A stretch of 64,000 nt of DNA. Source: Pseudoxanthomonas sp. SL93. GTDB taxonomy: Bacteria > Pseudomonadota > Gammaproteobacteria > Xanthomonadales > Xanthomonadaceae. How positions within the stretch are numbered: the stretch's first letter is position 1; every line of letters starts with the position of its first letter. Shown one piece after another: positions 1-64,000 of this stretch. The stretch is taken from assembly GCF_026625825.1 (NCBI RefSeq), contig NZ_CP113065.1, forward strand, positions 434,001 to 498,000, written 5' to 3'. The position numbers and the translations under genes were made by a program. The notes below the pieces were generated by a model. It was not told the origin of the DNA. It was given only the letters and a program-made list of their open reading frames with translations, and made no database searches.

Positions 1-633
1 CTGGAAGTCCCGTCGTCCTCCTGGTACGCGGTCTGCCTCGCGCTGCGCGACGAATTCGGTTTCGAGCAGGCCGTGGACGTGTGCGGCGTGGACTACCTGG
101 GTTACGGCAGCGATGAGTGGGATACCTCGGACGTATCGTCCGAAGGCTTCAGCCGCGGCGTCGAGGGCTTCGGACCCGGCCGCTTCAACTGGGCACAGCG
201 CCCGCAGGGCGCCAGCCAGCCCAACCGTTTCGCCGTGGTGCTGCACCTGCTGTCGTACCAGCACAACCGTCGCCTGCGCGTGCGCTGCTTCGCACCCGAC
301 GACGGCCTGCCGGTGGTGGCATCGGTCAACGGCATCTGGCCGGGCGTGAACTGGTTCGAGCGCGAGGCGTTCGACCTGTACGGCATCATTTTCGAAGGCC
401 ACCCGGACCTGCGCCGCATCCTGACCGACTACGGCTTCGTCGGCCACCCGTTCCGCAAGGACTTCCCGCTGATCGGCAACGTCGAAGTCCGCTACGACGA
501 AGAGAAGAAGCGCGTGGTGTACGAACCGGTCACCTCGGTGGAGCCGCGCGTCGGCGTGCCGCGCGTGATCCGCGACGACGCCCGCTATCAGACCGCCGCG
601 GGTGAAGCCGCAGGGCGGGAGGGCAAGGCATGA
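1..633 (+). CDS. nuoC: NADH-quinone oxidoreductase subunit C (5' partial)
   Basis: Peripheral-arm subunit of respiratory complex I (30 kDa subunit), part of the hydrophilic domain that carries electrons from NADH towards quinone. The reading frame is open from base 1, so the N-terminus (probably some 40 residues) lies outside the window; 210 residues are visible. The family signature is clear around residues 117-160: [14 protein letters not shown] followed by [20 protein letters not shown], the usual 30 kDa signature. The stop overlaps the nuoD start (ATGA at 630-633), which shows translational coupling inside the nuo operon. nuoA and nuoB are presumably just upstream and not visible. Confidence 0.97.
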
Positions 634-1934
634 GCAATCCGCAATCCGGCGTCGCGTTCGCCAGCAATCCTGCCGAAGGCAAGCAGGAGATCCGCAACTA
701 CACGCTGAACTTCGGTCCCCAGCATCCGGCCGCGCACGGCGTGCTGCGCCTGATCCTGGAAATGGACGGCGAGACCATCGTGCGTGCCGACCCCCACGTG
801 GGCCTGCTGCACCGGGGTACCGAGAAGCTCGCTGAATCCAAGCCGTTCAACCAGTCGATCGGCTACATGGATCGCCTGGACTACGTGTCCATGATGTGCA
901 ACGAGCACGCCTACGTGCGCGCCATCGAAACCCTGATGGGCATCGAGGCGCCGGAACGCGCGCAGTACATCCGCACGATGTTCGACGAGATCACGCGCAT
1001 CCTCAACCACCTGATGTGGGTCGGTTCCAACGCGCTCGACCTGGGTGCGATGGCCGTCATGCTGTACGCGTTCCGCGAGCGCGAAGAGCTGATGGACTGC
1101 TACGAAGCCGTCAGCGGCGCGCGCATGCACGCCACCTACTACCGTCCGGGCGGCGTCTACCGCGACCTGCCTGACCGCATGCCGATGTACAAGGAATCGC
1201 CGTGGCGGAAGGGCAAGGCCCTGAAGCAGTTCAACCAGGCGCGTGAAGGCTCGCTGCTGGATTTCCTGGAGGACTTCACCTCCACCTTCCCGGCGCGCGT
1301 CGACGAGTACGAGACACTGCTCACCGACAACCGCATCTGGAAGCAGCGCACCGTGGGCATCGGCGTGATATCGCCGGAAGAAGCCCGCGCGTGGGGCATG
1401 ACCGGCGCGATGCTGCGTGGCTCGGGCATCGCCTGGGACCTGCGCAAGAAGCAGCCTTATGCCAAGTACGACACCGTCGATTTCGACATCCCGGTAGGCG
1501 TCAACGGCGACTGCTACGACCGTTACCTGGTCCGCGTGGCCGAGATGCGCCAGTCCAACCGCATCATCCAGCAGTGCGTGAAGTGGCTGAAGGCCAATCC
1601 CGGCCCGGTCATGGTGCAGAACTTCAAGGTCGCGCCCCCCTCCCGCGAGGAGATGAAGGACGACATGGAAGCGCTGATCCATCACTTCAAGCTGTTCAGC
1701 GAAGGCTACTGCGTGCCCGCCGGCGAGACCTACGCCGCGGTGGAAGCACCGAAGGGCGAGTTCGCCTGCTACCTGGTGTCCGACGGCGCCAACAAGCCGT
1801 TCCGCCTGAAGCTGCGCGCGCCCGGCTTTGCACATCTTTCGTCGATGGACGCCATCGTCAAGGGGCACATGCTGCCCGACGTCGTGGCGATGATCGGTAC
1901 CTATGATCTTGTTTTTGGTGAGGTGGACCGATGA
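630..1934 (+). CDS. nuoD: NADH-quinone oxidoreductase subunit D
   Basis: 49 kDa subunit of complex I, which forms much of the quinone-binding pocket where the arms meet. It has 434 residues, a normal length for a separate NuoD (not fused to NuoC as in E. coli). Visible hallmarks are [15 protein letters not shown] near residue 28, [12 protein letters not shown] near 56 and the C-terminal DLVFGEVDR. The start overlaps the nuoC stop (ATGA) and the end overlaps the nuoE start in the same way, so expression is coupled along the operon. Confidence 0.98.
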
Positions 1935-2458
1935 GGGCCACGGGTAATTTCGAAGCGGCGCAGAATGTCGACCCGCTTGTCGCGTTGAGCGACGCGACGC
2001 GCGCGCACATCGACCATTGGCTGACCAAGTTCCCGCCGGACCGCAAGCGGTCCGCAGTGCTGCAGGGCCTGCATGCGGCCCAGGAGCAGAACAGCGGCTG
2101 GCTGACCGACGAGCTGATCGCCGCCGTCGCCAAGTACCTGGACCTGCCGCCGGTGTGGGCCTACGAGGTCGCCAGCTTCTACTCGATGTTCGAGACCGAG
2201 AAGGTCGGCCGCAACAACGTGGCGTTCTGCACCAACATCAGCTGCTGGCTCAACGGCGCCGAGGACCTGGTGAAGCACGCCGAGAAGAAGCTCGGCTGCA
2301 GGCTGGGCGAATCGACCGCCGATGGCCGCGTGTACCTGAAGCGCGAAGAAGAGTGCGTGGCCGCGTGCTGCGGCGCGCCGGTGGTCGTCATCAACGGCCA
2401 CTACCACGAGAATCTCACGCCGGCGAAGGTCGACGAGCTGCTGGACGGGCTGGAGTAA
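1931..2458 (+). CDS. nuoE: NADH-quinone oxidoreductase subunit E
   Basis: 24 kDa subunit carrying the [2Fe-2S] cluster N1a of complex I; it works with NuoF in the NADH dehydrogenase module. It has 175 residues. The four cysteine ligands are seen as CTNISC (about residue 99) and CVAACC (about 140), the thioredoxin-like ferredoxin pattern. ATGA overlap with nuoD upstream; nuoF follows after 4 bases. Confidence 0.97.
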
Positions 2459-2462
2459 GCGC

Positions 2463-3844
<1,382 letters not shown>

Positions 3845-3848
<4 letters not shown>

Positions 3849-6082
3849 GTGCGCAGCCCGTGAATCCCAACCTGCCGCCGGACCACGTCACCGTCTTCAT
3901 CGACGGCGTCGAGATGGCGGCGCCCAAGGGTTCGATGATCATCCAGGCCGCCGACAAGGCCGGCATCCCGATCCCGCGCTTCTGCTACCACGAGAAGCTG
4001 CCGATCGCGGCCAACTGCCGCATGTGCCTGGTCGACGTGGAAAAGATGCCGAAGCCGGCGCCGGCCTGCGCCACGCCGGTGATGGATGGCATGAAGATCG
4101 CCACGCGCAGCGAGAAGGCACTGAAGTCGCAGCGCAACGTGATGGAATTCCTGCTGATCAACCATCCGCTGGACTGCCCGATCTGCGACCAGGGTGGCGA
4201 ATGCGAGCTGCAGGACCTGTCGCTGGGTTACGGCCGTTCGGTCAGCCGTTTCCAGGAACGCAAGCGTGTGGTGCCGGACGAGGACATCGGTCCGCTGGTC
4301 GCCACCGAGATGACCCGCTGCATCCAGTGCACCCGCTGCGTGCGCTTCACCGCGGACGTCGCCGGCACCTATGAACTGGGCGGCATGTACCGCGGCGAGA
4401 ACCTGCAGATCGGCACCTACGACGGCAAGCCGCTGACCACCGAGATCTCCGGCAACGTCATCGACGTCTGCCCGGTCGGCGCGCTGACCAACAAGGTGTT
4501 CCAGTTCCGCGCCCGCCCGTGGGAGCTGATCGCGCGCGAATCCGTCGGCTTCCACGACGCGATGGGGTCCAACCTGTTCTACCACTCGCGCCGCGGCGAA
4601 GTGCTGCGGACGGTGCCGCGCGAGAACGAAGCGGTCAACGAGTGCTGGCTGTCCGACCGTGACCGCTACTCGCACCAGGGCCTGTACGCCGATGACCGCG
4701 CGGTGAAGCCGCTGCAGAAGGTCGATGGCGAGTGGCGCGAAGTGTCCTGGGCCGAAGGCCTGGCCGCCGCCGCCGCGATCCTGCGCGCCAACCGGGGCGA
4801 CAGCCTCGGTGTGCTGGTGCACCCGGCGGTGTCCAATGAAGAAGGCGGGCTGCTGGCGAAGCTGGCCGCAGGCCTGGGCAGCGGCAACCTGGACCACCGC
4901 ATCAACAACCGCGACTTCTCCGATGGCGCAGTGGCGGAGCCGTTCGCGCTGCCGCTGGCGGAGATCGAACAGGCCGATGTCATCGTGCTGTTCGGCACCA
5001 ACATCCGGCACGAACTGCCGCTGCTTCACCAGCGCATCCGCAAGGCCGTCCGCAAGGGCGCCCGCGTGCACGTGGTGAATCCGGTCGACTTCGACTTCAC
5101 CTTCAGCCTGGCCGGCAAGCAGATCGTCGCGCCGTCGCAGCTGGGCGAGGCACTGAATGGCGCCGCGCTGCGCGATGCCGCCAGCTCGGCCAACCGCGCC
5201 GTGGTGATCGTCGGTGGCATCGTCGAGAACCATCCGCAGGCCGCCACGCTGCGCGCCGCCGCCGGCGATTTCGCCGCTGCGACCGGTGCGTCGCTGTGCC
5301 GCATCCCGCAGGGCGCCAATGCCGTCGGCCTGGCGCGCCACGGCGTGCTGCCGAGCGGTCGCGACGTGGCCGGCATGTTCGCCGAGCCGCGCAACGCCTA
5401 TGTCATCTACGGCATCGAACCGGGCCTGGATTTCGCCGACACGCCGGCCGCCACCAAGGCGCTGGTAACGGCGAAGGTCGTGGCGTTCAGCCACTTCGCC
5501 TGCAAGTCCACGCGGGATGTCGCCGACGTGATCCTTCCCATCGGCGCGTTGCCGGAAATCGAGGGCACGCTGACCAACCTGGATGGCCGTGACCAGCGCA
5601 CGCAGGCAGCCGGCAAGCTGCCGGGCGAGGCGCGTGAAGGCTGGCGCGTGCTGCGTGCCCTGGGTGGCGAGCTGCAGCTGGCCGGCTTCGAGTTCACCGA
5701 CCTGGCCGGCGCGCGCGCCGCGATCGGCGATGGCGCCACCGTGGCCAATATCGCCAGGTCGCCGGCGGTCGCAGTGTCGGGCGACGGTCTGCAACTGGCG
5801 GTCAGCTACGCGATCTACCGCACCGACGGCACCGTGCGCCGGGCCAAGGCACTGCAGGAGCATCCGTTGAACGTGGGTGCCCGCATCGTGCTGAATCCGG
5901 CCGACGCGCAGTCCGCGGGCGTGACCGGCGGGCAGGTGGCCAAGGTCGCCAATGGCAGCGGCACCGCGACCCTGCCGGTGGTGGTGGACGCGCGTGTCGC
6001 CGAAGGCGCGGCGTGGATCGAATGCGGCTACGGCGCGACCGCGCCGCTGGGCGCGGGACGTGTCACGGTGGTGAGCGCATGA
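3845..6082 (+). CDS. nuoG: NADH-quinone oxidoreductase subunit G
   Basis: 75 kDa iron-sulfur subunit of complex I. It has 745 residues with a GTG start overlapping the nuoF stop. The N-terminal ferredoxin domain has CRMCLVDVE; next come [14 protein letters not shown], then the 4Fe-4S pattern CIQCTRC and CPVGAL, followed by a molybdopterin-oxidoreductase-like domain to the C-terminus. Cluster ligands for N1b, N4 and N5 are visible. The stop overlaps the nuoH start (ATGA at 6079-6082). Confidence 0.97.
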
Positions 6083-7170
6083 ACGAGCTGTTGATCAACG
6101 CCGTCGGCCCCCTGCGCGAGTGGTTCTTCGGGCTGGGCGACATCGGCATGGTTCTGTGGATCGTGTTGAAGATCCTGGTGATCGCCATGCCGGTGATCAT
6201 CTCGGTCGCGTTCTACGTGGTGTGGGAGCGCAAGCTGATCGGCTGGATGCACGTGCGCCACGGGCCGATGTACGTGGGCATGGGCATCTTCCAGGCCTTC
6301 GCCGACGTCTTCAAGCTGCTGTTCAAGGAAATCATCCAGCCCAGCAGTGCGCAGAAGACCATGTACATCCTGGCGCCGCTGATCACGCTGGCGCCGGCTT
6401 TCGCCGCATGGGCGGTGGTGCCGTTCGACTACCAGCTGGTGCTGTCGAACGCCAATGCCGGCCTGCTGTACCTGCTGGCGATGACCTCGCTGGGCGTGTA
6501 CGGCATCATCATCGCCGGCTGGGCGTCGAATTCGAAGTACGCCTTCCTCGGTGCGATGCGGTCGGCCGCGCAGGTCGTCAGCTACGAGATCGCGATGGGC
6601 TTTGCCCTGGTGGGCGTGCTGATCGCCGCCGGCAGCCTGAACCTGACCGACATCGTGATGGCGCAGTCGGGCAACGCCGGCTTCTTCGAGTGGTTCTGGC
6701 TGCCGCTGTTCCCGCTGTTCATCGTGTATTGGGTGTCCGGCGTCGCCGAGACGAACCGTTCGCCGTTCGACGTGGTCGAAGGCGAATCGGAAATCGTCGC
6801 CGGCCACATGGTGGAGTACTCGGGTGCGGCGTTCGCGCTGTTCTTCCTGGCCGAATACGCCAACATGATCCTGGTCAGCTTCCTGGTGTCGCTGTTCTTC
6901 CTGGGCGGCTGGCTGAGTCCGCTGCAGGGCTGGATCACCGCCGACGTGTCGCCCTGGATCAACTGGATCTGGACCGGCGGCTGGCCGTGGCTGCTGCTGA
7001 AGGTGCTGTTCTTCGCCAGCGCGTACATCTGGTTCCGCGCCAGCTTCCCGCGCTACCGCTACGACCAGATCATGCGCCTGGGCTGGAAGGTGTTCATTCC
7101 GCTCACGATCTTCTGGATCGCGGTGACGGCGTTGCTGGTGTTCTTCGGTGTGTTCGAGAAGGGTGTGTAA
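6079..7170 (+). CDS. nuoH: NADH-quinone oxidoreductase subunit H
   Basis: Membrane subunit next to the quinone-binding pocket that couples the two arms of complex I. The longest frame begins upstream inside nuoG, but the ATG at 6079 is chosen: it overlaps the nuoG stop and gives the usual 363 residues beginning [10 protein letters not shown]. Typical motifs are the hydrophobic N-terminus ending in [15 protein letters not shown] and, about residue 230, [19 protein letters not shown], the diagnostic NuoH/ND1 loop. nuoI starts on the next base after the stop. Confidence 0.97.
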
Positions 7171-7659
7171 ATGAACAAGGTTGTGCACTACTTCAAGAGC
7201 CTGATGCTGCTGGAACTGATGCAGGGCCTGTGGCTGACGCTGAAGTACACCTTCAAGCCGAAGTACACGCTGATGTACCCGATGGAGAAGTTCCCGCAGT
7301 CACCGCGCTTCCGTGGCCTACATGCGCTGCGCCGCTATCCGAACGGGGAAGAGCGCTGCATCGCCTGCAAGCTGTGCGAAGCCGTATGCCCCGCGCTGGC
7401 CATCACCATCGATTCGGCCCCGCGCGAGGACGGCACCCGCCGTACCACCCGCTACGACATCGACCTGTTCAAGTGCATCTACTGCGGCTTCTGCGAGGAA
7501 AGCTGCCCGGTGGATTCGATCGTGGAAACGCACGTGCTGGAGTACCACTTCGACAAGCGTGGCCAGAACATCGTGACCAAGCCGCAGCTGCTGGCGATTG
7601 GCGACCGGCTGGAAGCCGAAATCGCCGAACGCCGCGCCGCCGACGCCGCCTTCCGCTGA
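7171..7659 (+). CDS. nuoI: NADH-quinone oxidoreductase subunit I
   Basis: Ferredoxin-like subunit with two [4Fe-4S] clusters (N6a and N6b) that pass electrons to N2. It has 162 residues. The two cluster motifs are [12 protein letters not shown] and [12 protein letters not shown], both complete. It starts directly after the nuoH stop; nuoJ follows after 10 bases. Confidence 0.98.
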
Positions 7660-7669
7660 GGTCCAAAGA

Positions 7670-8323
7670 ATGGATTGGGTTTTGATCAGCTTCTACGCCT
7701 TCGCCACCGTCGCGGTCGTCGCCGCCGGCGCGGTGATCAGCGTGCGCAACCCGGTGCATGCCGTGCTGTGCCTCATCCTGACGTTCTTCTCAGTGGCCTG
7801 CACCTGGCTGCTGGTGGGTGCGGAGTTTTTGGGCGTCGCCCTGATCCTCGTCTACGTGGGCGCGGTGATGGTGCTGTTCCTGTTCGTGGTGATGATGCTG
7901 GACATCGACATCGTCAAGATCCGCGAGGGTTGGGTGAAGTTCCTGCCACTGGGCCTGCTGGTCGCGGTGGTGATGCTGGGCCAGATGCTGGTGCTCATCG
8001 GCATCAAGGCGCGCACCGCCACGCCGTTCCCCGACAACGCGGCGTCGGCCGCCGCCGACGTGTCCAACACGGCCTGGCTGGCGCGCACGCTGTTCACCGA
8101 GTTCCTGCTGCCGTTCGAGTTCGCGGCGGTGATCCTGACGGTGGCCGTGGTGGCGGCCGTGATGCTGACGCTGCGCAAGCGCACCGGCATCAAGACGCAG
8201 GACCCGGGCGAGCAGTCTCGCGTGAAGGCCAGCGATCGCATCCGGATGGTCAAGATGGACGCCGAGAAGCCGGTGCGTGAAGCGCCGTCCACGCCGGCGG
8301 GCGAAGGGGAGGGCACGCCATGA
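7670..8323 (+). CDS. nuoJ: NADH-quinone oxidoreductase subunit J
   Basis: Membrane subunit of the proton-pumping arm. ATG at 7670 is preferred over an upstream in-frame start because it leaves nuoI intact and yields a normal NuoJ N-terminus ([11 protein letters not shown]), 217 residues. Five hydrophobic segments are visible, with the conserved [20 protein letters not shown] stretch in the middle. The C-terminal tail after about residue 170 is charged and probably cytoplasmic. ATGA overlap with nuoK. Confidence 0.95.
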
Positions 8324-8625
8324 TTACCGTCGGTCACCTGCTGGCACTGGGCGCGGTGCTGTTCTGCATCAGCCTGGCGGGCATCTTCCTGAACCGCAAG
8401 AACGTCATCGTCCTGCTGATGTCGATCGAGCTGATGCTGCTGTCGGTCAACATCAACTTCGTCGCCTTCTCGCGCGAACTGGGCGATGCGGCCGGGCAGA
8501 TCTTCGTGTTCTTCATCCTGACCGTGGCCGCGGCCGAGGCCGCCATCGGCCTGGCGATCCTGGTCACCCTGTTCCGCACCCGGCGCACGATCAACGTGGC
8601 CGAAGTCGATACGCTCAAAGGCTGA
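8320..8625 (+). CDS. nuoK: NADH-quinone oxidoreductase subunit K
   Basis: Small membrane subunit of 101 residues with three transmembrane helices. The conserved [12 protein letters not shown] and the acidic residue in the third helix ([13 protein letters not shown]) match NuoK, where both glutamates take part in proton translocation. It overlaps nuoJ (ATGA); nuoL starts 7 bases downstream. Confidence 0.97.
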
Positions 8626-8632
8626 TGCACTG

Positions 8633-10849
8633 ATGACTGGTCTGGAACTCAACGGCGTACTGCCAGCCATTTCCAAGAACGTGCTGCTGGCCATCGTGCT
8701 GGCGCCGCTGCTGGGCAGCAGCATCGCCGGCCTGTTCGGGCGGCAGGTGGGGCGTGCCGGCGCGCACACCATCACCATCCTGGGCGTGGCGGCGAGCTGC
8801 GCGCTTTCCGGCTGGGTGCTGTACCAGCTGGTCGCGCTGGGCGCTTCCCCGTTCAACCAGAACCTGTACACCTTCTTCGAAGTGGGCGGCTACAGCGGCC
8901 ATGTCGGTTTCATGATCGACAAGCTGACCGCGATGATGATGGTGGTGGTGACGTTCGTGTCGCTGCTGGTGCACGTGTACACCATCGGCTACATGTCCGA
9001 GGATCCCGGCTACCAGCGCTTCTTCAGCTACATCTCGCTGTTCACCTTCAGCATGCTGATGCTGGTGATGAGCAACAACTTCCTGCAGCTGTTCTTCGGC
9101 TGGGAAGCGGTGGGCCTGGTCTCGTACCTGCTGATCGGTTTCTGGTTCAAGCGGCCGACCGCGATCTTCGCCAACATGAAGGCGTTCCTGGTCAACCGGG
9201 TCGGCGACTTCGGGTTCCTGCTGGGCATCGGCTGCGTGCTGCTGATGTTCGGCACGCTGGACTACGCAACGGTGTTCGCCAATGCGCCGATGCTGGCGGG
9301 CAAGGCGATCCCGGTGTGGTCCGGTGCGGTGAGCCTGTTCGGCCAGACCTGGCAGGTGTTCGACCAGCCGGTCGTCTGGTCGATCGCCACGCTGACGTGC
9401 ATCTGCCTGTTCATCGGCGCGATGGGCAAGTCGGCGCAGGTGCCGCTGCACGTGTGGCTGCCCGACTCGATGGAAGGCCCGACGCCGATCTCCGCGCTGA
9501 TCCACGCCGCGACCATGGTTACAGCGGGCATCTTCATGGTGGCGCGCATGTCGCCGCTGTTCGAGCTGTCGCAGACGGCGCTGGACTTCGTGCTGTTCAT
9601 CGGCGCGACCACGGCCTTGTTCACCGGCCTGATCGGCATCGTGCAGAACGACATCAAGCGCGTGGTGGCGTATTCCACGCTGTCGCAGCTGGGCTACATG
9701 ACGGTCGCGCTGGGCGTGTCGGCCTACTCGGCGGCGGTGTTCCACCTGATGACGCACGCCTTCTTCAAGGCGCTGCTGTTCCTGGCGGCGGGCTCGGTCA
9801 TCATCGGCATGCACCACGAACAGGACATGCGGAAGATGGGTGGCCTGCGCAGGTACATGCCCATCACCTGGATCACCAGCCTGATCGGCACGCTGGCGCT
9901 GGTGGGCACGCCGTTCTTCTCCGGCTTCTACTCGAAGGACACCATCATCGAGGCGGCCAAGCACCACCAGCACGTGGCGCACGAGTTCAACAGCAAGCTG
10001 GCCGAGCTGGGCACGATGGCGCCGCAGGGCATCAACGGCCCCAGCGAATGGATCGCCACCTACGGCTACTGGGCCATCCTGCTGGGCGTGTTCGTGACCA
10101 GCTTCTACAGCTTCCGCCTGCTGTACCTGACCTTCCACGGCAAGGAGCGCTTCCGCGACGCCCATGCCGACCATGGCCATGACGCACACCATGACCATGC
10201 CCATGACGATCACGGCCATGGTCACCATGGTGCGCACGAGCCGCATGAATCCCCGTGGGTCGTCACCCTGCCGCTGATCCTGCTGGCGATTCCTTCGATC
10301 TTCATCGGCTACTTCACGGTCGGTCCGATGCTGTTCGGCACCGACTGGAGCGGCCATCACGAGCAGCTGCCCTTCTTCCTGGGCGCGATCGACTTCATCA
10401 CGCCGTCCTCGGACACGGTGGCGGCGTTGAAGGCCGAGCTCTGGCACGGTCCCGTGAAGTACGCGCTGCATGGCATGCAGGCAGCGCCGTTCTGGTTGGC
10501 ACTGGGTGGCTTCGTGCTGGCGTCGGTCCTGTACCTCTGGAAGACCGAATGGCCGGCCAGGCTGCGCAGGTTCTTCGCGCTGCCGGTGCGCATCCTGGAG
10601 AACAAGTACGGCATGGACGACCTGTGGATCGGCGGCTTCGCCGGTGGCGGCGTCAAGCTGGGCAAGGTATCGCGCGCCATCGACACGCACGTGATCGACG
10701 GTGCGGCGGTCAACGGCACGGCGCGGCTGATCGACCTGGGCGCGCAGCTGCTGCGCCGTACGCAATCCGGTTACCTGTACCACTATGCCTTCGCGATGAT
10801 CCTGGGCCTGATCGCCCTGCTGGCCGTGATCATCAAGTTCTGGCAGTAA
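8633..10849 (+). CDS. nuoL: NADH-quinone oxidoreductase subunit L
   Basis: Largest antiporter-like subunit of the membrane arm, 738 residues. The core proton-channel region includes FFGWEAVGLVSYLLIGFW, MGKSAQVPLHVWLPDSMEGP and the lateral amphipathic helix near the C-terminus. An unusual histidine-rich stretch lies around residues 511-538 (about 10163-10245), with more than ten His residues between hydrophobic segments, i.e. in a loop. The rest aligns in style with ordinary NuoL proteins. Confidence 0.97.
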   Translation: MTGLELNGVLPAISKNVLLAIVLAPLLGSSIAGLFGRQVGRAGAHTITILGVAASCALSGWVLYQLVALGASPFNQNLYTFFEVGGYSGHVGFMIDKLTAMMMVVVTFVSLLVHVYTIGYMSEDPGYQRFFSYISLFTFSMLMLVMSNNFLQLFFGWEAVGLVSYLLIGFWFKRPTAIFANMKAFLVNRVGDFGFLLGIGCVLLMFGTLDYATVFANAPMLAGKAIPVWSGAVSLFGQTWQVFDQPVVWSIATLTCICLFIGAMGKSAQVPLHVWLPDSMEGPTPISALIHAATMVTAGIFMVARMSPLFELSQTALDFVLFIGATTALFTGLIGIVQNDIKRVVAYSTLSQLGYMTVALGVSAYSAAVFHLMTHAFFKALLFLAAGSVIIGMHHEQDMRKMGGLRRYMPITWITSLIGTLALVGTPFFSGFYSKDTIIEAAKHHQHVAHEFNSKLAELGTMAPQGINGPSEWIATYGYWAILLGVFVTSFYSFRLLYLTFHGKERFRDAHADHGHDAHHDHAHDDHGHGHHGAHEPHESPWVVTLPLILLAIPSIFIGYFTVGPMLFGTDWSGHHEQLPFFLGAIDFITPSSDTVAALKAELWHGPVKYALHGMQAAPFWLALGGFVLASVLYLWKTEWPARLRRFFALPVRILENKYGMDDLWIGGFAGGGVKLGKVSRAIDTHVIDGAAVNGTARLIDLGAQLLRRTQSGYLYHYAFAMILGLIALLAVIIKFWQ

Positions 10850-10911
10850 CGACCTGACAGCAATGCCGTGGCAATGACTGTCCTGGCGACGAACTAAACG
10901 GATACCACAAC

Positions 10912-12423
10912 GTGTCGAACTGGCCCCTGCTGAGTGTTTTGATCTGGTTGCCCATCCTGGGTGGCGCGCTGGTGCTTGCGTTGGGCAATGCCCGCGCGAA
11001 TGCCGCCCGCTGGCTGGGCTTCGCGATCGCGGTGCTGACCTTCGTCTTCAGCCTGGGCCTGCTGACCGGCTTCGACCGTACCAACCCGGGCCTGCAGTTC
11101 GTCGAGAGCCATGCGTGGATCTCCAGCTTCGACATCTACTACAACGTCGGCGCCGATGGCATAGCGGTGGCGCTGCTGCTGCTGAACACCTTGATCACCG
11201 TGCTGACCCTGGCCGGTGCCTGGGGCTCGGTGAACAAGCGCGTGTCGCAGTACGTGGCCGCGTTCCTGATCCTGGAGGGCCTGACCAACGGCATCTTCGC
11301 GGCCAGCGACGCCATGCTGTTCTACGTGTTCTTCGAAGCGATGCTGGTGCCGATGTTCCTGATCATCGGTGTCTGGGGTGGCCCGCGCCGCATCTACGCC
11401 TCGCTGAAATTCTTCCTGTACACGTTCCTCGGCTCGGTGCTGATGCTGGTCGGACTGGTATACCTGTACATCAAGGGCGGAAGCTTCCAGCTGGCCGACC
11501 TGTACGCCATGCCGCTGGATGCGAAGGAACAGATGTGGCTGTTCTTCGCCTTCCTGATCGCCTTCGCGGTGAAGATCCCGATGTTCCCGGTGCATACCTG
11601 GCTGCCGGATGCGCACGTGGAAGCACCGACCGCCGGCTCTGTGATCCTAGCGGCCATCGCGCTGAAGATCGGTGGCTACGGCCTGCTGCGCTTCAGCCTG
11701 CCGATCGTGCCGGATGCCGGCCACGAATGGGCGACCTTCGTCATCGTGCTGTCGCTGATCGCGGTGGTCTACGTGGGCCTGGTGGCGCTGGTGCAGGACG
11801 ACATGAAGAAGCTGATCGCCTATTCGTCGGTCTCGCACATGGGCTTCGTCACTCTGGGCATCTTCATCGCCTTCGGCCTGGTCCGTGATTACGGCAACCT
11901 GGATGGCGCGCGCCTCGGCCTGCAGGGCGCCATGGTGCAGATGATCAGCCATGGCTTCATTTCCGGCGCCATGTTCACCTGCGTGGGCGTACTGTACGAC
12001 CGCATGCACACGCGAATGATCAAGGATTACGGCGGGGTGGTGAACACCATGCCGTGGTTCGCCGCGTTCTTCGTGCTGTTCGGCATGGCCAATTCCGGCC
12101 TGCCCGGCACCAGCGGCTTCGTCGGCGAGTTCATGGTCATCCTGGCCAGCTTCCAGAAGCACCCGCTGATCGCGTTCTTCGCGGCCACCACGCTGGTGAT
12201 CGGTGCCGCCTACACGCTGTGGCTGGTCAAGCGCGTGATCTTCGGCGAGGTGGCCAACAGCCACGTGGCCGAACTGAAGGACGTCAACCTGCGCGAAGCG
12301 CTGGTACTGGGTGGCTTCGCGGTGGGCGTGCTGGCGCTGGGCCTGTATCCCAAGCCGCTGACCGACCTGATGGAGCCCTCGATCGCGCAACTGGCGATGC
12401 AGCTCGCCAACAGCAAGCTGTAA
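10912..12423 (+). CDS. nuoM: NADH-quinone oxidoreductase subunit M
   Basis: Antiporter-like subunit of the membrane arm, 503 residues, GTG start (SNWPLLSVLIWLPI N-terminus). Conserved segments visible include FFEAMLVPMFLIIGVWGG and VKIPMFPVHTWLPDAHVEAP with the key lysine and glutamate of the proton channel. There is a 62-base gap after nuoL, the longest in the visible part of the operon, with no evident promoter. nuoN follows after 6 bases. Confidence 0.97.
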   Translation: MSNWPLLSVLIWLPILGGALVLALGNARANAARWLGFAIAVLTFVFSLGLLTGFDRTNPGLQFVESHAWISSFDIYYNVGADGIAVALLLLNTLITVLTLAGAWGSVNKRVSQYVAAFLILEGLTNGIFAASDAMLFYVFFEAMLVPMFLIIGVWGGPRRIYASLKFFLYTFLGSVLMLVGLVYLYIKGGSFQLADLYAMPLDAKEQMWLFFAFLIAFAVKIPMFPVHTWLPDAHVEAPTAGSVILAAIALKIGGYGLLRFSLPIVPDAGHEWATFVIVLSLIAVVYVGLVALVQDDMKKLIAYSSVSHMGFVTLGIFIAFGLVRDYGNLDGARLGLQGAMVQMISHGFISGAMFTCVGVLYDRMHTRMIKDYGGVVNTMPWFAAFFVLFGMANSGLPGTSGFVGEFMVILASFQKHPLIAFFAATTLVIGAAYTLWLVKRVIFGEVANSHVAELKDVNLREALVLGGFAVGVLALGLYPKPLTDLMEPSIAQLAMQLANSKL

Positions 12424-12429
12424 GGACGA

Positions 12430-13893
12430 ATGATGACGACGCCGATGCCAATCTCCGCCGCCGACCTGCAGCCGCTGCTGCCGGAGCTGATCCTGATCGG
12501 GGGCGCCTTCGCGCTGCTGATGCTGGACCTGTTCCTGGACAATTCGCGCCGCGTGATCACCCATGCGCTTTCGCTGCTGGTCATCGCGGTGGTGGTCTGG
12601 ATGCTGGCCACGGGCGTGGGCGGGCAGGGCACTGTGTTCAGCGGCATGTTCGTGCGCGACACCCTGGCCGACGTCAGCAAGCTGGTGATCGTGGCCGTCA
12701 GCGGCCTGTCGCTGGTCTATGCCTGGCCGTACCTGCGCGAACGCGACCTGTATCCCGGCGAGGTGCCGGTCCTGGTGCTGCTGGCCACCGCCGGCATGAT
12801 GATGATGGTCTCGGCCGGCAGCCTGGTGATGGTCTACTTGGGCCTGGAACTGCTGGCGCTGTGCTCCTACGCGCTGGTCGCGCTGAACCGCGATGACGGC
12901 CTGTCGTCGGAAGCGGCGATGAAGTACATCGTGCTGGGCTCGCTGGCCTCCGGCCTGCTGCTGTACGGCATGTCGCTGATCTATGGCGCGACCGGTTCGC
13001 TGCACCTGCCGGCCATCTTCGAAGCCACCAGCCAGGCCCTGGCGGGCGGCGACGACCGCCTGCTGCTGTTGACCGGCGTCGTGTTCATGGTCGCCGGCGT
13101 GGCGTTCAAGCTGGGCGCGGCGCCGTTCCACATGTGGCTGCCCGACGTCTACCAGGGCGCACCGACGCCGGTGACGCTGTTCATCAGTTCCGCGCCCAAG
13201 CTGGCAGCCTTCGGCATGGCATTCCGCCTGCTGCAGGACGGCGTGGGCCCGGCGGGCGCGCAGTGGCAATGGCTGCTGGCCGGCCTGGCCGCGGCGTCGC
13301 TGGTGATCGGCAATGTCATCGCCATCGCCCAGACCAACCTCAAGCGCATGCTGGCCTATTCGACGGTGTCGCACGTGGGCTTCCTGCTGGTCGGCTTCGC
13401 CGGCGGTGGCGAAGCGGGGTATGCCGCGGCCCTGTTCTACGGCATCTGCTACGCCATCATGTCGGCCGCCGCGTTCGGCGCCATCATCGTGCTCTCGCGA
13501 CAGGGTTTCGAAGCCGACAAGATCGACGACTTCAAGGGCCTGAATGCCCGCAACCCCTGGCAGGCGGGCCTCGTGCTGTGCGTCATGGCCTCGCTGGCCG
13601 GCATTCCGCCGTTCCTGGGCTTCTGGGCCAAGCTGGTCGTGCTGGGTGCCGCCGTCAATGGTGGCTTCCTGTGGCTGGCGCTGGTCGGCGTGGTCTGCGC
13701 GGTGATCGGTGCGTTCTACTACCTGCGCGTGATCAAGGTGATGTACTTTGACGAACCGGTCGGCGAGATTCCGCCGCCGCGCGCCGATCGCGTGGTGCCG
13801 ATCGTCTTCGGCGTCAATGCGCTGGCCCTGCTGGCGCTGGGCATCTTCTGGGGCCCGATCATGGCGTGGTGCAAGCTCGCCTTCGCAGGCTGA
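12430..13893 (+). CDS. nuoN: NADH-quinone oxidoreductase subunit N
   Basis: Third antiporter-like subunit, 487 residues; last gene of the nuo operon. KLGAAPFHMWLPDVYQGAPT near residue 225 and LAYSTVSHVGFLLVGFAGG near 305 are the family signatures. Two consecutive ATG codons start the frame; either may be used. A GC-rich hairpin lies 25 bases past the stop and may end the nuo transcript. Confidence 0.97.
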   Translation: MMTTPMPISAADLQPLLPELILIGGAFALLMLDLFLDNSRRVITHALSLLVIAVVVWMLATGVGGQGTVFSGMFVRDTLADVSKLVIVAVSGLSLVYAWPYLRERDLYPGEVPVLVLLATAGMMMMVSAGSLVMVYLGLELLALCSYALVALNRDDGLSSEAAMKYIVLGSLASGLLLYGMSLIYGATGSLHLPAIFEATSQALAGGDDRLLLLTGVVFMVAGVAFKLGAAPFHMWLPDVYQGAPTPVTLFISSAPKLAAFGMAFRLLQDGVGPAGAQWQWLLAGLAAASLVIGNVIAIAQTNLKRMLAYSTVSHVGFLLVGFAGGGEAGYAAALFYGICYAIMSAAAFGAIIVLSRQGFEADKIDDFKGLNARNPWQAGLVLCVMASLAGIPPFLGFWAKLVVLGAAVNGGFLWLALVGVVCAVIGAFYYLRVIKVMYFDEPVGEIPPPRADRVVPIVFGVNALALLALGIFWGPIMAWCKLAFAG

Positions 13894-13918
13894 GCCACGC
13901 GCGACACGGTTCGTTACG

Positions 13919-13941
13919 GGCCGGTGACACCGTCGCCGGCC
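13919..13941 (+). terminator. Hairpin after nuoN, possible operon terminator
   Basis: Nine-pair stem (one G-T pair) with arms at 13919-13927 and 13933-13941 and a five-base loop, just after nuoN. Only two T residues follow, so termination would be weak or Rho-assisted. Confidence 0.4.
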
Positions 13942-13983
13942 TTGATGATGAACACGCCGTTTCAGTTGATTGCCAATCAAGGC

Positions 13984-14012
13984 TTGCAATAAACCGGCGT
14001 ATTCATCATAAT
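13984..14012 (+). promoter_or_regulatory. Sigma-70 promoter for tRNA-fMet / rimP operon
   Basis: TTGCAA at 13984-13989 and CATAAT at 14007-14012 are separated by exactly 17 bases. The predicted start, about 7 bases further on, lies only a few bases before the tRNA 5' end. An inverted repeat TTGATT-N3-AATCAA sits immediately upstream (13966-13980). This is the best promoter match I could find in the window. Confidence 0.75.
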
Positions 14013-14023
14013 TTCGCTTCTGC

Positions 14024-14100
14024 TGCGGGGTGGAGCAGTCTGGCAGCTCGTCGGGCTCATAACCCGAAGGTCGCAGGTTCAAATCCTGCCCCCGCTACCA
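14024..14100 (+). tRNA. Initiator tRNA-fMet (CAT)
   Basis: A 77-base tRNA with encoded CCA. Acceptor TGCGGGG pairs with CCCCGCT except at position 1-72 (T-T mismatch). D stem GAGC/GCTC has the A11-U24 pair. The anticodon arm is TCGGG-CTCATAA-CCCGA with anticodon CAT at 14058-14060, and the T arm is GCAGG-TTCAAAT-CCTGC. The unpaired 1-72 position and the three G-C pairs in the anticodon stem are the hallmarks of the initiator, not the elongator, methionine tRNA. Its place just before rimP-nusA-infB matches the metY locus of E. coli. Confidence 0.97.
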
Positions 14101-14113
14101 AGTTTTCAAGACC

Positions 14114-14140
14114 GGGAAGTCCCATCATCAGGGGCTTCCC
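14114..14140 (+). other. Leader hairpin 1 between tRNA-fMet and rimP
   Basis: Ten-pair stem with arms 14114-14123 and 14131-14140 (one G-T pair) and a seven-base loop, starting 13 bases after the tRNA. No T tract follows. It may define the tRNA 3' processing site or take part in leader folding. Confidence 0.5.
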
Positions 14141-14160
14141 ACCATGAAGGCTCGGGCAAA

Positions 14161-14184
14161 GGAAGACGCATGTTCCCGTCTTCC
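14161..14184 (+). other. Leader hairpin 2 between tRNA-fMet and rimP
   Basis: Perfect eight-pair stem GGAAGACG/CGTCTTCC with an eight-base loop. Second of three consecutive stem-loops in the leader. Confidence 0.5.
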
Positions 14185-14205
14185 AACCGAAATCCAGCGT
14201 ATCGG

Positions 14206-14236
14206 ACAAGGGGCCCAGCGGGCCCCTTGTTGTTTT
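14206..14236 (+). terminator. Intrinsic terminator between tRNA-fMet and rimP
   Basis: Perfect eleven-pair stem (14206-14216 with 14220-14230) closed by a three-base loop and followed by TGTTTT. This is a classic intrinsic terminator, yet it lies only about 31 bases before the rimP start and downstream of the only clear promoter. It could end the tRNA transcript, with read-through or antitermination setting the level of rimP-nusA-infB. Confidence 0.8.
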
Positions 14237-14266
14237 CCGCACTCTGAAACCCGGCACAGGACAACC

Positions 14267-14908
14267 GTGAGCGAAAAGGCCAACCAAATCGCCCATCTGC
14301 TTGCCCCCACCGTGCAGGCCCTCGGCCTGGAACTGCTGGGTGCGGAATATCTGCCGGCTCCCGGCAGCGCGACACTGCGTCTCTACATCGATGTGCAGGA
14401 AAGCGAGCGTGAAAGCCGCTTCGTCAACATCGAGGACTGCGAGGCGGTGAGCCGCGAAGTCTCGGCGCAGCTGGACGTGGAAGACCCCATCACCGGCAAC
14501 TACACGCTGGAGGTATCCTCGCCCGGCGTCGACCGCCCGCTGTTCAGCCTGGACCATTACGCCCGCTTCGTCGGCGAATCGGCCAAGGTCGTGCTGAAGC
14601 TGCCGCAGGATGGCCGCCGCCGCCTGCAGGGCCGGATCAGCCGGATCGAAGGCGAGAACGTCATCTTCACCGTCGAAGATGCCGAGCTGACGGTCTCGTT
14701 CGATAATATCGACAAGGGTCGTCTGGTCCCCGACTGGGCCGCCCTGGGTCTGGCACCCGAAAAGCCCGGCGCCGGCGCGGGACGCAAGCCGAAGCCGAAG
14801 GCCGACGAAAAACCGAATTCCAGGACCGGTGCCGCCAAGCGCGCCCCGGCCAAGAAAAGCAAGAGCAAACCCAACCAACCGGCGGCCGGCAAGCCGCGCG
14901 CGGAGTGA
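14267..14908 (+). CDS. rimP: Ribosome maturation factor RimP
   Basis: Assists late maturation of the 30S subunit. The frame is open far upstream, through the leader hairpins; the GTG at 14267 is preferred because it follows the terminator and gives the family N-terminus ([19 protein letters not shown]), 213 residues. Motifs [30 protein letters not shown] and [14 protein letters not shown] are characteristic. The last 50 residues form a Lys/Pro/Ala-rich tail that makes the protein longer than E. coli RimP (about 150 residues). nusA begins 3 bases after the stop. Confidence 0.95.
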
Positions 14909-14911
14909 TCA

Positions 14912-16423
14912 ATGAGTAAGGAATTGTTGCTGGTGGTGGATGCGGTCGCCAACGAAAAGGGCGTGCCGCGCGAAGTGATCTTCGATGCGATCGAAGCCGC
15001 ATTGGCGTCCGCCGCCAAGAAGCGCTACATGGACCAGGACGTGCAGGTCCGCGTCACCATCGACCACAAGGACGGCAGCTACGAAACGTACCGCCGCTGG
15101 GAAGTGGTGGCCGATGACGTGGTGATGGAATCGCCCGACCGCCAGATCCGCCTGATGGACGCCGTCGACGAAAGCGATGGCGCCGAAGTGGGCGACTGGA
15201 TCGAAGAAAAGATCGAGAACCCCGATTTCGGCCGCATCGCCGCGCAGGCCGCCAAGCAGGTCATCGTGCAGCGCGTCCGCGAGGCCGAGCGCGCGCAGGT
15301 GGTCGATGCGTGGAAGGACCGCGTGGGCGAGCTGGTCACCGGCGTGGTCAAGCGCGCCGAGCGCGGCAACATCTACGTGGACCTGGGCGGCAACGCCGAG
15401 GCCTTCATTCCGAAGGACAAGGGCATCCCGCGCGACGTGCTGCGCGCCGGCGACCGCGTCCGCGGCTACCTGTTCGACGTGCGCTACGAACCACGCGGCC
15501 CGCAGCTGTTCATCAGCCGCGCCGCCCCGGAATTCATGATCGAGCTGTTCAAGCTGGAAGTGCCTGAAGTGGGCCAGGGCCTGGTGGAGATCAAGGCCTG
15601 CGCACGCGACCCGGGCGACCGCGCCAAGATCGCCGTGCTCGCGCACGACACCCGCACCGATCCCATCGGCGCCTGCATCGGCATGCGCGGTTCGCGCGTG
15701 CAGGCGGTCAGCAACGAGCTGAACGGCGAGCGCGTGGACATCGTGCTGTGGAACGACAATCCGGCCACCTTCGTCATCAATGCGATGGCGCCGGCGGAAG
15801 TGCAGTCCATCATCGTCGATGAAGAGAAGCACTCGATGGACCTGGCCGTGGCGGAAGACCGCCTGGCGCAGGCCATCGGCAAGGGCGGGCAGAACGTCCG
15901 CCTGGCCAGCCGCCTGACCGGCTGGCAGCTCAACGTCATGACCCAGGACCAGGTGGCCGCCAAGTCGGAGGCCGAACAGGCCGTCGCCCGCCAGCTGTTC
16001 ATGGACAAGCTGGAAGTGGACGAGGAAATCTCGGCCATCCTGGTCAGCGAAGGCTTCAGCACGGTCGAGGAAATCGCCTACGTGCCGGTCGGCGAGCTGC
16101 TGGCGGTGGAAGGCTTCGACGAGGACATCGTCGAGGAGCTGCGTTCGCGGGCCCGCGACGCGCTGCTCAACGAAGCCCTGGCCGAGGAAGAAGGCCTGGA
16201 AGAGAACCACCCGGCCGACGACCTGCTGGCCTTGGACGGCATGGATGAGGAAACCGCCTACGCGCTGGCCTCGCATGGCGTCCGCACCAGCGAGGACCTG
16301 TCCGACCTGGCCGCCGACGAAGTGGTCGAGTTCGGCATCGAGGGCCTGGACGAGGGCCGTGCCGCGGCGCTGATCCTGGCTGCCCGCGCCGAAGAGATTG
16401 CTCGTCTGGAGCGTGGCGCGTGA
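14912..16423 (+). CDS. nusA: Transcription termination/antitermination factor NusA
   Basis: RNA polymerase-binding elongation factor acting in pausing, termination and antitermination. It has 503 residues: N-terminal polymerase-binding domain, an S1 domain at about residues 135-200 (GVVKRAERGNIYVDLGG), two KH domains (IGACIGMRGSRVQAV; AIGKGGQNVRLAS) and two acidic C-terminal helix-hairpin repeats as in E. coli. It starts 3 bases after rimP. In E. coli this operon is autoregulated by NusA at its leader; the terminator before rimP fits such control here. Confidence 0.98.
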   Translation: MSKELLLVVDAVANEKGVPREVIFDAIEAALASAAKKRYMDQDVQVRVTIDHKDGSYETYRRWEVVADDVVMESPDRQIRLMDAVDESDGAEVGDWIEEKIENPDFGRIAAQAAKQVIVQRVREAERAQVVDAWKDRVGELVTGVVKRAERGNIYVDLGGNAEAFIPKDKGIPRDVLRAGDRVRGYLFDVRYEPRGPQLFISRAAPEFMIELFKLEVPEVGQGLVEIKACARDPGDRAKIAVLAHDTRTDPIGACIGMRGSRVQAVSNELNGERVDIVLWNDNPATFVINAMAPAEVQSIIVDEEKHSMDLAVAEDRLAQAIGKGGQNVRLASRLTGWQLNVMTQDQVAAKSEAEQAVARQLFMDKLEVDEEISAILVSEGFSTVEEIAYVPVGELLAVEGFDEDIVEELRSRARDALLNEALAEEEGLEENHPADDLLALDGMDEETAYALASHGVRTSEDLSDLAADEVVEFGIEGLDEGRAAALILAARAEEIARLERGA

Positions 16424-16568
16424 GCGCCGCCCCGGCCCGCCTGGAACCCGGCGCATGAGCCACCAATGAACCCCGCCCTGGCACCCGCAGGGCTTAGAAT
16501 CCGCACCATAGAAAAGCTGCGCATCCCGGCCCAACGCGGGGAGGCGCAACACAGAACCTAGGATCCGA

Positions 16569-19214
16569 ATGTCGCAGCAAACCACCATCCGCAAGCTGGC
16601 TGAACTGGTCAACACGCCGGTCGAGAAACTTCTGGAGCAGCTGGCCGAGGCCGGCATGAGCTTCAGCGGTCCCGACCAGGTCGTGACCAGCATGGAAAAA
16701 GTGAAGCTGCTCGGCTTCCTGAAGCGCTCTCACGGCAAGGCCGAAGCGCCCGCGGATGACGCTGCGCCGAAGAAGATCACCCTGGCCCGCCGCAAGGTGC
16801 AGGAAGTGACCGTCGCCGCCGGCCGCACGAAGACCACGGTCAACGTGGAGGTGCGCCAGAAGCGCACCTACGTGAAGCCCGCCGACTCCGAGCTGGTCAC
16901 CACCAACTGGCAGAACGAGGCCGATCCGGAGCGCGCGGAGATCCTGCGCAAGCTGGAGGAATCGCGCCAGCGCAACCTGGATGAGCAGAAGCGCCTGGCC
17001 CAGGACGACGCCCGTCGCGCCGAGGAACAGGAGCGCCGCCGCCAGGAAGAAGCGGCCGTGCGCGCCGAAGCCGATGCCGCCCGTGCGCAGGCCGAAGCAG
17101 AGGCCGCCGCCCTGGCCGCCGGTGCCACGCCCGTGGACGGTGACGAGACCGCGCCGCGCCCCGCCAAGCCGACGCCCGGCCACCATGTACCCAAGCCGCC
17201 GGTCCGCAAGGATCCGCCGCGCGTGGACGACCGCAACGCGGCCGCCGCCAAGCACAAGACTCGCGGTTCGCACGCGATGGTTGCCGGTGTCGAGGACGAC
17301 GACAGCACCAGCCGCTTCGCCGGCCAGCTGCACCTGTCCGCTGCCGATCGTGCCCGTCGCGGCGCCTCGCGCGGCAAGCCCAAGCCCAAGCGTCACATGG
17401 AACAGAGCCGTGGCGGCAGTGGCAGCCATGGTTTCGAACGCCCGACCGCACCGGTCGTGCGTGAAGTGGCCATCGGCGAAACCATCACCGTGGCCGACCT
17501 GGCGCAGAAGCTCGCGCTGAAGGGCGGTGACGTGGTGAAGGCGCTGTTCAAGATGGGCGTGATGGCCACCATCACCCAGAGCATCGACCACGACACCGCG
17601 GCGCTGATCACCGAAGAGCTGGGCCACAAGCCCGTGCGCGCCGACGCCAACGACGTCGAGAGCGAACTGCTGGCGCATACCGAGGAAGTGCAGGGCGACA
17701 AGATCTCGCGTCCGCCGGTGGTCACCATCATGGGTCACGTCGACCATGGCAAGACCTCGCTGCTGGACTACATCCGCCGCACCAAGATCGCCAGCGGCGA
17801 AGCCGGCGGCATCACCCAGCACATCGGTGCGTACCACGTGGAAACGCCGAAGGGCGTCATCAGCTTCCTGGATACCCCTGGCCATGCCGCGTTCACCGCG
17901 ATGCGTGCCCGTGGCGCCAAGCTGACCGATATCGTGGTGCTGGTGGTCGCGGCCGATGACGGCGTCATGCCGCAGACCCGTGAAGCCATCCAGCACGCCA
18001 AGTCGGCCAAGGTGCCGCTGATCGTGGCGGTCAACAAGATCGACAAGTCCGACGCCGACCCGCTGCGCGTGAAGAACGAACTGCTGGCCGAGGAAGTGGT
18101 CGCCGAAGACTTCGGCGGCGACACCCAGATGGTGGAAATCTCCGCCAAGACGGGCCAAGGCGTGGACGACCTGCTGGACGCCATCTCCATCCAGGCCGAA
18201 GTGCTGGAACTGAAGGCCGTCGTCGACGGCCGCGCCACCGGCGTGGTCATCGAGTCCTCGCTGGACAAGGGCCGTGGCCCGGTTGCCACGGTGCTGGTGC
18301 AGCAAGGCACCCTGAAGAAGGGCGACTACCTGGTCTGCGGCGTGCAGTACGGCCGCGTGCGTGCGCTGTTCGACGAGACCGGCGGCCAGCCGCCGTCGGC
18401 TGGCCCGTCCATCCCCGTGCAGGTGCTGGGTCTGTCCGGCGTACCCGAGGCCGGCGACGACTTCGTCGTGGTCGAGGACGAGCGCCTGGCCAAGGACGTC
18501 GCGCAGCAGCGTGATGCCAAGCGCCGTGAATCGCGCCTGGTGCAGTCCGCCGGCAGCCGCATGGAAGACATCATGGCGCAGCTGGGCAAGGGCGATGGCC
18601 AGCTCAGCCTGAACCTGATCATCAAGGGCGACGTGCAAGGTTCGGTCGAAGCACTGCGCCACTCGCTGACCGCGCTGTCCAATGAATCCATCCGCATCAA
18701 CATCATCAGCTCCGGCGTGGGCGGCATCACCGAGTCCGACGCCAATTCGGCCGTCACCTCCAAGGCCACCGTGATCGGCTTCAACGTGCGTGCCGACGCC
18801 TCCGCGCGTCGCATCATCGAAGCCAATGGCGTGGACCTGCGTTACTTCTCGATCATCTATGACGTGATCGACCAGGTGAAGCAGGTGGCCTCCGGCCTGC
18901 TGGGCGTGGAGATCCGCGAAGAGATCATCGGCATCGCGCAGGTCCGCGACGTGTTCCGCAGCTCCAAGTTCGGTGCGGTGGCCGGCTGCATGGTCATCGA
19001 GGGCGTGGTCAAGCGGAACAAGCCCATCCGCGTGCTGCGCGACAGCACGGTGGTCTTCGAAGGCGAACTGGAATCGCTGCGCCGCTTCAAGGAGAACGTC
19101 GACGAAGTGCGCAACGGTACCGAATGCGGCATCGGCGTGAAGGCCTACAACGACGTCAAGCCGGGCGACCAGATCGAGTGCTTCGAGCGCATCGAAGTGC
19201 AGCGCACCCTGTAA
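16569..19214 (+). CDS. infB: Translation initiation factor IF-2
   Basis: GTPase that places fMet-tRNA on the 30S subunit and promotes subunit joining. It has 881 residues: IF2_N domains, a charged Glu/Arg/Ala-rich linker (about residues 110-300), then the G domain from about residue 385 with [17 protein letters not shown] and NKIDKSD, followed by domains II-IV. The 145-base gap after nusA contains GCTTAGAAT at 16492-16500, a possible -10 element without a convincing -35. Sharing an operon with the initiator tRNA that IF-2 delivers is the classical arrangement. Confidence 0.98.
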
Positions 19215-19222
19215 GGGTGCGC
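19202..19222 (+). other. Hairpin over the infB stop codon
   Basis: Perfect nine-pair stem GCGCACCCT/AGGGTGCGC with a three-base loop; the infB TAA lies in the loop and second arm. No T tract, so it more likely affects mRNA stability or coupling than termination. A second inverted repeat, ATTCGTGAT at 19240-19248 against ATCACGAAT at 19301-19309, fills the rest of the infB-rbfA gap. Confidence 0.5.
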
Positions 19223-19326
19223 GTGATCCGGGAACGGGGATTCGTGATCCGCAACGACGGATCATGAGTCCTTTCCCAGTCCCGGCTCCGTTTTCCACGA
19301 ATCACGAATAGCGAATCACCCATCAC

Positions 19327-19683
19327 GTGCCTACCAAGTCGTTCCATCGCACCGACCGCGTTTCCGCCCAGCTCCGTCGCGAGCTGGGCACGCTGGTGCA
19401 CGAGGCCGTGCGCGAGCACGGCCTGCCGTCGGTCAGCGTTTCCGACGTGGAAGTCACCCGCGACATGGCGCATGCCAAGGTCTTCGTCACCGCGCTGATG
19501 CCCGAGCGTTCCGTCGAGGCGATGAAGGGCCTAAAGGAACTGGCCTGGGGCCTGCGCATGGAACTGGCCCGCCGGGTCAAGATGCGCCACGTCCCCGAGC
19601 TGCATTTCCACTACGACGATTCCGTGGACCGCGGCGAGCGCATCGACAACCTGCTGCGCGACCTGCCCAAGTCCGAAGACTGA
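19327..19683 (+). CDS. rbfA: 30S ribosome-binding factor RbfA
   Basis: Cold-shock-related factor that binds helix 1 of 16S rRNA during 30S maturation. GTG start, 118 residues, normal size. Family features: FHRTDRVSAQLRRELGTLVHE at the N-terminus, VSVSDVEVTRDMAHAKVFVT in the middle and VPELHFHYDDSVDRGERI near the end. It ends 3 bases before the stop of a convergent gene on the other strand. Confidence 0.96.
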   Translation: MPTKSFHRTDRVSAQLRRELGTLVHEAVREHGLPSVSVSDVEVTRDMAHAKVFVTALMPERSVEAMKGLKELAWGLRMELARRVKMRHVPELHFHYDDSVDRGERIDNLLRDLPKSED

Positions 19684-19685
19684 GT

Positions 19686-20153
19686 CTATTCGCAGGTCTG
19701 GCGCTCTGCCTGGCAGGCCTGCGTGGCGCGCCGCAACTGTTGTTCGTCGAAGGCCGGAGGAGGCCGCGCTGTCGCAGCCTGGACCTGCGCTTTCCAGCCC
19801 GGTGTCCGCGTGACGGCTTCGCCGACCTTCCCGATGGCGTAGTTGATGCCCAGCTGCACATAACCGCCCCGCTTGCCGACTTCTTCCAGGCTGGGCGCCT
19901 CGTCCCAGTGGCGGTTGAAGCGGGTGGAGTCCACCTGGATGGGGTTGCGGTTGCGGTACAGGTCCACCGTTTCCGGTGGCGGACGTGGGGCCACCACTTT
20001 CACCGCCTCCATCGTCGTGACGTCCTGCGCAGCCGGTCCGGCAGCGGAGGAAACGGGGGGTATTGTCGCCGCGTCCTGCGTTTGCGCGGCGACACCTTGA
20101 GGCAAGGCCAGCAGGGCGAAGAAAATTGCGTTATGCCGCAGGAGTGGGATCAT
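19686..20153 (-). CDS. Small exported protein of unknown function
   Basis: A 155-residue protein on the strand opposite to the surrounding translation operon. The longer open frame reaches 20669, but the ATG at 20153 gives a clean signal peptide (MIPLLRHNAIFFALLALPQG then VAAQTQ). The mature part is Pro/Ala-rich at first, then has PPPETVDLYRNRNPIQVDS and SLEEVGKRGGYVQLGINYA, and ends with two cysteines (TQACQAERQTCE). I do not recognise the family. It separates truB-rpsO-pnp from rbfA, which in many gammaproteobacteria are contiguous. Confidence 0.75.
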   Translation of the reverse strand: MIPLLRHNAIFFALLALPQGVAAQTQDAATIPPVSSAAGPAAQDVTTMEAVKVVAPRPPPETVDLYRNRNPIQVDSTRFNRHWDEAPSLEEVGKRGGYVQLGINYAIGKVGEAVTRTPGWKAQVQAATARPPPAFDEQQLRRATQACQAERQTCE

Positions 20154-20337
20154 GCACTGTTCGTCAGGCAGGGTGGAGTACGTTCGGCAACGCGGCATGC
20201 GGGCGTGCGTGCGGTCCGTTGTGCACGTGCGGGCGCTTGCACCACAACGCGGCTCAGGTGCCGTGCGGACGATGCCGTAACCAGCCTGAATCAAATGTTG
20301 CATCAAAAGTGAGATCGCCTGGCCTCCAGACCTACGG

Positions 20338-21300
20338 ATGAAGCAGAACAAGCCCAACAGGATTCCCTTCCGTCGCCTCGATGGCCTGCTGCTGCTCGAC
20401 AAGCCGCAGGGCATGAGTTCGAACGCGGCACTGCAGGCGGCACGCCGGCTGTTCCGCGCGGAGAAGGGCGGGCACACCGGCAGCCTCGATCCGCTCGCCA
20501 CCGGCCTGCTGCCGTTGTGCTTCGGTGAAGCCACCAAGATCGCAGGCCTGCTGCTGGGGTCGCGCAAGGCGTACGACACGGTCGCCACGCTGGGCGCCAC
20601 CACCGATACCGATGACGCTGACGGCCAGGTCTTGCTGGAACGGGCGGTACCCGCCTTCGACGCCGACACGTTGCAGGCGGCGCTCGCGCCGCTCCGGGGA
20701 CATATCCGCCAGCGCGCACCCGTCTATTCGGCGCTGAAGCAGGGCGGTGAGCCGCTGTATGCGAAGGCCCGCCGCGGTGAAACCATCGAAGCGCCGGAGC
20801 GGGATGTCCAGGTGCACGCCATCCAGGTGCTGGACATGCAGCCACGCCAGCTCACGTTGCGGATCGAATGCGGGTCCGGCACCTATGTGCGCAGCCTTGT
20901 CCGCGACCTGGGTGAGACGCTGGGCTGCGGTGCGCACGTGGCCCAGCTGCGCCGACTGTGGGTGGAGCCCTTCCGGCAGCCGCGCATGTTCACGCTGGAG
21001 GCCCTTCAGGCCCTTGCTGAACAGGGTGGCGAAACTGAACTGGATGCCTGCCTGTTGCCGATCGAGGCCGGCCTGGCCGGCTTCCCCCGCATCGACGTGG
21101 ACGCCGCCGCCGCCCATCGCCTGGGGCAGGGCCAGCGACTGCACGGTCACCCGCCCAGCGCCGGCCCCGTGGCGATCCACGGGCCCGAGGGGCGCGTACT
21201 GGGGCTGGCAACCGTCGATGCCGACGGCAAGCTTTCGCCACAGCGGTTGTTCACCTGGGCCAGCGTGAACGGGGCCACGAGCCCGCTCCCCGCGCAATAA
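20338..21300 (+). CDS. truB: tRNA pseudouridine(55) synthase TruB
   Basis: Makes pseudouridine 55 in the T loop of tRNAs. It has 320 residues. Motif I ([14 protein letters not shown]), the catalytic-Asp motif [11 protein letters not shown] (Asp51) and [15 protein letters not shown] are all present, and the C-terminal part has the usual PUA-like extension. The 184 bases upstream, between it and the divergent exported-protein gene, should hold its promoter; I see no strong match. Confidence 0.97.
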
Positions 21301-21304
21301 AGCC

Positions 21305-21334
21305 TTGTTTCACAAGGTCCCCCGCGGCTACACT
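21305..21334 (+). promoter_or_regulatory. Possible promoter for rpsO-pnp
   Basis: TTGTTT (21305-21310) and TACACT (21329-21334) spaced by 18 bases, in the 148-base gap between truB and rpsO. A separate rpsO promoter inside the distal end of this operon is known in E. coli. Confidence 0.4.
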
Positions 21335-21448
21335 ACGCCGCCGGTTTTGCCCGGCCATTCCTCTATCCTTTCACGGCGAGTCAAGCGGTGCCCCGGCTTA
21401 CCCCGGTATCTCCGGCGTTCCTGCTGACCACGCATCAAGAGAACCTAC

Positions 21449-21709
21449 ATGTCCATCGATACCCAGAAAGTCATTGAAGATAACAAGCGCGGCACCAACG
21501 ACACCGGCTCGCCGGAAGTCCAGGTCGCCCTGCTGACCGCCCGCATCGAACACCTGAGCGGCCACTTCAAGACCCACAAGAAGGATCACCACAGCCGCCG
21601 TGGTCTGCTGCAGCTGGTCAACCGCCGCCGCAGCCTGCTTGACTACCTCAAGAAGAAAGACAACGAGCGCTACAAGACCCTGATCGAGAAACTCGGCCTG
21701 CGTCGTTAA
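21449..21709 (+). CDS. rpsO: 30S ribosomal protein S15
   Basis: Primary 16S rRNA-binding protein of the 30S platform. It has 86 residues, standard size; [20 protein letters not shown] and [20 protein letters not shown] are the family signature. An intrinsic terminator lies 10 bases past the stop, before pnp, as in E. coli. Confidence 0.98.
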
Positions 21710-21718
21710 ACCCATACC

Positions 21719-21747
21719 GACCGCGGCGCAGTGATGCGCCGCGGTTT
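21719..21747 (+). terminator. rpsO terminator
   Basis: Stem ACCGCGGCGCA/TGCGCCGCGGT (21720-21730 with 21735-21745), four-base loop, then TTGCATTT. The weak T tract suggests partial termination, which would let pnp be read from the same transcript. Confidence 0.75.
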
Positions 21748-21880
21748 GCATTTCCGGGAAGCGAAAAGTCCCGGCGGACATTTTCCACCACTGCAACACC
21801 TGGCCGGACCAACCCGGCCATCCGTCTGCGGCATGGGTCGCATGCGGTTCAACCGATAGCGCATCACCAAGGAATCAAAC

Positions 21881-23989
21881 GTGGCAAAAATTACCAAGAC
21901 CTTCCAGTACGGCAAGCACCAGGTCACCCTGGAAACCGGCGAAGTCGCCCGCCAGGCTGGCGGTGCCGTCATCGTCAAGTTCGATGACACCGTGCTGCTG
22001 GTCACCGCCGTGGCGGCGAAGTCGGCCCGCGAAGGGCAGGACTTCTTCCCGCTGACGGTCGACTACCAGGAGAAGTTCTACGCCGGCGGCCGCATCCCCG
22101 GTGGCTTCTTCAAGCGCGAAGGTCGCGCGACCGAGAAGGAGACGCTGATCTCCCGCCTGATCGATCGCCCGCTGCGCCCGCTGTTCCCGGAAGAATTCCG
22201 CAATGAAGTGCAGGTCATCGCCACGGTGATGTCGCTGAACCCGGAAATCGACGGCGACATCCCGGCGCTGATCGGCGCCTCCGCCGCCGTCGCCCTGACC
22301 GGCGCGCCGTTCAACGGTCCGATCGGTGCCGCCAAGGTCGGCTACATCAACGGCGAATACGTGTTGAACCCGACCGTCAGCGAACTGAAGGACTCCAAGC
22401 TGGAGCTCGTCGTCGCCGGTACGTCCAACGCCGTGCTGATGGTGGAATCCGAAGCCGCCGAACTGTCCGAAGACGTGATGCTGGGCGCCGTGATGTTCGG
22501 CCACCGCGAAATGCAGAAGGTCATCCACATCATCAACGAGTTGGTGGTGGAAGCCGGTACCAAGAACTGGGAATGGTCGGCGCCGGCCAAGAACGAGGCA
22601 ATGATCGCCGCCCTGAAGGAAGCCGTGGGCACCCAGCTCGAGGCCGCCTTCCAGGTGCGCGACAAGCTGCAGCGCCGCGACGCCATCGCCGCGATCAAGA
22701 AGGACGTGCTGCAGCAGCTGGCCGGCCGTGCCGAAGCCGACGGCTGGGCCCCCGGCGCGCTGTCGAAGGAATTCGGCGAGCTGGAATACCAGACCATGCG
22801 CGGTTCCGTGCTGGCCACCAGGGTCCGCATCGACGGCCGTGCGCTGGACACCGTCCGCCCGATCTCCTCCAAGGTCAGCGTGCTGCCGCGCGTGCACGGC
22901 TCCTCGCTGTTCACCCGTGGCGAGACGCAGGCGATCGTCGCCGTCACCCTGGGCACCGCCCGTGATGGCCAGGTGATCGACGCCGTCGCCGGCGAGTGGA
23001 AGGACCACTTCCTGTTCCACTACAACTTCCCCCCGTTCTCGGTGGGCGAAGCCGGCCGCATGATGGGCCCGAAGCGTCGCGAAATCGGCCACGGCCGTCT
23101 CGCCAAGCGCGGCGTGCTCGCCGTGATGCCGACGATGGAAGCCTTCCCGTACACCATCCGCGTTGTCTCGGAAATCACCGAATCGAACGGCTCCTCCTCG
23201 ATGGCCTCGGTCTGCGGCAGCTCGCTGGCGCTGATGGATGCCGGTGTGCCGATCAAGGCGCCGGTGGCCGGCATCGCGATGGGCCTGGTGAAGGAAGGCA
23301 ACGACTTCGTCGTGCTGAGCGACATCCTGGGTGACGAAGACCACCTGGGCGACATGGACTTCAAGGTCGCCGGTACCGCCAACGGCGTGTCCGCGCTGCA
23401 GATGGACATCAAGATCGAAGGCATCACCGAAGAGATCATGAAGCAGGCGCTGACGCAGGCGAAGGCCGGCCGGTTGCACATCCTGGGTGAAATGGCCCAT
23501 GCGATGACGTCGCCGCGCCAGGAGCTGAGCGAGTTCGCGCCGCGCCTGATCACCATCAAGATCCACCCCGACAAGATCCGCGAAGTGATCGGCAAGGGCG
23601 GTTCGGTGATCCAGGCCATCACCAAGGAAACCGGCACGCAGATCGACATCCAGGACGACGGCACCATCACCATCGCCTCGGTGAACGGCGCCGCCGGCCA
23701 GGCCGCCAAGGCCCGCATCGAGCAGATCACGTCCGACGTCGAGCCGGGCCGCATCTACGAAGGCAAGGTCGCCAAGATCATGGACTTCGGTGCGTTCGTC
23801 ACCATCCTGCCGGGCAAGGACGGCCTGGTGCACGTGTCGCAGATCTCCAACGACCGCGTCGAGAAGGTCAGCGACGCGCTGAAGGAAGGCGACGTGGTCA
23901 AGGTCAAGGTGCTGGAAGTCGACAAGCAGGGCCGCATCCGCCTGTCGATCAAGGCCGTGGAAGAAGGCGAGGGCGTGTCGGCCGAGTAA
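21881..23989 (+). CDS. pnp: Polyribonucleotide nucleotidyltransferase (PNPase)
   Basis: 3'-5' phosphorolytic exoribonuclease, a core enzyme of mRNA decay and usually a degradosome member. GTG start, 702 residues: two RNase PH domains ([20 protein letters not shown] and [20 protein letters not shown]), then a KH domain ([15 protein letters not shown], about residue 565) and an S1 domain ([20 protein letters not shown], about residue 645). Placement after rpsO is conserved. A strong terminator follows. Confidence 0.98.
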
Positions 23990-24016
23990 GCCGCACGACA
24001 TCGCGATGCGATACGG

Positions 24017-24046
24017 AAAAGCGGGCTTCGGCCCGCTTTTTCTTTG
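24017..24046 (+). terminator. pnp intrinsic terminator
   Basis: Ten-pair stem AAAAGCGGGC/GCCCGCTTTT closed by a TTCG tetraloop, with the T run continuing after the stem. A bidirectional-looking, strong intrinsic terminator. Confidence 0.92.
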
Positions 24047-24080
24047 CCGCGGGCATGGACCGTGAGAAGTGCGACTCCTC

Positions 24081-24125
24081 CCTCTCCCCGCGGGCGGGGA
24101 GAGGGTGCCGAAGGCGGGTGAGGGG
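24081..24125 (+). repeat. Dispersed intergenic repeat, copy 1
   Basis: A CTCTCCCC-GC-rich-GGGGAGAG hairpin followed by GTGCCGAAGGCGGGTGAGGGG. The same element occurs inverted at 24230-24277. This type of intergenic palindrome is common in GC-rich proteobacteria. The 363-base gap between pnp and the MFS gene holds the pnp terminator, these two copies and otherwise nothing I can recognise. Confidence 0.75.
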
Positions 24126-24229
24126 CAGCCGGAGCCGTGATCGTTCATGGCGCGCAACGCATCGAGTGCGGTTCTTCCATCGTCTTGTTCGTTGTTCCCG
24201 CCGTCGCTTTGAGTGCATTGGCTTCGTCG

Positions 24230-24277
24230 CCCCTCATCCGGCCTTCGGCCACCTTCTCCCCGCAGGCGGGGAGAAGG
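24230..24277 (-). repeat. Dispersed intergenic repeat, copy 2 (inverted)
   Basis: Reverse complement of the element at 24081-24125 with a few substitutions (CCTTCTCCCCGC... ...GGATGAGGGG when read on the minus strand). Together the pair could fold the region upstream of the MFS gene into a long hairpin. Confidence 0.75.
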
Positions 24278-24352
24278 ATTCATGCCATGCACGATCGCGC
24301 AGGACACAGCGTCTTCATGCGCGCGCCGACGGTTGTCATGCGGTCGACGATA

Positions 24353-25624
24353 ATGACGGGCATGGAATCCAAGAAGACACACGCCGCGACGCCCGCATCG
24401 CGCTGGTCAGGCCGTGGGCTGGTGCTGCTGGGCATCGTGCTGTCCGCGTTCAACCTGCGTACCGCGGTGACGTCGCTCACGCCGCTGCTCGACACCTTGG
24501 GCGATACGTTCGGTTTCGGTGCCACCATGACCGGCGTGTTCGGCATGCTGCCGACGGCGGCGTTCGCGCTGTTCGGCGTGGCGACGCCTGCGCTGGCGCA
24601 TCGCATCGGACTGGAGCGGACGGCGTTGCTCGCCATGCTGCTCGCGATGCTGGGCCTGCTGCTGCGCAGCGCGGCAGGCGATACGACGGCGCTGATGGCG
24701 GCCTCGCTGACCGCACTGGCCGGCATGGGCATCGGCAACATCGTGCTGCCGCCGCTGGTGAAACGCTACTTCGCCGATCGCGTGGGCACAGTCAGCACGC
24801 TGTACATCACCGTACTGCAGGCGGGCACCATCCTGCCCGCACTGGTGGCGGTGCCGGTGATGGAAGCCGCGGGCTGGCGCATTTCGCTGGGCGTATGGGC
24901 GGTGTTCGCCGCGGTGTCGGCGGTGCCGTGGTGCCTGGTGCTGTGGCAGGAGCGCCGACGCGCCTCGCTGCTGGCACGCGTGCATGACGCAGCGGTCACC
25001 GTCGACGATGAGGCACCGGAACTCACCGCGCCACGTCCCGCCGGACGCGCGTGGCGCTCGCCCGTGGCGTGGGGCATGGCGCTGATGTTCGGCATGACCT
25101 CGCTGGTGACGTATTCCATGTTCACCTGGTTGCCGAAACTGCTGGTCGAGGCCGGCGGTACGCCGGCGCTGGGGGGTGCGATGGTGGCGCTGTTCTCCAC
25201 GCTGGGGCTGGTGGCATCGCTCACCATGCCGCAGATCGCGGTGCGCATGCGCAATCCCTTCATCGTGGTGGTGGTCTGCGCGGGTTTCTACATCACGGCA
25301 TTCGCTGGCCTGCTGCTCGCGCCGATGGCCGCACCCGCGCTGTGGGTGGCGTTGCTCGGCCTAGGGCCGAGCACGTTCCCGCTGTCGCTGACGATGATCA
25401 ACCTGCGCACGCGCACGCCGGAAGGCTCGGCAGCGTTGTCGGGTTTCATGCAGGGCGTGGGCTATACATTGTCCTGCGCGGGGCCGCTGGCGTTCGGCCT
25501 GCTGCACGACTACACGCACGGTTGGGCCCTGCCGATGGCGTTCCTTGCTGCCTGCATCGTGGTGCTGCTGATCGGTGGTTACCTCGCGTGTCGGCCGCGG
25601 TATCTGGAAGATACCTGGCATTAG
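24353..25624 (+). CDS. MFS transporter, CynX/NimT-like
   Basis: Major facilitator superfamily inner-membrane transporter of the cyanate/nitroimidazole (CynX/NimT) type; the substrate is not evident. An in-frame extension to 24137 would run through the repeat element and is rejected. ATG at 24353 (or 24362) gives 423 residues with about 12 hydrophobic segments. SAFNLRTAVTSLTPLLDTL at the N-terminus and GLGPSTFPLSLTMINLRTRT in the second half are typical of this subfamily. It stands alone, between repeats and the RHS module. Confidence 0.85.
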   Translation: MTGMESKKTHAATPASRWSGRGLVLLGIVLSAFNLRTAVTSLTPLLDTLGDTFGFGATMTGVFGMLPTAAFALFGVATPALAHRIGLERTALLAMLLAMLGLLLRSAAGDTTALMAASLTALAGMGIGNIVLPPLVKRYFADRVGTVSTLYITVLQAGTILPALVAVPVMEAAGWRISLGVWAVFAAVSAVPWCLVLWQERRRASLLARVHDAAVTVDDEAPELTAPRPAGRAWRSPVAWGMALMFGMTSLVTYSMFTWLPKLLVEAGGTPALGGAMVALFSTLGLVASLTMPQIAVRMRNPFIVVVVCAGFYITAFAGLLLAPMAAPALWVALLGLGPSTFPLSLTMINLRTRTPEGSAALSGFMQGVGYTLSCAGPLAFGLLHDYTHGWALPMAFLAACIVVLLIGGYLACRPRYLEDTWH

Positions 25625-25903
25625 CCGAGGGGCTTGATACGCGGGGAGTCTCGTTGAGTCTGCCAAGCCGCCGTGTCCCGGATTGCAGCGAAACCGTGGG
25701 TGCAGGCACCGCTTCCGTCGGCGAAGTGCGCCAGCGGTCACGCTTGCCAGTAGGTGTCCAGGACGTACATACGTTTACGTTGGCGCAGCCCTTCCCAAAC
25801 AACTCCGCTTCGATTTAATTTCCGCTTCACGGGGTCGGTCAGCTGCGTCTGGCCGATAGGAGTTTCTTGGGGTCGGCGCGTACGCGCTGTAAAAGGAAGA
25901 AGC

Positions 25904-28900
25904 ATGAGTCGTTGGTTGATTGCCGCGTGCATGGCTGCGCTGGTGCCGTCTGCGTATGCACAGGATTCGAACAAGCTCTGGGAAGAGTACGACCAGCTCA
26001 TCAAAACGCGGCAGGTGGTGGGGTCCTTGGGCCCCGACCTGTTCGGCGACCAGATCAGCTTCTCCAATGGCGCCTTGTCGTTTTCAGCGACGGACGTATC
26101 CATTCCCGGTAACAACGGACTGGACGTTGGCATCACGCGGAGTTTTCCCGTCGTCAATCGGCGCTGGCGCCTCAATGAAATGCCGTTTGGCGACTGGGAT
26201 ATCGAACTGCCTCGCGTCGAAGGACTTTATGCGTCGCAGACCGGTTGGGTCGTGGCGAGTCCCACTTCGCCACTGCAGCGCTGCAGCGTCACTACAGCGA
26301 GCGAGGCACTGCCGCCTAACATCGACACGGGTCAGATTACTTTCTATGCGCTGGATTACTGGCAGCAGCCGCAGTTGGTTCTTCCTGGAAGGGGAAGCGC
26401 AGAACTTCTCCTTACTAAGCCTGATGTACCGAAGCCTGCTACTGGGGGTCCGTATTACTGGACGACGTCTGACAGAACTCATCTCTCCTGCCTGACCAGC
26501 GTGCAGAATGGCACCGGCGAGGGGTTCGTCGCTATCACGCCAGATGGAACGAAGTATCGATTTGACTGGATGGGGTCTGCGCAGCGCGCCCACTTGGAGA
26601 AGAAGCAACAAGGCAGCGTGTATTGGGGAACGAGCTACAGCGCAAAATTGCCTCGCCGCATGTATGGGCTGTATGCCACCCGCGTCGAGGACAGGTTCGG
26701 CAACTGGGTGGAATACCAGTACAGCAACGCTGCGGGTTCGCCGATCAGGTTGGCCTCCATCCAGTCAAGCGATGGGCGCTTGATCTCCGCGACCTATAAC
26801 GGCTCCGGCCAGATCTCCCAGATTGCCGCAAACGGACGGACCTGGAACTACGGATATACCGGCGGTCGCCTGAGCTCCGTGACATTGCCAGACAACTCCA
26901 GCTGGTCCATCAATTTCGCGAACTTCGCTGTCCTGGCGGTCCGCTACTACGAGGGTGAGCCGGGCGAGGCTTATCGCGACTGTTTGAATCCTGGCGACGT
27001 CGCGTCGCAGCCTCAGACTGGAACCATTACACATCCTTCTGGGGCCGTAGGCGAATTCACCGTTTCTCCCGAACGTTTCGGTCGCACCAATGTGCCCATG
27101 CATTGCGATGGCGGAGGAACTCCATCGTTCGTGGCTGATGACGTGTCCTGGCTTCCAGTCGCGTATGACCACTACGCTTTGACGAAGAAGCGCATCACCG
27201 GGCCTGGGCTTGCTCCGGCCGAATGGAATTACGCCTATGCCGCTGCATACGGGTTCGCCCCCTCCAGCGGCTCCACGACCACGAGTGTCACCGAGCCCGA
27301 CGGAGCCTTCACTCGCTACACCTTCGGCAACACCTATCGCCATAACGAAGGACTGCTACTCAACGTGGAGAAGGGTGAAAGCCCCAGCGCCATTCTGCGC
27401 ACGGTGGCCACCGCGTATGAACTGGCAACGACCGGGCTTCCGTATGTGGCCCAGCTCGGTACGACGCTGAATCCTCGGTCCGACAGTTACACGTCCGAGT
27501 TTGTCCGACCCGAGAAAAGCAGCACCACTACCCAGCAGGGAGCCACGTTCTCCAAGACCGTGACGGCGTACGACAGCATGGCCCGCGCCATCACGGTCAC
27601 GCGCTCGGGGCCGGGGCATTCCCGTACCGACACCACCGAGTACGAGGACGAACCGAATCTGTGGGTGCTGGGCAGCGTCAAACGCAGCACGACGGCGGGC
27701 ATCGAAACCTCGCGTACGGAATTCGGCTGGAAGCACCTGCCGTGGAAGTCCTACAGCTTCGGCAGGCTCAAGCACACCATCGGCTATGAAACCGCTGCGG
27801 CTGATCAGCTGGGCACGCTGAAGACGGTCACGGACGGCAACAACCACGTCACCACGCTGGGCGCGTGGAAGCGGGGTGTGCCGCAATCGGTTGTCGCGGC
27901 GGACAGCACTTCGCAATCCGCTCTGGTCGACGACAACGGTTGGATCACGTCCGTGACCGATGAGAACCAGTTCAAGACCTGCTATGGCTACGACGCCATG
28001 GGCCGTATTGCCAGCGTGACCTACCCTTCGGAGACCACACTGAATGCGTGCGATACGAGTCAGGTCCATTGGAACCAGACCACGCAGGTGTTCGAGCCCG
28101 TCGCCGGCGCCGAATATGGAATTCCCGCAGGACACTGGCGCCAGTCCGTCAGCACCGGGAATGCCAAGAAGTTCAGCTATTTCGACGCCTTGTGGCGTCC
28201 GCTGGTCACCCAGGAGTTTGACGCGGCCAACGTGGTTGGAACGCAGCGCTTCCAGCGCTTCACCTATGACCACAATGGCAAGGCGACCTTTGCGTCCTAT
28301 CCTGGCACGACCGATGCGCTGACCACCGGCACCTGGACCGAGTACGACGCGCTGGGGCGGGTGACATCGACCTCCCAGGACAGCGAGCTGGGCGCTCTCG
28401 TCTCGCTCACAACCTACGGGTCCGGCTTCACCACCACGCACACCAACCCCCGTACCCACGCTACCACCACCAGCTACATGGTCTACGACGAGCCGTCTTA
28501 CGACTGGCCGAAGGCCATCGTGCATCCGGAGAACGCGCGTACCGAGATCGTGCGCGACGTCTTCGGAAAGCCGGAGACGCTCACGCGGCGTAGCGCGGAC
28601 AACAGCGTCATCGTCACCCGCTCCTATGGCTACGACGCCCATCAGCGCCTGTGCCGTTCGGTCGAGCCGGAGACGGGTGCAACCCTGGTGGGCTACGACG
28701 CCGCGGATAATCTGGTGTGGTCGGCGTCCGGGTTGCCGGCGGGTACGGCGTGCGAGGCGAGCGGAACGTCGCCTTCCGTCGCGGCGCGAAAGGTCAGTCG
28801 CGTATATGGTCCCACCAATCTGCTGACCCATCTGGTCTTTCCGGATGGGCGCGGCAACCAATCGTGGGGTTACACGCCCGATGGCCTGCCGCAATCCATC

Positions 28901-31171
28901 ACCACCCATAACGTCAACGGTGGTGAGCAGGTCGTCAATGGGTATGGGTACAACCGCCGGCGGCTGCTGACTGCGGAAACATTGACGCAGCCGGGTCTCT
29001 ACGGCTGGTCGATGGCATACGCCTATAACAGGAATGGCGCGCAGTCTTCCATTACCTACCCCAGTGGACTGGTGGTCGACTATGCACCGAACGCGCTGGG
29101 GCAACCCACCCAGGCGGGCAGTTACGCCTCCGGCGTAACCCACTATCCGAATGGTTCCATCAAACAATTCACCTATGGCAATGGCATTGTTCATTCCATG
29201 GCGCAGAATGCGCGACAGTTGCCTGATCGGGTCACTAGCAGTGGCTTGGCGATGGACTTCAGTTATCGCTATGACGGCAATGGCAACGTGAACCAAATCT
29301 ACGATCACGTTCCCGACATGATCCCAGGTAGCTCGCCTAAGTATCGACTCATGGAATATGACGGACTTGACCGACTGACAGCCGCAGGATCGGCAATGTT
29401 CGGCGGAGATCACTGGCACCGTTACACCTACGACGCCATCGACAACATCACCTCTTGGAAGCTGGCAGCCGTCAAGGACTACGCGCAGTACGTCTACGAC
29501 GCCAGCAATCGGCTGATGAGTGTCAAGAACAGCGGTGGCGCCACCATCGTCGGTATCGCCTACGACGTGCAGGGCAACCTGACCAACAAGAACGGCAAGC
29601 TGTACGACTTCGATTTCGGCAACCGATTGCGCGCTGCCACCAATGTCGAAAGCTACCGTTACGATGGCCATGGGCGCCGTGTGCAGGCCACCAATCCCGC
29701 GCAGGCGGCAATCCGTTCGATGTATGGCCAAGACGGCGTTCTACGCCGGCAGGAGGATGAGCGGACGGGCAAGAACCATGAGTATGTCACCCTGTCCGGC
29801 AGTGTCATCGCGCGTATCGCCACCATCGTGGCGCCGTCAGTACCCGCGCTGTCCACGCCGGGCTACAGCAGCAATGGCAGCTATACGGTGAGCTGGTCGG
29901 CCACGCCCACGGCGACCAGCTACGAGCTGCAGATCAGTGCGAATGGCGGCAGCTGGCAGGGCGCTTACGCCGGTGCCCAGACCTCGCATGCGGTGGGCGG
30001 GCAGGGCAGCGGTTCGTACGCCTACCGCGTGCGGGCATGCCAGGCGAGTACCTGCAGCGGGTGGAGCAATACCGGCACGACCACGGTCGAGCTGCCGCCC
30101 GGCAGCGCCCCCAGCCTGTCGGCGCCCGGATTGGCGGCCGGTGGCAACTATCTGGTCAGCTGGACATCGGTTGTGGCCGCGTCCACGTACCGTCTGGAAG
30201 AGAGCTTCAATTCCGGTGCGTGGGTGCAGGTACAGGACATCGCCGCGCAGAGTCGGAGCTACAGCAGCCGGCCGGCGGGCAACTACCAGCATCGTGTGAC
30301 GGCCTGCAATCCGGCCGGCTGTGGTCCGTACTCCAACGTCGGCGCTACGCAGGTGATCTATGCGCCCGCGGCGCCCACCTTGTCGGTGCCGCCGGCCAGC
30401 TACAACGGCAGTTACACGGTCAGCTGGAGCGCCGTGGCGAGTGCGGTGACCTATCAGCTGGAAGAGCAGGTCAACGGCGGTGGCTGGACGCTGGTGTACA
30501 ACTCGGTGGGCACGGCACATGGTCTGTCCGGCAAGCCGGCCGCCGTTTACGGCTACCGCGTGAAGGCCTGCAACGACGCAGGCTGCGGTCCGCTCAGTGC
30601 GGTGGGCAGCATCCAGGTGACGTTGCCGCCGACCACGGCCCCGGGCATCAGTTCGCCGGCCAGCGTGGCGGTGGACAACTTCACGGTCAACTGGAATGGC
30701 GTGGCCGCAGCAACGGCTTACGAATTGCTGGAGCGCGTCAACGGTGGTGGCTGGAACGCCCTGTACAACGGCCCGGCGGGCAGCTATCCGCTGACGGGCA
30801 AGGCCAATGCTACGTACGGTTACCTGGTGCGGGGCTGCAATGTGGCGGGGTGTGGTCCCTGGAGTGCAGAGACGTCCACGGTCGTCAACGTACCGCCGCT
30901 GATTCCTGCGCCGCCCGGAAACTTCACCGGGGAGCGGGACGTCCTGGATGACATAAGACCCATCCAGTACACGTACTTCGTCAGTTGGTCAGGGTCCTAT
31001 GGTGCGACGTATTACCAGTTGCAGATCACGTATGGCCAAGGTGGAACGTCGTTGCTCAACATGGGCGGCGCGACGAGTCATCAGCAGACGGGCGGGGGCA
31101 ATCGCTCCTATCTGGTCCGGGCCTGCAACAGCAATGGGTGCTCCGCGTGGGCAGGACCGGTGTCGCTATGA
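25904..31171 (+). CDS. Secreted RHS/YD-repeat protein with five C-terminal FN3-like repeats
   Basis: A 1755-residue protein. ATG at 25904 is chosen over the upstream frame start because AGGAAG precedes it and it opens a signal peptide (MSRWLIAACMAALVPSAYAQ). The N-terminal part has FGDQISFSNGALSFSATDVS, common in xanthomonad RHS proteins. Residues about 265-1290 hold repeated YD/RHS units (YDAMGRIASV, YDALGRVTST, YDGNGNVNQI, YDGLDRLTAA, YRYDGHGRRV). From about residue 1310 to the end there are five fibronectin-III-like repeats of 80-90 residues, each with a VSW/VNW strand and a YRVRAC..xxCGxWS ending. The usual RHS-associated core is absent and is encoded by the next gene, which overlaps by ATGA. 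RHS shells normally encapsulate a C-terminal toxin; here the two are separate polypeptides. Confidence 0.9.
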   Translation: MSRWLIAACMAALVPSAYAQDSNKLWEEYDQLIKTRQVVGSLGPDLFGDQISFSNGALSFSATDVSIPGNNGLDVGITRSFPVVNRRWRLNEMPFGDWDIELPRVEGLYASQTGWVVASPTSPLQRCSVTTASEALPPNIDTGQITFYALDYWQQPQLVLPGRGSAELLLTKPDVPKPATGGPYYWTTSDRTHLSCLTSVQNGTGEGFVAITPDGTKYRFDWMGSAQRAHLEKKQQGSVYWGTSYSAKLPRRMYGLYATRVEDRFGNWVEYQYSNAAGSPIRLASIQSSDGRLISATYNGSGQISQIAANGRTWNYGYTGGRLSSVTLPDNSSWSINFANFAVLAVRYYEGEPGEAYRDCLNPGDVASQPQTGTITHPSGAVGEFTVSPERFGRTNVPMHCDGGGTPSFVADDVSWLPVAYDHYALTKKRITGPGLAPAEWNYAYAAAYGFAPSSGSTTTSVTEPDGAFTRYTFGNTYRHNEGLLLNVEKGESPSAILRTVATAYELATTGLPYVAQLGTTLNPRSDSYTSEFVRPEKSSTTTQQGATFSKTVTAYDSMARAITVTRSGPGHSRTDTTEYEDEPNLWVLGSVKRSTTAGIETSRTEFGWKHLPWKSYSFGRLKHTIGYETAAADQLGTLKTVTDGNNHVTTLGAWKRGVPQSVVAADSTSQSALVDDNGWITSVTDENQFKTCYGYDAMGRIASVTYPSETTLNACDTSQVHWNQTTQVFEPVAGAEYGIPAGHWRQSVSTGNAKKFSYFDALWRPLVTQEFDAANVVGTQRFQRFTYDHNGKATFASYPGTTDALTTGTWTEYDALGRVTSTSQDSELGALVSLTTYGSGFTTTHTNPRTHATTTSYMVYDEPSYDWPKAIVHPENARTEIVRDVFGKPETLTRRSADNSVIVTRSYGYDAHQRLCRSVEPETGATLVGYDAADNLVWSASGLPAGTACEASGTSPSVAARKVSRVYGPTNLLTHLVFPDGRGNQSWGYTPDGLPQSITTHNVNGGEQVVNGYGYNRRRLLTAETLTQPGLYGWSMAYAYNRNGAQSSITYPSGLVVDYAPNALGQPTQAGSYASGVTHYPNGSIKQFTYGNGIVHSMAQNARQLPDRVTSSGLAMDFSYRYDGNGNVNQIYDHVPDMIPGSSPKYRLMEYDGLDRLTAAGSAMFGGDHWHRYTYDAIDNITSWKLAAVKDYAQYVYDASNRLMSVKNSGGATIVGIAYDVQGNLTNKNGKLYDFDFGNRLRAATNVESYRYDGHGRRVQATNPAQAAIRSMYGQDGVLRRQEDERTGKNHEYVTLSGSVIARIATIVAPSVPALSTPGYSSNGSYTVSWSATPTATSYELQISANGGSWQGAYAGAQTSHAVGGQGSGSYAYRVRACQASTCSGWSNTGTTTVELPPGSAPSLSAPGLAAGGNYLVSWTSVVAASTYRLEESFNSGAWVQVQDIAAQSRSYSSRPAGNYQHRVTACNPAGCGPYSNVGATQVIYAPAAPTLSVPPASYNGSYTVSWSAVASAVTYQLEEQVNGGGWTLVYNSVGTAHGLSGKPAAVYGYRVKACNDAGCGPLSAVGSIQVTLPPTTAPGISSPASVAVDNFTVNWNGVAAATAYELLERVNGGGWNALYNGPAGSYPLTGKANATYGYLVRGCNVAGCGPWSAETSTVVNVPPLIPAPPGNFTGERDVLDDIRPIQYTYFVSWSGSYGATYYQLQITYGQGGTSLLNMGGATSHQQTGGGNRSYLVRACNSNGCSAWAGPVSL

Positions 31172-32112
31172 AGACGTCTTCGTTGATTCGCAAGCTGGTG
31201 GTCGTGGCGCTGGTGGCCGTGGCGCAGTTCGCCGCCGCACAGGGCGCGTTGGCGCAGACGGTGGTGGAGTATCTGCATACGGATGCGCTGGGCAGTCCGG
31301 TGGCAGTGACCAACCAGGCGGGGCAGGTCATCGAGCGGAATGACTACGAGCCGTATGGCGCGGTCATTGGCAACCCGGGGTTCAGTGGCGTCGGGTTTAC
31401 CGGGCATGTGCAGGATGGGGGAACTGGGCTGACTTATATGCAGCAGCGGTATTACGACCCGGAGATAGGAAGGTTTCTTTCTATCGACCCAGTCTCAGCA
31501 GATTCGATAGGGGGAGCCAACTTCAATCGCTATTGGTACGCCAATAATAATCCCTATAGGTTTACCGATCCGGATGGGCGATACACATGTGACACTGCAG
31601 GGACTCGTATCCGTTGTCCAATTCATGGAAATGCACAGAACTCGCAAAAAACTCCTGGACATGCGTCGACATCGCAGCGCATAGCGAATAAAGAAGCAGC
31701 TAGGCCCGGAGCGAAATCAGTTCATCTCAATCAGCGGTTAACAACGGTCACTGGCAATCAGAATGCACCTAAGATTCAGCCTGACGTGACTGTGGTGAAT
31801 AAAAATGGAACTATTGATATGCATGAGGTGCGTTCAGTAGGGCAGACACGTGGTGAGCTAGTTTCAAAGCTTTCGGATGCCCGGGCGGGGCTAGGTGTGC
31901 CGGGGAAAAACATCGTGGTAGACCCTGACGTTGTACCGCGAGGGTCTGGAGGGTCAACAGTACGTGGCCTCGGCGCACTAGGGATTTTGCATATGATATT
32001 TCATGAGTGGGTCAACCAGCGTGAGGCGGCAGAGCAAGCAAAAGGGCGGGCATCCATGCCGATGAATAGCGCAGACTGGATTCGTTGCTTGGAGGCCAAA
32101 GAGTGCGCCTGA
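31168..32112 (+). CDS. Exported RHS-core protein with variable C-terminal (putative nuclease toxin) domain
   Basis: A 314-residue protein starting in the stop of the RHS gene (ATGA). Signal peptide at 1-30 (two hydrophobic stretches ending QGALAQ). Residues about 31-137 are the RHS-associated core: YLHTDALGSPVAVTNQAG, YEPYG, LTYMQQRYYDPEIGRF, NRYWYANNNPYRFTDPDG. After DPDGR the sequence becomes AT-richer and unrelated to the core, as in polymorphic toxin tips. The tip contains PDVTVV (Asp206) and HEVRS (Glu220-x-Arg222), resembling a PD-(D/E)xK nuclease core with Arg instead of Lys; this is inference. The next gene overlaps by one base and is probably its immunity gene. Confidence 0.8.
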   Translation: MKTSSLIRKLVVVALVAVAQFAAAQGALAQTVVEYLHTDALGSPVAVTNQAGQVIERNDYEPYGAVIGNPGFSGVGFTGHVQDGGTGLTYMQQRYYDPEIGRFLSIDPVSADSIGGANFNRYWYANNNPYRFTDPDGRYTCDTAGTRIRCPIHGNAQNSQKTPGHASTSQRIANKEAARPGAKSVHLNQRLTTVTGNQNAPKIQPDVTVVNKNGTIDMHEVRSVGQTRGELVSKLSDARAGLGVPGKNIVVDPDVVPRGSGGSTVRGLGALGILHMIFHEWVNQREAAEQAKGRASMPMNSADWIRCLEAKECA

Positions 32113-32882
32113 TGACTACAAAGCAGTATTGTCTCGCCATATATGATTGGGATACCGGCGTAGGGTGTCTCGATATATTTAACTCTGTAAAAGAGTATTT
32201 TTTAGAAAACGATTTCTTCCTGCATGATTTTTCCGTCTTGGTGTCAGGTTGGCCAAGATCTAAGAAGTTACGTATTGATCAGATAGATCATGAGATCAAG
32301 AATAGGAGTGACGTAAAATCGATCGAGGGAAGTTTTTTAGGGGATTGTAAAGACGGCTACTTCTTTATAACTGGAAGTGCGTCACCCGCTTCGTTCGCAT
32401 TTGTTCGAGTGCCGATTTATTTAGAGAGCGAAACCTTGTTTAATTCTTTGATTGATCTGCTTTCTTCAAAACTCAAAATAAGTTATGGGTGTGTTTTTTG
32501 CTGGGATAAAGATCACGACTCCATGCTATATGCTTTAGGAATAACCCATCAAATTTCGGATGGGGATCCGGATGAATTACAATCAGAAGGGGACGCGAGG
32601 TGGTTCAATGAAAGGATAATGAATCCACCAGTCGGACGGAGGTTTAAGAATCAAGGCATGTTTAGGGATGTTTACGATGCAAATATTATTAATGAGAGCC
32701 ATTTGAATTGTACGGTGGGCGGGCTTATTTTCACCGAGGCTGTACGTCGTAACTCATGGGGTAGAATAATAAAATATAAAAATTCAACTTGGGTTTGGAT
32801 AACTAAGGGGGCTGATGTGAAGGAGATTGTTTCTCGACTTTCGGCCGAAGGGCTCCTGATTCAATATGAGAGAGTGGCGTAG
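32112..32882 (+). CDS. Presumed immunity protein for the RHS toxin
   Basis: A 256-residue cytoplasmic-looking protein (no signal peptide). The ATG at 32112 overlaps the toxin stop (TGATG). Base composition is clearly AT-richer than the flanks, and codons such as AAA, ATA and TTT are frequent, so it was acquired together with the toxin tip. Visible stretches: YCLAIYDWDTGVGCLDIF at the N-terminus and FRDVYDANIINESHL with VWITKGADVKEIVSRLS near the C-terminus. I do not assign a Pfam immunity family with confidence; position, overlap and composition are the evidence for an immunity role. Confidence 0.65.
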   Translation: MTTKQYCLAIYDWDTGVGCLDIFNSVKEYFLENDFFLHDFSVLVSGWPRSKKLRIDQIDHEIKNRSDVKSIEGSFLGDCKDGYFFITGSASPASFAFVRVPIYLESETLFNSLIDLLSSKLKISYGCVFCWDKDHDSMLYALGITHQISDGDPDELQSEGDARWFNERIMNPPVGRRFKNQGMFRDVYDANIINESHLNCTVGGLIFTEAVRRNSWGRIIKYKNSTWVWITKGADVKEIVSRLSAEGLLIQYERVA

Positions 32883-32911
32883 CGGTGATTTTTTGCAAGA
32901 ATAGAAGTGCA

Positions 32912-32959
32912 AAACAGGGATCAGAGTACATTTTCTGACGCCAGACAAGGCAGTCCCTG
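32912..32959 (+). repeat. 48-bp direct repeat flanking the transposase remnant, left copy
   Basis: Begins AAACAGGGATCAGAGTACAT and ends GGCAGTCCCTG. It matches the right copy at 33616-33663 at 45 of 48 positions; looser similarity continues for about 30 bases (ACATACCCC against ACATATCCCC). It lies 30 bases after the immunity gene. Confidence 0.85.
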
Positions 32960-33039
32960 ACCATGCGTCACGCCCGCTCCTGACATACCCCGTTCGTGGA
33001 ACGATGGAGACTATTGGTCCGTTGAGGGGAGGGTTGGAG

Positions 33040-33642
33040 ATGCCAAGGACCAGGCGCTTGGATCTAGCGGGAGTAGCCCAGCACGTGACGCAACGTGGGA
33101 ACGACAGGCAGCCGTGCTTCTTTCGTGACGTTGATTATGTGCGCTACCTGCAGGACTTGCGGGAGGCTGCGTTCAAGTACGAATGCCGTGTGCACGCCTA
33201 CGTGCTGATGACAAACCACGTGCACTTGCTGGTAACGCCAACTGCAGCCGGGGCGTTATCCCGCATGATTCAAGCAACGGGCCGGCGCTACGTGCGCTAC
33301 CTGAATGACTCCATCGGTCGTACGGGCACTTTGTGAGAAGGACGCTACAAGGCGAGCCTCGTCGATGACGAACGCTACGTGATGAGCTGCTATCGCTACA
33401 TCGAACTGAAGCCAGTGCGCGCGGGCATGGTGAAAAGTCCAGCGGACTACCGTTGGTCAAGTTATGGAGCCAATGGCTCGGGTCAGTATGACGCGCTGGT
33501 AAGCCCGCACACGCTGTATAAGTAGATTGCAGTGAGTGTTTCCGAGCGACTCTCGCTGTACCGCGAGATGGTGTCATCACGGATCTCGGATGACGATATC
33601 GCAGCAATACGCCCGAAACAGGGGTCAGAGTACATTTTCTGA
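33040..33642 (+). pseudogene. REP-associated tyrosine transposase (RAYT), broken by two stop codons
   Basis: Y1/IS200-like transposase of the RAYT type. ATG at 33040 follows GAGGGGAGGG. Residues 1-98 are intact: MPRTRRLDLAGVAQHVTQRG at the start and HAYVLMTNHVHLLVTP with the HUH histidines. TGA at 33334-33336 interrupts TGTL-x-EGRYKASL, where a Trp codon (TGG) is expected. The same frame then reads on through YVMSCYRYIELKPVRAGMV, a normal RAYT sequence, hits TAG at 33523-33525, and continues to DDDIAAIRPKQ before the stop at 33640. So the gene has two nonsense mutations and no frameshift. The last residues run into the right direct repeat. Confidence 0.88.
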
Positions 33643-33663
33643 TGCCAGACAAGGCGGTCCCTG
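33616..33663 (+). repeat. 48-bp direct repeat flanking the transposase remnant, right copy
   Basis: Right partner of the repeat at 32912-32959 (45/48 identical). It covers the 3' end of the transposase frame. The GGGTCAGAGTACATTTTCTG core is the kind of sequence often found near RAYT genes and may be the mobilised REP-like end. Confidence 0.85.
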
Positions 33664-34025
33664 TCCTGCATTGCGCCTGCCTCTAACATATCCCCGTAAG
33701 CTCGCCATCTGACACCGCCCACGGCGGGCCGAGCAACGCGCGGACCAGCCTTGCGTTGCGCGCAACATCCAAACCCGGGCGCAACGCTTAAAGCGTCAGC
33801 CGCAAAGTCCCCGTCCTTACATGCAAGGCTTTACTACCCTGCGTGCAAGGCCGAAGCGCCTTGCGGCTGAGGCTTTGGTGCTTGCGGACCAAGCACTGGA
33901 GGTGGGCCGAGTGGCTTCCTCCCTCTCACGGCCCGACAGGAAGTCACACCAACTTCCGGCAGGGGTAGTCCGGGGGCTGCAGTGTTATCAAGGCGTTTTC
34001 CTGACCGTTGCTGGGGAGCATCCGC
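33664..34025. other. Intergenic stretch without a recognised gene
   Basis: No convincing coding frame. It contains decaying similarity to the direct repeat at its left end, a small palindrome ACGCT-TAA-AGCGT (33787-33799), and an inverted repeat GGAAGT-N7-ACTTCC at 33939-33957, about 70 bases before the next gene, which could be a regulator site. Otherwise I see nothing in it. Confidence 0.5.
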
Positions 34026-35168
34026 ATGACCACCACCCGCCGTGACCTGTTCAAGCTGGGCGCGCTGGCCGCTGCCGCTGCCGCGCTGCCGTCCTTCGCG
34101 TCCTCCTCGGCGACCACGCCCATTGCCAAGGCCGCCAAGCCGTTGAACATCCTGATCCTCGGGGGCACCGGCTTCACCGGGCCCTTCCAGGTCGACTACG
34201 CACTGAAGCGGGGCCACAAGGTCACCCTGTTCAACCGCGGCAAGAAGCCCTCGCCGGACTGGCCGGGCGAAGTCGAACAACTGCACGGCGACCGCAATAC
34301 CGGCGACCTCGCTTCCTTGAAGGGGCGCAAGTGGGATGTCTGCATCGACAACCCCACCAGCCTGCCGTTCTGGGTGCGCGACGCCGGCAAGGTGCTGAAG
34401 GGCAACGTGGGGCATTACCTTTTCATCTCCACCATCTCGGTGTACGCCGAGGGCGGCAAGGCCGGCATCAACGAGGACTCCCCGCTGGCGGTCTACAAGG
34501 GCAAGGACGCGATGGCCGAAACGCAGGAGACCCTGCGCGCCGACATCGAGAACCTCTACGGCTCGTTGAAGGCCCTGAGCGAAGCCGAAGCCCGCAAGCA
34601 GTTCGGCAGGAACGTCACCATCGTGCGCCCCGGCTACATCGTCGGCCCGCGCGACGAAACCGACCGCTTCACCTACTGGCCGCACCGCGTGGCGCAGGGC
34701 GGCGAGATCCTGGTGCCCGGCGAAGGCAACGACCCCATCCAGATCATCGATGGCCGCGACCTGGGCGAATGGATGATCCGCCTGGCCGAAGCGAAGACCT
34801 ACGGCACCTTCAACGCCTGCGGCCCCGATTACACGCTGGGCATGGACGCCATGCTGCATGGCTGCCAGGCCGTGACCGGCGGCGGCATGACGCTGACCCA
34901 CGTGTCACCCGAATTCCTGGAAGAGAAGCAGGTCGGCCTGCCGATCTGGGTGTCGCCGAAGCACCCGCAGTACGGCGGCTACGGCGCGGTAAGCAACGCG
35001 CGCGCCATCCAGGCGGGCCTGACCTTCCGCCCGCTGGCCACCACCGTCAGCGACCTGCTGGCGTGGTTCCGCGGCCTGCCGGGCGAACGGCAGGCCAAGT
35101 TGAATGCCGGCATCACCCGCGAAAAGGAAACCGAACTGCTGAAGGCCTGGCACGCGCGCAAGGCGTGA
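34026..35168 (+). CDS. Tat-exported NAD-dependent epimerase/dehydratase-like protein
   Basis: Extended short-chain dehydrogenase/reductase, 380 residues. The ATG at 34026 follows GGGGAG and starts a twin-arginine signal (TTTRRDLFKLGALAAAAAALP), so export in folded form, with cofactor, is likely. The Rossmann motif LILGGTGFTG is at about residues 44-53, and the fold continues with DNPTSLPFWVRDAG and IVRPGYIVGPRDETDR. The substrate is not evident. It is a single gene flanked by the intergenic stretch on the left and a convergent gene on the right. Confidence 0.85.
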   Translation: MTTTRRDLFKLGALAAAAAALPSFASSSATTPIAKAAKPLNILILGGTGFTGPFQVDYALKRGHKVTLFNRGKKPSPDWPGEVEQLHGDRNTGDLASLKGRKWDVCIDNPTSLPFWVRDAGKVLKGNVGHYLFISTISVYAEGGKAGINEDSPLAVYKGKDAMAETQETLRADIENLYGSLKALSEAEARKQFGRNVTIVRPGYIVGPRDETDRFTYWPHRVAQGGEILVPGEGNDPIQIIDGRDLGEWMIRLAEAKTYGTFNACGPDYTLGMDAMLHGCQAVTGGGMTLTHVSPEFLEEKQVGLPIWVSPKHPQYGGYGAVSNARAIQAGLTFRPLATTVSDLLAWFRGLPGERQAKLNAGITREKETELLKAWHARKA

Positions 35169-35195
35169 CGTCGCAAAGCGGCCTGCACTGCTGAT

Positions 35196-36257
35196 TCATG
35201 GCGTGCACTGCTCACGCAGCAGGGCGTTCGGGCCACCGGCCGGTAGTGCATTGCCCCTGCGTGCACGTGAGGGCAGCAGCGGTGCAGGTGCGGCCTGCCG
35301 GTACGCGGCAGCCTGTTCGCGGGCTCGCGCCAGTGCGGTGGCATCCAGATCGCCCTCCAGGTCGCGCACGAACCTGTCGAACAGCTGTCCTTGCCGCGGT
35401 ACGCCCGGGGGTGGCTGATCCAGCAGCGCCTTTGCCTGCAGGTAGAGCGCCAGTGACTTGCCGGCATCGGGGGTCACGGCCTGGTTGAGCAGGTTGCGTT
35501 CGGAGCGGCGGTGGGGGGAGTAGGCGTTCGCCAACGCGAGGGTCGTCGTGATGTCACCGGCGGCGACGCCACGCAGGGCGATGGCTTCCACCTCGTCGCG
35601 GTACACCCGCAGCGCGTCCAGTTCCTCCAGCGTATCTTCGCGTCGGAACGGCCGCCCCATCACGTAGAAGTTGATCGCCGGCGCACTGCCTCCGCGTGCC
35701 GCCGCGCGCCAGTAGTGCAGGCGCTCACGGGAATCGAACGCGGGGATACCCTCGCAATGCGCGCTTTCCTTGAGTGCCTGTTCGCCGCGGACAGTCGCTG
35801 CTTCGCGCGCCGCGCGCTGCCTGGCCTCGAACTCGGGAGTCGCGGCAGGGCCAGAGCCGCCGCCGGTGTAATGCAGCGTATTCGCCGCTTCATCAAGTCG
35901 CCTGCGGACGTCGTCGCAGAATTCCATCTCCGCGGCGAGCCGGCAGGCAGCCGTGGGATCGCCTGCGTCCGCGCGACGCTTGAGCTCGGGCAGGATGTTC
36001 CGCAGCGGGGTGGACAGGTCAGGCAACGGTGCGTTCGAAGGGCGCGCCGCTGCTGCCGATGCCGGATTGCGTACGGCGGCATCCGGCGCGGGGGTGGAGG
36101 CATTCGATGGAACGGGCATCGGAGCGGCGGATGGGGACGGTGGTGGTTCGCTGTCCCGTGCGCTGCTGCGTCCGCTCCACCAGCCCGCGCCCAAGGCAAG
36201 GGGCAGCATGACCAGCGCGATCATCATCCACGCGCGTGATCGACGTTCGGCATCCAT
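35196..36257 (-). CDS. Membrane-anchored protein of unknown function
   Basis: A 353-residue protein. ATG at 36257 is chosen because GGGAGA precedes it; an in-frame ATG at 36275 is possible. One N-terminal transmembrane helix (AWMMIALVMLPLALGAGWW) is followed by a Pro/Ser/Ala linker (about residues 35-75). The helical C-terminal part holds loosely repeated segments (DAGDPTAACRLAAEME, YWRAAARGGSAPAINFY, GVAAGDITTTLALANAYS) reminiscent of Sel1/TPR-type repeats. Convergent with the epimerase gene. No function is assigned. Confidence 0.7.
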   Translation of the reverse strand: MDAERRSRAWMMIALVMLPLALGAGWWSGRSSARDSEPPPSPSAAPMPVPSNASTPAPDAAVRNPASAAAARPSNAPLPDLSTPLRNILPELKRRADAGDPTAACRLAAEMEFCDDVRRRLDEAANTLHYTGGGSGPAATPEFEARQRAAREAATVRGEQALKESAHCEGIPAFDSRERLHYWRAAARGGSAPAINFYVMGRPFRREDTLEELDALRVYRDEVEAIALRGVAAGDITTTLALANAYSPHRRSERNLLNQAVTPDAGKSLALYLQAKALLDQPPPGVPRQGQLFDRFVRDLEGDLDATALARAREQAAAYRQAAPAPLLPSRARRGNALPAGGPNALLREQCTP

Positions 36258-36306
36258 GGCGCGATCTCCCGGCATCGCTGAAGAAGGCGATTAGCTGATC
36301 ACATCA

Positions 36307-36331
36307 GCCTCCAGCGGGGCAAGCTGGAGGC
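36307..36331 (-). terminator. Hairpin after the DUF1501 gene
   Basis: Perfect nine-pair stem GCCTCCAGC/GCTGGAGGC with a seven-base loop, 7 bases beyond the stop codon of the DUF1501 gene (minus strand). No clear T tract, so it is a candidate only. Confidence 0.45.
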
Positions 36332-36337
36332 CGTGAT

Positions 36338-37822
36338 TCAACGCTCCCTGCGCGTCAGCGTGCGGTCCACCGGTCCGCGGCGCTGCCAGTCGGGCACGAC
36401 GCGCTCGGATGTCGCCTCCGCATCGCTGGCGCTGTCCGATGACGTGGGCACCTGCAGGGACGGAATGGACGACGCCACCAGCGGTTGCGACTGCGCGGTG
36501 ATGTCGGTGCCCTGCACGATGCCCAGCGGGCTGTAGCCGGTGTAGCCGGGGAAGACCTGGCTGAGGTTGGCGTTGCCCATGCGGCGCACCAGCACTTCGG
36601 ACACCACGCGACGGTAGTCGGTGGTCACCGGCACATCGCCGAAGTAGGGCGACAGCGTGGCCGGATCCAGGCCGAGCCATTGGCCGAAGAACCGGCGCCC
36701 GTTCACCGCGCCGCCCAGCACCAGCATCGGATTGCCGTAACCGTGGTCGGTGCCGCCGTTGGCGTTGGCGCGCACGCGGCGGCCGAACTCGGACTGCACG
36801 ATCACCGTGGTGCGTGCCATCTGCCCGGTGCTGTTGAGTTCGGTGAAGAACGCGGTCAGCGCCGAGGAGAGCTCGGCGATCTTGTTCTGGTAGTAGTGGT
36901 ACCCGCTGCCGGCGGTGCCCTGGCCGTCGTGCGTGTCCCAGCCGCCCAGGTCCAGCGTGGCGTAGCGCAGGCCCAGGTCGAAGCGGATGGTCTGCGCGAT
37001 GGTCCACAGCTGGTCGGCGAACGAACCGCTCGGCCAGCTGGCCGGACGCGATGCGTAACCCTGCTGGTTGATAAGGCGCATGGCGCCATCGGCACGGCGG
37101 CCGCTGCTTTCCACGCCGGTCTGGCCCTGCCACAGGCTGGCCAGCGTTTCGTTGATGCCGCGCAGGCCGGCAGGCGAATCGCTGCGGGTGCGCTGCCAGC
37201 TCCATGCCGTGGTGTTGAGCGAGAAGTCCGACGGGCTGCTCATCGTCATGCCGTCCAGCGAGCCCATCAGGCCTGCCGGCTGCGTGCCGCTGATGCCCAG
37301 CGCCGGCAACGAAGCCGCCGGCGTGCCGGTGGGCCGCGAATTCCACGCGCGCGTCATCCAGCCCGTCGCCGAGCCGTATTTGCCCGGCGTGCCCAGGTCG
37401 ATATAGAGCTGGGCATCGAAGTGGCTGCGGGTGACCGTGGTGGCCATGCCGCAGCTGTGCACGATGGCCAGCCTGCTGTCGTTCCACAGGTCGCGCAGGC
37501 CGGTGGCGGACGGGTGCAGGCCGAAACCGGTCTGCGCACCGCTGGACAACGTCAACGGCAGCGCGCCGTAGGTGCCGGTGGCGGGAATCTGCAGGCTGGG
37601 GCGGGCTTCTTCGTAATGCGTGCGGTCGGTGCCGCTGATCGGCACCACCAGGTTCAGGCCGTCGATGCCGCCGCGCAGGAACAGGTGCACCACGGTGTCG
37701 TAGGCGTTGGCGGCGGCATCCGCCTGGCCGGAAAACAACATGCTGCTACCGGCAGCGCCCACCACGGCAGCGGCGCTGCAGCCTTTGACGAATTCCCGGC
37801 GGGTCAGTCTGAAATGGCTCAT
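36338..37822 (-). CDS. DUF1501 protein, Tat-exported
   Basis: A 494-residue member of the DUF1501 family (alkaline-phosphatase/sulfatase-like fold, function unsettled). The Tat signal is textbook: LTRREFVKGCSAAAVVGAAG. Then HLFLRGGIDGLNLVVPI, SHFDAQLYIDLGTPG, WDTHDGQG and GGTDHGYGNPMLVLGG are family landmarks. Ten bases separate it from the DUF1800 gene upstream on the same strand; such DUF1800-DUF1501 pairs are common in proteobacteria and planctomycetes and are thought to work together outside the cytoplasm. Confidence 0.93.
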   Translation of the reverse strand: MSHFRLTRREFVKGCSAAAVVGAAGSSMLFSGQADAAANAYDTVVHLFLRGGIDGLNLVVPISGTDRTHYEEARPSLQIPATGTYGALPLTLSSGAQTGFGLHPSATGLRDLWNDSRLAIVHSCGMATTVTRSHFDAQLYIDLGTPGKYGSATGWMTRAWNSRPTGTPAASLPALGISGTQPAGLMGSLDGMTMSSPSDFSLNTTAWSWQRTRSDSPAGLRGINETLASLWQGQTGVESSGRRADGAMRLINQQGYASRPASWPSGSFADQLWTIAQTIRFDLGLRYATLDLGGWDTHDGQGTAGSGYHYYQNKIAELSSALTAFFTELNSTGQMARTTVIVQSEFGRRVRANANGGTDHGYGNPMLVLGGAVNGRRFFGQWLGLDPATLSPYFGDVPVTTDYRRVVSEVLVRRMGNANLSQVFPGYTGYSPLGIVQGTDITAQSQPLVASSIPSLQVPTSSDSASDAEATSERVVPDWQRRGPVDRTLTRRER

Positions 37823-37832
37823 GCCAGGCTCC

Positions 37833-39716
37833 TCAGCGGCTCAGGAATTCGGGGGTCATCAGGATCAGCGCCACCAGGCTTCGCAGGCGCTCGTGGTTGT
37901 AGTGCCGTTTCAGATCGCTGCCCTGCCAGGTGTTGGTGTCGGTGATGACGTAGCTGTTGGGGTCGCCGTTCTGCGCCATGAACGCCACCAGCGCCTGCTT
38001 GCGCGCCGCTTCGGGCTGGTAGCCCAGCAGGCGGGTGCACCACCACGTCACCAGCGTGTTCGCCGTCCAGTTGGCCACCGGGATGTTGGCGCGCGTGGTA
38101 TCGACGATGGGATGCAGCGGCACTTCGCCGTCCTTGGTTTCGGTCAGCCAGCCCAGCACGCGCCAGGTCATCGCGAACGAGTTGGAGCCCGACCACGCCA
38201 GGCCCGTGTCCGGGTACCCGTTGGGCGCCGGCCAGTTGTAGGGCGTATGCCCGGTGAAGCCGTACAGCCACATGAAGTCGCCGCTGCGGCCGTGGTCCAG
38301 GCGCACGGTCCAGTCGCCCCCCAGCGCGCGCATGGCGGCGACCACGGCATCGAACGGCCGGCGGTTCTTCTGGCCGAAGCTGTTGATGAAATCGTCCGAA
38401 TTGAGGATGTGCCGCAGGGTCAGTTCGATCTGGTTGGGCGCCTGCCAGTTGGCGCGGAAGATCGCCGCGGCGCTGTCGATCAGCGCCTGCTTCGGCGTGT
38501 CGCTGATGAAGCGGCGGATCAGCTTCTTGCAGATGAACTTGGCCACGCGCGGGTGGCTGGCCAGCCGGTCCAGCACGTCGCGGCCATCCTTCATCGCCGG
38601 CTGCTCGGGGTAGAACAGCTTGCCCAGCAGGAACTTGGGACCGGCGTCGTGCCAGGCCTGGCGATAGACGAACGTGCCGTCGTTCTCGGTGGGGTACTGC
38701 CAGTGCCCGTTCTTCGCCGACCAGCCGGTGAATGCCGCCGACGTTTCGTACACGTCGATGTCGGTGTAGCCGATGGGGTAGCTGGGATCCTCGGGGCACG
38801 GCGGCACCAGGAACGGATCCATGAAGCCCAGGTAGTTCTCCGCGCCGAAGGTGTGCAGTTCCAGCAGCTCGCGCGCGAAGTTCTCGTTCGGGCCCGAGCG
38901 TGAGTTGTTGAGGTTGTCCAGGTAGTAGAGCATCGAGGTGCTCTTGGCCACTTCCTCCAGCATCACCCGGAAGTTGCCCTTGGCGTTGGCGCGGATCACG
39001 TCGCGGTCGTAGTGGACGAACACCGGGCCGGCATTGAAGTCCGTGCCCATCACGTTGAAGTGATCGTGCCAGAAGTTGACCAGCACCTCGCGCAGCTGGC
39101 GGCGCGAATACACCGCGCGCACGAAGGCCGCGCGCTGCACTTCGTTGGCCGGGCGCATGCGCACGGCGTTTTCGGGGTCGGCCACCACGTGCTCAGCCCA
39201 CAGCTGGGTCAGCGGCTTGTTGAGGGTGGTGTACCCGGCGGCGTTCAGGCGATTGGTGACGGGCGTATCGTCGATGGCATTCCAGTCCAGCTGCCAGTCC
39301 ACGTAGTTGGCCAGGCGCTGCCGGTCGGTGCTGCCCAGCGCATTGAATTCGGCGATGGTGGTGGCGGTGGCGCCGTAGCTCAGGTTGTTGAGCGCCTGCA
39401 CCGCGAAAGGCGGGCGCGCCATGGTCAACAGGCGCGGCTCGGACTGGCCCATCATCGTACGGCCGCCGGCGACTTCGGTGACGGCTTCGGGGGCGGGCGT
39501 GGTGTCCTTGGGCGTGGCGCGTTCGCCGCCTTTCCAGCCGTACAGCTGGTTCAGGCGCTGGCGCACCTGCTTGGACAGGTCCGGTGCCGCAACGGCGGGT
39601 GTGTCGGCCGCGCTGGCCAGGCCGCCTTCGGCGTTGCGGCGGAAGAAGGTGTTGGACGTGCGTTTGACCGGGCCGCGGAACTTCGTCCGCCGCCACAGGA
39701 CCGTGTGTCGCGCCAT
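37833..39716 (-). CDS. DUF1800 protein
   Basis: A 627-residue DUF1800 family protein. Landmarks: a helical N-terminus with LNNLSYGATATTIAEFNALG, LREVLVNFWHDHFNV near residue 215, ENFARELLELHTFGAENYLG near 285, and FICKKLIRRFISD near 400. No obvious cleavable signal peptide; the first 50 residues are basic and low in complexity. First gene of a two-gene operon with the DUF1501 gene. The biochemical role is unknown. Confidence 0.92.
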   Translation of the reverse strand: MARHTVLWRRTKFRGPVKRTSNTFFRRNAEGGLASAADTPAVAAPDLSKQVRQRLNQLYGWKGGERATPKDTTPAPEAVTEVAGGRTMMGQSEPRLLTMARPPFAVQALNNLSYGATATTIAEFNALGSTDRQRLANYVDWQLDWNAIDDTPVTNRLNAAGYTTLNKPLTQLWAEHVVADPENAVRMRPANEVQRAAFVRAVYSRRQLREVLVNFWHDHFNVMGTDFNAGPVFVHYDRDVIRANAKGNFRVMLEEVAKSTSMLYYLDNLNNSRSGPNENFARELLELHTFGAENYLGFMDPFLVPPCPEDPSYPIGYTDIDVYETSAAFTGWSAKNGHWQYPTENDGTFVYRQAWHDAGPKFLLGKLFYPEQPAMKDGRDVLDRLASHPRVAKFICKKLIRRFISDTPKQALIDSAAAIFRANWQAPNQIELTLRHILNSDDFINSFGQKNRRPFDAVVAAMRALGGDWTVRLDHGRSGDFMWLYGFTGHTPYNWPAPNGYPDTGLAWSGSNSFAMTWRVLGWLTETKDGEVPLHPIVDTTRANIPVANWTANTLVTWWCTRLLGYQPEAARKQALVAFMAQNGDPNSYVITDTNTWQGSDLKRHYNHERLRSLVALILMTPEFLSR

Positions 39717-39814
39717 GCTGATGCCCCGGTTTTCCCCGACAGCCGCAGAGTATTGGCGAAGCGCGTGACGTTAAATGCGACGGCGTGCACAAGCCCGCCA
39801 ACGGGCCACGGTTT

Positions 39815-41218
39815 TCACACCAGACCTGTGGCGTAGAACACGCCGATGACCACGAACACCGCGGCGGTCTTGATCAGGGTGATGGCGAAGATGTCCTTGT
39901 AGGACTGCCTGTGGGTCAGGCCGGTGACAGCCAGCAGGGTGATGACGGCACCATTGTGGGGCAGGGTGTCCATGCCGCCCGACGCCATCGAGGCCACCCG
40001 GTGCAGCACCTCCATCGGGATGCCGGCCGCGTTGGCATTGGCGATGAAGCTGTCCGCCATCGCCGCCAGTGCGATGCTCATGCCGCCGGAGGCCGAGCCG
40101 GTGATGCCGGCCAGCGCGGTGACCGAGATGGCTTCGTTGACCAGCGGATCGGGAATGGCCTGCAGCGCATTGGCGACCACCAGGAAGCCGGGCAGTGCGG
40201 CGATGACGGCACCGAAGCCGTATTCCGATGCGGTGTTCATCGAGGCCAACAAGGCGCCGCCGATGGCGCTCTTCGTGCCTTCGGCGAAGCTGGCGAACAC
40301 CGGCTTCCACGCGAACACGATGACCGACACGATGCCCACCAGCAGCGCGCCCTGCACGGCCCAGATGGCGGCAACCTTCGAGACTTCCTGCACGACCGGC
40401 GCAGGATTGCCGATGACGGCCGGGACGAACGACTGGCTTTCGCCATAGAAGCCGGGGATCCAGCGGGTAAACAGGAAATTGGCCACGCCGACCAGCAGCA
40501 GCGGCAGGATGGCGATCAGCGGATGCGCCAGGCGATCGCCCTTGAACGGTTCCGGCTCGTTGCGCAGTTCCGCGCTGCCTGCGTAGCCCTCGCCGCTGCG
40601 CGCGGCCACGCGGCGGCGCCATTCCAGGTAGGTCATGCCCACGACCAGGATGAAAACGCCGCCGATCGTGCCCAGTGCCGGCGCGGCCCAGCCGGTGGTG
40701 CCGAAGAACGAGGTGGGGATGATGTTCTGGATCTGCGGCGTGCCCGGCAGCGCGTCCATGGTGAAGGTGAAGGCGCCCAGCGCGATGGTGCCCGGCACCA
40801 GCCGCTTGGGGATATCGCTCTGGCGAAACAGCTCGGCCGCGAACGGATACACCGCGAACACCACCACGAACAGCGACACGCCGCCGTAGGTCAGCAGTGC
40901 GCAGACCAGCACGATGGACAGCATCGCGCGCTGCGCCCCGACCACCTTGATGGTGGCGGCGACAATGGCCTTGGAGAAACCCGAGATCTCGATCAGCTTG
41001 CCGAACACCGCGCCCAACAGGAACACCGGGAAATACAGCTTCAAGAAGCCGACCATCTTGTCCATGAACAGGCCGGTGAACATCGGCGCCACCAGCGACG
41101 GATCGGTCAGCAGCACCGCGCCCAGCGCCGCGATCGGCGCGAACAGGATGACACTGTAGCCGCGGTAGGCCACGAACATCAGGAAACACAGCGCGGCCAG
41201 CACGATCAGGAACGACAT
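39815..41218 (-). CDS. GntP-family permease (candidate 3-hydroxybutyrate/short-chain acid importer)
   Basis: Inner-membrane proton symporter of the GntP (gluconate permease-like) family, 467 residues. ATG at 41218 follows GAGGAG; the longer frame to 41350 is rejected. About 12 hydrophobic segments, with GGVSLFVVVFAVYPFAAELF, DALPGTPQIQNIIPTSFFGT and ITGSASGGMSIALAAM as conserved loops. GntP-type permeases are found next to bdhA in other bacteria such as Pseudomonas. Here a motif shared with the bdhA promoter region lies 70 bases upstream, so 3-hydroxybutyrate is a reasonable but unproven substrate. Divergent from the TonB-dependent receptor. Confidence 0.85.
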   Translation of the reverse strand: MSFLIVLAALCFLMFVAYRGYSVILFAPIAALGAVLLTDPSLVAPMFTGLFMDKMVGFLKLYFPVFLLGAVFGKLIEISGFSKAIVAATIKVVGAQRAMLSIVLVCALLTYGGVSLFVVVFAVYPFAAELFRQSDIPKRLVPGTIALGAFTFTMDALPGTPQIQNIIPTSFFGTTGWAAPALGTIGGVFILVVGMTYLEWRRRVAARSGEGYAGSAELRNEPEPFKGDRLAHPLIAILPLLLVGVANFLFTRWIPGFYGESQSFVPAVIGNPAPVVQEVSKVAAIWAVQGALLVGIVSVIVFAWKPVFASFAEGTKSAIGGALLASMNTASEYGFGAVIAALPGFLVVANALQAIPDPLVNEAISVTALAGITGSASGGMSIALAAMADSFIANANAAGIPMEVLHRVASMASGGMDTLPHNGAVITLLAVTGLTHRQSYKDIFAITLIKTAAVFVVIGVFYATGLV

Positions 41219-41288
41219 CCGACACTCCTCGGCCAGCGCCGACTCCAGGTGCGGCGAGTATCCGCAGCCATGGGCCAGCCGTCCCACT

Positions 41289-41304
41289 GTACGAAGGTAC
41301 GATG
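41289..41304 (-). promoter_or_regulatory. Candidate operator shared with the bdhA region (gntP side)
   Basis: GTACGAAGGTACGATG; read towards gntP it is CATCGTACCTTCGTAC. It matches the site at 49827-49842 at 14 of 16 positions. Towards gntP, GATACT (a -10-like hexamer) begins 26 bases after the motif, which fits an activator site overlapping or replacing the -35 region. Confidence 0.5.
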
Positions 41305-41390
41305 CCGCCCGCGCGGTCCCGGCCCTAGTGTTCGCTTCAATCGGCGGCATCCGTCCGCCGCCATGTCATACCCGGGAGGAGGGGAGACCC

Positions 41391-43610
41391 ATGAAGCGCA
41401 AGCACCTGAGCCTGGCCATCGGTTGTGTCCTGTTGTCGTCCATGCCAATGGCATGGGCGCAGGACAGCACCGGCGCCAGCCAACCGCCAGCCACCAGCGC
41501 CACCACGCTCGATTCGGTCAAGGTCACCGCGCGCAAGCGCGAGGAGACCCTGCAGGACGTCCCGGTGGCCGTCACCGCCTTCACCGCGGAAACGCTGGAC
41601 CAGATGGGTATCGACGACATCGGCGAGCTGGATGCGCAGGTGCCCAACCTGACCATCTATGCCGCACGCGGTTCCACCAGCACGGTCACCGCCTACATCC
41701 GCGGCGTCGGCCAGGCCGATCCGCTGTGGGGCGTGGACCCGGGCGTGGGCATCTACCTGGACGACGTGTACATCGCCCGTCCGCAGGGTGCGCTGCTCGA
41801 CGTGTTCGACGTGGAGCGCATCGAAGTGCTGCGTGGCCCGCAGGGCACGCTGTACGGCAAGAACACCATCGGCGGCGCCATCAAGTACATCTCGCGCGGC
41901 CTGCCGCAGGAGACCACCGGCTTCGCCTCGGTCACCGTGGGCAACTACAACCAGCTGGACGTGAAGGCCGCGCTGGGCGGCGAGATCGGCGGCAAGGACA
42001 GCGGCCTGCGCGGTCGCGTGTCGGTGGCCAGCATGAACCGCGACGGCTTCGGCGAGAACACCTATACCGACCAGGACGTCAGCGACAAGGAGATCAACGC
42101 GGCACGCTTCCAGCTGGGTGCCTATGCCGGCGACGACCTCGACATCCAGTTCGCGTTCGACTACATGGACGACCAGTCCGGCGTGCGCGGCGCCAAGATG
42201 CTCGCGCCCAATCCGCTGGCGCCGGCTTATCCGCCCACCGAAGACCGCTACGACATCCGCAGCGGCATGAAGAACATCAACGACACCGAGATGAAGGGGG
42301 CTTCGGCCACGGTCAACTGGCGTGCGACCGACAACTGGGCGTTCAAGTACATCATCGCCAAGCGGGAGTCGGACACCGAAACCAACATCGACTTCGACAC
42401 TACGCCGCTGCCGCTGGTGGACGTGCGCGCCTTCTACAGCGACAGCCAGGTCAGCCAGGAACTGCAGGCCAACTTCGACGGCGGCGGACGCGCGCGCGGC
42501 GTGATGGGCCTGTACTGGTTCAACGGCGACGCCGGTGGGCAGGTGTTGAACTACTTCTCCAATCCATTGCTGCCGCCCGCCCTGACCAATCCGCTGTTCG
42601 GCGATACCCAGGGCGTGGTCAACACCGAAAGCATCGCGCTGTACGCGGACTGGACCTTCGACCTGACCGATCGCCTGAAGCTGGACGTGGGCGCGCGCTA
42701 CACCGACGAGGACAAGCACGCCATCGCGCTGAACCGCTTCTACACCAACAACCAGTACACCACCTCGTGGGGCACGGCGGCCAATTTCGACAAGACGGTC
42801 AACTTCAAGAACGTCTCGCCGAAGGTCTCGCTGGACTACCAGATCACGCCGGACATCATGGTCTACGGCCTGGCGTCGCGTGGCTTCAAGTCGGGCGGCT
42901 ACAACATCCGCGCCAACACCACCGCGGTGCCGCGCTCGGGCGAGCCGTTCGACGACGAGAAGGTCGACAGCTTCGAAGTGGGCAGCAAGATGTCGCTGCT
43001 CGACCAGCGCATGTTCCTGAACCTGGCCTACTTCTACAACAAGTACGAGGACATCCAGCTGTCGGTGTTCACCTCGTACACCCTGCCCAACGGCAGCCAG
43101 AGCTTCTTCGGCGACTTCACCAACGCCGGCAAGGGCACCGTGCAGGGCGTCGAAGTGGAATACCAGTTCCTGCCCACGCAGAACTGGCTGATCAGCGGCA
43201 ACCTGGCCTGGCTGGATGCGGAATACGACGAGTTCATCACCAGCGGCGTCAACGTGGCCGACACGCAGTACTTCACCAACGCGCCCGAGTTCTCCGGTGC
43301 CGTCAACGTGGAATACCGCACCGACTTGGCCAATGGTGGCCGCCTGTCCGCGCGCGTGGGCTATTCGTACCAGTCGGAAGTGTGGCCCACCACCGACCTG
43401 AGCCCGGTGATCAAGCAGGAAGGGTATGGCCTGGCGAATGCGGGCGTCATCTGGAAGGTCAACGATGCGTGGAGCCTGTCGCTGCAGGGCAGCAACCTGA
43501 CCGACGAGGAATACCGCACCACCGGCTACAACATCCCGGCGTACGGCGTGCTGACCGGGTTCTACGGGACGCCGAGGCAGTACAGCCTGACCGCGCGCTA
43601 CGACTTCTGA
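41391..43610 (+). CDS. TonB-dependent outer-membrane receptor
   Basis: A 739-residue TonB-dependent transporter for an unidentified ligand. ATG at 41391 follows GGGAGGAGGGG; signal peptide at 1-23 (SSMPMAWA then QDS). A TonB-box-like LDSVKVTARKREE is followed by the plug domain (VAVTAFTAETLDQMG, YIRGVG, VERIEVLRGPQGTLYGKNT). The rest is a beta barrel ending with the typical C-terminal aromatic (SLTARYDF). It looks like the IroN/FhuE-like iron-complex group in sequence style, but xanthomonads use such receptors for many substrates. The divergent GntP gene may import what the receptor brings in. Confidence 0.92.
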   Translation: MKRKHLSLAIGCVLLSSMPMAWAQDSTGASQPPATSATTLDSVKVTARKREETLQDVPVAVTAFTAETLDQMGIDDIGELDAQVPNLTIYAARGSTSTVTAYIRGVGQADPLWGVDPGVGIYLDDVYIARPQGALLDVFDVERIEVLRGPQGTLYGKNTIGGAIKYISRGLPQETTGFASVTVGNYNQLDVKAALGGEIGGKDSGLRGRVSVASMNRDGFGENTYTDQDVSDKEINAARFQLGAYAGDDLDIQFAFDYMDDQSGVRGAKMLAPNPLAPAYPPTEDRYDIRSGMKNINDTEMKGASATVNWRATDNWAFKYIIAKRESDTETNIDFDTTPLPLVDVRAFYSDSQVSQELQANFDGGGRARGVMGLYWFNGDAGGQVLNYFSNPLLPPALTNPLFGDTQGVVNTESIALYADWTFDLTDRLKLDVGARYTDEDKHAIALNRFYTNNQYTTSWGTAANFDKTVNFKNVSPKVSLDYQITPDIMVYGLASRGFKSGGYNIRANTTAVPRSGEPFDDEKVDSFEVGSKMSLLDQRMFLNLAYFYNKYEDIQLSVFTSYTLPNGSQSFFGDFTNAGKGTVQGVEVEYQFLPTQNWLISGNLAWLDAEYDEFITSGVNVADTQYFTNAPEFSGAVNVEYRTDLANGGRLSARVGYSYQSEVWPTTDLSPVIKQEGYGLANAGVIWKVNDAWSLSLQGSNLTDEEYRTTGYNIPAYGVLTGFYGTPRQYSLTARYDF

Positions 43611-43639
43611 GTCTGCGCAAGGCCATGACGAGTGACCGG

Positions 43640-43665
43640 CAGCGGCGGGCGAAAGCCCGCCGCTG
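43640..43665 (+). terminator. Terminator after the TonB-dependent receptor
   Basis: Perfect eleven-pair stem CAGCGGCGGGC/GCCCGCCGCTG with a GAAA tetraloop, 29 bases after the stop. Very stable, but without a T run. Confidence 0.6.
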
Positions 43666-43848
43666 CTGCGTTATGCTCCCGCGCATGTCCTCCCGCCCCG
43701 TAGCGTGCGCCGTGCGCACGATCACTGAATCCACCGTGCGTGACGTGCGGTCCGGGGACCACCCGGCATCGGTGGTGGTGGCAGGGTTCCTGCGCGGGTT
43801 CCCGAGTGGCGAGGCCGTGTGCACGGCGCACGCTACGCTGGAGTGGCC

Positions 43849-46800
43849 GTGCTGAGCGTCGGCATGGTGGTGCTGGCCGCGTTGCTGTGGCTGGGCGTGC
43901 TGTTCGGTTCGGCGCTGTATGCCGAGCGCCACCCGCGCGTGCTGGCGACCCAGTGGCCCTACATCTATGCGCTGTCGCTGGCGGTGTACTGCACCTCGTG
44001 GACGTTCTTCGGCACGGTGACGCAGGCGGCGCGCTACGGCTGGCCATTGCCGCCCACGTTCGTCGGCACCATCCTGCTGTACGCGTGCGGTGCATTCCTG
44101 CTGGTGCGGCTGGTCCGCCTGGCGCGCGAATCCAATGCCACCTCGCTGGCCGACCTGATCGCCACGCGGCTGGGCAAGGACGGCTGGCTGGCGGCCGCGG
44201 TCACGCTGATCGCCGCGCTGGGGCTGATCCCCTACATCGCGCTGCAGCTGAAAGCCGTGGCGATGAGTTTCGCGTTGCTGACCCGTTCGCCGGGCAGCGA
44301 CGACCTGCCGGCCTGGCAGGACAGCGCGCTTTACGTGGCGCTGGCGATGGCCGTGTTCGCCATGCTGTTCGGCACGCGCCGCGCCAGCGCGGTGGAACAC
44401 AACCGTGGCCTGGTACTGGCGATGGCCTTCGAGTCGCTGTTCAAGCTGGCCGCGATGCTGGCGTTGGGGCTGTTCGTGTGGTTCGGCCTGCCGGACGTGG
44501 TGGCGGCACCGCCGCCGGTGGCGCCCGCGTCGACGACGTACGGCTTCATGCCCCTGGTGGTGTTGGGCGTGCTCGCGATGTTCACCCTGCCGCACCAGAT
44601 CCACGTGGGCGTGGTGGAGTGCCGCGACGAGGCCCACGTACGCACCGCGCGCTGGATGTTCCCGCTTTACATGGTGCTGATGGCAGCACCGCTGCTGCCG
44701 CTGGCGCGTGCCGGCGGCGCGATGTTCGGCGATACGGTGCCGTCCGACCTGTACGTGCTGGCACTGCCGTTGTCGCAGGGCCAGCAAGGGCTGGCGCTGC
44801 TGGCATTCCTCGGAGGATTGAGTGCCGCCACCGGCATGGTGGTGGTCAGCACGCTGACGCTCAGCCTGATGATCGGCAACCACTGGCTGGCGCCCGGCCT
44901 GTTGCGCGGTGGCTGGTTGCGTGGGACCGGCGGCGACCTGCGTGGCGCGGTGCTGACGCAGCGGCGCATCGGCATCATGGCGGTGATGCTGCTGGCGTGG
45001 GCGTACAGCCGCCTGATCGCGGGTAACGACGCGCTGGCCGACGTGGGCGCGGTGTCGTTCTCCGCGCTGGCCACGCTGGCGCCGGCATTGGCGTTCGCCA
45101 TCTGGCGCCCGCAGACATCGCCGCGTGCCGTCATCGCCGGCATCGTGGCGGGGTTCCTGGTCTGGGCATGGCTGTTGCTGTTGCCGGTGGCGATGGATGC
45201 ACGCGGTGTTTCCCCGGCGTGGCTGCACACGGGGCCGTTCGGCCTGTCCGGTCTGTCGCCCGATGGCTTCTTCGGCCTGACCGGATGGAGCCGCCTGGGG
45301 CGTGCAGTCGGTGTCAGCTTGTTCGTCGGCACGGTGGTCACGCTGCTGGTGGCCAGCTGGCGGGGCAGTGCACCGCGCCGGCACGACAGCCGGGGTTTCG
45401 ATGCGCAGACACTGCGGGATGCCGGCCGCCGCTTCCTGCCACGCGAACGCGTGGAGGAGCTGCTGCTGGGCGCGCCGCGCACCGGGCCGGTGCCGGCCGC
45501 CATCGAGGCACGGCTGGAGCGCGAACTGGCGGCGGTGCTGGGTTCGGCCTCCGCGCGCCTGCTGATGGATGCCGCGCGCCGCGAGAGCGGCGACCTGGAA
45601 ACCGTGGCCGCCATCGTCGGCGAGGTCTCGCAGGACCTTCGCTTCAACCAGCAGGTGCTGGAGGCCGCGCTGCAGAACATGAGCCAGGGCATCAGCGTGG
45701 TGGATCGCGACCAGCGCCTGGTGGCCTGGAACCGGCGCTACGAACAGATGTTCGGGTTCCCGCCGGAGCTGCTGCAGGTCGGGCGCCCGATCGCCGACCT
45801 GACCCGCTGGGCGCTGCAGCGCATGCCGCAGCGCGGCCAGGACGAACGCGCGCTGGACCGTCGCCTGGCCTTCATGCGTGCCGGCACGCCGCACCTGACC
45901 GAGCGCGTGTTCCCCGATGGCAGCATCGTGGAAATCCGCGGCAACCCGATGCCGGGCGGTGGATTCGTGGCGACCTACACCGACGTCACCGCCTCGCGCC
46001 AGGCCGAGCGCGAACTGAAGCTGGCCAACGAAACGCTTGAGCAGCGCGTGGTGGAGCGCACCACGCTGCTGGAGACCGCCAAGCGCGAGGCCGAGCATGC
46101 GAACGATGCGAAGAGCCGGTTCCTGACCGCCATCGGGCACGACCTGCTGCAACCGCTGCACGCCGCGCAGCTGTTCACCGATGCGTTGTCGCAGCAGGTG
46201 CTGGAACCGCGCCAGCGCGAATCCGTGGTGCAGGTGCGCGGCGCGCTGGATTCCACCACCGACCTGCTGACTGGCCTGCTGGACATGTCGCGACTGGAAG
46301 CGGGCGGACTGGTGCCGGAACCGCGTGATTTCCCGCTGGCGGAAGTGCTGGAACCGCTGGCATCGGAGTTCCGCGTCCTGGCGCACGAGCGCGGGCTTGC
46401 TTTCCGTTTCGTGCCGACGCGCGCCTGGGTGCACACCGATCCGCAGCTGCTGCGGCGCATCCTGCAGAACTTCCTCGCCAATGCCGTGCGCTACACGCCA
46501 CGTGGCGGCGTGTTGCTGGGCGTGCGCCGCGCGGGTCGCGACGGCCTACGCATCGAAGTGCTGGACACCGGGCCAGGCATCGCGGAAACGGAACAGCGCG
46601 CCATCTTCGAGGAATTCCGCCGCGGCGACGATGTGCCCGGGCAGGGCCTGGGCCTGGGCCTGTCCATCGCCGACCGCATCGCCGGCCTGCTGCAGGCGCC
46701 GCTCTCCTTGCGAAGCCGCCTCGGCCATGGCGCTGCCTTCGTGGTCACGCTGCCGCGCGTCGCGGCGCCGTTGTCCGCGGACGCCATGCCGATAGGCAAG

Positions 46801-47196
46801 CCGGGACTGGGAGGACGTCGTGTGCTGGCGGTCGACAACGATCCCGATGCGCTGGCCGCGCTGCAGCAGGTGCTGGAAGGATGGGGTTGCGAGGTCGCCA
46901 TCGCATCCGGCGGTGCGGGGGCCGAAGCGGCGGTGCAGGCACGCGCCGCCGACCTGTGGCTGTTCGACTACCACCTGGACGACGACGATACCGGCGTGGC
47001 CTTGGCGCTGCGTTTGCAGGCACGCTTCGGCCTGCGGCCGTGCCTGATCCTCAGCGCCGACCAGACCGAAGCGGTGCGGCGCGCCGTGCGTGACGCCGAC
47101 CTGCCACTGCTGGCGAAGCCGGTGAGGCCATTGGCATTGAAATCGGTGCTGGACCGGCTGCTGGCTGCACGGATATCCGATGTGGGAGCGACGTAA
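43849..47196 (+). CDS. Hybrid sensor kinase with SSS transporter-like input domain (CrbS/MxtR type)
   Basis: A 1115-residue membrane sensor. The GTG at 43849 (GGAG upstream) gives LSVGMVVLAALLWLGVLFG, the usual start of this family. Residues about 1-490 form a sodium/solute-symporter-like domain of some 13 helices (YCTSWTFFGTVTQAARYGW, IPYIALQLKAVA). Then follow a STAC-like linker, a PAS domain from about 605 (MSQGISVVDRDQRLVAWNRR), the dimerisation domain with phospho-acceptor His764 in IGHDLLQPLHAAQL, an ATPase domain (NFLANAVRYTP, DTGPGI, GLGLGLSIADRI) and a receiver domain with Asp1040 in LFDYHLDD. This layout is that of CrbS/MxtR kinases, which control acetate use through a LuxR-type regulator; such a regulator lies 1.1 kb downstream. 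The stop lies inside an intergenic repeat. Confidence 0.9.
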   Translation: MLSVGMVVLAALLWLGVLFGSALYAERHPRVLATQWPYIYALSLAVYCTSWTFFGTVTQAARYGWPLPPTFVGTILLYACGAFLLVRLVRLARESNATSLADLIATRLGKDGWLAAAVTLIAALGLIPYIALQLKAVAMSFALLTRSPGSDDLPAWQDSALYVALAMAVFAMLFGTRRASAVEHNRGLVLAMAFESLFKLAAMLALGLFVWFGLPDVVAAPPPVAPASTTYGFMPLVVLGVLAMFTLPHQIHVGVVECRDEAHVRTARWMFPLYMVLMAAPLLPLARAGGAMFGDTVPSDLYVLALPLSQGQQGLALLAFLGGLSAATGMVVVSTLTLSLMIGNHWLAPGLLRGGWLRGTGGDLRGAVLTQRRIGIMAVMLLAWAYSRLIAGNDALADVGAVSFSALATLAPALAFAIWRPQTSPRAVIAGIVAGFLVWAWLLLLPVAMDARGVSPAWLHTGPFGLSGLSPDGFFGLTGWSRLGRAVGVSLFVGTVVTLLVASWRGSAPRRHDSRGFDAQTLRDAGRRFLPRERVEELLLGAPRTGPVPAAIEARLERELAAVLGSASARLLMDAARRESGDLETVAAIVGEVSQDLRFNQQVLEAALQNMSQGISVVDRDQRLVAWNRRYEQMFGFPPELLQVGRPIADLTRWALQRMPQRGQDERALDRRLAFMRAGTPHLTERVFPDGSIVEIRGNPMPGGGFVATYTDVTASRQAERELKLANETLEQRVVERTTLLETAKREAEHANDAKSRFLTAIGHDLLQPLHAAQLFTDALSQQVLEPRQRESVVQVRGALDSTTDLLTGLLDMSRLEAGGLVPEPRDFPLAEVLEPLASEFRVLAHERGLAFRFVPTRAWVHTDPQLLRRILQNFLANAVRYTPRGGVLLGVRRAGRDGLRIEVLDTGPGIAETEQRAIFEEFRRGDDVPGQGLGLGLSIADRIAGLLQAPLSLRSRLGHGAAFVVTLPRVAAPLSADAMPIGKPGLGGRRVLAVDNDPDALAALQQVLEGWGCEVAIASGGAGAEAAVQARAADLWLFDYHLDDDDTGVALALRLQARFGLRPCLILSADQTEAVRRAVRDADLPLLAKPVRPLALKSVLDRLLAARISDVGAT

Positions 47197-47204
47197 GTCG
47201 CGAT
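47183..47204 (+). repeat. GGAGCGACGTAAGTCGCGA repeat, copy A
   Basis: Copy of a short dispersed repeat; the last codons of the sensor kinase (stop at 47194-47196) are inside it. With copy B it forms a hairpin of about 21 pairs between the kinase and the Nudix gene, which may act as a transcript end. Confidence 0.8.
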
Positions 47205-47224
47205 CACGTGTTCGTCGGCGGCCC

Positions 47225-47246
47225 ATCGCGACTTGCGTCGCTCCCA
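47225..47246 (-). repeat. GGAGCGACGTAAGTCGCGA repeat, copy B (inverted)
   Basis: Inverted partner of copy A, 20 bases away. TAGAAT at 47260-47265, a possible -10 for the Nudix gene, follows directly. Confidence 0.8.
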
Positions 47247-47292
47247 CGACAGCAACCGCTAGAATGCGGGCCTGATTCTCCGGAACCCGCAG

Positions 47293-47781
47293 ATGCCTTA
47301 CACCCCCATCGTCGCCACCCTGGGCTATGTGCTGTCGCCCGACCGTTCGCGGGTGCTGCTGATCCATCGCAACGCACGTGCCGATGACCAGCATCTCGGC
47401 AAGTACAACGGGCTGGGCGGCAAGATCGAGCGCGACGAGGATGTGGTGGCGGGCATGCGCCGCGAGATCCACGAGGAAGCCGGCATCCACTGCGACGACA
47501 TGCGCCTGCGGGGCACCATCAGCTGGCCCGGCTTCGGCAAGCACGGCGAAGACTGGCTGGGGTTCGTGTTCGTCATCACCGCCTACAGCGGCACGCCGTT
47601 CGAACGCAATGCCGAAGGCACGCTGGAATGGGTGCCGGTGGACAGGATCCTGGAGCTGCCGCTCTGGGATGGCGACCGCCACTTCCTGCCGTTGGTGTTC
47701 GACGCCGATCCGCGCGCCTTCCACGGCGTCATGCCGTACCGCGATGGCCGCATGGTGTCGTGGGATTATTCGCGGATCTGA
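47293..47781 (+). CDS. Nudix hydrolase, MutT/8-oxo-dGTP diphosphatase-like
   Basis: Nucleoside-diphosphate-linked hydrolase, 162 residues. The Nudix box is complete at residues 43-65 (GKIERD, Glu49, REIHEEAGI at 57-65), so the enzyme should be active with a divalent metal. The N-terminus IVATLGYVLSPDRSRVLLIHR and the following HLGKYNGLGGK match the MutT/NUDT1-like subgroup that cleans oxidised purine nucleotides; the exact substrate is inferred. Isolated gene between two pairs of inverted repeats. Confidence 0.9.
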   Translation: MPYTPIVATLGYVLSPDRSRVLLIHRNARADDQHLGKYNGLGGKIERDEDVVAGMRREIHEEAGIHCDDMRLRGTISWPGFGKHGEDWLGFVFVITAYSGTPFERNAEGTLEWVPVDRILELPLWDGDRHFLPLVFDADPRAFHGVMPYRDGRMVSWDYSRI

Positions 47782-47802
47782 AGGCCGCGCTGCTTGACCC
47801 TG

Positions 47803-47825
47803 TAGGAGCGACGTAGGTCGCGACC
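47803..47825 (+). repeat. GGAGCGACGTAAGTCGCGA repeat, copy C
   Basis: Reads TAGGAGCGACGTAGGTCGCG, one base different in the core from copy A. It lies 21 bases after the Nudix stop. Confidence 0.75.
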
Positions 47826-47927
47826 GGAATGCGAAGGGGTCACTGCACCTTGAATGAGCGTTGCTTCCTACGACGCATGTTTCTCCGCGTCCGGGTTATC
47901 CATGGAACACAGGAGGCTAGGGTCCAC

Positions 47928-47953
47928 GGTCGCGACTTACGTCGCTCCTGCAG
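47928..47953 (-). repeat. GGAGCGACGTAAGTCGCGA repeat, copy D (inverted)
   Basis: Inverted partner of copy C, about 100 bases away. The four copies flank the Nudix gene as two inverted pairs. Confidence 0.75.
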
Positions 47954-47976
47954 AGGGCGGCCACGTGTTCCACGAT

Positions 47977-48227
47977 CCGGCTTGTCCACACGCCATGTGG
48001 AGAGTGCGTGGGAAACCATGTGGATAACCTCGACGGCGCCTTGCGCCGCAAGCCTGTCAACCCGTGTGGCGAATTTTTGACCAGTCCATGACGGGGCGGT
48101 ACCGGACTTGTCCACACCGGCTGTGGATGGTCTGTCGACGAACATGTGGATAAGCGTCGGCACGGGTTGCGGCACAAGGCTGTCAAGCCGTGTGGTGAAA
48201 ATATGACCGCGCCCGTGCAGGGCAGTG
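47977..48227. repeat. Two imperfect 126-bp tandem units with DnaA-box-like sequences
   Basis: The 543-base gap between the Nudix and response regulator genes has no convincing gene. It holds repeats C and D and then two units with a 126-base period. Each unit has TTGTCCACA (47982-47990; 48108-48116) and, 37 bases on, a perfect TGTGGATAA (48019-48027; 48145-48153), the complement of the consensus DnaA box TTATCCACA. Weaker matches are TGTGGATGG at 48122 and TTATCCATG at 47896. Each unit ends with a conserved tail, CTGTCAA.CCGTGTGG.GAA then TGACC. A truncated third unit may begin near 48237 (GTTCCACGTGCG). Confidence 0.7.
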
Positions 48228-48324
48228 GAGATGCGATGTTCCACGTGCGATGCGCATGTCCTTCGCGATCTTTCTGCCAGCCCCTCATCCCGGCTTGCGC
48301 CGGGATGATGGTACTCAAGAGGCA

Positions 48325-48990
48325 TCAGCCTTCGACGTGCCGCGCCGGATCAGACAGTTCCAGTTCGCGCAGTACCACGCCGGCCTGCGTGCGGTTGCGT
48401 ACGCCCAGCCGGTCGAAGATGGCCGACAGGTGCGCCTTCACCGTGCGTTCCTGCACGTCCAGGCGGTCGGCGATCTGCTTGTTCAGCAGACCCTGCGCCA
48501 CCAGCGTCAGCACGCGGAACTGCTGCGGCGACAGGCTGGCCAGGCGTGCCGCCAGTTCGGTGTCGTGTTCGGAGGACTGCGCGCGCGATACCGCACCGCG
48601 CAGCGATGCAGGCAGCCACTGTTCGCACGCCAGCACGCTGCGGATGGCATCGCGCAGTTCGTCCAGCCCGGAACTCTTCGGCAGGTAACCCGCGGCGCCG
48701 TGATCCAGTGCGCGCCGCACCACGCGCGGGTCGTCGTTGGCCGACACCACGATCACCGCGACCGCGGGGTACTGCGCGCGTACCGCCGCCAGCCCGGCCA
48801 GCCCGTGGTTGCCGGGCATGTGCAGGTCCAGTAGCACCAGGTCGATGTCGTCGTGCGCTTCCAGCGCGGCCAGCACGCTGTCCAGCGATTCGGCTTCCAG
48901 GACCGACAGCTGGGCCACGGCATCCGCGGCGGCGCCGCGCAGGGCGGCACGGAACAGCGGGTGGTCGTCGGCGATCAGCAGGGTTGGCAT
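48325..48990 (-). CDS. LuxR/NarL-family response regulator (CrbR/ErdR-like)
   Basis: Two-component response regulator, 221 residues: receiver domain with acidic pair Asp8/Asp9, phospho-acceptor Asp55 in LVLLDLHMPG and Lys105 in GYLPKSSG, then a LuxR helix-turn-helix (LSPQQFRVLTLVAQGLLNKQIADRL, ERTVKAHLSAIFDRLGV, split here by the recognition loop). It is the likely partner of the CrbS/MxtR-like kinase at 43849-47196. It starts 16 bases after the bdhA stop on the same strand, so it is probably co-transcribed with bdhA. Confidence 0.92.
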   Translation of the reverse strand: MPTLLIADDHPLFRAALRGAAADAVAQLSVLEAESLDSVLAALEAHDDIDLVLLDLHMPGNHGLAGLAAVRAQYPAVAVIVVSANDDPRVVRRALDHGAAGYLPKSSGLDELRDAIRSVLACEQWLPASLRGAVSRAQSSEHDTELAARLASLSPQQFRVLTLVAQGLLNKQIADRLDVQERTVKAHLSAIFDRLGVRNRTQAGVVLRELELSDPARHVEG

Positions 48991-49006
48991 GTAGGTCCTG
49001 GGCGGT

Positions 49007-49771
49007 TCACTGCACCGTCCAGCCGCCGTCCACCACGATCGTCTGGCCGGTGATGTTGCGCGCGGCGGGCGAGGTGAGGAAGGCGGTGATGCCGGCCAGT
49101 TCGTCCAGGCCGATGAAGACCCCCTTCGGCATCGGCTTCAGCATCACCTGGCTGACCACGTCGGCCTCGGAGATGCCGCGCGTGCGGGCCTGGTCGGCGA
49201 TCTGCTTGTCCACCAGCGGCGTCTTCACGTAGCTGGGGCAGACCGTGTTGATGGTGATGTCGGTGTCGGCGGTTTCCAGCGCGATGACCTTCGAGAAGCC
49301 GACCAGGCCGTGCTTGGCCGCGACATAGGCGCTCTTGTACGGACTGGCCACCAGCGCGTGGATGCTGCCGATGTTGACGATGCGGCCGAAGCGGCGCTCG
49401 CGCATGCCGGGCAGCACCGCACGCGTCAGGCGGGCCACGCCCACCAGCATCACCTGCACCAGGAAGTCCCACTTCTCGATGGGGAAGTCTTCCAGCGGCG
49501 ACACATGCTGCAGGCCCGCGTTGTTGACCAGTACGTCGACGGGGCGCGAGACCGCGGCCAGCGCGGCATCGATGCTCTCCTGCGAAGTGACGTCCAGCGC
49601 GACCGCCTCTGCGGACCCGCCGTTGGCCCGGATCCCGGCGGCGACCGCCTCGGCGGCTTCCAGGTTGAGGTCGCTGACGATGACGTGGCGGCCGGCCTCG
49701 GCCATCTCCGCGGCGATGCCGGCGCCGATGCCGCTGGCGGCACCGGTGATGAGGAAGGTGTGCGTCTGCAT
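49007..49771 (-). CDS. bdhA: 3-hydroxybutyrate dehydrogenase
   Basis: NAD-dependent short-chain dehydrogenase that oxidises (R)-3-hydroxybutyrate to acetoacetate, a late step of PHB breakdown. ATG at 49771 follows AGGAG; 254 residues. Cofactor motif ITGAASGIGAG at 8-18, NNAG at 83-86, catalytic Ser136, Tyr149 and Lys153 (SPYKSAYVAAK). NTVCPSYVKTPLVDKQI and the C-terminal TGQTIVVDGGWTVQ are typical of 3HB dehydrogenases, not of general SDRs. First gene of a probable operon with the response regulator; divergent from the 3HB-oligomer hydrolase. Confidence 0.92.
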   Translation of the reverse strand: MQTHTFLITGAASGIGAGIAAEMAEAGRHVIVSDLNLEAAEAVAAGIRANGGSAEAVALDVTSQESIDAALAAVSRPVDVLVNNAGLQHVSPLEDFPIEKWDFLVQVMLVGVARLTRAVLPGMRERRFGRIVNIGSIHALVASPYKSAYVAAKHGLVGFSKVIALETADTDITINTVCPSYVKTPLVDKQIADQARTRGISEADVVSQVMLKPMPKGVFIGLDELAGITAFLTSPAARNITGQTIVVDGGWTVQ

Positions 49772-49826
49772 GGGGAACTCCTGGCGTTCCACGCTAGGGT
49801 AGCAGGCCGCCGGCGACGGCTTCGTG

Positions 49827-49842
49827 GTACCAAAGTACGATG
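49827..49842 (-). promoter_or_regulatory. Candidate operator in the bdhA / oligomer hydrolase divergent promoter
   Basis: GTACCAAAGTACGATG; read towards bdhA it is CATCGTACTTTGGTAC, with TACCCT (-10-like) starting 25 bases after it. The partner site at 41289-41304 has the same orientation and nearly the same distance to its -10-like hexamer relative to gntP. Confidence 0.5.
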
Positions 49843-49903
49843 ACGGAGCAGCCCGCAGCGGGTAGCTTCATGGCATTGACCGGAATGACGGATGGGCTGT
49901 GGC

Positions 49904-51739
49904 ATGAAACCGATGACGCGACGTTCCTGTGCCCTGCTACTGGGCATGGCGCTGGCCGGCTGCAGCAGCACGCCTTCTCCCTCTCCCGCGGTTGCCCACA
50001 TGATCGAACCCCAGCGCGTCACCGAGCACCGCGGCAATGACGACCTGCTCACCGCGGGCCTCGGCATCGACGGCCTGCGCGGGATGGCGCCACCCGCGTT
50101 CGCCGACGCGGCCAACCCGACCGCGGCCGAACTGCGCCGCCGCGCCATCTGGAGCAACTGGCGCGGCATCGCGGACCTGTCGCCCACCGGTGCCTACGGG
50201 CAGGCGTATGGCAGCGTCGCCAGCGTGCCGGGGCGCGAGTATTCCGCACTGGCCAGGGTGCCGGGTGCGCAGCAACCGCATCGCGTGCTGGTGCAGGTGC
50301 CCGACAACTTCGACACGGCACGGCGTTGCGTGGTGGTGACCGCGTCGTCCGGTTCGCGCGGCGTGTACGGCGCCATTGCGGTCGCCGGGCCCTGGGCACT
50401 GCCGAAAGGCTGCGCCGTCGCCTATACCGACAAGGGTGCGGGCACCGATTACTTCGACCTGGATGCACAGCAGGCTGCGCGCGAAGACGGGACGGTGGGC
50501 ACACTGGAGGCCGGCGGCCTGGCCTTCATGCCGGATGCGCCCGTCGGCGCCAGCGGTGTCGCGGTCAAGCACGCCCACTCGAAGGATAATCCCGAGGCCG
50601 ACTGGGGACGGCACGTGAAGCAGGCGGCAGAGTTCGCGCTGGCCGCGCTCGATCGTGCCTATCCGCAGGCCGCGCCATTCCGCTTCGACAACACGCGTGT
50701 CATCGCCGTCGGCATCTCCAACGGCGGTGGTGCCGTGCTGCGTGCCAGCGAGGAAGAGGGCGACTGGCTGGATGCCGTCGTCGCCGGTGAACCCAACATC
50801 CTGGCGGCCGACGCGCCCGGCGCCCGCCCGCTCTACGACTACACCACCGAGGCCGCACTGCTGATGCCGTGCGCGCTGCTGCACCTGCCCGCCGACACGC
50901 TTCCGCAGCCGCCGTTGCGCGCGCAGGTGGAGCCACTATGGACCGCACGCTGCGCCGCGTTGAAGACGGCAGGACTGGTGGCCGGCGATACCCCGAAGGC
51001 ACAGGCGGCATCGGCGCATGCGCAACTGAAAGCCCAGGGCTGGACCGACCAGGCGCTGGTGGCCGGTGCCTTGAGCGTGGGCTTCGACCTGTGGCGCGCC
51101 GTCGCGGTGACCTACGCCTCGGCGTATGGCCGCTATGGCGTGGGTGAACACCCGTGCGGTCATGCGTTCGCCGCGCAGAATGCCGACTTCAGCTCGCGTG
51201 CCGCCACCGCGGCCGAGCGGGCCGCGTGGTGGTCCGATGGCAGCGGCATTCCGCCCGGAGCGGGCGTGGGCATCGTCGACACGAAGCTGGCGCCGCCCGA
51301 TTTCACCCTGCCTGGCCTGCAATGCCTGCGCGCCTTGCAGTCGGGCAACGACGAGCACGCGCGCCGCGTGCAGGCGGGCATCGCGCAGACAGCCGCACGC
51401 TTCCCGCGTACCCGGCGCCCGGTGGTGGTGATCCACGGGCTGGATGACGGGCTGGTGCCGCCGGCCTTTTCCAGCGCGCCCTATGTCGAGCAGGCACGCA
51501 TCGCCAACCCCGACGTGCGCTATTGGCAGGTGCGCAACGCCCAGCACTTCGATGGTTTCCTGGCGCTGCCCGCCTACGGCGCGCGCTACGTGCCGTTGCT
51601 GCCCTACGTCTATGCGGCGCTGGACCAGGTGGAAGCGACGCTGGACGGCAAGCGCGCGCTGCCTGCCAACGCGCTGATCGATGCGCGCCCCCGCGGCGCC
51701 GGCAGCGTGGAGGCTGCGCAACTGGCGATTCCCCGCTAA
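49904..51739 (+). CDS. D-(-)-3-hydroxybutyrate oligomer hydrolase
   Basis: Hydrolyses 3HB oligomers, released from PHB, to monomers. It has 611 residues from ATG 49904 (an ATG at 49892 is also possible). The N-terminus has a lipoprotein signal ending LALAGCSS-type (LGMALAGC), so it is exported and probably lipidated. Alpha/beta-hydrolase features: nucleophile Ser272 in GISNGGG, an acidic residue in HGLDDGLVPP and His in NAQHFDGFL. The product is the substrate of the divergent BdhA, which supports the assignment. Confidence 0.88.
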   Translation: MKPMTRRSCALLLGMALAGCSSTPSPSPAVAHMIEPQRVTEHRGNDDLLTAGLGIDGLRGMAPPAFADAANPTAAELRRRAIWSNWRGIADLSPTGAYGQAYGSVASVPGREYSALARVPGAQQPHRVLVQVPDNFDTARRCVVVTASSGSRGVYGAIAVAGPWALPKGCAVAYTDKGAGTDYFDLDAQQAAREDGTVGTLEAGGLAFMPDAPVGASGVAVKHAHSKDNPEADWGRHVKQAAEFALAALDRAYPQAAPFRFDNTRVIAVGISNGGGAVLRASEEEGDWLDAVVAGEPNILAADAPGARPLYDYTTEAALLMPCALLHLPADTLPQPPLRAQVEPLWTARCAALKTAGLVAGDTPKAQAASAHAQLKAQGWTDQALVAGALSVGFDLWRAVAVTYASAYGRYGVGEHPCGHAFAAQNADFSSRAATAAERAAWWSDGSGIPPGAGVGIVDTKLAPPDFTLPGLQCLRALQSGNDEHARRVQAGIAQTAARFPRTRRPVVVIHGLDDGLVPPAFSSAPYVEQARIANPDVRYWQVRNAQHFDGFLALPAYGARYVPLLPYVYAALDQVEATLDGKRALPANALIDARPRGAGSVEAAQLAIPR

Positions 51740-51822
51740 GGCGGGCGGCGGGGAAGGGCGCCCACGACGATTTCACCCGGTTCGGCTTACCCTGTACGCC
51801 TTCCCCGGCCGTGAACGTCGCC

Positions 51823-52437
51823 ATGTCCCGACACTTTTCCATGCTCCGCGATTTCCAGCTGGCCGACTGGTTCACGCTGGGCAACGCGTTCTGCGGCACC
51901 GGTGCCATCTTCGCGTCGATGCGCTTCCTGCAGGAAGGCGGCCTGCGCGACCTGATGATCGGCATGGCGCTCATCCCGCTGGCCTTCATCTTCGATGCGC
52001 TGGATGGCCGGGTGGCGCGCTGGCGCAACCAGTCCTCGGTGCTCGGGCGCGAACTGGATTCGCTGGCCGACGTGATCTCGTTCGGCGTGGCACCGGCTGC
52101 ACTCGCGTACGCCTGCGGCATGCAGGGCGGCTGGGACTGGTTGGTGCTGTCGTACTTCGTCGCCTGCGGCGTCAGCCGGCTGGCACGCTACAACGTCACC
52201 GCCGAGGCCTTGTCCGGCGAGGGCGACAAGGTGAAGTACTTCGAGGGCACGCCGATCCCCACCAGCCTGGTGCTGGTCATCGTGCTGGCGGTGGCGGCCA
52301 ACGGGGGACACATCGGCCCGCAGTTGTGGCTGGGCGTGGTGAAGATCGGCCCTTGGCTGCTGCATCCGCTGGTGTTGCTGTTCGCGGTGTCCGGCACGCT
52401 GATGGTCAGCAAGACGCTGCGCATCCCCAAGCCCTGA
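51823..52437 (+). CDS. pssA: CDP-alcohol phosphatidyltransferase, phosphatidylserine synthase-like
   Basis: Integral membrane enzyme of phospholipid synthesis, 204 residues (GTG at 51811 possible). The CDP-alcohol phosphatidyltransferase motif is complete: Asp58, Asp61-Gly62, Ala65-Arg66, Gly75, Asp79 and Asp83. The N-terminus FQLADWFTLGNAFCGTGAIF and the tail resemble type II phosphatidylserine synthases. Two hairpins follow the stop: CATTGG/CCAATG at 52439-52454 and ATGACGG/CCGTCAT at 52452-52470. It sits within the PHB genes without an obvious link. Confidence 0.85.
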   Translation: MSRHFSMLRDFQLADWFTLGNAFCGTGAIFASMRFLQEGGLRDLMIGMALIPLAFIFDALDGRVARWRNQSSVLGRELDSLADVISFGVAPAALAYACGMQGGWDWLVLSYFVACGVSRLARYNVTAEALSGEGDKVKYFEGTPIPTSLVLVIVLAVAANGGHIGPQLWLGVVKIGPWLLHPLVLLFAVSGTLMVSKTLRIPKP

Positions 52438-52496
52438 CCATTGGCAGACCAATGACGGCGCGCCCGTCATGTCATGCACGACTCCCGCAGCACGGC

Positions 52497-52502
52497 TAGA
52501 AT
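52497..52502 (+). promoter_or_regulatory. Possible -10 element for phaEC
   Basis: TAGAAT within GGCTAGAATCGG, 20 bases before the phaE start; no clear -35. The same GCTAGAAT or GCTAGACT pattern precedes several other genes of the window. Confidence 0.4.
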
Positions 52503-52522
52503 CGGTCGGGAAGGGAGGGCAC

Positions 52523-54019
52523 ATGGCGAACTTTGCACCACAGTGGCCGGGCGACTTCGAGTCGGTGGCCAGGCAGTACTGGAACCTCTGGGGCGACGCC
52601 CTGCGGCAGGCGGGCGGCGTTGCGGCGCCCACCCCGACACCGGGCTGGCAGCAGGCGGTGGACTGGTGGTCGCAGCTGATGCCCGGTGGCACGGGCCAGG
52701 TGCATGACGTGCTCGGGCGCTTCCAGCGACAGGCCAGCGACTGGTTCGGGCAGATGCAGCAGGTGGCCGCACAGTTCGCCGGCCGCGACCAGGCACCGGC
52801 CGATATCGCCAGCGCCTGGCGCGAGGCGCTGGGCATGAACGCCCAGCAGCCCACGCACAATCCGTTCGCCGACATCTTCCGCGCCATGCAGGGCAGCGGC
52901 GCGCATGGCCTGGATGGCTGGATGGAACAGGCCCGCCCGTACATCGATGCCATGCAGCGCGAGAACGCGCGCTGGATGCACCTGCCCACGTTCGGCCTGT
53001 CGCGCGAGCAGCAGGAGCGCTGGCAGCAGTTGGCGCAGGCGCAGCAGGACTACCAGCACCAGGTGGGCGAGTACGACCGCCTGATGCTGAAGGTGGCACA
53101 GCAGGCGTTCGAGCGCTTCGAACAGAAGCTGGTGGCGCGCAGTGCGCCGGGGCAGCAGCTGGAAAGCGCCCGCGCGCTGTTCGACCTGTGGATCGACGCC
53201 GCCGAGGAAGCCTACGCCCAGGTCGCGCTGTCGCCCGAGTTCCGCACGGTCTACGGCGCGCTCGCCAACGCCCAGATGCGCCTGCGCCTGGCGGTGCAAC
53301 GCGAAGTCGAGCAGGTCTGCGCCCTGTTCGGCATGCCCACCCGCACCGAAGTCGATGCCGCGCATCGCAAGATCGTCGAACTCGAACGCGCCCTGCGCAG
53401 GATCCGGCAGGCGACGCCGCAGCAGGCTGCCGCGCCTCGTGCGCCGGTGAAGCGGGCGGAGGCGGCACCCGAGGCCGCGCCGGCGCAGGCGCCCATCGCG
53501 GAGAAGAAGCCAAGGCGTGCCCTCCGTCGTGCCACGCCACCGGTCGCGAAGAGGGCCGTTCCCGCCACGAAAACACGCAAGGCAGCGCCCGCGAAGCGGA
53601 AGGCCGTGCCGGCACGCGTGGCGCGCGCCGCCGCGGCCAAGCCGGCCACCCGCCAGGACAAGCGCACGATGGACGCGCCGGCCAAGGCGCCCGGCAACAG
53701 GAAGGCCGACGTCGAAGCACCCGTGGCAGGCAAGGGCGTGAAGAAGGTGGCGGCGAAGAAAACCGCTGCACGCAAAACGACCGTGCCAAAAACGTCGGCG
53801 AAGAAAGCACCCGCCGCCAATACGGCGGTGAAGCGTGCCGCGCGGACCGGCATCGCGCCAGCCAGGACGGCCAAGGCCACCGGCAAGGTCGCCAAGCCCT
53901 CGGGGTCCGTCGTATCGATGAAGGACTGGGTGGCGCGCAACGCGGCCGCCGCGGAACCCGCCTCCACCCTGCCAAAGCAAGGTGGCAAGAAGCAATCCAA
54001 GCGGGGTAGCCGCAAGTGA
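52523..54019 (+). CDS. phaE: Class III PHA synthase subunit PhaE with long basic tail
   Basis: Accessory subunit of the class III polyhydroxybutyrate synthase; it activates PhaC. ATG at 52523 follows AAGGGAGGG; 498 residues, longer than usual (about 350). The N-terminal 295 residues are PhaE-like: Trp- and Gln-rich helices, YNP-type LPTFGLSREQQERWQQLA, and the conserved FGMPTRTEVDAAHRKIVELE. From about residue 296 on the protein is a Lys/Ala/Pro/Arg-rich, low-complexity tail resembling histone H1, AlgP or the tail of PhaF. It ends with VVSMKDWVARNAA and a last basic run. The stop overlaps phaC (GTGA). Confidence 0.9.
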   Translation: MANFAPQWPGDFESVARQYWNLWGDALRQAGGVAAPTPTPGWQQAVDWWSQLMPGGTGQVHDVLGRFQRQASDWFGQMQQVAAQFAGRDQAPADIASAWREALGMNAQQPTHNPFADIFRAMQGSGAHGLDGWMEQARPYIDAMQRENARWMHLPTFGLSREQQERWQQLAQAQQDYQHQVGEYDRLMLKVAQQAFERFEQKLVARSAPGQQLESARALFDLWIDAAEEAYAQVALSPEFRTVYGALANAQMRLRLAVQREVEQVCALFGMPTRTEVDAAHRKIVELERALRRIRQATPQQAAAPRAPVKRAEAAPEAAPAQAPIAEKKPRRALRRATPPVAKRAVPATKTRKAAPAKRKAVPARVARAAAAKPATRQDKRTMDAPAKAPGNRKADVEAPVAGKGVKKVAAKKTAARKTTVPKTSAKKAPAANTAVKRAARTGIAPARTAKATGKVAKPSGSVVSMKDWVARNAAAAEPASTLPKQGGKKQSKRGSRK

Positions 54020-55086
54020 ACGGACCGCTCAACCTGACACCCGATGCGTTGGCGCTGGAGGCGATGACGCTGCAGCAGAAGCTCTCTGCAGGCCTGCACA
54101 CGTTGCCCGAGGTGGAGGACGTGCACTATGGCGCCACCCACAAGCAGGAGGTGTGGCGCGACGGCAAGACCGTGCTGTACCGCTTCATCGGCGAGAAGGC
54201 GCCGACCGCGAAGGTGCCCCTGCTGATCGTCTACGCGCTGGTCAACCGGCCCTACATGGTGGACCTGCAGGAAGACCGCTCGCTGGTGAAAGGCCTGCTG
54301 GCGCAGGGCGAGGATGTCTACATCATCGACTGGGGCTACCCGGACCGCTCGGACCGCTTCCTGGAACTGGACGACTACATCAACCGGTTCATCGATGGGG
54401 CCGTTGATCACCTGCGCGAGGCCAGCGGCCGCGACGCGGTCAACGTGCTGGGCATCTGCCAGGGCGGCGCGTTCTCGCTGTGCTATGCCGCGCTGCACCC
54501 GGAGAAGGTGAAGAACCTGATCACCATGGTCACGCCGGTGGATTTCCATACGCCGGACAACATGCTGTCGCACTGGACGCGCGAACTGGACGTGGACCTG
54601 TTCGTCGATGCGCTGGGCAACGTACCGGCCGACACCATGAATGCGTGCTACCTGATGCTGAAGCCGTTCCGGCTGAACCTGCAGAAGTACGTCGGGCTGG
54701 TGGACATCCTGGACGACAAGCGCGCCATCGAGGACTTCCTGCGGATGGAGAAGTGGATCTTCGACTCGCCGGACCTGGCGGGCGAGGCGTTCCGCCAGTT
54801 CATCAAGCAGTTCTACCAGGGCAACGGGTTCATCAACGGCGGCATCAGCATCGGCGGCGAAAGCGTCGACCTGGGGTTCGTCGACATGCCGGTGCTGAAC
54901 ATCTATGCCGAGCAGGACCATCTGGTGCCGCCGGATGCCTCGCGCGCGCTGAAGGACGTCGCCGGCACCAAGGATTACACCGAGCTGAGCTTCAAGGGTG
55001 GGCACATCGGCATCTACGTCTCCAGCCGTGCGCAACGCGAGGTCCCGTCGGCGATCCATCACTGGCTGGCCAAGCGCGCTAACTGA
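54016..55086 (+). CDS. phaC: Class III PHA synthase catalytic subunit PhaC
   Basis: Polymerises (R)-3-hydroxyacyl-CoA into PHB on granules. GTG start overlapping the phaE stop; 356 residues, the normal class III size. Catalytic triad visible: Cys148 in the lipase-like box GICQGGAF, Asp301 in AEQDHLVPP and His330 in GGHIGIYVSS. VYALVNRPYMVDLQEDRS and YIIDWGYPDRSDRFLELDDY are typical of PhaC. No phaA, phaB or phasin gene is visible nearby. Confidence 0.96.
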   Translation: MNGPLNLTPDALALEAMTLQQKLSAGLHTLPEVEDVHYGATHKQEVWRDGKTVLYRFIGEKAPTAKVPLLIVYALVNRPYMVDLQEDRSLVKGLLAQGEDVYIIDWGYPDRSDRFLELDDYINRFIDGAVDHLREASGRDAVNVLGICQGGAFSLCYAALHPEKVKNLITMVTPVDFHTPDNMLSHWTRELDVDLFVDALGNVPADTMNACYLMLKPFRLNLQKYVGLVDILDDKRAIEDFLRMEKWIFDSPDLAGEAFRQFIKQFYQGNGFINGGISIGGESVDLGFVDMPVLNIYAEQDHLVPPDASRALKDVAGTKDYTELSFKGGHIGIYVSSRAQREVPSAIHHWLAKRAN

Positions 55087-55137
55087 TCCCGGCATGGGCG
55101 TTCCGCCACGTCGCCCGGCCGTTCACGTCACCACCGC

Positions 55138-55143
55138 TAGACT
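55138..55143 (+). promoter_or_regulatory. Possible -10 element giving a leaderless DUF5329 transcript
   Basis: TAGACT within CCGCTAGACTCGG, ending 7 bases before the ATG at 55151. If used, transcription would begin at or next to the start codon. Confidence 0.3.
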
Positions 55144-55150
55144 CGGCTCC

Positions 55151-55531
55151 ATGAAGCCCGGAATCCTTTCCCTTGTGCTCGCGGTGTCGCTGCTGCCGCA
55201 GCTCGCCGTGGCCGCGCCATCGCCGCAGGCACGGCAGGAAATCCAGCAGCTGATGGACGGTCTCTCCACTTCGCAGTGCGAGTTCCAGCGCAACGGTACC
55301 TGGCACGACCGGGTCGAGGCACGCAAGCACCTGCAACGCAAATACGATTATCTGCTGAAGAAGGGACTGGTGGACACGGCCGAGCAGTTCATCGAGCGAG
55401 CCGCCAGCAAGAGCAGCATGAGTGGCCGTCCCTACCAGGTGCGTTGTCCCGGACAGCCCGCCATGGACGCGGCCAACTGGTTCCGCACGCGCCTTGCCGC
55501 GCTGCGTGGTTCAGGTGCACCCGGGCGCTGA
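55151..55531 (+). CDS. DUF5329-like periplasmic protein
   Basis: A 126-residue exported protein with signal peptide (MKPGILSLVLAVSLLPQLAVA then APSPQ). The mature part has STSQCEFQRNGTWHD, ARKHLQRKYDYLLKKG and YQVRCPG, which match the DUF5329 pattern (two cysteines, HLxxKY). Function unknown. It has no visible ribosome-binding site, which fits a leaderless transcript. Confidence 0.75.
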   Translation: MKPGILSLVLAVSLLPQLAVAAPSPQARQEIQQLMDGLSTSQCEFQRNGTWHDRVEARKHLQRKYDYLLKKGLVDTAEQFIERAASKSSMSGRPYQVRCPGQPAMDAANWFRTRLAALRGSGAPGR

Positions 55532-55574
55532 CGCGCTAGACTGGGCACGGACAACTTCGGGGAGTTGAATCGCC

Positions 55575-55778
55575 ATGAGTACCGCACCCGCACCGTTCGC
55601 GCGTTCGTTGAATGACCGGATGATCGCCGGCGTCATGGGCGGCATCGCCCGCCGTTACGGCTGGAGTTCCACGCTGTTGCGCATCATCTTCGTGATCGTC
55701 TCGATCGCGTCGGCCGCGTTCCCCGGCATCCTGGTCTATCTGATCCTCTGGCTGTTGATGCCCAACGAACAGAACTGA
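55575..55778 (+). CDS. PspC-domain membrane protein
   Basis: A 67-residue PspC-like protein. SLNDRMIAGVMGGIARRYG and a C-terminal transmembrane helix (IIFVIVSIASAAFPGILVYL) are the whole domain; related proteins belong to envelope-stress responses. A GGGGAG ribosome-binding site precedes the ATG, and TAGACT lies at 55537-55542. A membrane protein gene follows after 12 bases, so the two are likely co-transcribed. Confidence 0.9.
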   Translation: MSTAPAPFARSLNDRMIAGVMGGIARRYGWSSTLLRIIFVIVSIASAAFPGILVYLILWLLMPNEQN

Positions 55779-55790
55779 GCGCAGTATCCG

Positions 55791-56255
55791 ATGCGGTCGC
55801 CCTGGCTGATCGCCGCGCAGGCGCTGGGCGTGGCGTGGGCGCTGCCCAATTCGCTGATCGGCCTGGTCGCAGGCGTGGCGGGGGTGGCGTTCGGCGCGAA
55901 AGCGCATTGGAGCCGCCGCGATTTCGCCCTCGTGTTCCACCACTGGCCCTGGGGTCCCGGCGGCGCCATCACGTTCGGCAATACCATCCTGCACACCGGC
56001 GATACGCTGGAAGCCGAGTGCATCACCTACGAGCACCGCGCCGGGCGTCGCCAGCACCCTCCCATCCGCCTGGGTGACCACGAACGCGCGCACGTCTACC
56101 AGTACATGGTGCTGGGCCCGTTGTTCCTGCCGGTTTACCTGCTGTGCGGGGGTGTCAGCGTACGCAATCCGTTCGAACGCGCGGCCGATCGCTATGCGTT
56201 GACCGGGAAAGGCTGGTGGCCCGGATCGGACACGGATGGGCGCGTCGCCAGATGA
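55791..56255 (+). CDS. Small membrane protein with HExxH motif
   Basis: A 154-residue protein with two hydrophobic regions (about residues 5-38 and 105-124). Between and after them are His97-Glu98-x-x-His101 (DHERAHVYQY) and, 28 residues on, Glu129 in NPFERAADRYA. This spacing resembles the zinc site of gluzincin metallopeptidases and a widespread set of small uncharacterised membrane proteins with a HExxH...E pattern. Proteolytic activity is inference only. Probably translated with the PspC gene. Confidence 0.65.
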   Translation: MRSPWLIAAQALGVAWALPNSLIGLVAGVAGVAFGAKAHWSRRDFALVFHHWPWGPGGAITFGNTILHTGDTLEAECITYEHRAGRRQHPPIRLGDHERAHVYQYMVLGPLFLPVYLLCGGVSVRNPFERAADRYALTGKGWWPGSDTDGRVAR

Positions 56256-56371
56256 AGTCGCGTGCCGACGGACGGCGGCGTTTTCTTCACGCATCGCTAG
56301 CCTGGCAAGGCGTAGCGTCTTGAGCGTCGGATATACGTACCGGCTCGACTCCGGCAACCGATCCGACACAG

Positions 56372-56417
56372 GAAGGCCCAGCCATCCGGACTGAAACCCC
56401 GGAACGACTGGGCCTTC
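56372..56417. terminator. Inverted repeat between convergent genes
   Basis: GAAGGCCCAG (56372-56381) pairs with CTGGGCCTTC (56408-56417) over a 26-base loop, between the ends of the HExxH gene (plus) and the small basic protein gene (minus). A possible bidirectional terminator; the large loop weakens the case. Confidence 0.45.
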
Positions 56418-56429
56418 TCATTGGGGGGT

Positions 56430-56669
56430 TCAACGACGTGCCGTGGTCTTGCGCGCCGCCTTCTTCGCGCGTTTGGCCGGGGCTTTCTTTGCTGCGGTCT
56501 TGCGGCCCGTGCCGGACAGCTTGCCTCCGCCATCCTGTTTGTTGACGGTGGCCCAGGCGATGCGTTCAGCGGCTTCCTGCGAGCGCCCCTGTTCACGCTC
56601 GCTTTCCTCGATGTGCTCGGCCTGGCGCTTCTGCTTCCCGGTATAGGCGGACTTGTCTCCCCGTGGCAT
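56430..56669 (-). CDS. Small basic protein, often labelled plasmid stabilization protein
   Basis: A 79-residue protein. ATG at 56669 follows GGGAG; the frame open to 56729 is an extension. MPRGDKSAYTGKQKRQAEHI, a helical EAAERIAWATVNKQDGGGK and a Lys/Ala-rich tail (KKAPAKRAKKAARKTTARR) match a widespread family of small basic proteins commonly named plasmid stabilization protein, a label with little experimental support. The tail suggests nucleic-acid binding. Confidence 0.75.
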   Translation of the reverse strand: MPRGDKSAYTGKQKRQAEHIEESEREQGRSQEAAERIAWATVNKQDGGGKLSGTGRKTAAKKAPAKRAKKAARKTTARR

Positions 56670-56738
56670 GGCGTGCTCCCGTGCGGGTGGGTCGACAGCG
56701 TCGCGCGCGTGCCATGACGATCGCGTCAACGCCGCCCC

Positions 56739-57953
56739 TCAGCGCTCCAGGCGCTGGAACGAGAACAGCGGCCACAGCTTGTGCTTCCTGCGTTCCATCA
56801 ACGCACGCAGCAGGCCGGCGCCCAGCATGCTGTAGGTGATGCCATTGCCGCCGTAGGCCATCGCGAAGTGCACGCGCGGCCCCCATTGCGGATGCGGCCC
56901 GAAGAACGGCAGGCCGTCTTCCGTCTCGGCGAAGGTGCCGGCCCACGAGAACGCGGGCGTCAACACCATGTCCGGGAACAGGCGCTGCAGTTTCTTCATC
57001 AGGGTGGCGGCCTTCTTCTCCACGCGGGCATCTCGACGGGCGGGGATGTCGACGGTGTCGTCCTCGCCGCCTACCAGCAGCCGTCGGTCCGAGGTGCTGC
57101 GCATGTACAGGTAGGGGCGCGCGCTTTCCCACAGCAGGGTATCCTCCAGGAAACCCAGTGCATCGGCGTCCATCGGATCGCTGATGAATGCGTAGCTGCT
57201 GCGGTTGCGGGCGACCCTCTTCTTCAACCACTGCTGGCTTGCATAGCCCGCCGCCATCACCAGGTGGCCGGCGCGCACGGTCTGGCCCTGACTCGTGCGC
57301 AGGGTGACGCCGCGCGACGTGGCCCGGATGTCTTCCACCCGCGTGCGGTCGAAGATGCCGGCGCCGTCGCGCTGCAGCCGCTGCAGCAGGCGATGCGCCA
57401 ACCGGTAGGGGTCCACGCGCGCGGCCTGCTGGCTCAGCAGCGCCGCCGGCGCGTCCAATCCGTATTGATCCAGCAGGGTGTCGCGTTCCAGCAGCTCCAC
57501 CTGCAGGCCGTGCCGGGCACGCAGTTCGCCTTCTTCCTTCAGTGCGCGCACGTGCCGCGCCCGGCTGGCGTAGTACAGGCTCTGGTTGCGTGCGAATTCC
57601 ACGTCGCGCCACGGCGCCGCGACCTCGCGCAGCTGGTCGATGGCGTCCGCGCAGGCGAGGTAGGCGAGGGCGGCGTCGGCCTCGCCGTACTGTCTGGCCA
57701 GATCGACCATGTGCGTGTCGATCTCGTACTGCAGCAGGGCCGTGCTGGCGGAACTGCTGCCCCAGCCCACGTCGCGCTGCTCCAGTACCACGACATCGAA
57801 GCCATGCGTCGCCAGCTCGTTGGCGATCAGCGCACCGGTGATGCCGCCGCCGATGATGGCGACGTCACAGCGGCGGTCTTCCTCCAGTTGCGGGAAGGCC
57901 TGCATCAGGCCGTTCTTCACCGCCCAGTAGGGATAACCGCTTTTCAGATCCAT
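56739..57953 (-). CDS. FAD-dependent oxidoreductase, DAO family
   Basis: A 404-residue flavoprotein of the D-amino-acid oxidase fold. ATG at 57953 is chosen (AAGG upstream); the frame extends to 57992. The FAD-binding motif CDVAIIGGGITGALIANELA lies at about residues 30-48, with VLEQRDVGWGSSSAST following. The C-terminal half has FSWAGTFAETEDGLPFFGP and YGGNGITYSMLGA, as in glycine/sarcosine oxidase-like enzymes. The substrate is unknown. A TetR regulator gene ends 78 bases upstream on the same strand and may control it. Confidence 0.85.
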   Translation of the reverse strand: MDLKSGYPYWAVKNGLMQAFPQLEEDRRCDVAIIGGGITGALIANELATHGFDVVVLEQRDVGWGSSSASTALLQYEIDTHMVDLARQYGEADAALAYLACADAIDQLREVAAPWRDVEFARNQSLYYASRARHVRALKEEGELRARHGLQVELLERDTLLDQYGLDAPAALLSQQAARVDPYRLAHRLLQRLQRDGAGIFDRTRVEDIRATSRGVTLRTSQGQTVRAGHLVMAAGYASQQWLKKRVARNRSSYAFISDPMDADALGFLEDTLLWESARPYLYMRSTSDRRLLVGGEDDTVDIPARRDARVEKKAATLMKKLQRLFPDMVLTPAFSWAGTFAETEDGLPFFGPHPQWGPRVHFAMAYGGNGITYSMLGAGLLRALMERRKHKLWPLFSFQRLER

Positions 57954-58031
57954 GCAGATGCCTTGTCCATCGAATGGACGGCATGCTCGCATGGGGCGGC
58001 GAAGGCGCGGGTGAAGCCCGCGCCGGTGGGA

Positions 58032-58724
58032 TCAACGGGGCAGGGCGCCGTGCAGGAACAGGTCCACCGCCGCCAGCGCCTGGGCTTCCAGCTGGTCGGC
58101 ATCGGGCATCTGCGTGCTGCCGGCCGCCAGGCGTACGATCTGGTCGCCGAACAGGCTCATGTAGAACTGCGCCGCCGCCGCTTTCGGTGACGGCAGCTGC
58201 AGCCGGCCGGCATCCACCTGCTGCTGGAAGTACTCCGCCAGCGTGCTGCGGATGGAAGCGACGGCATGGTCGAAGAACCAGTCGCGCAGGGCGGGGAACG
58301 ACTGTCCCTCGCCGATCACGATGCGGTAGATCACCTGCGAATCCGTCCGCGCCATCACCTGTGCCATCCGGATGGCCACGCGACGCAGCGCCTGGTCAGG
58401 CGGCATCTCGCTGAGGTTGAGATCGCGCAGCAGGTGGATGTGCATGTCCATCCGCCGTTCCAGGATGGCGCACGCCAGCCCTTCCTTGTCGCCGAAGATG
58501 CGGTACAGCGTGGCCAGCGAACCGCCGGCCCGGGCCACGATCTCGCTCAGGCGCGCATGCTGGTAGCCCTTCTCGGCGAAAACCTCGGTGGCCGCGTCCA
58601 GGAATTTTTCCGCACGCATCTCGCCGCGCTTGCACAGGTCCACGTGCGGCCGCGGGCGCAGCGGGCTGACGTCGCTGGGGGCGTGGCTGAAAACGTTTTC
58701 CACAAGATCAGACGGAAGACTCAC
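58032..58724 (-). CDS. TetR/AcrR-family transcriptional regulator
   Basis: A 230-residue regulator. The frame is open to 58784, but GTG at 58724, with AGGTGA 9 bases before it, is preferred because the upstream part contains a perfect palindrome that looks like an operator. The N-terminal helix-turn-helix is clear: KFLDAATEVFAEKGYQHARL then IVARAGGSLATLYRIFGDKE. The C-terminal ligand-binding part has QVIYRIVIGEGQSFPAL. Probably autoregulated and possibly controlling the FAD oxidoreductase downstream. Confidence 0.85.
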   Translation of the reverse strand: MSLPSDLVENVFSHAPSDVSPLRPRPHVDLCKRGEMRAEKFLDAATEVFAEKGYQHARLSEIVARAGGSLATLYRIFGDKEGLACAILERRMDMHIHLLRDLNLSEMPPDQALRRVAIRMAQVMARTDSQVIYRIVIGEGQSFPALRDWFFDHAVASIRSTLAEYFQQQVDAGRLQLPSPKAAAAQFYMSLFGDQIVRLAAGSTQMPDADQLEAQALAAVDLFLHGALPR

Positions 58725-58740
58725 GGCATTCACCTGTTGC

Positions 58741-58756
58741 GTCGTGATGTCACGAC
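58741..58756. promoter_or_regulatory. Putative TetR operator
   Basis: Perfect inverted repeat GTCGTGA-TG-TCACGAC, 16 bases before the preferred TetR start. Position and symmetry fit binding of the TetR dimer at its own promoter. Confidence 0.55.
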
Positions 58757-58845
58757 TGTTCCCCAGCCTAGCAAAAGCCGGCACGGCTGTGGCAAGTGCG
58801 CGATGGAACGCCCCTTTCAGGGCGTGAAACCCGCGCTGCGTCGCC

Positions 58846-59250
58846 TTACAGGTAGCCGGTCAGCGCCGGCGGCTGCTGCCAGTTGTCGTGCGCGCCGTCC
58901 ACGTAGGTGATGGGGGCGGCGTCCAGTTCATCGGGCGTGGCGTTTTCCAGGCATCCCAGGTTGACGCCGTAGATGCGCTCGCCGCCGGGAACGTTGTTGC
59001 CGATCCCGAACGGCCGCACGCCGCAGGTGCGGCAGAAGTGGTGCGAGTTGCGCAGGGAGTTGAAGCGGTACTCGACCAGTTCGCCTTCTCCTGCCAGCAG
59101 GCGGAAGCCCGCCGGCATCACGATGGCCGGCCAGAACCGGTTGCGCCGGCAGACCGAACAGTTGCAGCGGTAGGTCGGGCGGGTCAGGTCGATGTCGGCC
59201 TGGAAGCGCACGGCACCGCAGTGGCAGCTGCCGGTATAGGTCTTCAGCAT
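58846..59250 (-). CDS. GFA/CENP-V-fold zinc protein
   Basis: A 134-residue member of the glutathione-dependent formaldehyde-activating enzyme (GFA) fold. ATG at 59250 follows GGGAGG; the long open frame to 59832 is spurious. Zinc ligands are all present: Cys9 and Cys11 (SCHCG), Cys29/31/34 (CNCSVC), Cys73 and Cys76 (CRTCG). Most family members have no proven substrate. A paralogue (141 residues, same ligand spacing in the first half) lies at 61068-61493. Divergent from the HD-GYP gene. Confidence 0.88.
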   Translation of the reverse strand: MLKTYTGSCHCGAVRFQADIDLTRPTYRCNCSVCRRNRFWPAIVMPAGFRLLAGEGELVEYRFNSLRNSHHFCRTCGVRPFGIGNNVPGGERIYGVNLGCLENATPDELDAAPITYVDGAHDNWQQPPALTGYL

Positions 59251-59353
59251 GCGGCCTCCCGTGCCGATAACGACCGGGGGCCTGTCGGGGTTGCCCCGCT
59301 TGTCCCGGTCTGGTGCCGGAAGAATACTGGACCCCAGCCCGCCGGAGTCATGC

Positions 59354-60604
59354 ATGCTGCAAACCATCGATGTTGGCGCCCTGCGGCCCGGCATGTACGT
59401 GCAGAAGCTGCTGGGTCCGTGGATGCAGCATCCGTTCTGGCGCACCGCGTTCCTGGCCGATGCCGAGAAGATCGCCACGCTGCAGGACAGCGGGGTGGAG
59501 CAGGTGGTGGTCGACCTGTCGCGCAGCCAGGACGTGGATGCCGACGAGGGCGAAGCCGATGTGGACGGGGGCGAAGCCGCGCCGGACGCCCTCGCCGAGG
59601 CGGACGATCCGGCAGGCGCGCCGGACCCGCTGTCCCGCCGCCGCGCCGTCATCGCCGCGGATGCCGGGGTCAGCCTGGCGTCCGAACTGGCGCGCGCGCG
59701 GCGGATCTGCGAGGAAGGACGTGAAGCGGTCGAGGCGATGTTCCGCGAAGTGCGCCTCGGGAATGGCGTGGATGCCTCCGGGGCCATGCCGCTGCTCGAC
59801 GAGATCACCGGTTCGGTCAATCGCCATCCCACCGCCCTGGTCAGCGTCGCACGGCTGAAGGACGCCGACAGCTACACCTTCCTGCATTCGGTGGCCGTCA
59901 GTGCCCTGATGGCCATGCTGGCGCGGCAGCTGGAACTGCCGGAGGATCAGGTACGTGACGCCGCACTCGGCGGCCTGCTGCACGACATGGGCAAGGCCAT
60001 GCTGCCGCTGGAGGTGCTCAACAAGCCCGGCAAGCTGACCGAAGCGGAATTCGCCATCGTGCGCGCCCACCCCGTGCACGGCGAGCGCCTGCTGCGCGAA
60101 GGCGGCGTCACCCAGCCGGCGGTGCTGCACATCGCCCGCCACCACCACGAAAAGGTGGACGGCATGGGCTATCCGCAGCAGCTGCGTGGCGACGAACTGC
60201 CCCTGCTCACGCGCATGAGCGCGATCTGCGACGTCTATGACGCCATCAGCTCCAACCGGCCCTACAAGGCCGGCTGGGACCCGGCCGAATCGCTGCGCCG
60301 CATGGCCAGCTGGAAAGGCCACTTCGACGACGACCTGCTGAAGGCGTTCGTGCGCAGCCTGGGCATCTATCCGATCGGCGCGCTCGTGCGCCTGTCCAGC
60401 GACAAGCTGGCGGTGGTGGTGGAACAGAACCCCGGCACGCTGCTGGCGCCGCGCGTGCGCGCGTTCTATTCCGCCCGCACCCGCAGCCACATCCTCATCG
60501 CCGACATCGACCTGGCCGCCAGCGGCGGCAAGGAACGCATCGTCGGCGTCGAGTCCCCCGCGCAATGGGGATTCCGCGACCTGGAGAAGCTCTGGCTGCC
60601 CTGA
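59354..60604 (+). CDS. HD-GYP cyclic-di-GMP phosphodiesterase
   Basis: A 416-residue cytoplasmic protein that should hydrolyse c-di-GMP. ATG at 59354 starts MLQTIDVGALRPGMYVQKL, a DUF3391 domain, interrupted by an acidic Asp/Glu/Ala-rich stretch (about residues 57-95). The HD-GYP domain begins near residue 170; His209-Asp210 (LLHDMGK) and HHEKVDGMGYP near residue 270 are canonical, so the enzyme looks active. No receiver or PAS domain is fused, so input must come through DUF3391 or a partner. Confidence 0.93.
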   Translation: MLQTIDVGALRPGMYVQKLLGPWMQHPFWRTAFLADAEKIATLQDSGVEQVVVDLSRSQDVDADEGEADVDGGEAAPDALAEADDPAGAPDPLSRRRAVIAADAGVSLASELARARRICEEGREAVEAMFREVRLGNGVDASGAMPLLDEITGSVNRHPTALVSVARLKDADSYTFLHSVAVSALMAMLARQLELPEDQVRDAALGGLLHDMGKAMLPLEVLNKPGKLTEAEFAIVRAHPVHGERLLREGGVTQPAVLHIARHHHEKVDGMGYPQQLRGDELPLLTRMSAICDVYDAISSNRPYKAGWDPAESLRRMASWKGHFDDDLLKAFVRSLGIYPIGALVRLSSDKLAVVVEQNPGTLLAPRVRAFYSARTRSHILIADIDLAASGGKERIVGVESPAQWGFRDLEKLWLP

Positions 60605-60676
60605 GCCGTCAGCGGGTGTCGATGTGCCGCATCGTCGTTCGTCGCAAGGTGAATCCCCTGCCTCAGGAGGCACACC

Positions 60677-61048
60677 ATGCGGTTTCTTTCGATGATCCGG
60701 GTCAACGAGAACACGGGCCAGGTGCCCAGCGAGCAACTGATGGCCGACATGGGCCGGTTGATCGAGGAAATGACGGCCAACGGCACGCTGCTGGACACCG
60801 CCGGCCTGCTGCCCACCGCCCACGGCGCCCGCGTGCGCCTGCGGCAGGGCGCGCTGTCGGTGACCGACGGCCCCTTCACCGAAACCAAGGAAGTGATCGG
60901 CGGTTACGCCATCATCCAGGCCGGCTCGCTGGACGAGGCCATCGCCCTGGCCAAGCGCTTCCTGCGTGTGCACGGCGATGAGTGGGACCTGGAATGCGAA
61001 GTGCGGCAGATCGAAGACGCACTGACCTGCGCCACACCCACGCCCTGA
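60677..61048 (+). CDS. YCII-related (DGPF-motif) protein
   Basis: A 123-residue YCII/DGPF domain protein, starting with a strong CAGGAGG site 7 bases upstream. The SVTDGPFTETKEVIGGYAII core is diagnostic. Such proteins are ferredoxin-fold dimers of unclear function, often found with ECF sigma factors, but none is seen here. It starts 72 bases after the HD-GYP gene and is followed after 19 bases by a GFA gene, probably in one operon. Confidence 0.9.
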   Translation: MRFLSMIRVNENTGQVPSEQLMADMGRLIEEMTANGTLLDTAGLLPTAHGARVRLRQGALSVTDGPFTETKEVIGGYAIIQAGSLDEAIALAKRFLRVHGDEWDLECEVRQIEDALTCATPTP

Positions 61049-61067
61049 CCGAGCAGAGGACACCCTC

Positions 61068-61493
61068 ATGAAGCAGACCTTCACCGGCAGCTGCCATTGC
61101 GGCGCCGTGCGTTTCGAATGCGACCTGGACCTGTCCGTCGGCACGCGCCGCTGCAACTGCAGCTACTGCCTGAAGACGCGCATGTGGAAGGCGTTCGCAC
61201 TGGGCGATGCCTTCCGCCTGCTACAGGGCCAGGACATGCTGTCCGACTACCAGGCGGACCCGTCAGCGTGGCCGCCGGGCCACGTGCACCACTACTTCTG
61301 CCGGCATTGCGGCGTGCGCGGCTTCAGCAAGGGCTATCTGGAGCTGGAGCCCTTCAACGGCTGGTTCCACGCCATCAATGTCGCCACGCTCGATGGCATG
61401 ACCGACGAACAGATGGCGGCCATCCCCGTGCAGTACGAGGATGGCCGGCGGGGCGACTGGGAACACCCGCCGAAGGCCCACGGCCACCTGTGA
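61068..61493 (+). CDS. GFA/CENP-V-fold zinc protein, second copy
   Basis: A 141-residue GFA-family protein. Ligands Cys9, Cys11, Cys29, Cys31, Cys34, Cys78 and Cys81 (SCHCG, CNCSYC, CRHCG). It shares TGSCHCGAVRF and the general plan with the copy at 58846-59250 but has a different insert before the last cysteine pair, so it is an older paralogue and not a recent duplicate. Likely co-transcribed with the YCII gene. Confidence 0.9.
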   Translation: MKQTFTGSCHCGAVRFECDLDLSVGTRRCNCSYCLKTRMWKAFALGDAFRLLQGQDMLSDYQADPSAWPPGHVHHYFCRHCGVRGFSKGYLELEPFNGWFHAINVATLDGMTDEQMAAIPVQYEDGRRGDWEHPPKAHGHL

Positions 61494-61505
61494 GCCCGGC
61501 CCGGG

Positions 61506-61730
61506 TCACGCCATGGCGGCGGCGTGGCGGGGCCGCCAGCCCAGCATGCGCGCAGGCAGCATCAGGAAGGCATGCAGGAATGCGAACAGCGCCGAGAAGG
61601 TGATGCCCAGCAGGCGGAACGGCAGGCACAGCAGCCATACGATCGGCCAGGCCACCAGCGCCAGCAGGGCGAGCGGCCAGCACAGCACGAACAGGATGCA
61701 CCAGGCGGCCAGGGCGATGAGCGTCTTCAT
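61506..61730 (-). CDS. Small hydrophobic membrane protein
   Basis: A 74-residue protein with three closely packed hydrophobic stretches (IALAAWCILFVLCWPLALLA, PIVWLLCLPFRLLGITF, ALFAFLHAFLMLP) and a basic C-terminus (RMLGWRPRH). No family recognised. Convergent with the GFA gene, 12 bases between stops. Confidence 0.7.
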   Translation of the reverse strand: MKTLIALAAWCILFVLCWPLALLALVAWPIVWLLCLPFRLLGITFSALFAFLHAFLMLPARMLGWRPRHAAAMA

Positions 61731-61944
61731 GAGGGGCGTCCAAGGGCAGGGAAGGGCGTGGCCGCAGCGTGCGATTGCCGGGTCGGCCAGGCAACCGTGA
61801 TGCGACGAACCCGGGCAGGTGCAGGATCAAGCGCCGGTTCCGTTCCCCCAATCCGGACCCCTGCACTCCGGCACTGTCGTGCCCGCGCGGCCGGCGGAAA
61901 GAATGGGCCCGATCCGCTCCATCCTTCAGGAGGCACCGACGCCC

Positions 61945-62382
61945 ATGCTGACCCCGCTTTCCCTCGTGTTCGCGGCCGCCGCCGCGGCAAGCCCCGCCAC
62001 GCCCGCAGACGATGCGGCCACCCTGGCCGCCATCGAGGCCACCTGTTTCGACTATGTCGACGGCCAGCTCGAAGGCGATCCGCAACGCGTCGCCCGCGCG
62101 CTGCATCCGGACCTGGCCAAGCGCGCCGTCATCGGCGATACGCCCTACGAACGCCTCGGACTTCGTCGCATGTCGAAGGACGAACTGGTCGAACTTACCC
62201 GACAGGGGGCGCTGAAGACGCCGAAGGCGCAGTGGAACCGCAGCTGCCGCGTGCTCGACATCACCGCCGACACCGCTGCGGTCAGGCTGGAAACGCCTTG
62301 GTTCGTCGATCATTTCCACATGGGCCGGTTCGACGGCAAGTGGATCATCGTGAACGCGCTCTGGCACAGCAAGCCGCGTTGA
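61945..62382 (+). CDS. Exported NTF2-like / lumazine-binding-like protein
   Basis: A 145-residue protein of the NTF2-like superfamily (Lumazine_bd_2-type). ATG at 61945 follows CAGGAGGC and opens a short signal peptide (TPLSLVFAAAAAASPATPA). The core IEATCFDYVDGQLEGDPQRV, ALHPDLAKR and the C-terminal HMGRFDGKWIIVNALWH are characteristic of this fold. The ligand or substrate is unknown. Confidence 0.8.
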   Translation: MLTPLSLVFAAAAAASPATPADDAATLAAIEATCFDYVDGQLEGDPQRVARALHPDLAKRAVIGDTPYERLGLRRMSKDELVELTRQGALKTPKAQWNRSCRVLDITADTAAVRLETPWFVDHFHMGRFDGKWIIVNALWHSKPR

Positions 62383-62589
62383 AGGTCGCGTGCCTAACCG
62401 CGTGAAGGACAAGCGCCGCTGCGATATGGCGGCGCCATCGGTTGTACATGGCGCGTGAGGATTTCATTCGCTCACTCGCCACATCCATTAATCGTTCAGC
62501 GCGCCGGTCACGCCACCTTGATGCGTGATGCGGGAGGGTGTTCGTACGCAGCGTTCCGCTGCCCCGCCCACTTCCGGAGCCATTCAACG

Positions 62590-63045
62590 ATGAACAACCA
62601 GACCAAGATCCAGCACAGCCTCAACGACCTCATCGAGATCGCCCGCGACGGCAAGGACTTCTATACCGAAGCCGCCAGCAAGGTGAAAGACGCCGAACTG
62701 TCCGCGCTGTTCACCCGTATTGTCGGCATCAAGGGCGACATCGTGACCCGCCTGAGCGCGGTCGTGGCCGCCGCCGGCGGTGATCCCGCCAAGCACGGCA
62801 CCATGGTCGGCACCATGCAGCAGTTCTACGGCAAGGTGCGCGCCGCACTGGGCGACACCGAATACGGTTACGTGGCCGAGCTCGAGGAATCCGAGGACCG
62901 CCTGCTGAAGGCATTCAACGAAACCCTGACCGACAACGACACGCCCGCCGCCGCGCGTGCGGAGGTCGAGCGCCTGTTGCCGCAGGTGCGCGAGTGCCAC
63001 AACGTGATGCGCGACCGCAAGCGCGCCCTCAAACTCGCCAGCTGA
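62590..63045 (+). CDS. PA2169-family four-helix-bundle protein
   Basis: A 151-residue all-helical protein of the PA2169/DUF2383 family, a ferritin-like bundle linked in several genomes to stress conditions. ATG at 62590 is preferred to the in-frame start at 62455. LNDLIEIARDGKDFYTEAAS and YVAELEESEDRLLKAFNETL carry the conserved acidic residues. The 207 bases upstream show no clear promoter. The host-attachment family gene follows after 32 bases. Confidence 0.88.
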   Translation: MNNQTKIQHSLNDLIEIARDGKDFYTEAASKVKDAELSALFTRIVGIKGDIVTRLSAVVAAAGGDPAKHGTMVGTMQQFYGKVRAALGDTEYGYVAELEESEDRLLKAFNETLTDNDTPAAARAEVERLLPQVRECHNVMRDRKRALKLAS

Positions 63046-63077
63046 TCCACCGTGGCGTCCAGCCACAGGAGTTGCAG

Positions 63078-63473
63078 ATGAACAGGATTCCCACCGATAC
63101 CCTCGTCGTCGTTGCCGACGGCGAGGGGGCGCGCATCTTCCGCAACCAAGGCAGCGAGGCGGCGATTTCGCTGCACCAGTACGATCTGCTGGAGCTGATG
63201 AACATGAATGACGACGGCCCGGCGGGCAGCATGCCCAGCGAGTCGTCCGGCAAGCAGGTCGATGAAGCCACCTTCGCCAAACAGCTGGCGCACGGCTTGA
63301 ACCAGGGCGCGCTTACGCAGCAGTACCAGCATCTGGTACTGGTGGCAGACCCGGGCACATTGGGTCGCGTCCGTCCGCTGCTGCACAAGGAAGTCATGCA
63401 GCGCATGGTGGCCGAGGTCGGCAAGACCCTGACCAACTCGCCGCTGGAAGACATCGAGCGCGCGCTGCAGTAG
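63078..63473 (+). CDS. Host attachment family protein
   Basis: A 131-residue protein of the family named Protein required for attachment to host cells. ATG at 63078 follows CAGGAG. LVVVADGEGARIFRNQG at the start and HLVLVADPGTLGRVRPLLHK later are the family pattern (eRF1-like fold). No signal peptide is seen; the family name rests on limited plant-associated work. Probably in one transcript with the PA2169 gene. Confidence 0.88.
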   Translation: MNRIPTDTLVVVADGEGARIFRNQGSEAAISLHQYDLLELMNMNDDGPAGSMPSESSGKQVDEATFAKQLAHGLNQGALTQQYQHLVLVADPGTLGRVRPLLHKEVMQRMVAEVGKTLTNSPLEDIERALQ

Positions 63474-63482
63474 CGGGTGAAT

Positions 63483-63510
63483 CGCGCCGCCCCATGCGTG
63501 GGGCGGCGCG
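63483..63510. terminator. Strong hairpin between convergent genes
   Basis: Twelve-pair perfect stem (63483-63494 with 63499-63510) closed by TGCG, between the host-attachment gene and the outer-membrane protein gene. No T run on either strand, but the position fits a shared terminator. Confidence 0.6.
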
Positions 63511-64000
63511 TCAGCGTTCGGGATACAGGAGCGTCAACGTGAAACGCACGCCCCAGTCGGGGCCATCACCGGGCGTTTCAAGGTAGTAGCGCACACCCCC
63601 GGCAAGGCTCAGCATCTGTCCGCCCCATTTCGTTACTTTCGAGTAACCGATGTTGACCGGAACATTCCAGGCGTCGCCCTTCCAGTCGTAACTGGATTCC
63701 AGGTTGAATGACAGCGTGCGGCCGCCGCTCAACTGTCTGGCCAGGAACGGTTGCAGGAACGTAGCGCTGACGTCCGCCCGCGCGTCTTCGCCGGCGACCG
63801 ACCAGATATGGTTGGCCAGAACCCCGACCGTCCAGCCACCCGGGGTCTGTTTCAGGGCCAGGGCGCTCGGCCCCACACCCCACTTCTCGGCACCCAGCAC
63901 GTCGTCGGTGGCCGTCGGCAGCAGGAACACCGGCCCGACGCCCCAGATCCAGCCGCCGGAAGTCGGCGCCTTCGGTGAAAAGAACAGCGTGGGCGTGGTG
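63511..64000 (-). CDS. Outer-membrane protein, transporter-like (partial, 5' end outside window)
   Basis: The minus-strand frame remains open to the window end, so at least 162 residues of a longer protein are seen; the GTG at 63930 is only an internal codon. Amphipathic strands alternate with turns (GGWIWGVGPVFLLPTATDD, WTVGVLANHIWSVAG, LSFNLESSYDWKGDAWNVP, GVRYYLETPGDGPDWGVR). This is the pattern of beta-barrel proteins in the MetA-phenol-pathway/neuromedin-U-labelled porin-like group. The protein ends TLTLLYPER. Substrate unknown. Confidence 0.75.
   Translation of the reverse strand, partial: TTPTLFFSPKAPTSGGWIWGVGPVFLLPTATDDVLGAEKWGVGPSALALKQTPGGWTVGVLANHIWSVAGEDARADVSATFLQPFLARQLSGGRTLSFNLESSYDWKGDAWNVPVNIGYSKVTKWGGQMLSLAGGVRYYLETPGDGPDWGVRFTLTLLYPER

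What the first reader, a model, noticed from the sequence alone, without database searches (positions are those of the whole stretch)
25904..32882. Split RHS system: FN3-bearing RHS shell, separately exported RHS-core toxin, overlapping immunity gene
In most RHS toxins the YD-repeat shell, the RHS-associated core and the toxic tip are one polypeptide. Here the 1755-aa shell ends in five FN3-like repeats and stops, and the core (YYDPEIGRF region) plus tip is a 314-aa protein with its own signal peptide. The genes are linked by ATGA and TGATG overlaps. Seen directly: two signal peptides, split domains, overlaps. Inference: both parts pass through the inner membrane separately and assemble in the periplasm or outside. 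This would be a modular arrangement in which shells and tips can be exchanged.
Basis: partly seen in the sequence, partly recalled or inferred. Interest (0 to 1): 0.8.

Follow-up and report, generated by a model that had tools for sequence, protein, structure and literature searches.

The report
Split RHS toxin with separate cap
A bacterial toxin that is usually one giant protein is here encoded as two separately exported parts, a hollow shell and a small cap carrying the toxin; some relatives keep several different caps side by side, and the same layout underlies a Xanthomonas bacteriocin whose working was unexplained.

Summary
In detail: a 1755-aa YD-repeat shell with five FN3-like repeats stops at 31171; a 314-aa cap (signal-peptide-like start, RHS core, variable tip) starts at 31168; a 256-aa ORF starts at 32112. 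It is no frameshift: of 83 YD-shell ends found in 82 records, 20 carry FN3 and no core, 61 core and no FN3, none both, 2 neither (one joined gene counted twice). In 17 of the 20 a cap can start within 20 bases of the shell stop, in 11 with a 4-base overlap. The core matches the last ~107 residues of solved Rhs and TcB-TcC cocoons. An experimental relative exists: ORF4 of bacteriocin Bcn-A of Xanthomonas perforans is such a cap (P0136). Its authors found shell and ORF4 each required and activity T2SS-dependent but read ORF4 as a helper. New here: ORF4 as the toxin part, a 3' module exchanged between split and single-chain shells, and tandem caps with 68-96% identical signal peptide+core but largely unrelated tips in ten loci. 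Assembly, cleavage and immunity are untested.

The parts
25904..25960 (+). Signal-peptide-like start of the shell (residues 1-19)
   Evidence: sequence; hydropathy only, no SignalP
25961..29815 (+). YD-repeat shell without its RHS core
   Evidence: Pfam RHS_repeat, 6 stretches; Foldseek of residues 557-1755 matches TLP 9ifo, Rhs 8qja, Tse5, RhsA, teneurins, TcdB2-TccC3
29816..31168 (+). Five FN3-like repeats, standing where single-chain relatives have the linker to the core
31168..31171 (+). ATGA: cap start overlaps shell stop by 4 bases
31168..31254 (+). Signal-peptide-like start of the cap (29 aa)
31255..31584 (+). RHS core: predicted autoprotease cap with two invariant Asp (D107, D134)
   Evidence: TIGR03696; invariant in 22 of 22 aligned caps; aligned with the end of the TcdB2-TccC3 cocoon
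31585..32109 (+). Variable toxin tip, PD-(D/E)XK nuclease-like fold (suggestive)
32112..32882 (+). Putative immunity gene, 256 aa, AT-rich (GC 0.408)
   Evidence: Position, TGATG overlap, GC; no homologue found

Best explanation
This is a secreted antibacterial RHS toxin made as a two-piece kit. Piece one is a Sec-exported YD-repeat shell with FN3-like repeats at its C-terminus and no cap. Piece two is a Sec-exported cap: the RHS autoprotease plug followed by the toxin tip, here a predicted PD-(D/E)XK nuclease. Translation of the two is likely coupled (4-base overlap). In the periplasm the cap's strands most likely close the shell, the two invariant Asp cut the tip free inside it, and the complex leaves by the type II secretion system; the protein of the third gene protects the producer. 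Because each cap gene has its own start, export signal and plug, a new toxin can be gained by adding a cap gene, without fusing it to the shell gene. Shown: gene layout, conservation, core identity, exchange of the 3' module, and (in Bcn-A, by others) the need for both genes and the T2SS. Inferred: binding of cap to shell, cleavage, encapsulation, nuclease activity, immunity.
For: Same split in 20 of 83 YD-shell ends, FN3 and core never in one ORF. In 17 of those 20 a cap start codon lies within 20 bases of the shell stop, in 11 of 17 one overlaps it by 4 bases; the other 3 (L038, L074, L075) have small ORFs between. The core aligns to the terminal ~107 residues of TcdB2-TccC3, RhsA and others and is poorly modelled alone (pLDDT <50 at 58-146). 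Bcn-A ORF4 is a cap; ORFA and ORF4 mutants each lose all activity, ORF5 gives immunity, an xpsD mutant loses activity (PMC7259588). T6SS VipB is not found in the own complete genome, GspD is; among 18 split-bearing genomes GspD matches in 18, over the cut-off in 17, VipB in 5. GC falls from 0.662 (FN3) to 0.585 (signal peptide+core), 0.526 (tip), 0.408 (third gene).
Against: No complex was modelled or measured. Low core confidence may reflect a shallow alignment (19 rows) rather than need of a partner. Bcn-A also needs ORF2, which the window lacks, so its genetics may not carry over fully. Some caps have no shell in the fetched stretch, which also fits free-standing effectors. The loci were fetched with this cap as bait, so they cannot show how often a capless shell stands without a cap. 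The third gene has no relatives, so immunity is untested even by linkage.
Confidence: 0.75

Rival explanations
1. The small protein is an independent secreted effector; its RHS core is a relic of a fused ancestor, and the FN3 shell acts separately as an adhesin or surface protein.
For: Caps without a detected shell in the fetched stretch in L152, L155, L157, L163, L164 and in L063 and L070 (L063 has no clear signal peptide). Stretches reach about 10 kb at most, so a shell further off is not excluded.
Against: Bcn-A: ORFA (shell) and ORF4 (cap) mutants each lose all activity. Signal peptide+core dN is below dS in all 14 tandem pairs with a computable dS (1 pair not computable), although for the short signal peptide alone dN exceeds dS in 2 of them (L151 pair 0-1, L163).
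Confidence: 0.13
2. The split is a frameshift, sequencing error or recent local mutation of a single-chain toxin.
For: Single-chain relatives are the majority of those found (61 of 83).
Against: Signal-peptide-like start at the same junction in several genera; FN3 only in split shells; of 228 fetched small proteins 226 show the core motif and 185 have a signal-peptide-like start right before it (set fetched with caps as bait).
Confidence: 0.01
3. T6SS-delivered Rhs effector in two pieces.
For: Shell fold matches T6SS Rhs proteins such as 8qja, Tse5 and RhsA; VipB is present in 5 of 18 split-bearing genomes.
Against: No PAAR among Pfam hits; VipB not found in the own complete genome nor in 13 of 18 split-bearing genomes, most of them drafts; both parts have export-signal-like starts; Bcn-A needs xpsD.
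Confidence: 0.03
4. Compatible with the best explanation except for the last step: the toxin stays on the producer's surface, FN3 repeats holding the shell on the envelope, and the cap's tip is delivered on contact.
For: FN3 arrays are common in surface and wall-binding proteins (general knowledge); in this data set FN3 is tied to the split form.
Against: [quoted passage not shown]
Confidence: 0.2

Closest known systems
Bcn-A locus of Xanthomonas perforans (PMC7259588; abstract, passages, sections 19-21 and part 1 of section 27 read)
   Same: Capless Rhs shell (ORFA, 1398 aa), separate signal-peptide cap (ORF4, 290 aa; P0136 is 271 aa and holds its printed peptides at an offset of 19), immunity ORF5, T2SS-dependent
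   Different: Two small genes (ORF2, ORF3) between shell and cap, ORF2 essential; about one FN3 in the like-ordered L074/L075 shells instead of five; other tip. Authors took ORFA as the toxin and ORF4 as helper
TcB/TcC of ABC (Tc) toxins, e.g. YenB with YenC1-3 (PMC11067744; abstract, sections 4 and 11 read)
   Same: RHS cocoon from two polypeptides; several toxin-bearing C parts, one from a distant locus, share one B part
Single-chain Sec-exported RHS polymorphic toxins (Zhang 2012, PMC3482391, passages read; WapA recalled)
   Same: YD shell, core, variable tip, neighbouring gene at the immunity position; export signal
   Different: One polypeptide; spare tips there are standalone cassettes that replace the tip by recombination, here spare caps keep start, signal peptide and core
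T6SS Rhs effectors such as RhsA (PMC8765631, passages read)
   Same: Cocoon fold and C-terminal Asp-dyad autoprotease region (by alignment)
   Different: No PAAR hit, no T6SS VipB in the own genome, plug on a separate protein

Membership tests
Bcn-A-type split Rhs bacteriocin | Rhs shell gene without RHS core | tested here: met
   TIGR03696 not among hits of P0001 at E<=1
Bcn-A-type split Rhs bacteriocin | Separate small gene with signal peptide and RHS core homologous to ORF4 | tested here: met
   57% over 107 aa to P0136, which holds both printed ORF4 peptides 23/23 and 23/23; signal peptide by hydropathy only
Bcn-A-type split Rhs bacteriocin | Small ORF2 and ORF3 between shell and ORF4 | tested here: not met
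   Shell stop and cap start overlap by 4 bases
Bcn-A-type split Rhs bacteriocin | Immunity gene next to ORF4 | tested here: inconclusive
   ORF at the right place; no homologue, function untested
Bcn-A-type split Rhs bacteriocin | T2SS-dependent antagonism | not testable with these tools
   GspD present in the genome; dependence needs an experiment
TcB/TcC of ABC toxins | SpvB and TcB-type domains in the shell protein | tested here: not met
   Not among Pfam hits of P0001 at E<=1
TcB/TcC of ABC toxins | Cocoon assembled from two polypeptides | not testable with these tools
   Core aligns to the end of TcdB2-TccC3, assembly not tested
TcB/TcC of ABC toxins | TcA partner gene | not tested
   No search for TcA was made
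T6SS Rhs effector | PAAR domain or T6SS in the genome | tested here: not met
   No PAAR among Pfam hits; no VipB in the complete genome
Single-chain polymorphic RHS toxin | Shell, core and tip in one polypeptide | tested here: not met
PD-(D/E)XK nuclease (tip) | Fold and acidic motif | tested here: inconclusive

The most novel reading that the evidence does not exclude
One shell serves several caps at the same time: caps encoded in tandem or elsewhere are each exported and close shells in trans, so a cell releases a mixed arsenal of toxins and changes it by adding cap genes rather than by recombining tips onto a shell gene.
Probability: 0.45. Interest if true: 0.8.

Novelty: new variant of a known kind. 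Interest (0 to 1): 0.66.

Why it matters
It gives a concrete, testable reading of Bcn-A, one of two Rhs bacteriocins of Xanthomonas whose mode of action a 2020 review calls unknown (PMC7530242, passage): the toxin part is the small ORF4 cap, not the large ORFA. It shows a polymorphic toxin design in which spare toxins are self-exported caps instead of cassettes without an export signal, and it bears on the guess made for ABC toxins that orphan RHS parts elsewhere may be used in trans (PMC11067744, section 11). It also gives a role to many small 'RHS repeat-associated core' proteins in databases.

Tried and rejected
Frameshift or error: rejected by the same junction in several genera. T6SS delivery: disfavoured. 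One clade of split shells on the last 600 residues of the YD region was rejected (AU p 0.00037), which first looked like repeated invention. Slices then showed that the last 110 residues before the junction do not reject one clade (p 0.269; few columns, low power) while residues 450-200 before it do (p 3.8e-8), and L081 (split) and L065 (joined) are 92-94% identical 300-500 columns upstream but 53% in the last 100, so exchange of the 3' module by recombination within the YD repeats is the simpler reading; it is not proved. The core tree is unresolved (one clade not rejected, p 0.241); there I labelled 26 of 92 cores split by hand, among them L063, which has no clear signal peptide, and left out 4 short or odd hits.

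Led nowhere: Pfam, NCBIfam, PADLOC and PHROGs on the third gene; a database search with it found only itself and 345 genomes of the family held it only in the own one. The tip matches in 6 of 345 genomes, own included. Pfam on three small ORFs before the caps of L038, L074, L075 gave nothing above cut-off. Foldseek with the cap model gave no match at E <= 0.001. No tool here predicts complexes. Papers: searches in the held open-access library listed no paper whose title or abstract describes the split with exported caps; only the papers named above were opened, and subscription papers, including the one on glycinecin R, were not seen. PMC13018210 was seen in passages only and gave nothing on a split.

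Limits of the counts: the 80 named loci are the best 80 of 395, fetched with this cap as bait, so 20:61 is no natural frequency and cannot show capless shells without caps. L033 and L055 overlap, so one joined gene is counted twice. The 22 caps of the profile were chosen for their signal-peptide-like start. The stretches were picked mainly because searches showed neighbouring or split matches. The shell of L151 is not one open frame in the fetched stretch, L156 shows only the end of a shell, and L170 is cut by the contig end. Tips within arrays are not wholly without similarity: the best local match is 19 of 46 identities, raw score 62, in L163.

Full report
Observation. The shell runs 25904-31171 (1755 aa), the cap 31168-32112 (314 aa) and the third gene 32112-32882 (256 aa), with ATGA and TGATG overlaps. 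Pfam finds RHS repeats in the shell and, below cut-off, RHS/YD-shell matches in the cap. NCBIfam places the RHS-associated core TIGR03696 in the cap (residues 60-137) and not in the shell. Five FN3-like motifs fill the shell's tail. A model of shell residues 557-1755 (mean pLDDT 77.6) matches a teneurin-like protein, T6SS Rhs cores, RhsA, teneurins, FNIII domains of LAR and TcdB2-TccC3.

Relatives. The search for related loci kept the best 80 of 395 loci; most titles name Lysobacteraceae or Rhodanobacteraceae genera (Lysobacter, Pseudoxanthomonas, Xanthomonas, Stenotrophomonas, Luteimonas and others; ranks from memory and from the tree labels). With the window and the second own locus, 82 records gave 83 YD-shell ends: 20 run into FN3 and stop without core, 61 run into the core without FN3, none has both, 2 have neither (L033 and L055 hold the same joined gene). 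In single-chain relatives the shell passes through a short linker into the core; in split ones FN3 repeats begin at that linker, and the cap's core begins right after its signal peptide. In 17 of the 20 split cases a cap start codon lies within 20 bases of the shell stop, and in 11 of these one overlaps it by 4 bases; in the other 3 (L038, L074, L075) small ORFs lie between. Of 37 long shell ORFs checked by hydropathy, all 15 split ones have a hydrophobic N-terminal stretch (weakest L008) and 20 of 22 joined ones do (L017 and L073 fail).

Modularity. On a tree of the last 600 residues before the junction (18 split, 44 joined shells) the label changes 7 times, at least 6 forced by well-supported branches, and one clade of split shells is rejected (p 0.00037). 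Near the junction one clade is not rejected (p 0.269), further upstream it is (p 3.8e-8). L081 (split) and L065 (joined) are 92-94% identical 300-500 columns before the junction and 53% in the last 100. The simplest reading is that FN3 plus stop plus cap behaves as a 3' module swapped against linker plus core. Tip and third gene are AT-rich against their surroundings, as for acquired cassettes.

Arrays. A search of 345 genomes of the family found matches to the cap profile in 153 (both architectures). I fetched 20 stretches, picked mainly where matches lay close together. Of 12 examined for tandem caps, 11 hold two or more caps of at least 250 aa. In ten of these (all but L152) full-length pairs have signal peptide plus core 68-96% identical, while tips share at best short stretches (best 19 of 46 identities, L163). 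Signal peptide+core dN is below dS in all 14 pairs with a computable dS. A long stop-free shell frame (1404, 1812 and 1747 aa) stands before two caps in L153, L154 and L158; in L151 four caps follow a shell that is not one open frame in the fetched stretch; L156 and L170 show only the end of a shell; in L152, L155, L157, L163 and L164 no shell was detected in the stretch. In classical polymorphic toxins spare tips are standalone cassettes that replace the old tip by recombination (PMC3482391, passages). Here the spare units keep start codon, export signal and plug, so they could be used in trans at once. That last step is inference.

The known relative. Bcn-A of Xanthomonas perforans (PMC7259588) was in the listing and was taken up. 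ORFA is a 1398-aa Rhs protein; ORF2, ORF3, ORF4 and ORF5 have 124, 100, 290 and 145 aa, ORF4 with a signal peptide. ORFA, ORF2 and ORF4 mutants lose all activity, ORF3 reduces it; ORF5 gives immunity; activity is in the supernatant and lost in an xpsD mutant. The authors took ORFA as the toxin and ORF2 and ORF4 as delivery or processing factors. The two ORF4 peptides they print occur 23 of 23 and 23 of 23, at an offset of 19, in P0136 (271 aa; 271 plus 19 is 290), against at most 11 identities for 50 shuffles of each peptide over the same 230 proteins. P0136 is an RHS-core protein and 57% identical to the window's cap over 107 residues. L074 (1397-aa shell, 83 and 101 aa ORFs, cap) and L075 (1386, 141, 121, cap) have an order like that of Bcn-A. 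L171, with a 1861-aa FN3 shell and an adjoining cap, carries a tip related to that of P0136. So the two-piece design is already known to work genetically, but the papers opened do not read it as a split toxin.

Export route. The own genome is one contig (100% complete by the tool's figure) without T6SS VipB and with a T2SS GspD. Among 18 split-bearing genomes VipB is in 5; GspD matches in 18, over the cut-off in 17. With the xpsD result for Bcn-A, Sec plus T2SS is the likely route; for the window it is untested.

Verdict. Real, conserved, and a new variant of a known kind: a two-piece RHS toxin related to Bcn-A and probably working like TcB/TcC, with FN3-tailed shells and exchangeable exported caps. 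Not shown: physical assembly, cleavage, nuclease activity, immunity, use of several caps by one shell.

Noticed in passing
G000:C1:949790-950236 (L086:11533-12720): A second core+tip ORF in the own genome, of the single-chain type and without a detected shell, near two ORFs (L086:7543-8484 and 8481-9800) that look like transposition genes (recalled, not tested). Looks like an orphan tip.
   Followed up: partly
L038:9437-9892, L074:9181-9860, L075:9028-9831: Small ORFs between shell and cap, as ORF2/ORF3 of Bcn-A. Their C-termini recall small B-subunit-like proteins (recalled); Pfam on three of them gives nothing above cut-off. ORF2 is essential in Bcn-A, so these may be binding or assembly subunits.
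   Followed up: partly
window 32112-32882: The 256-aa third gene has no homologue but itself in a search of about 5.8 billion proteins.
   Followed up: yes
window 33004-33336: ORF resembling a REP-associated/IS200-like transposase (recalled), only 110 aa, just after the toxin genes; may relate to cassette movement.
   Followed up: no
L151:62-5356 (G231): Shell sequence is not one open frame in the fetched stretch, yet four caps with 84-91% identical signal peptide+core follow it.
   Followed up: partly
L061:1307-3093 and 11997-15290: Partial core pieces upstream and a second YD shell downstream of the split locus: perhaps displaced tips and shells.
   Followed up: no
window 31237-31587 (P0002 residues 24-140): The cap matches phage protein family phrog_10385 (E 2.2e-26), so RHS cores of this kind seem to occur in phage genomes too.
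   Followed up: no
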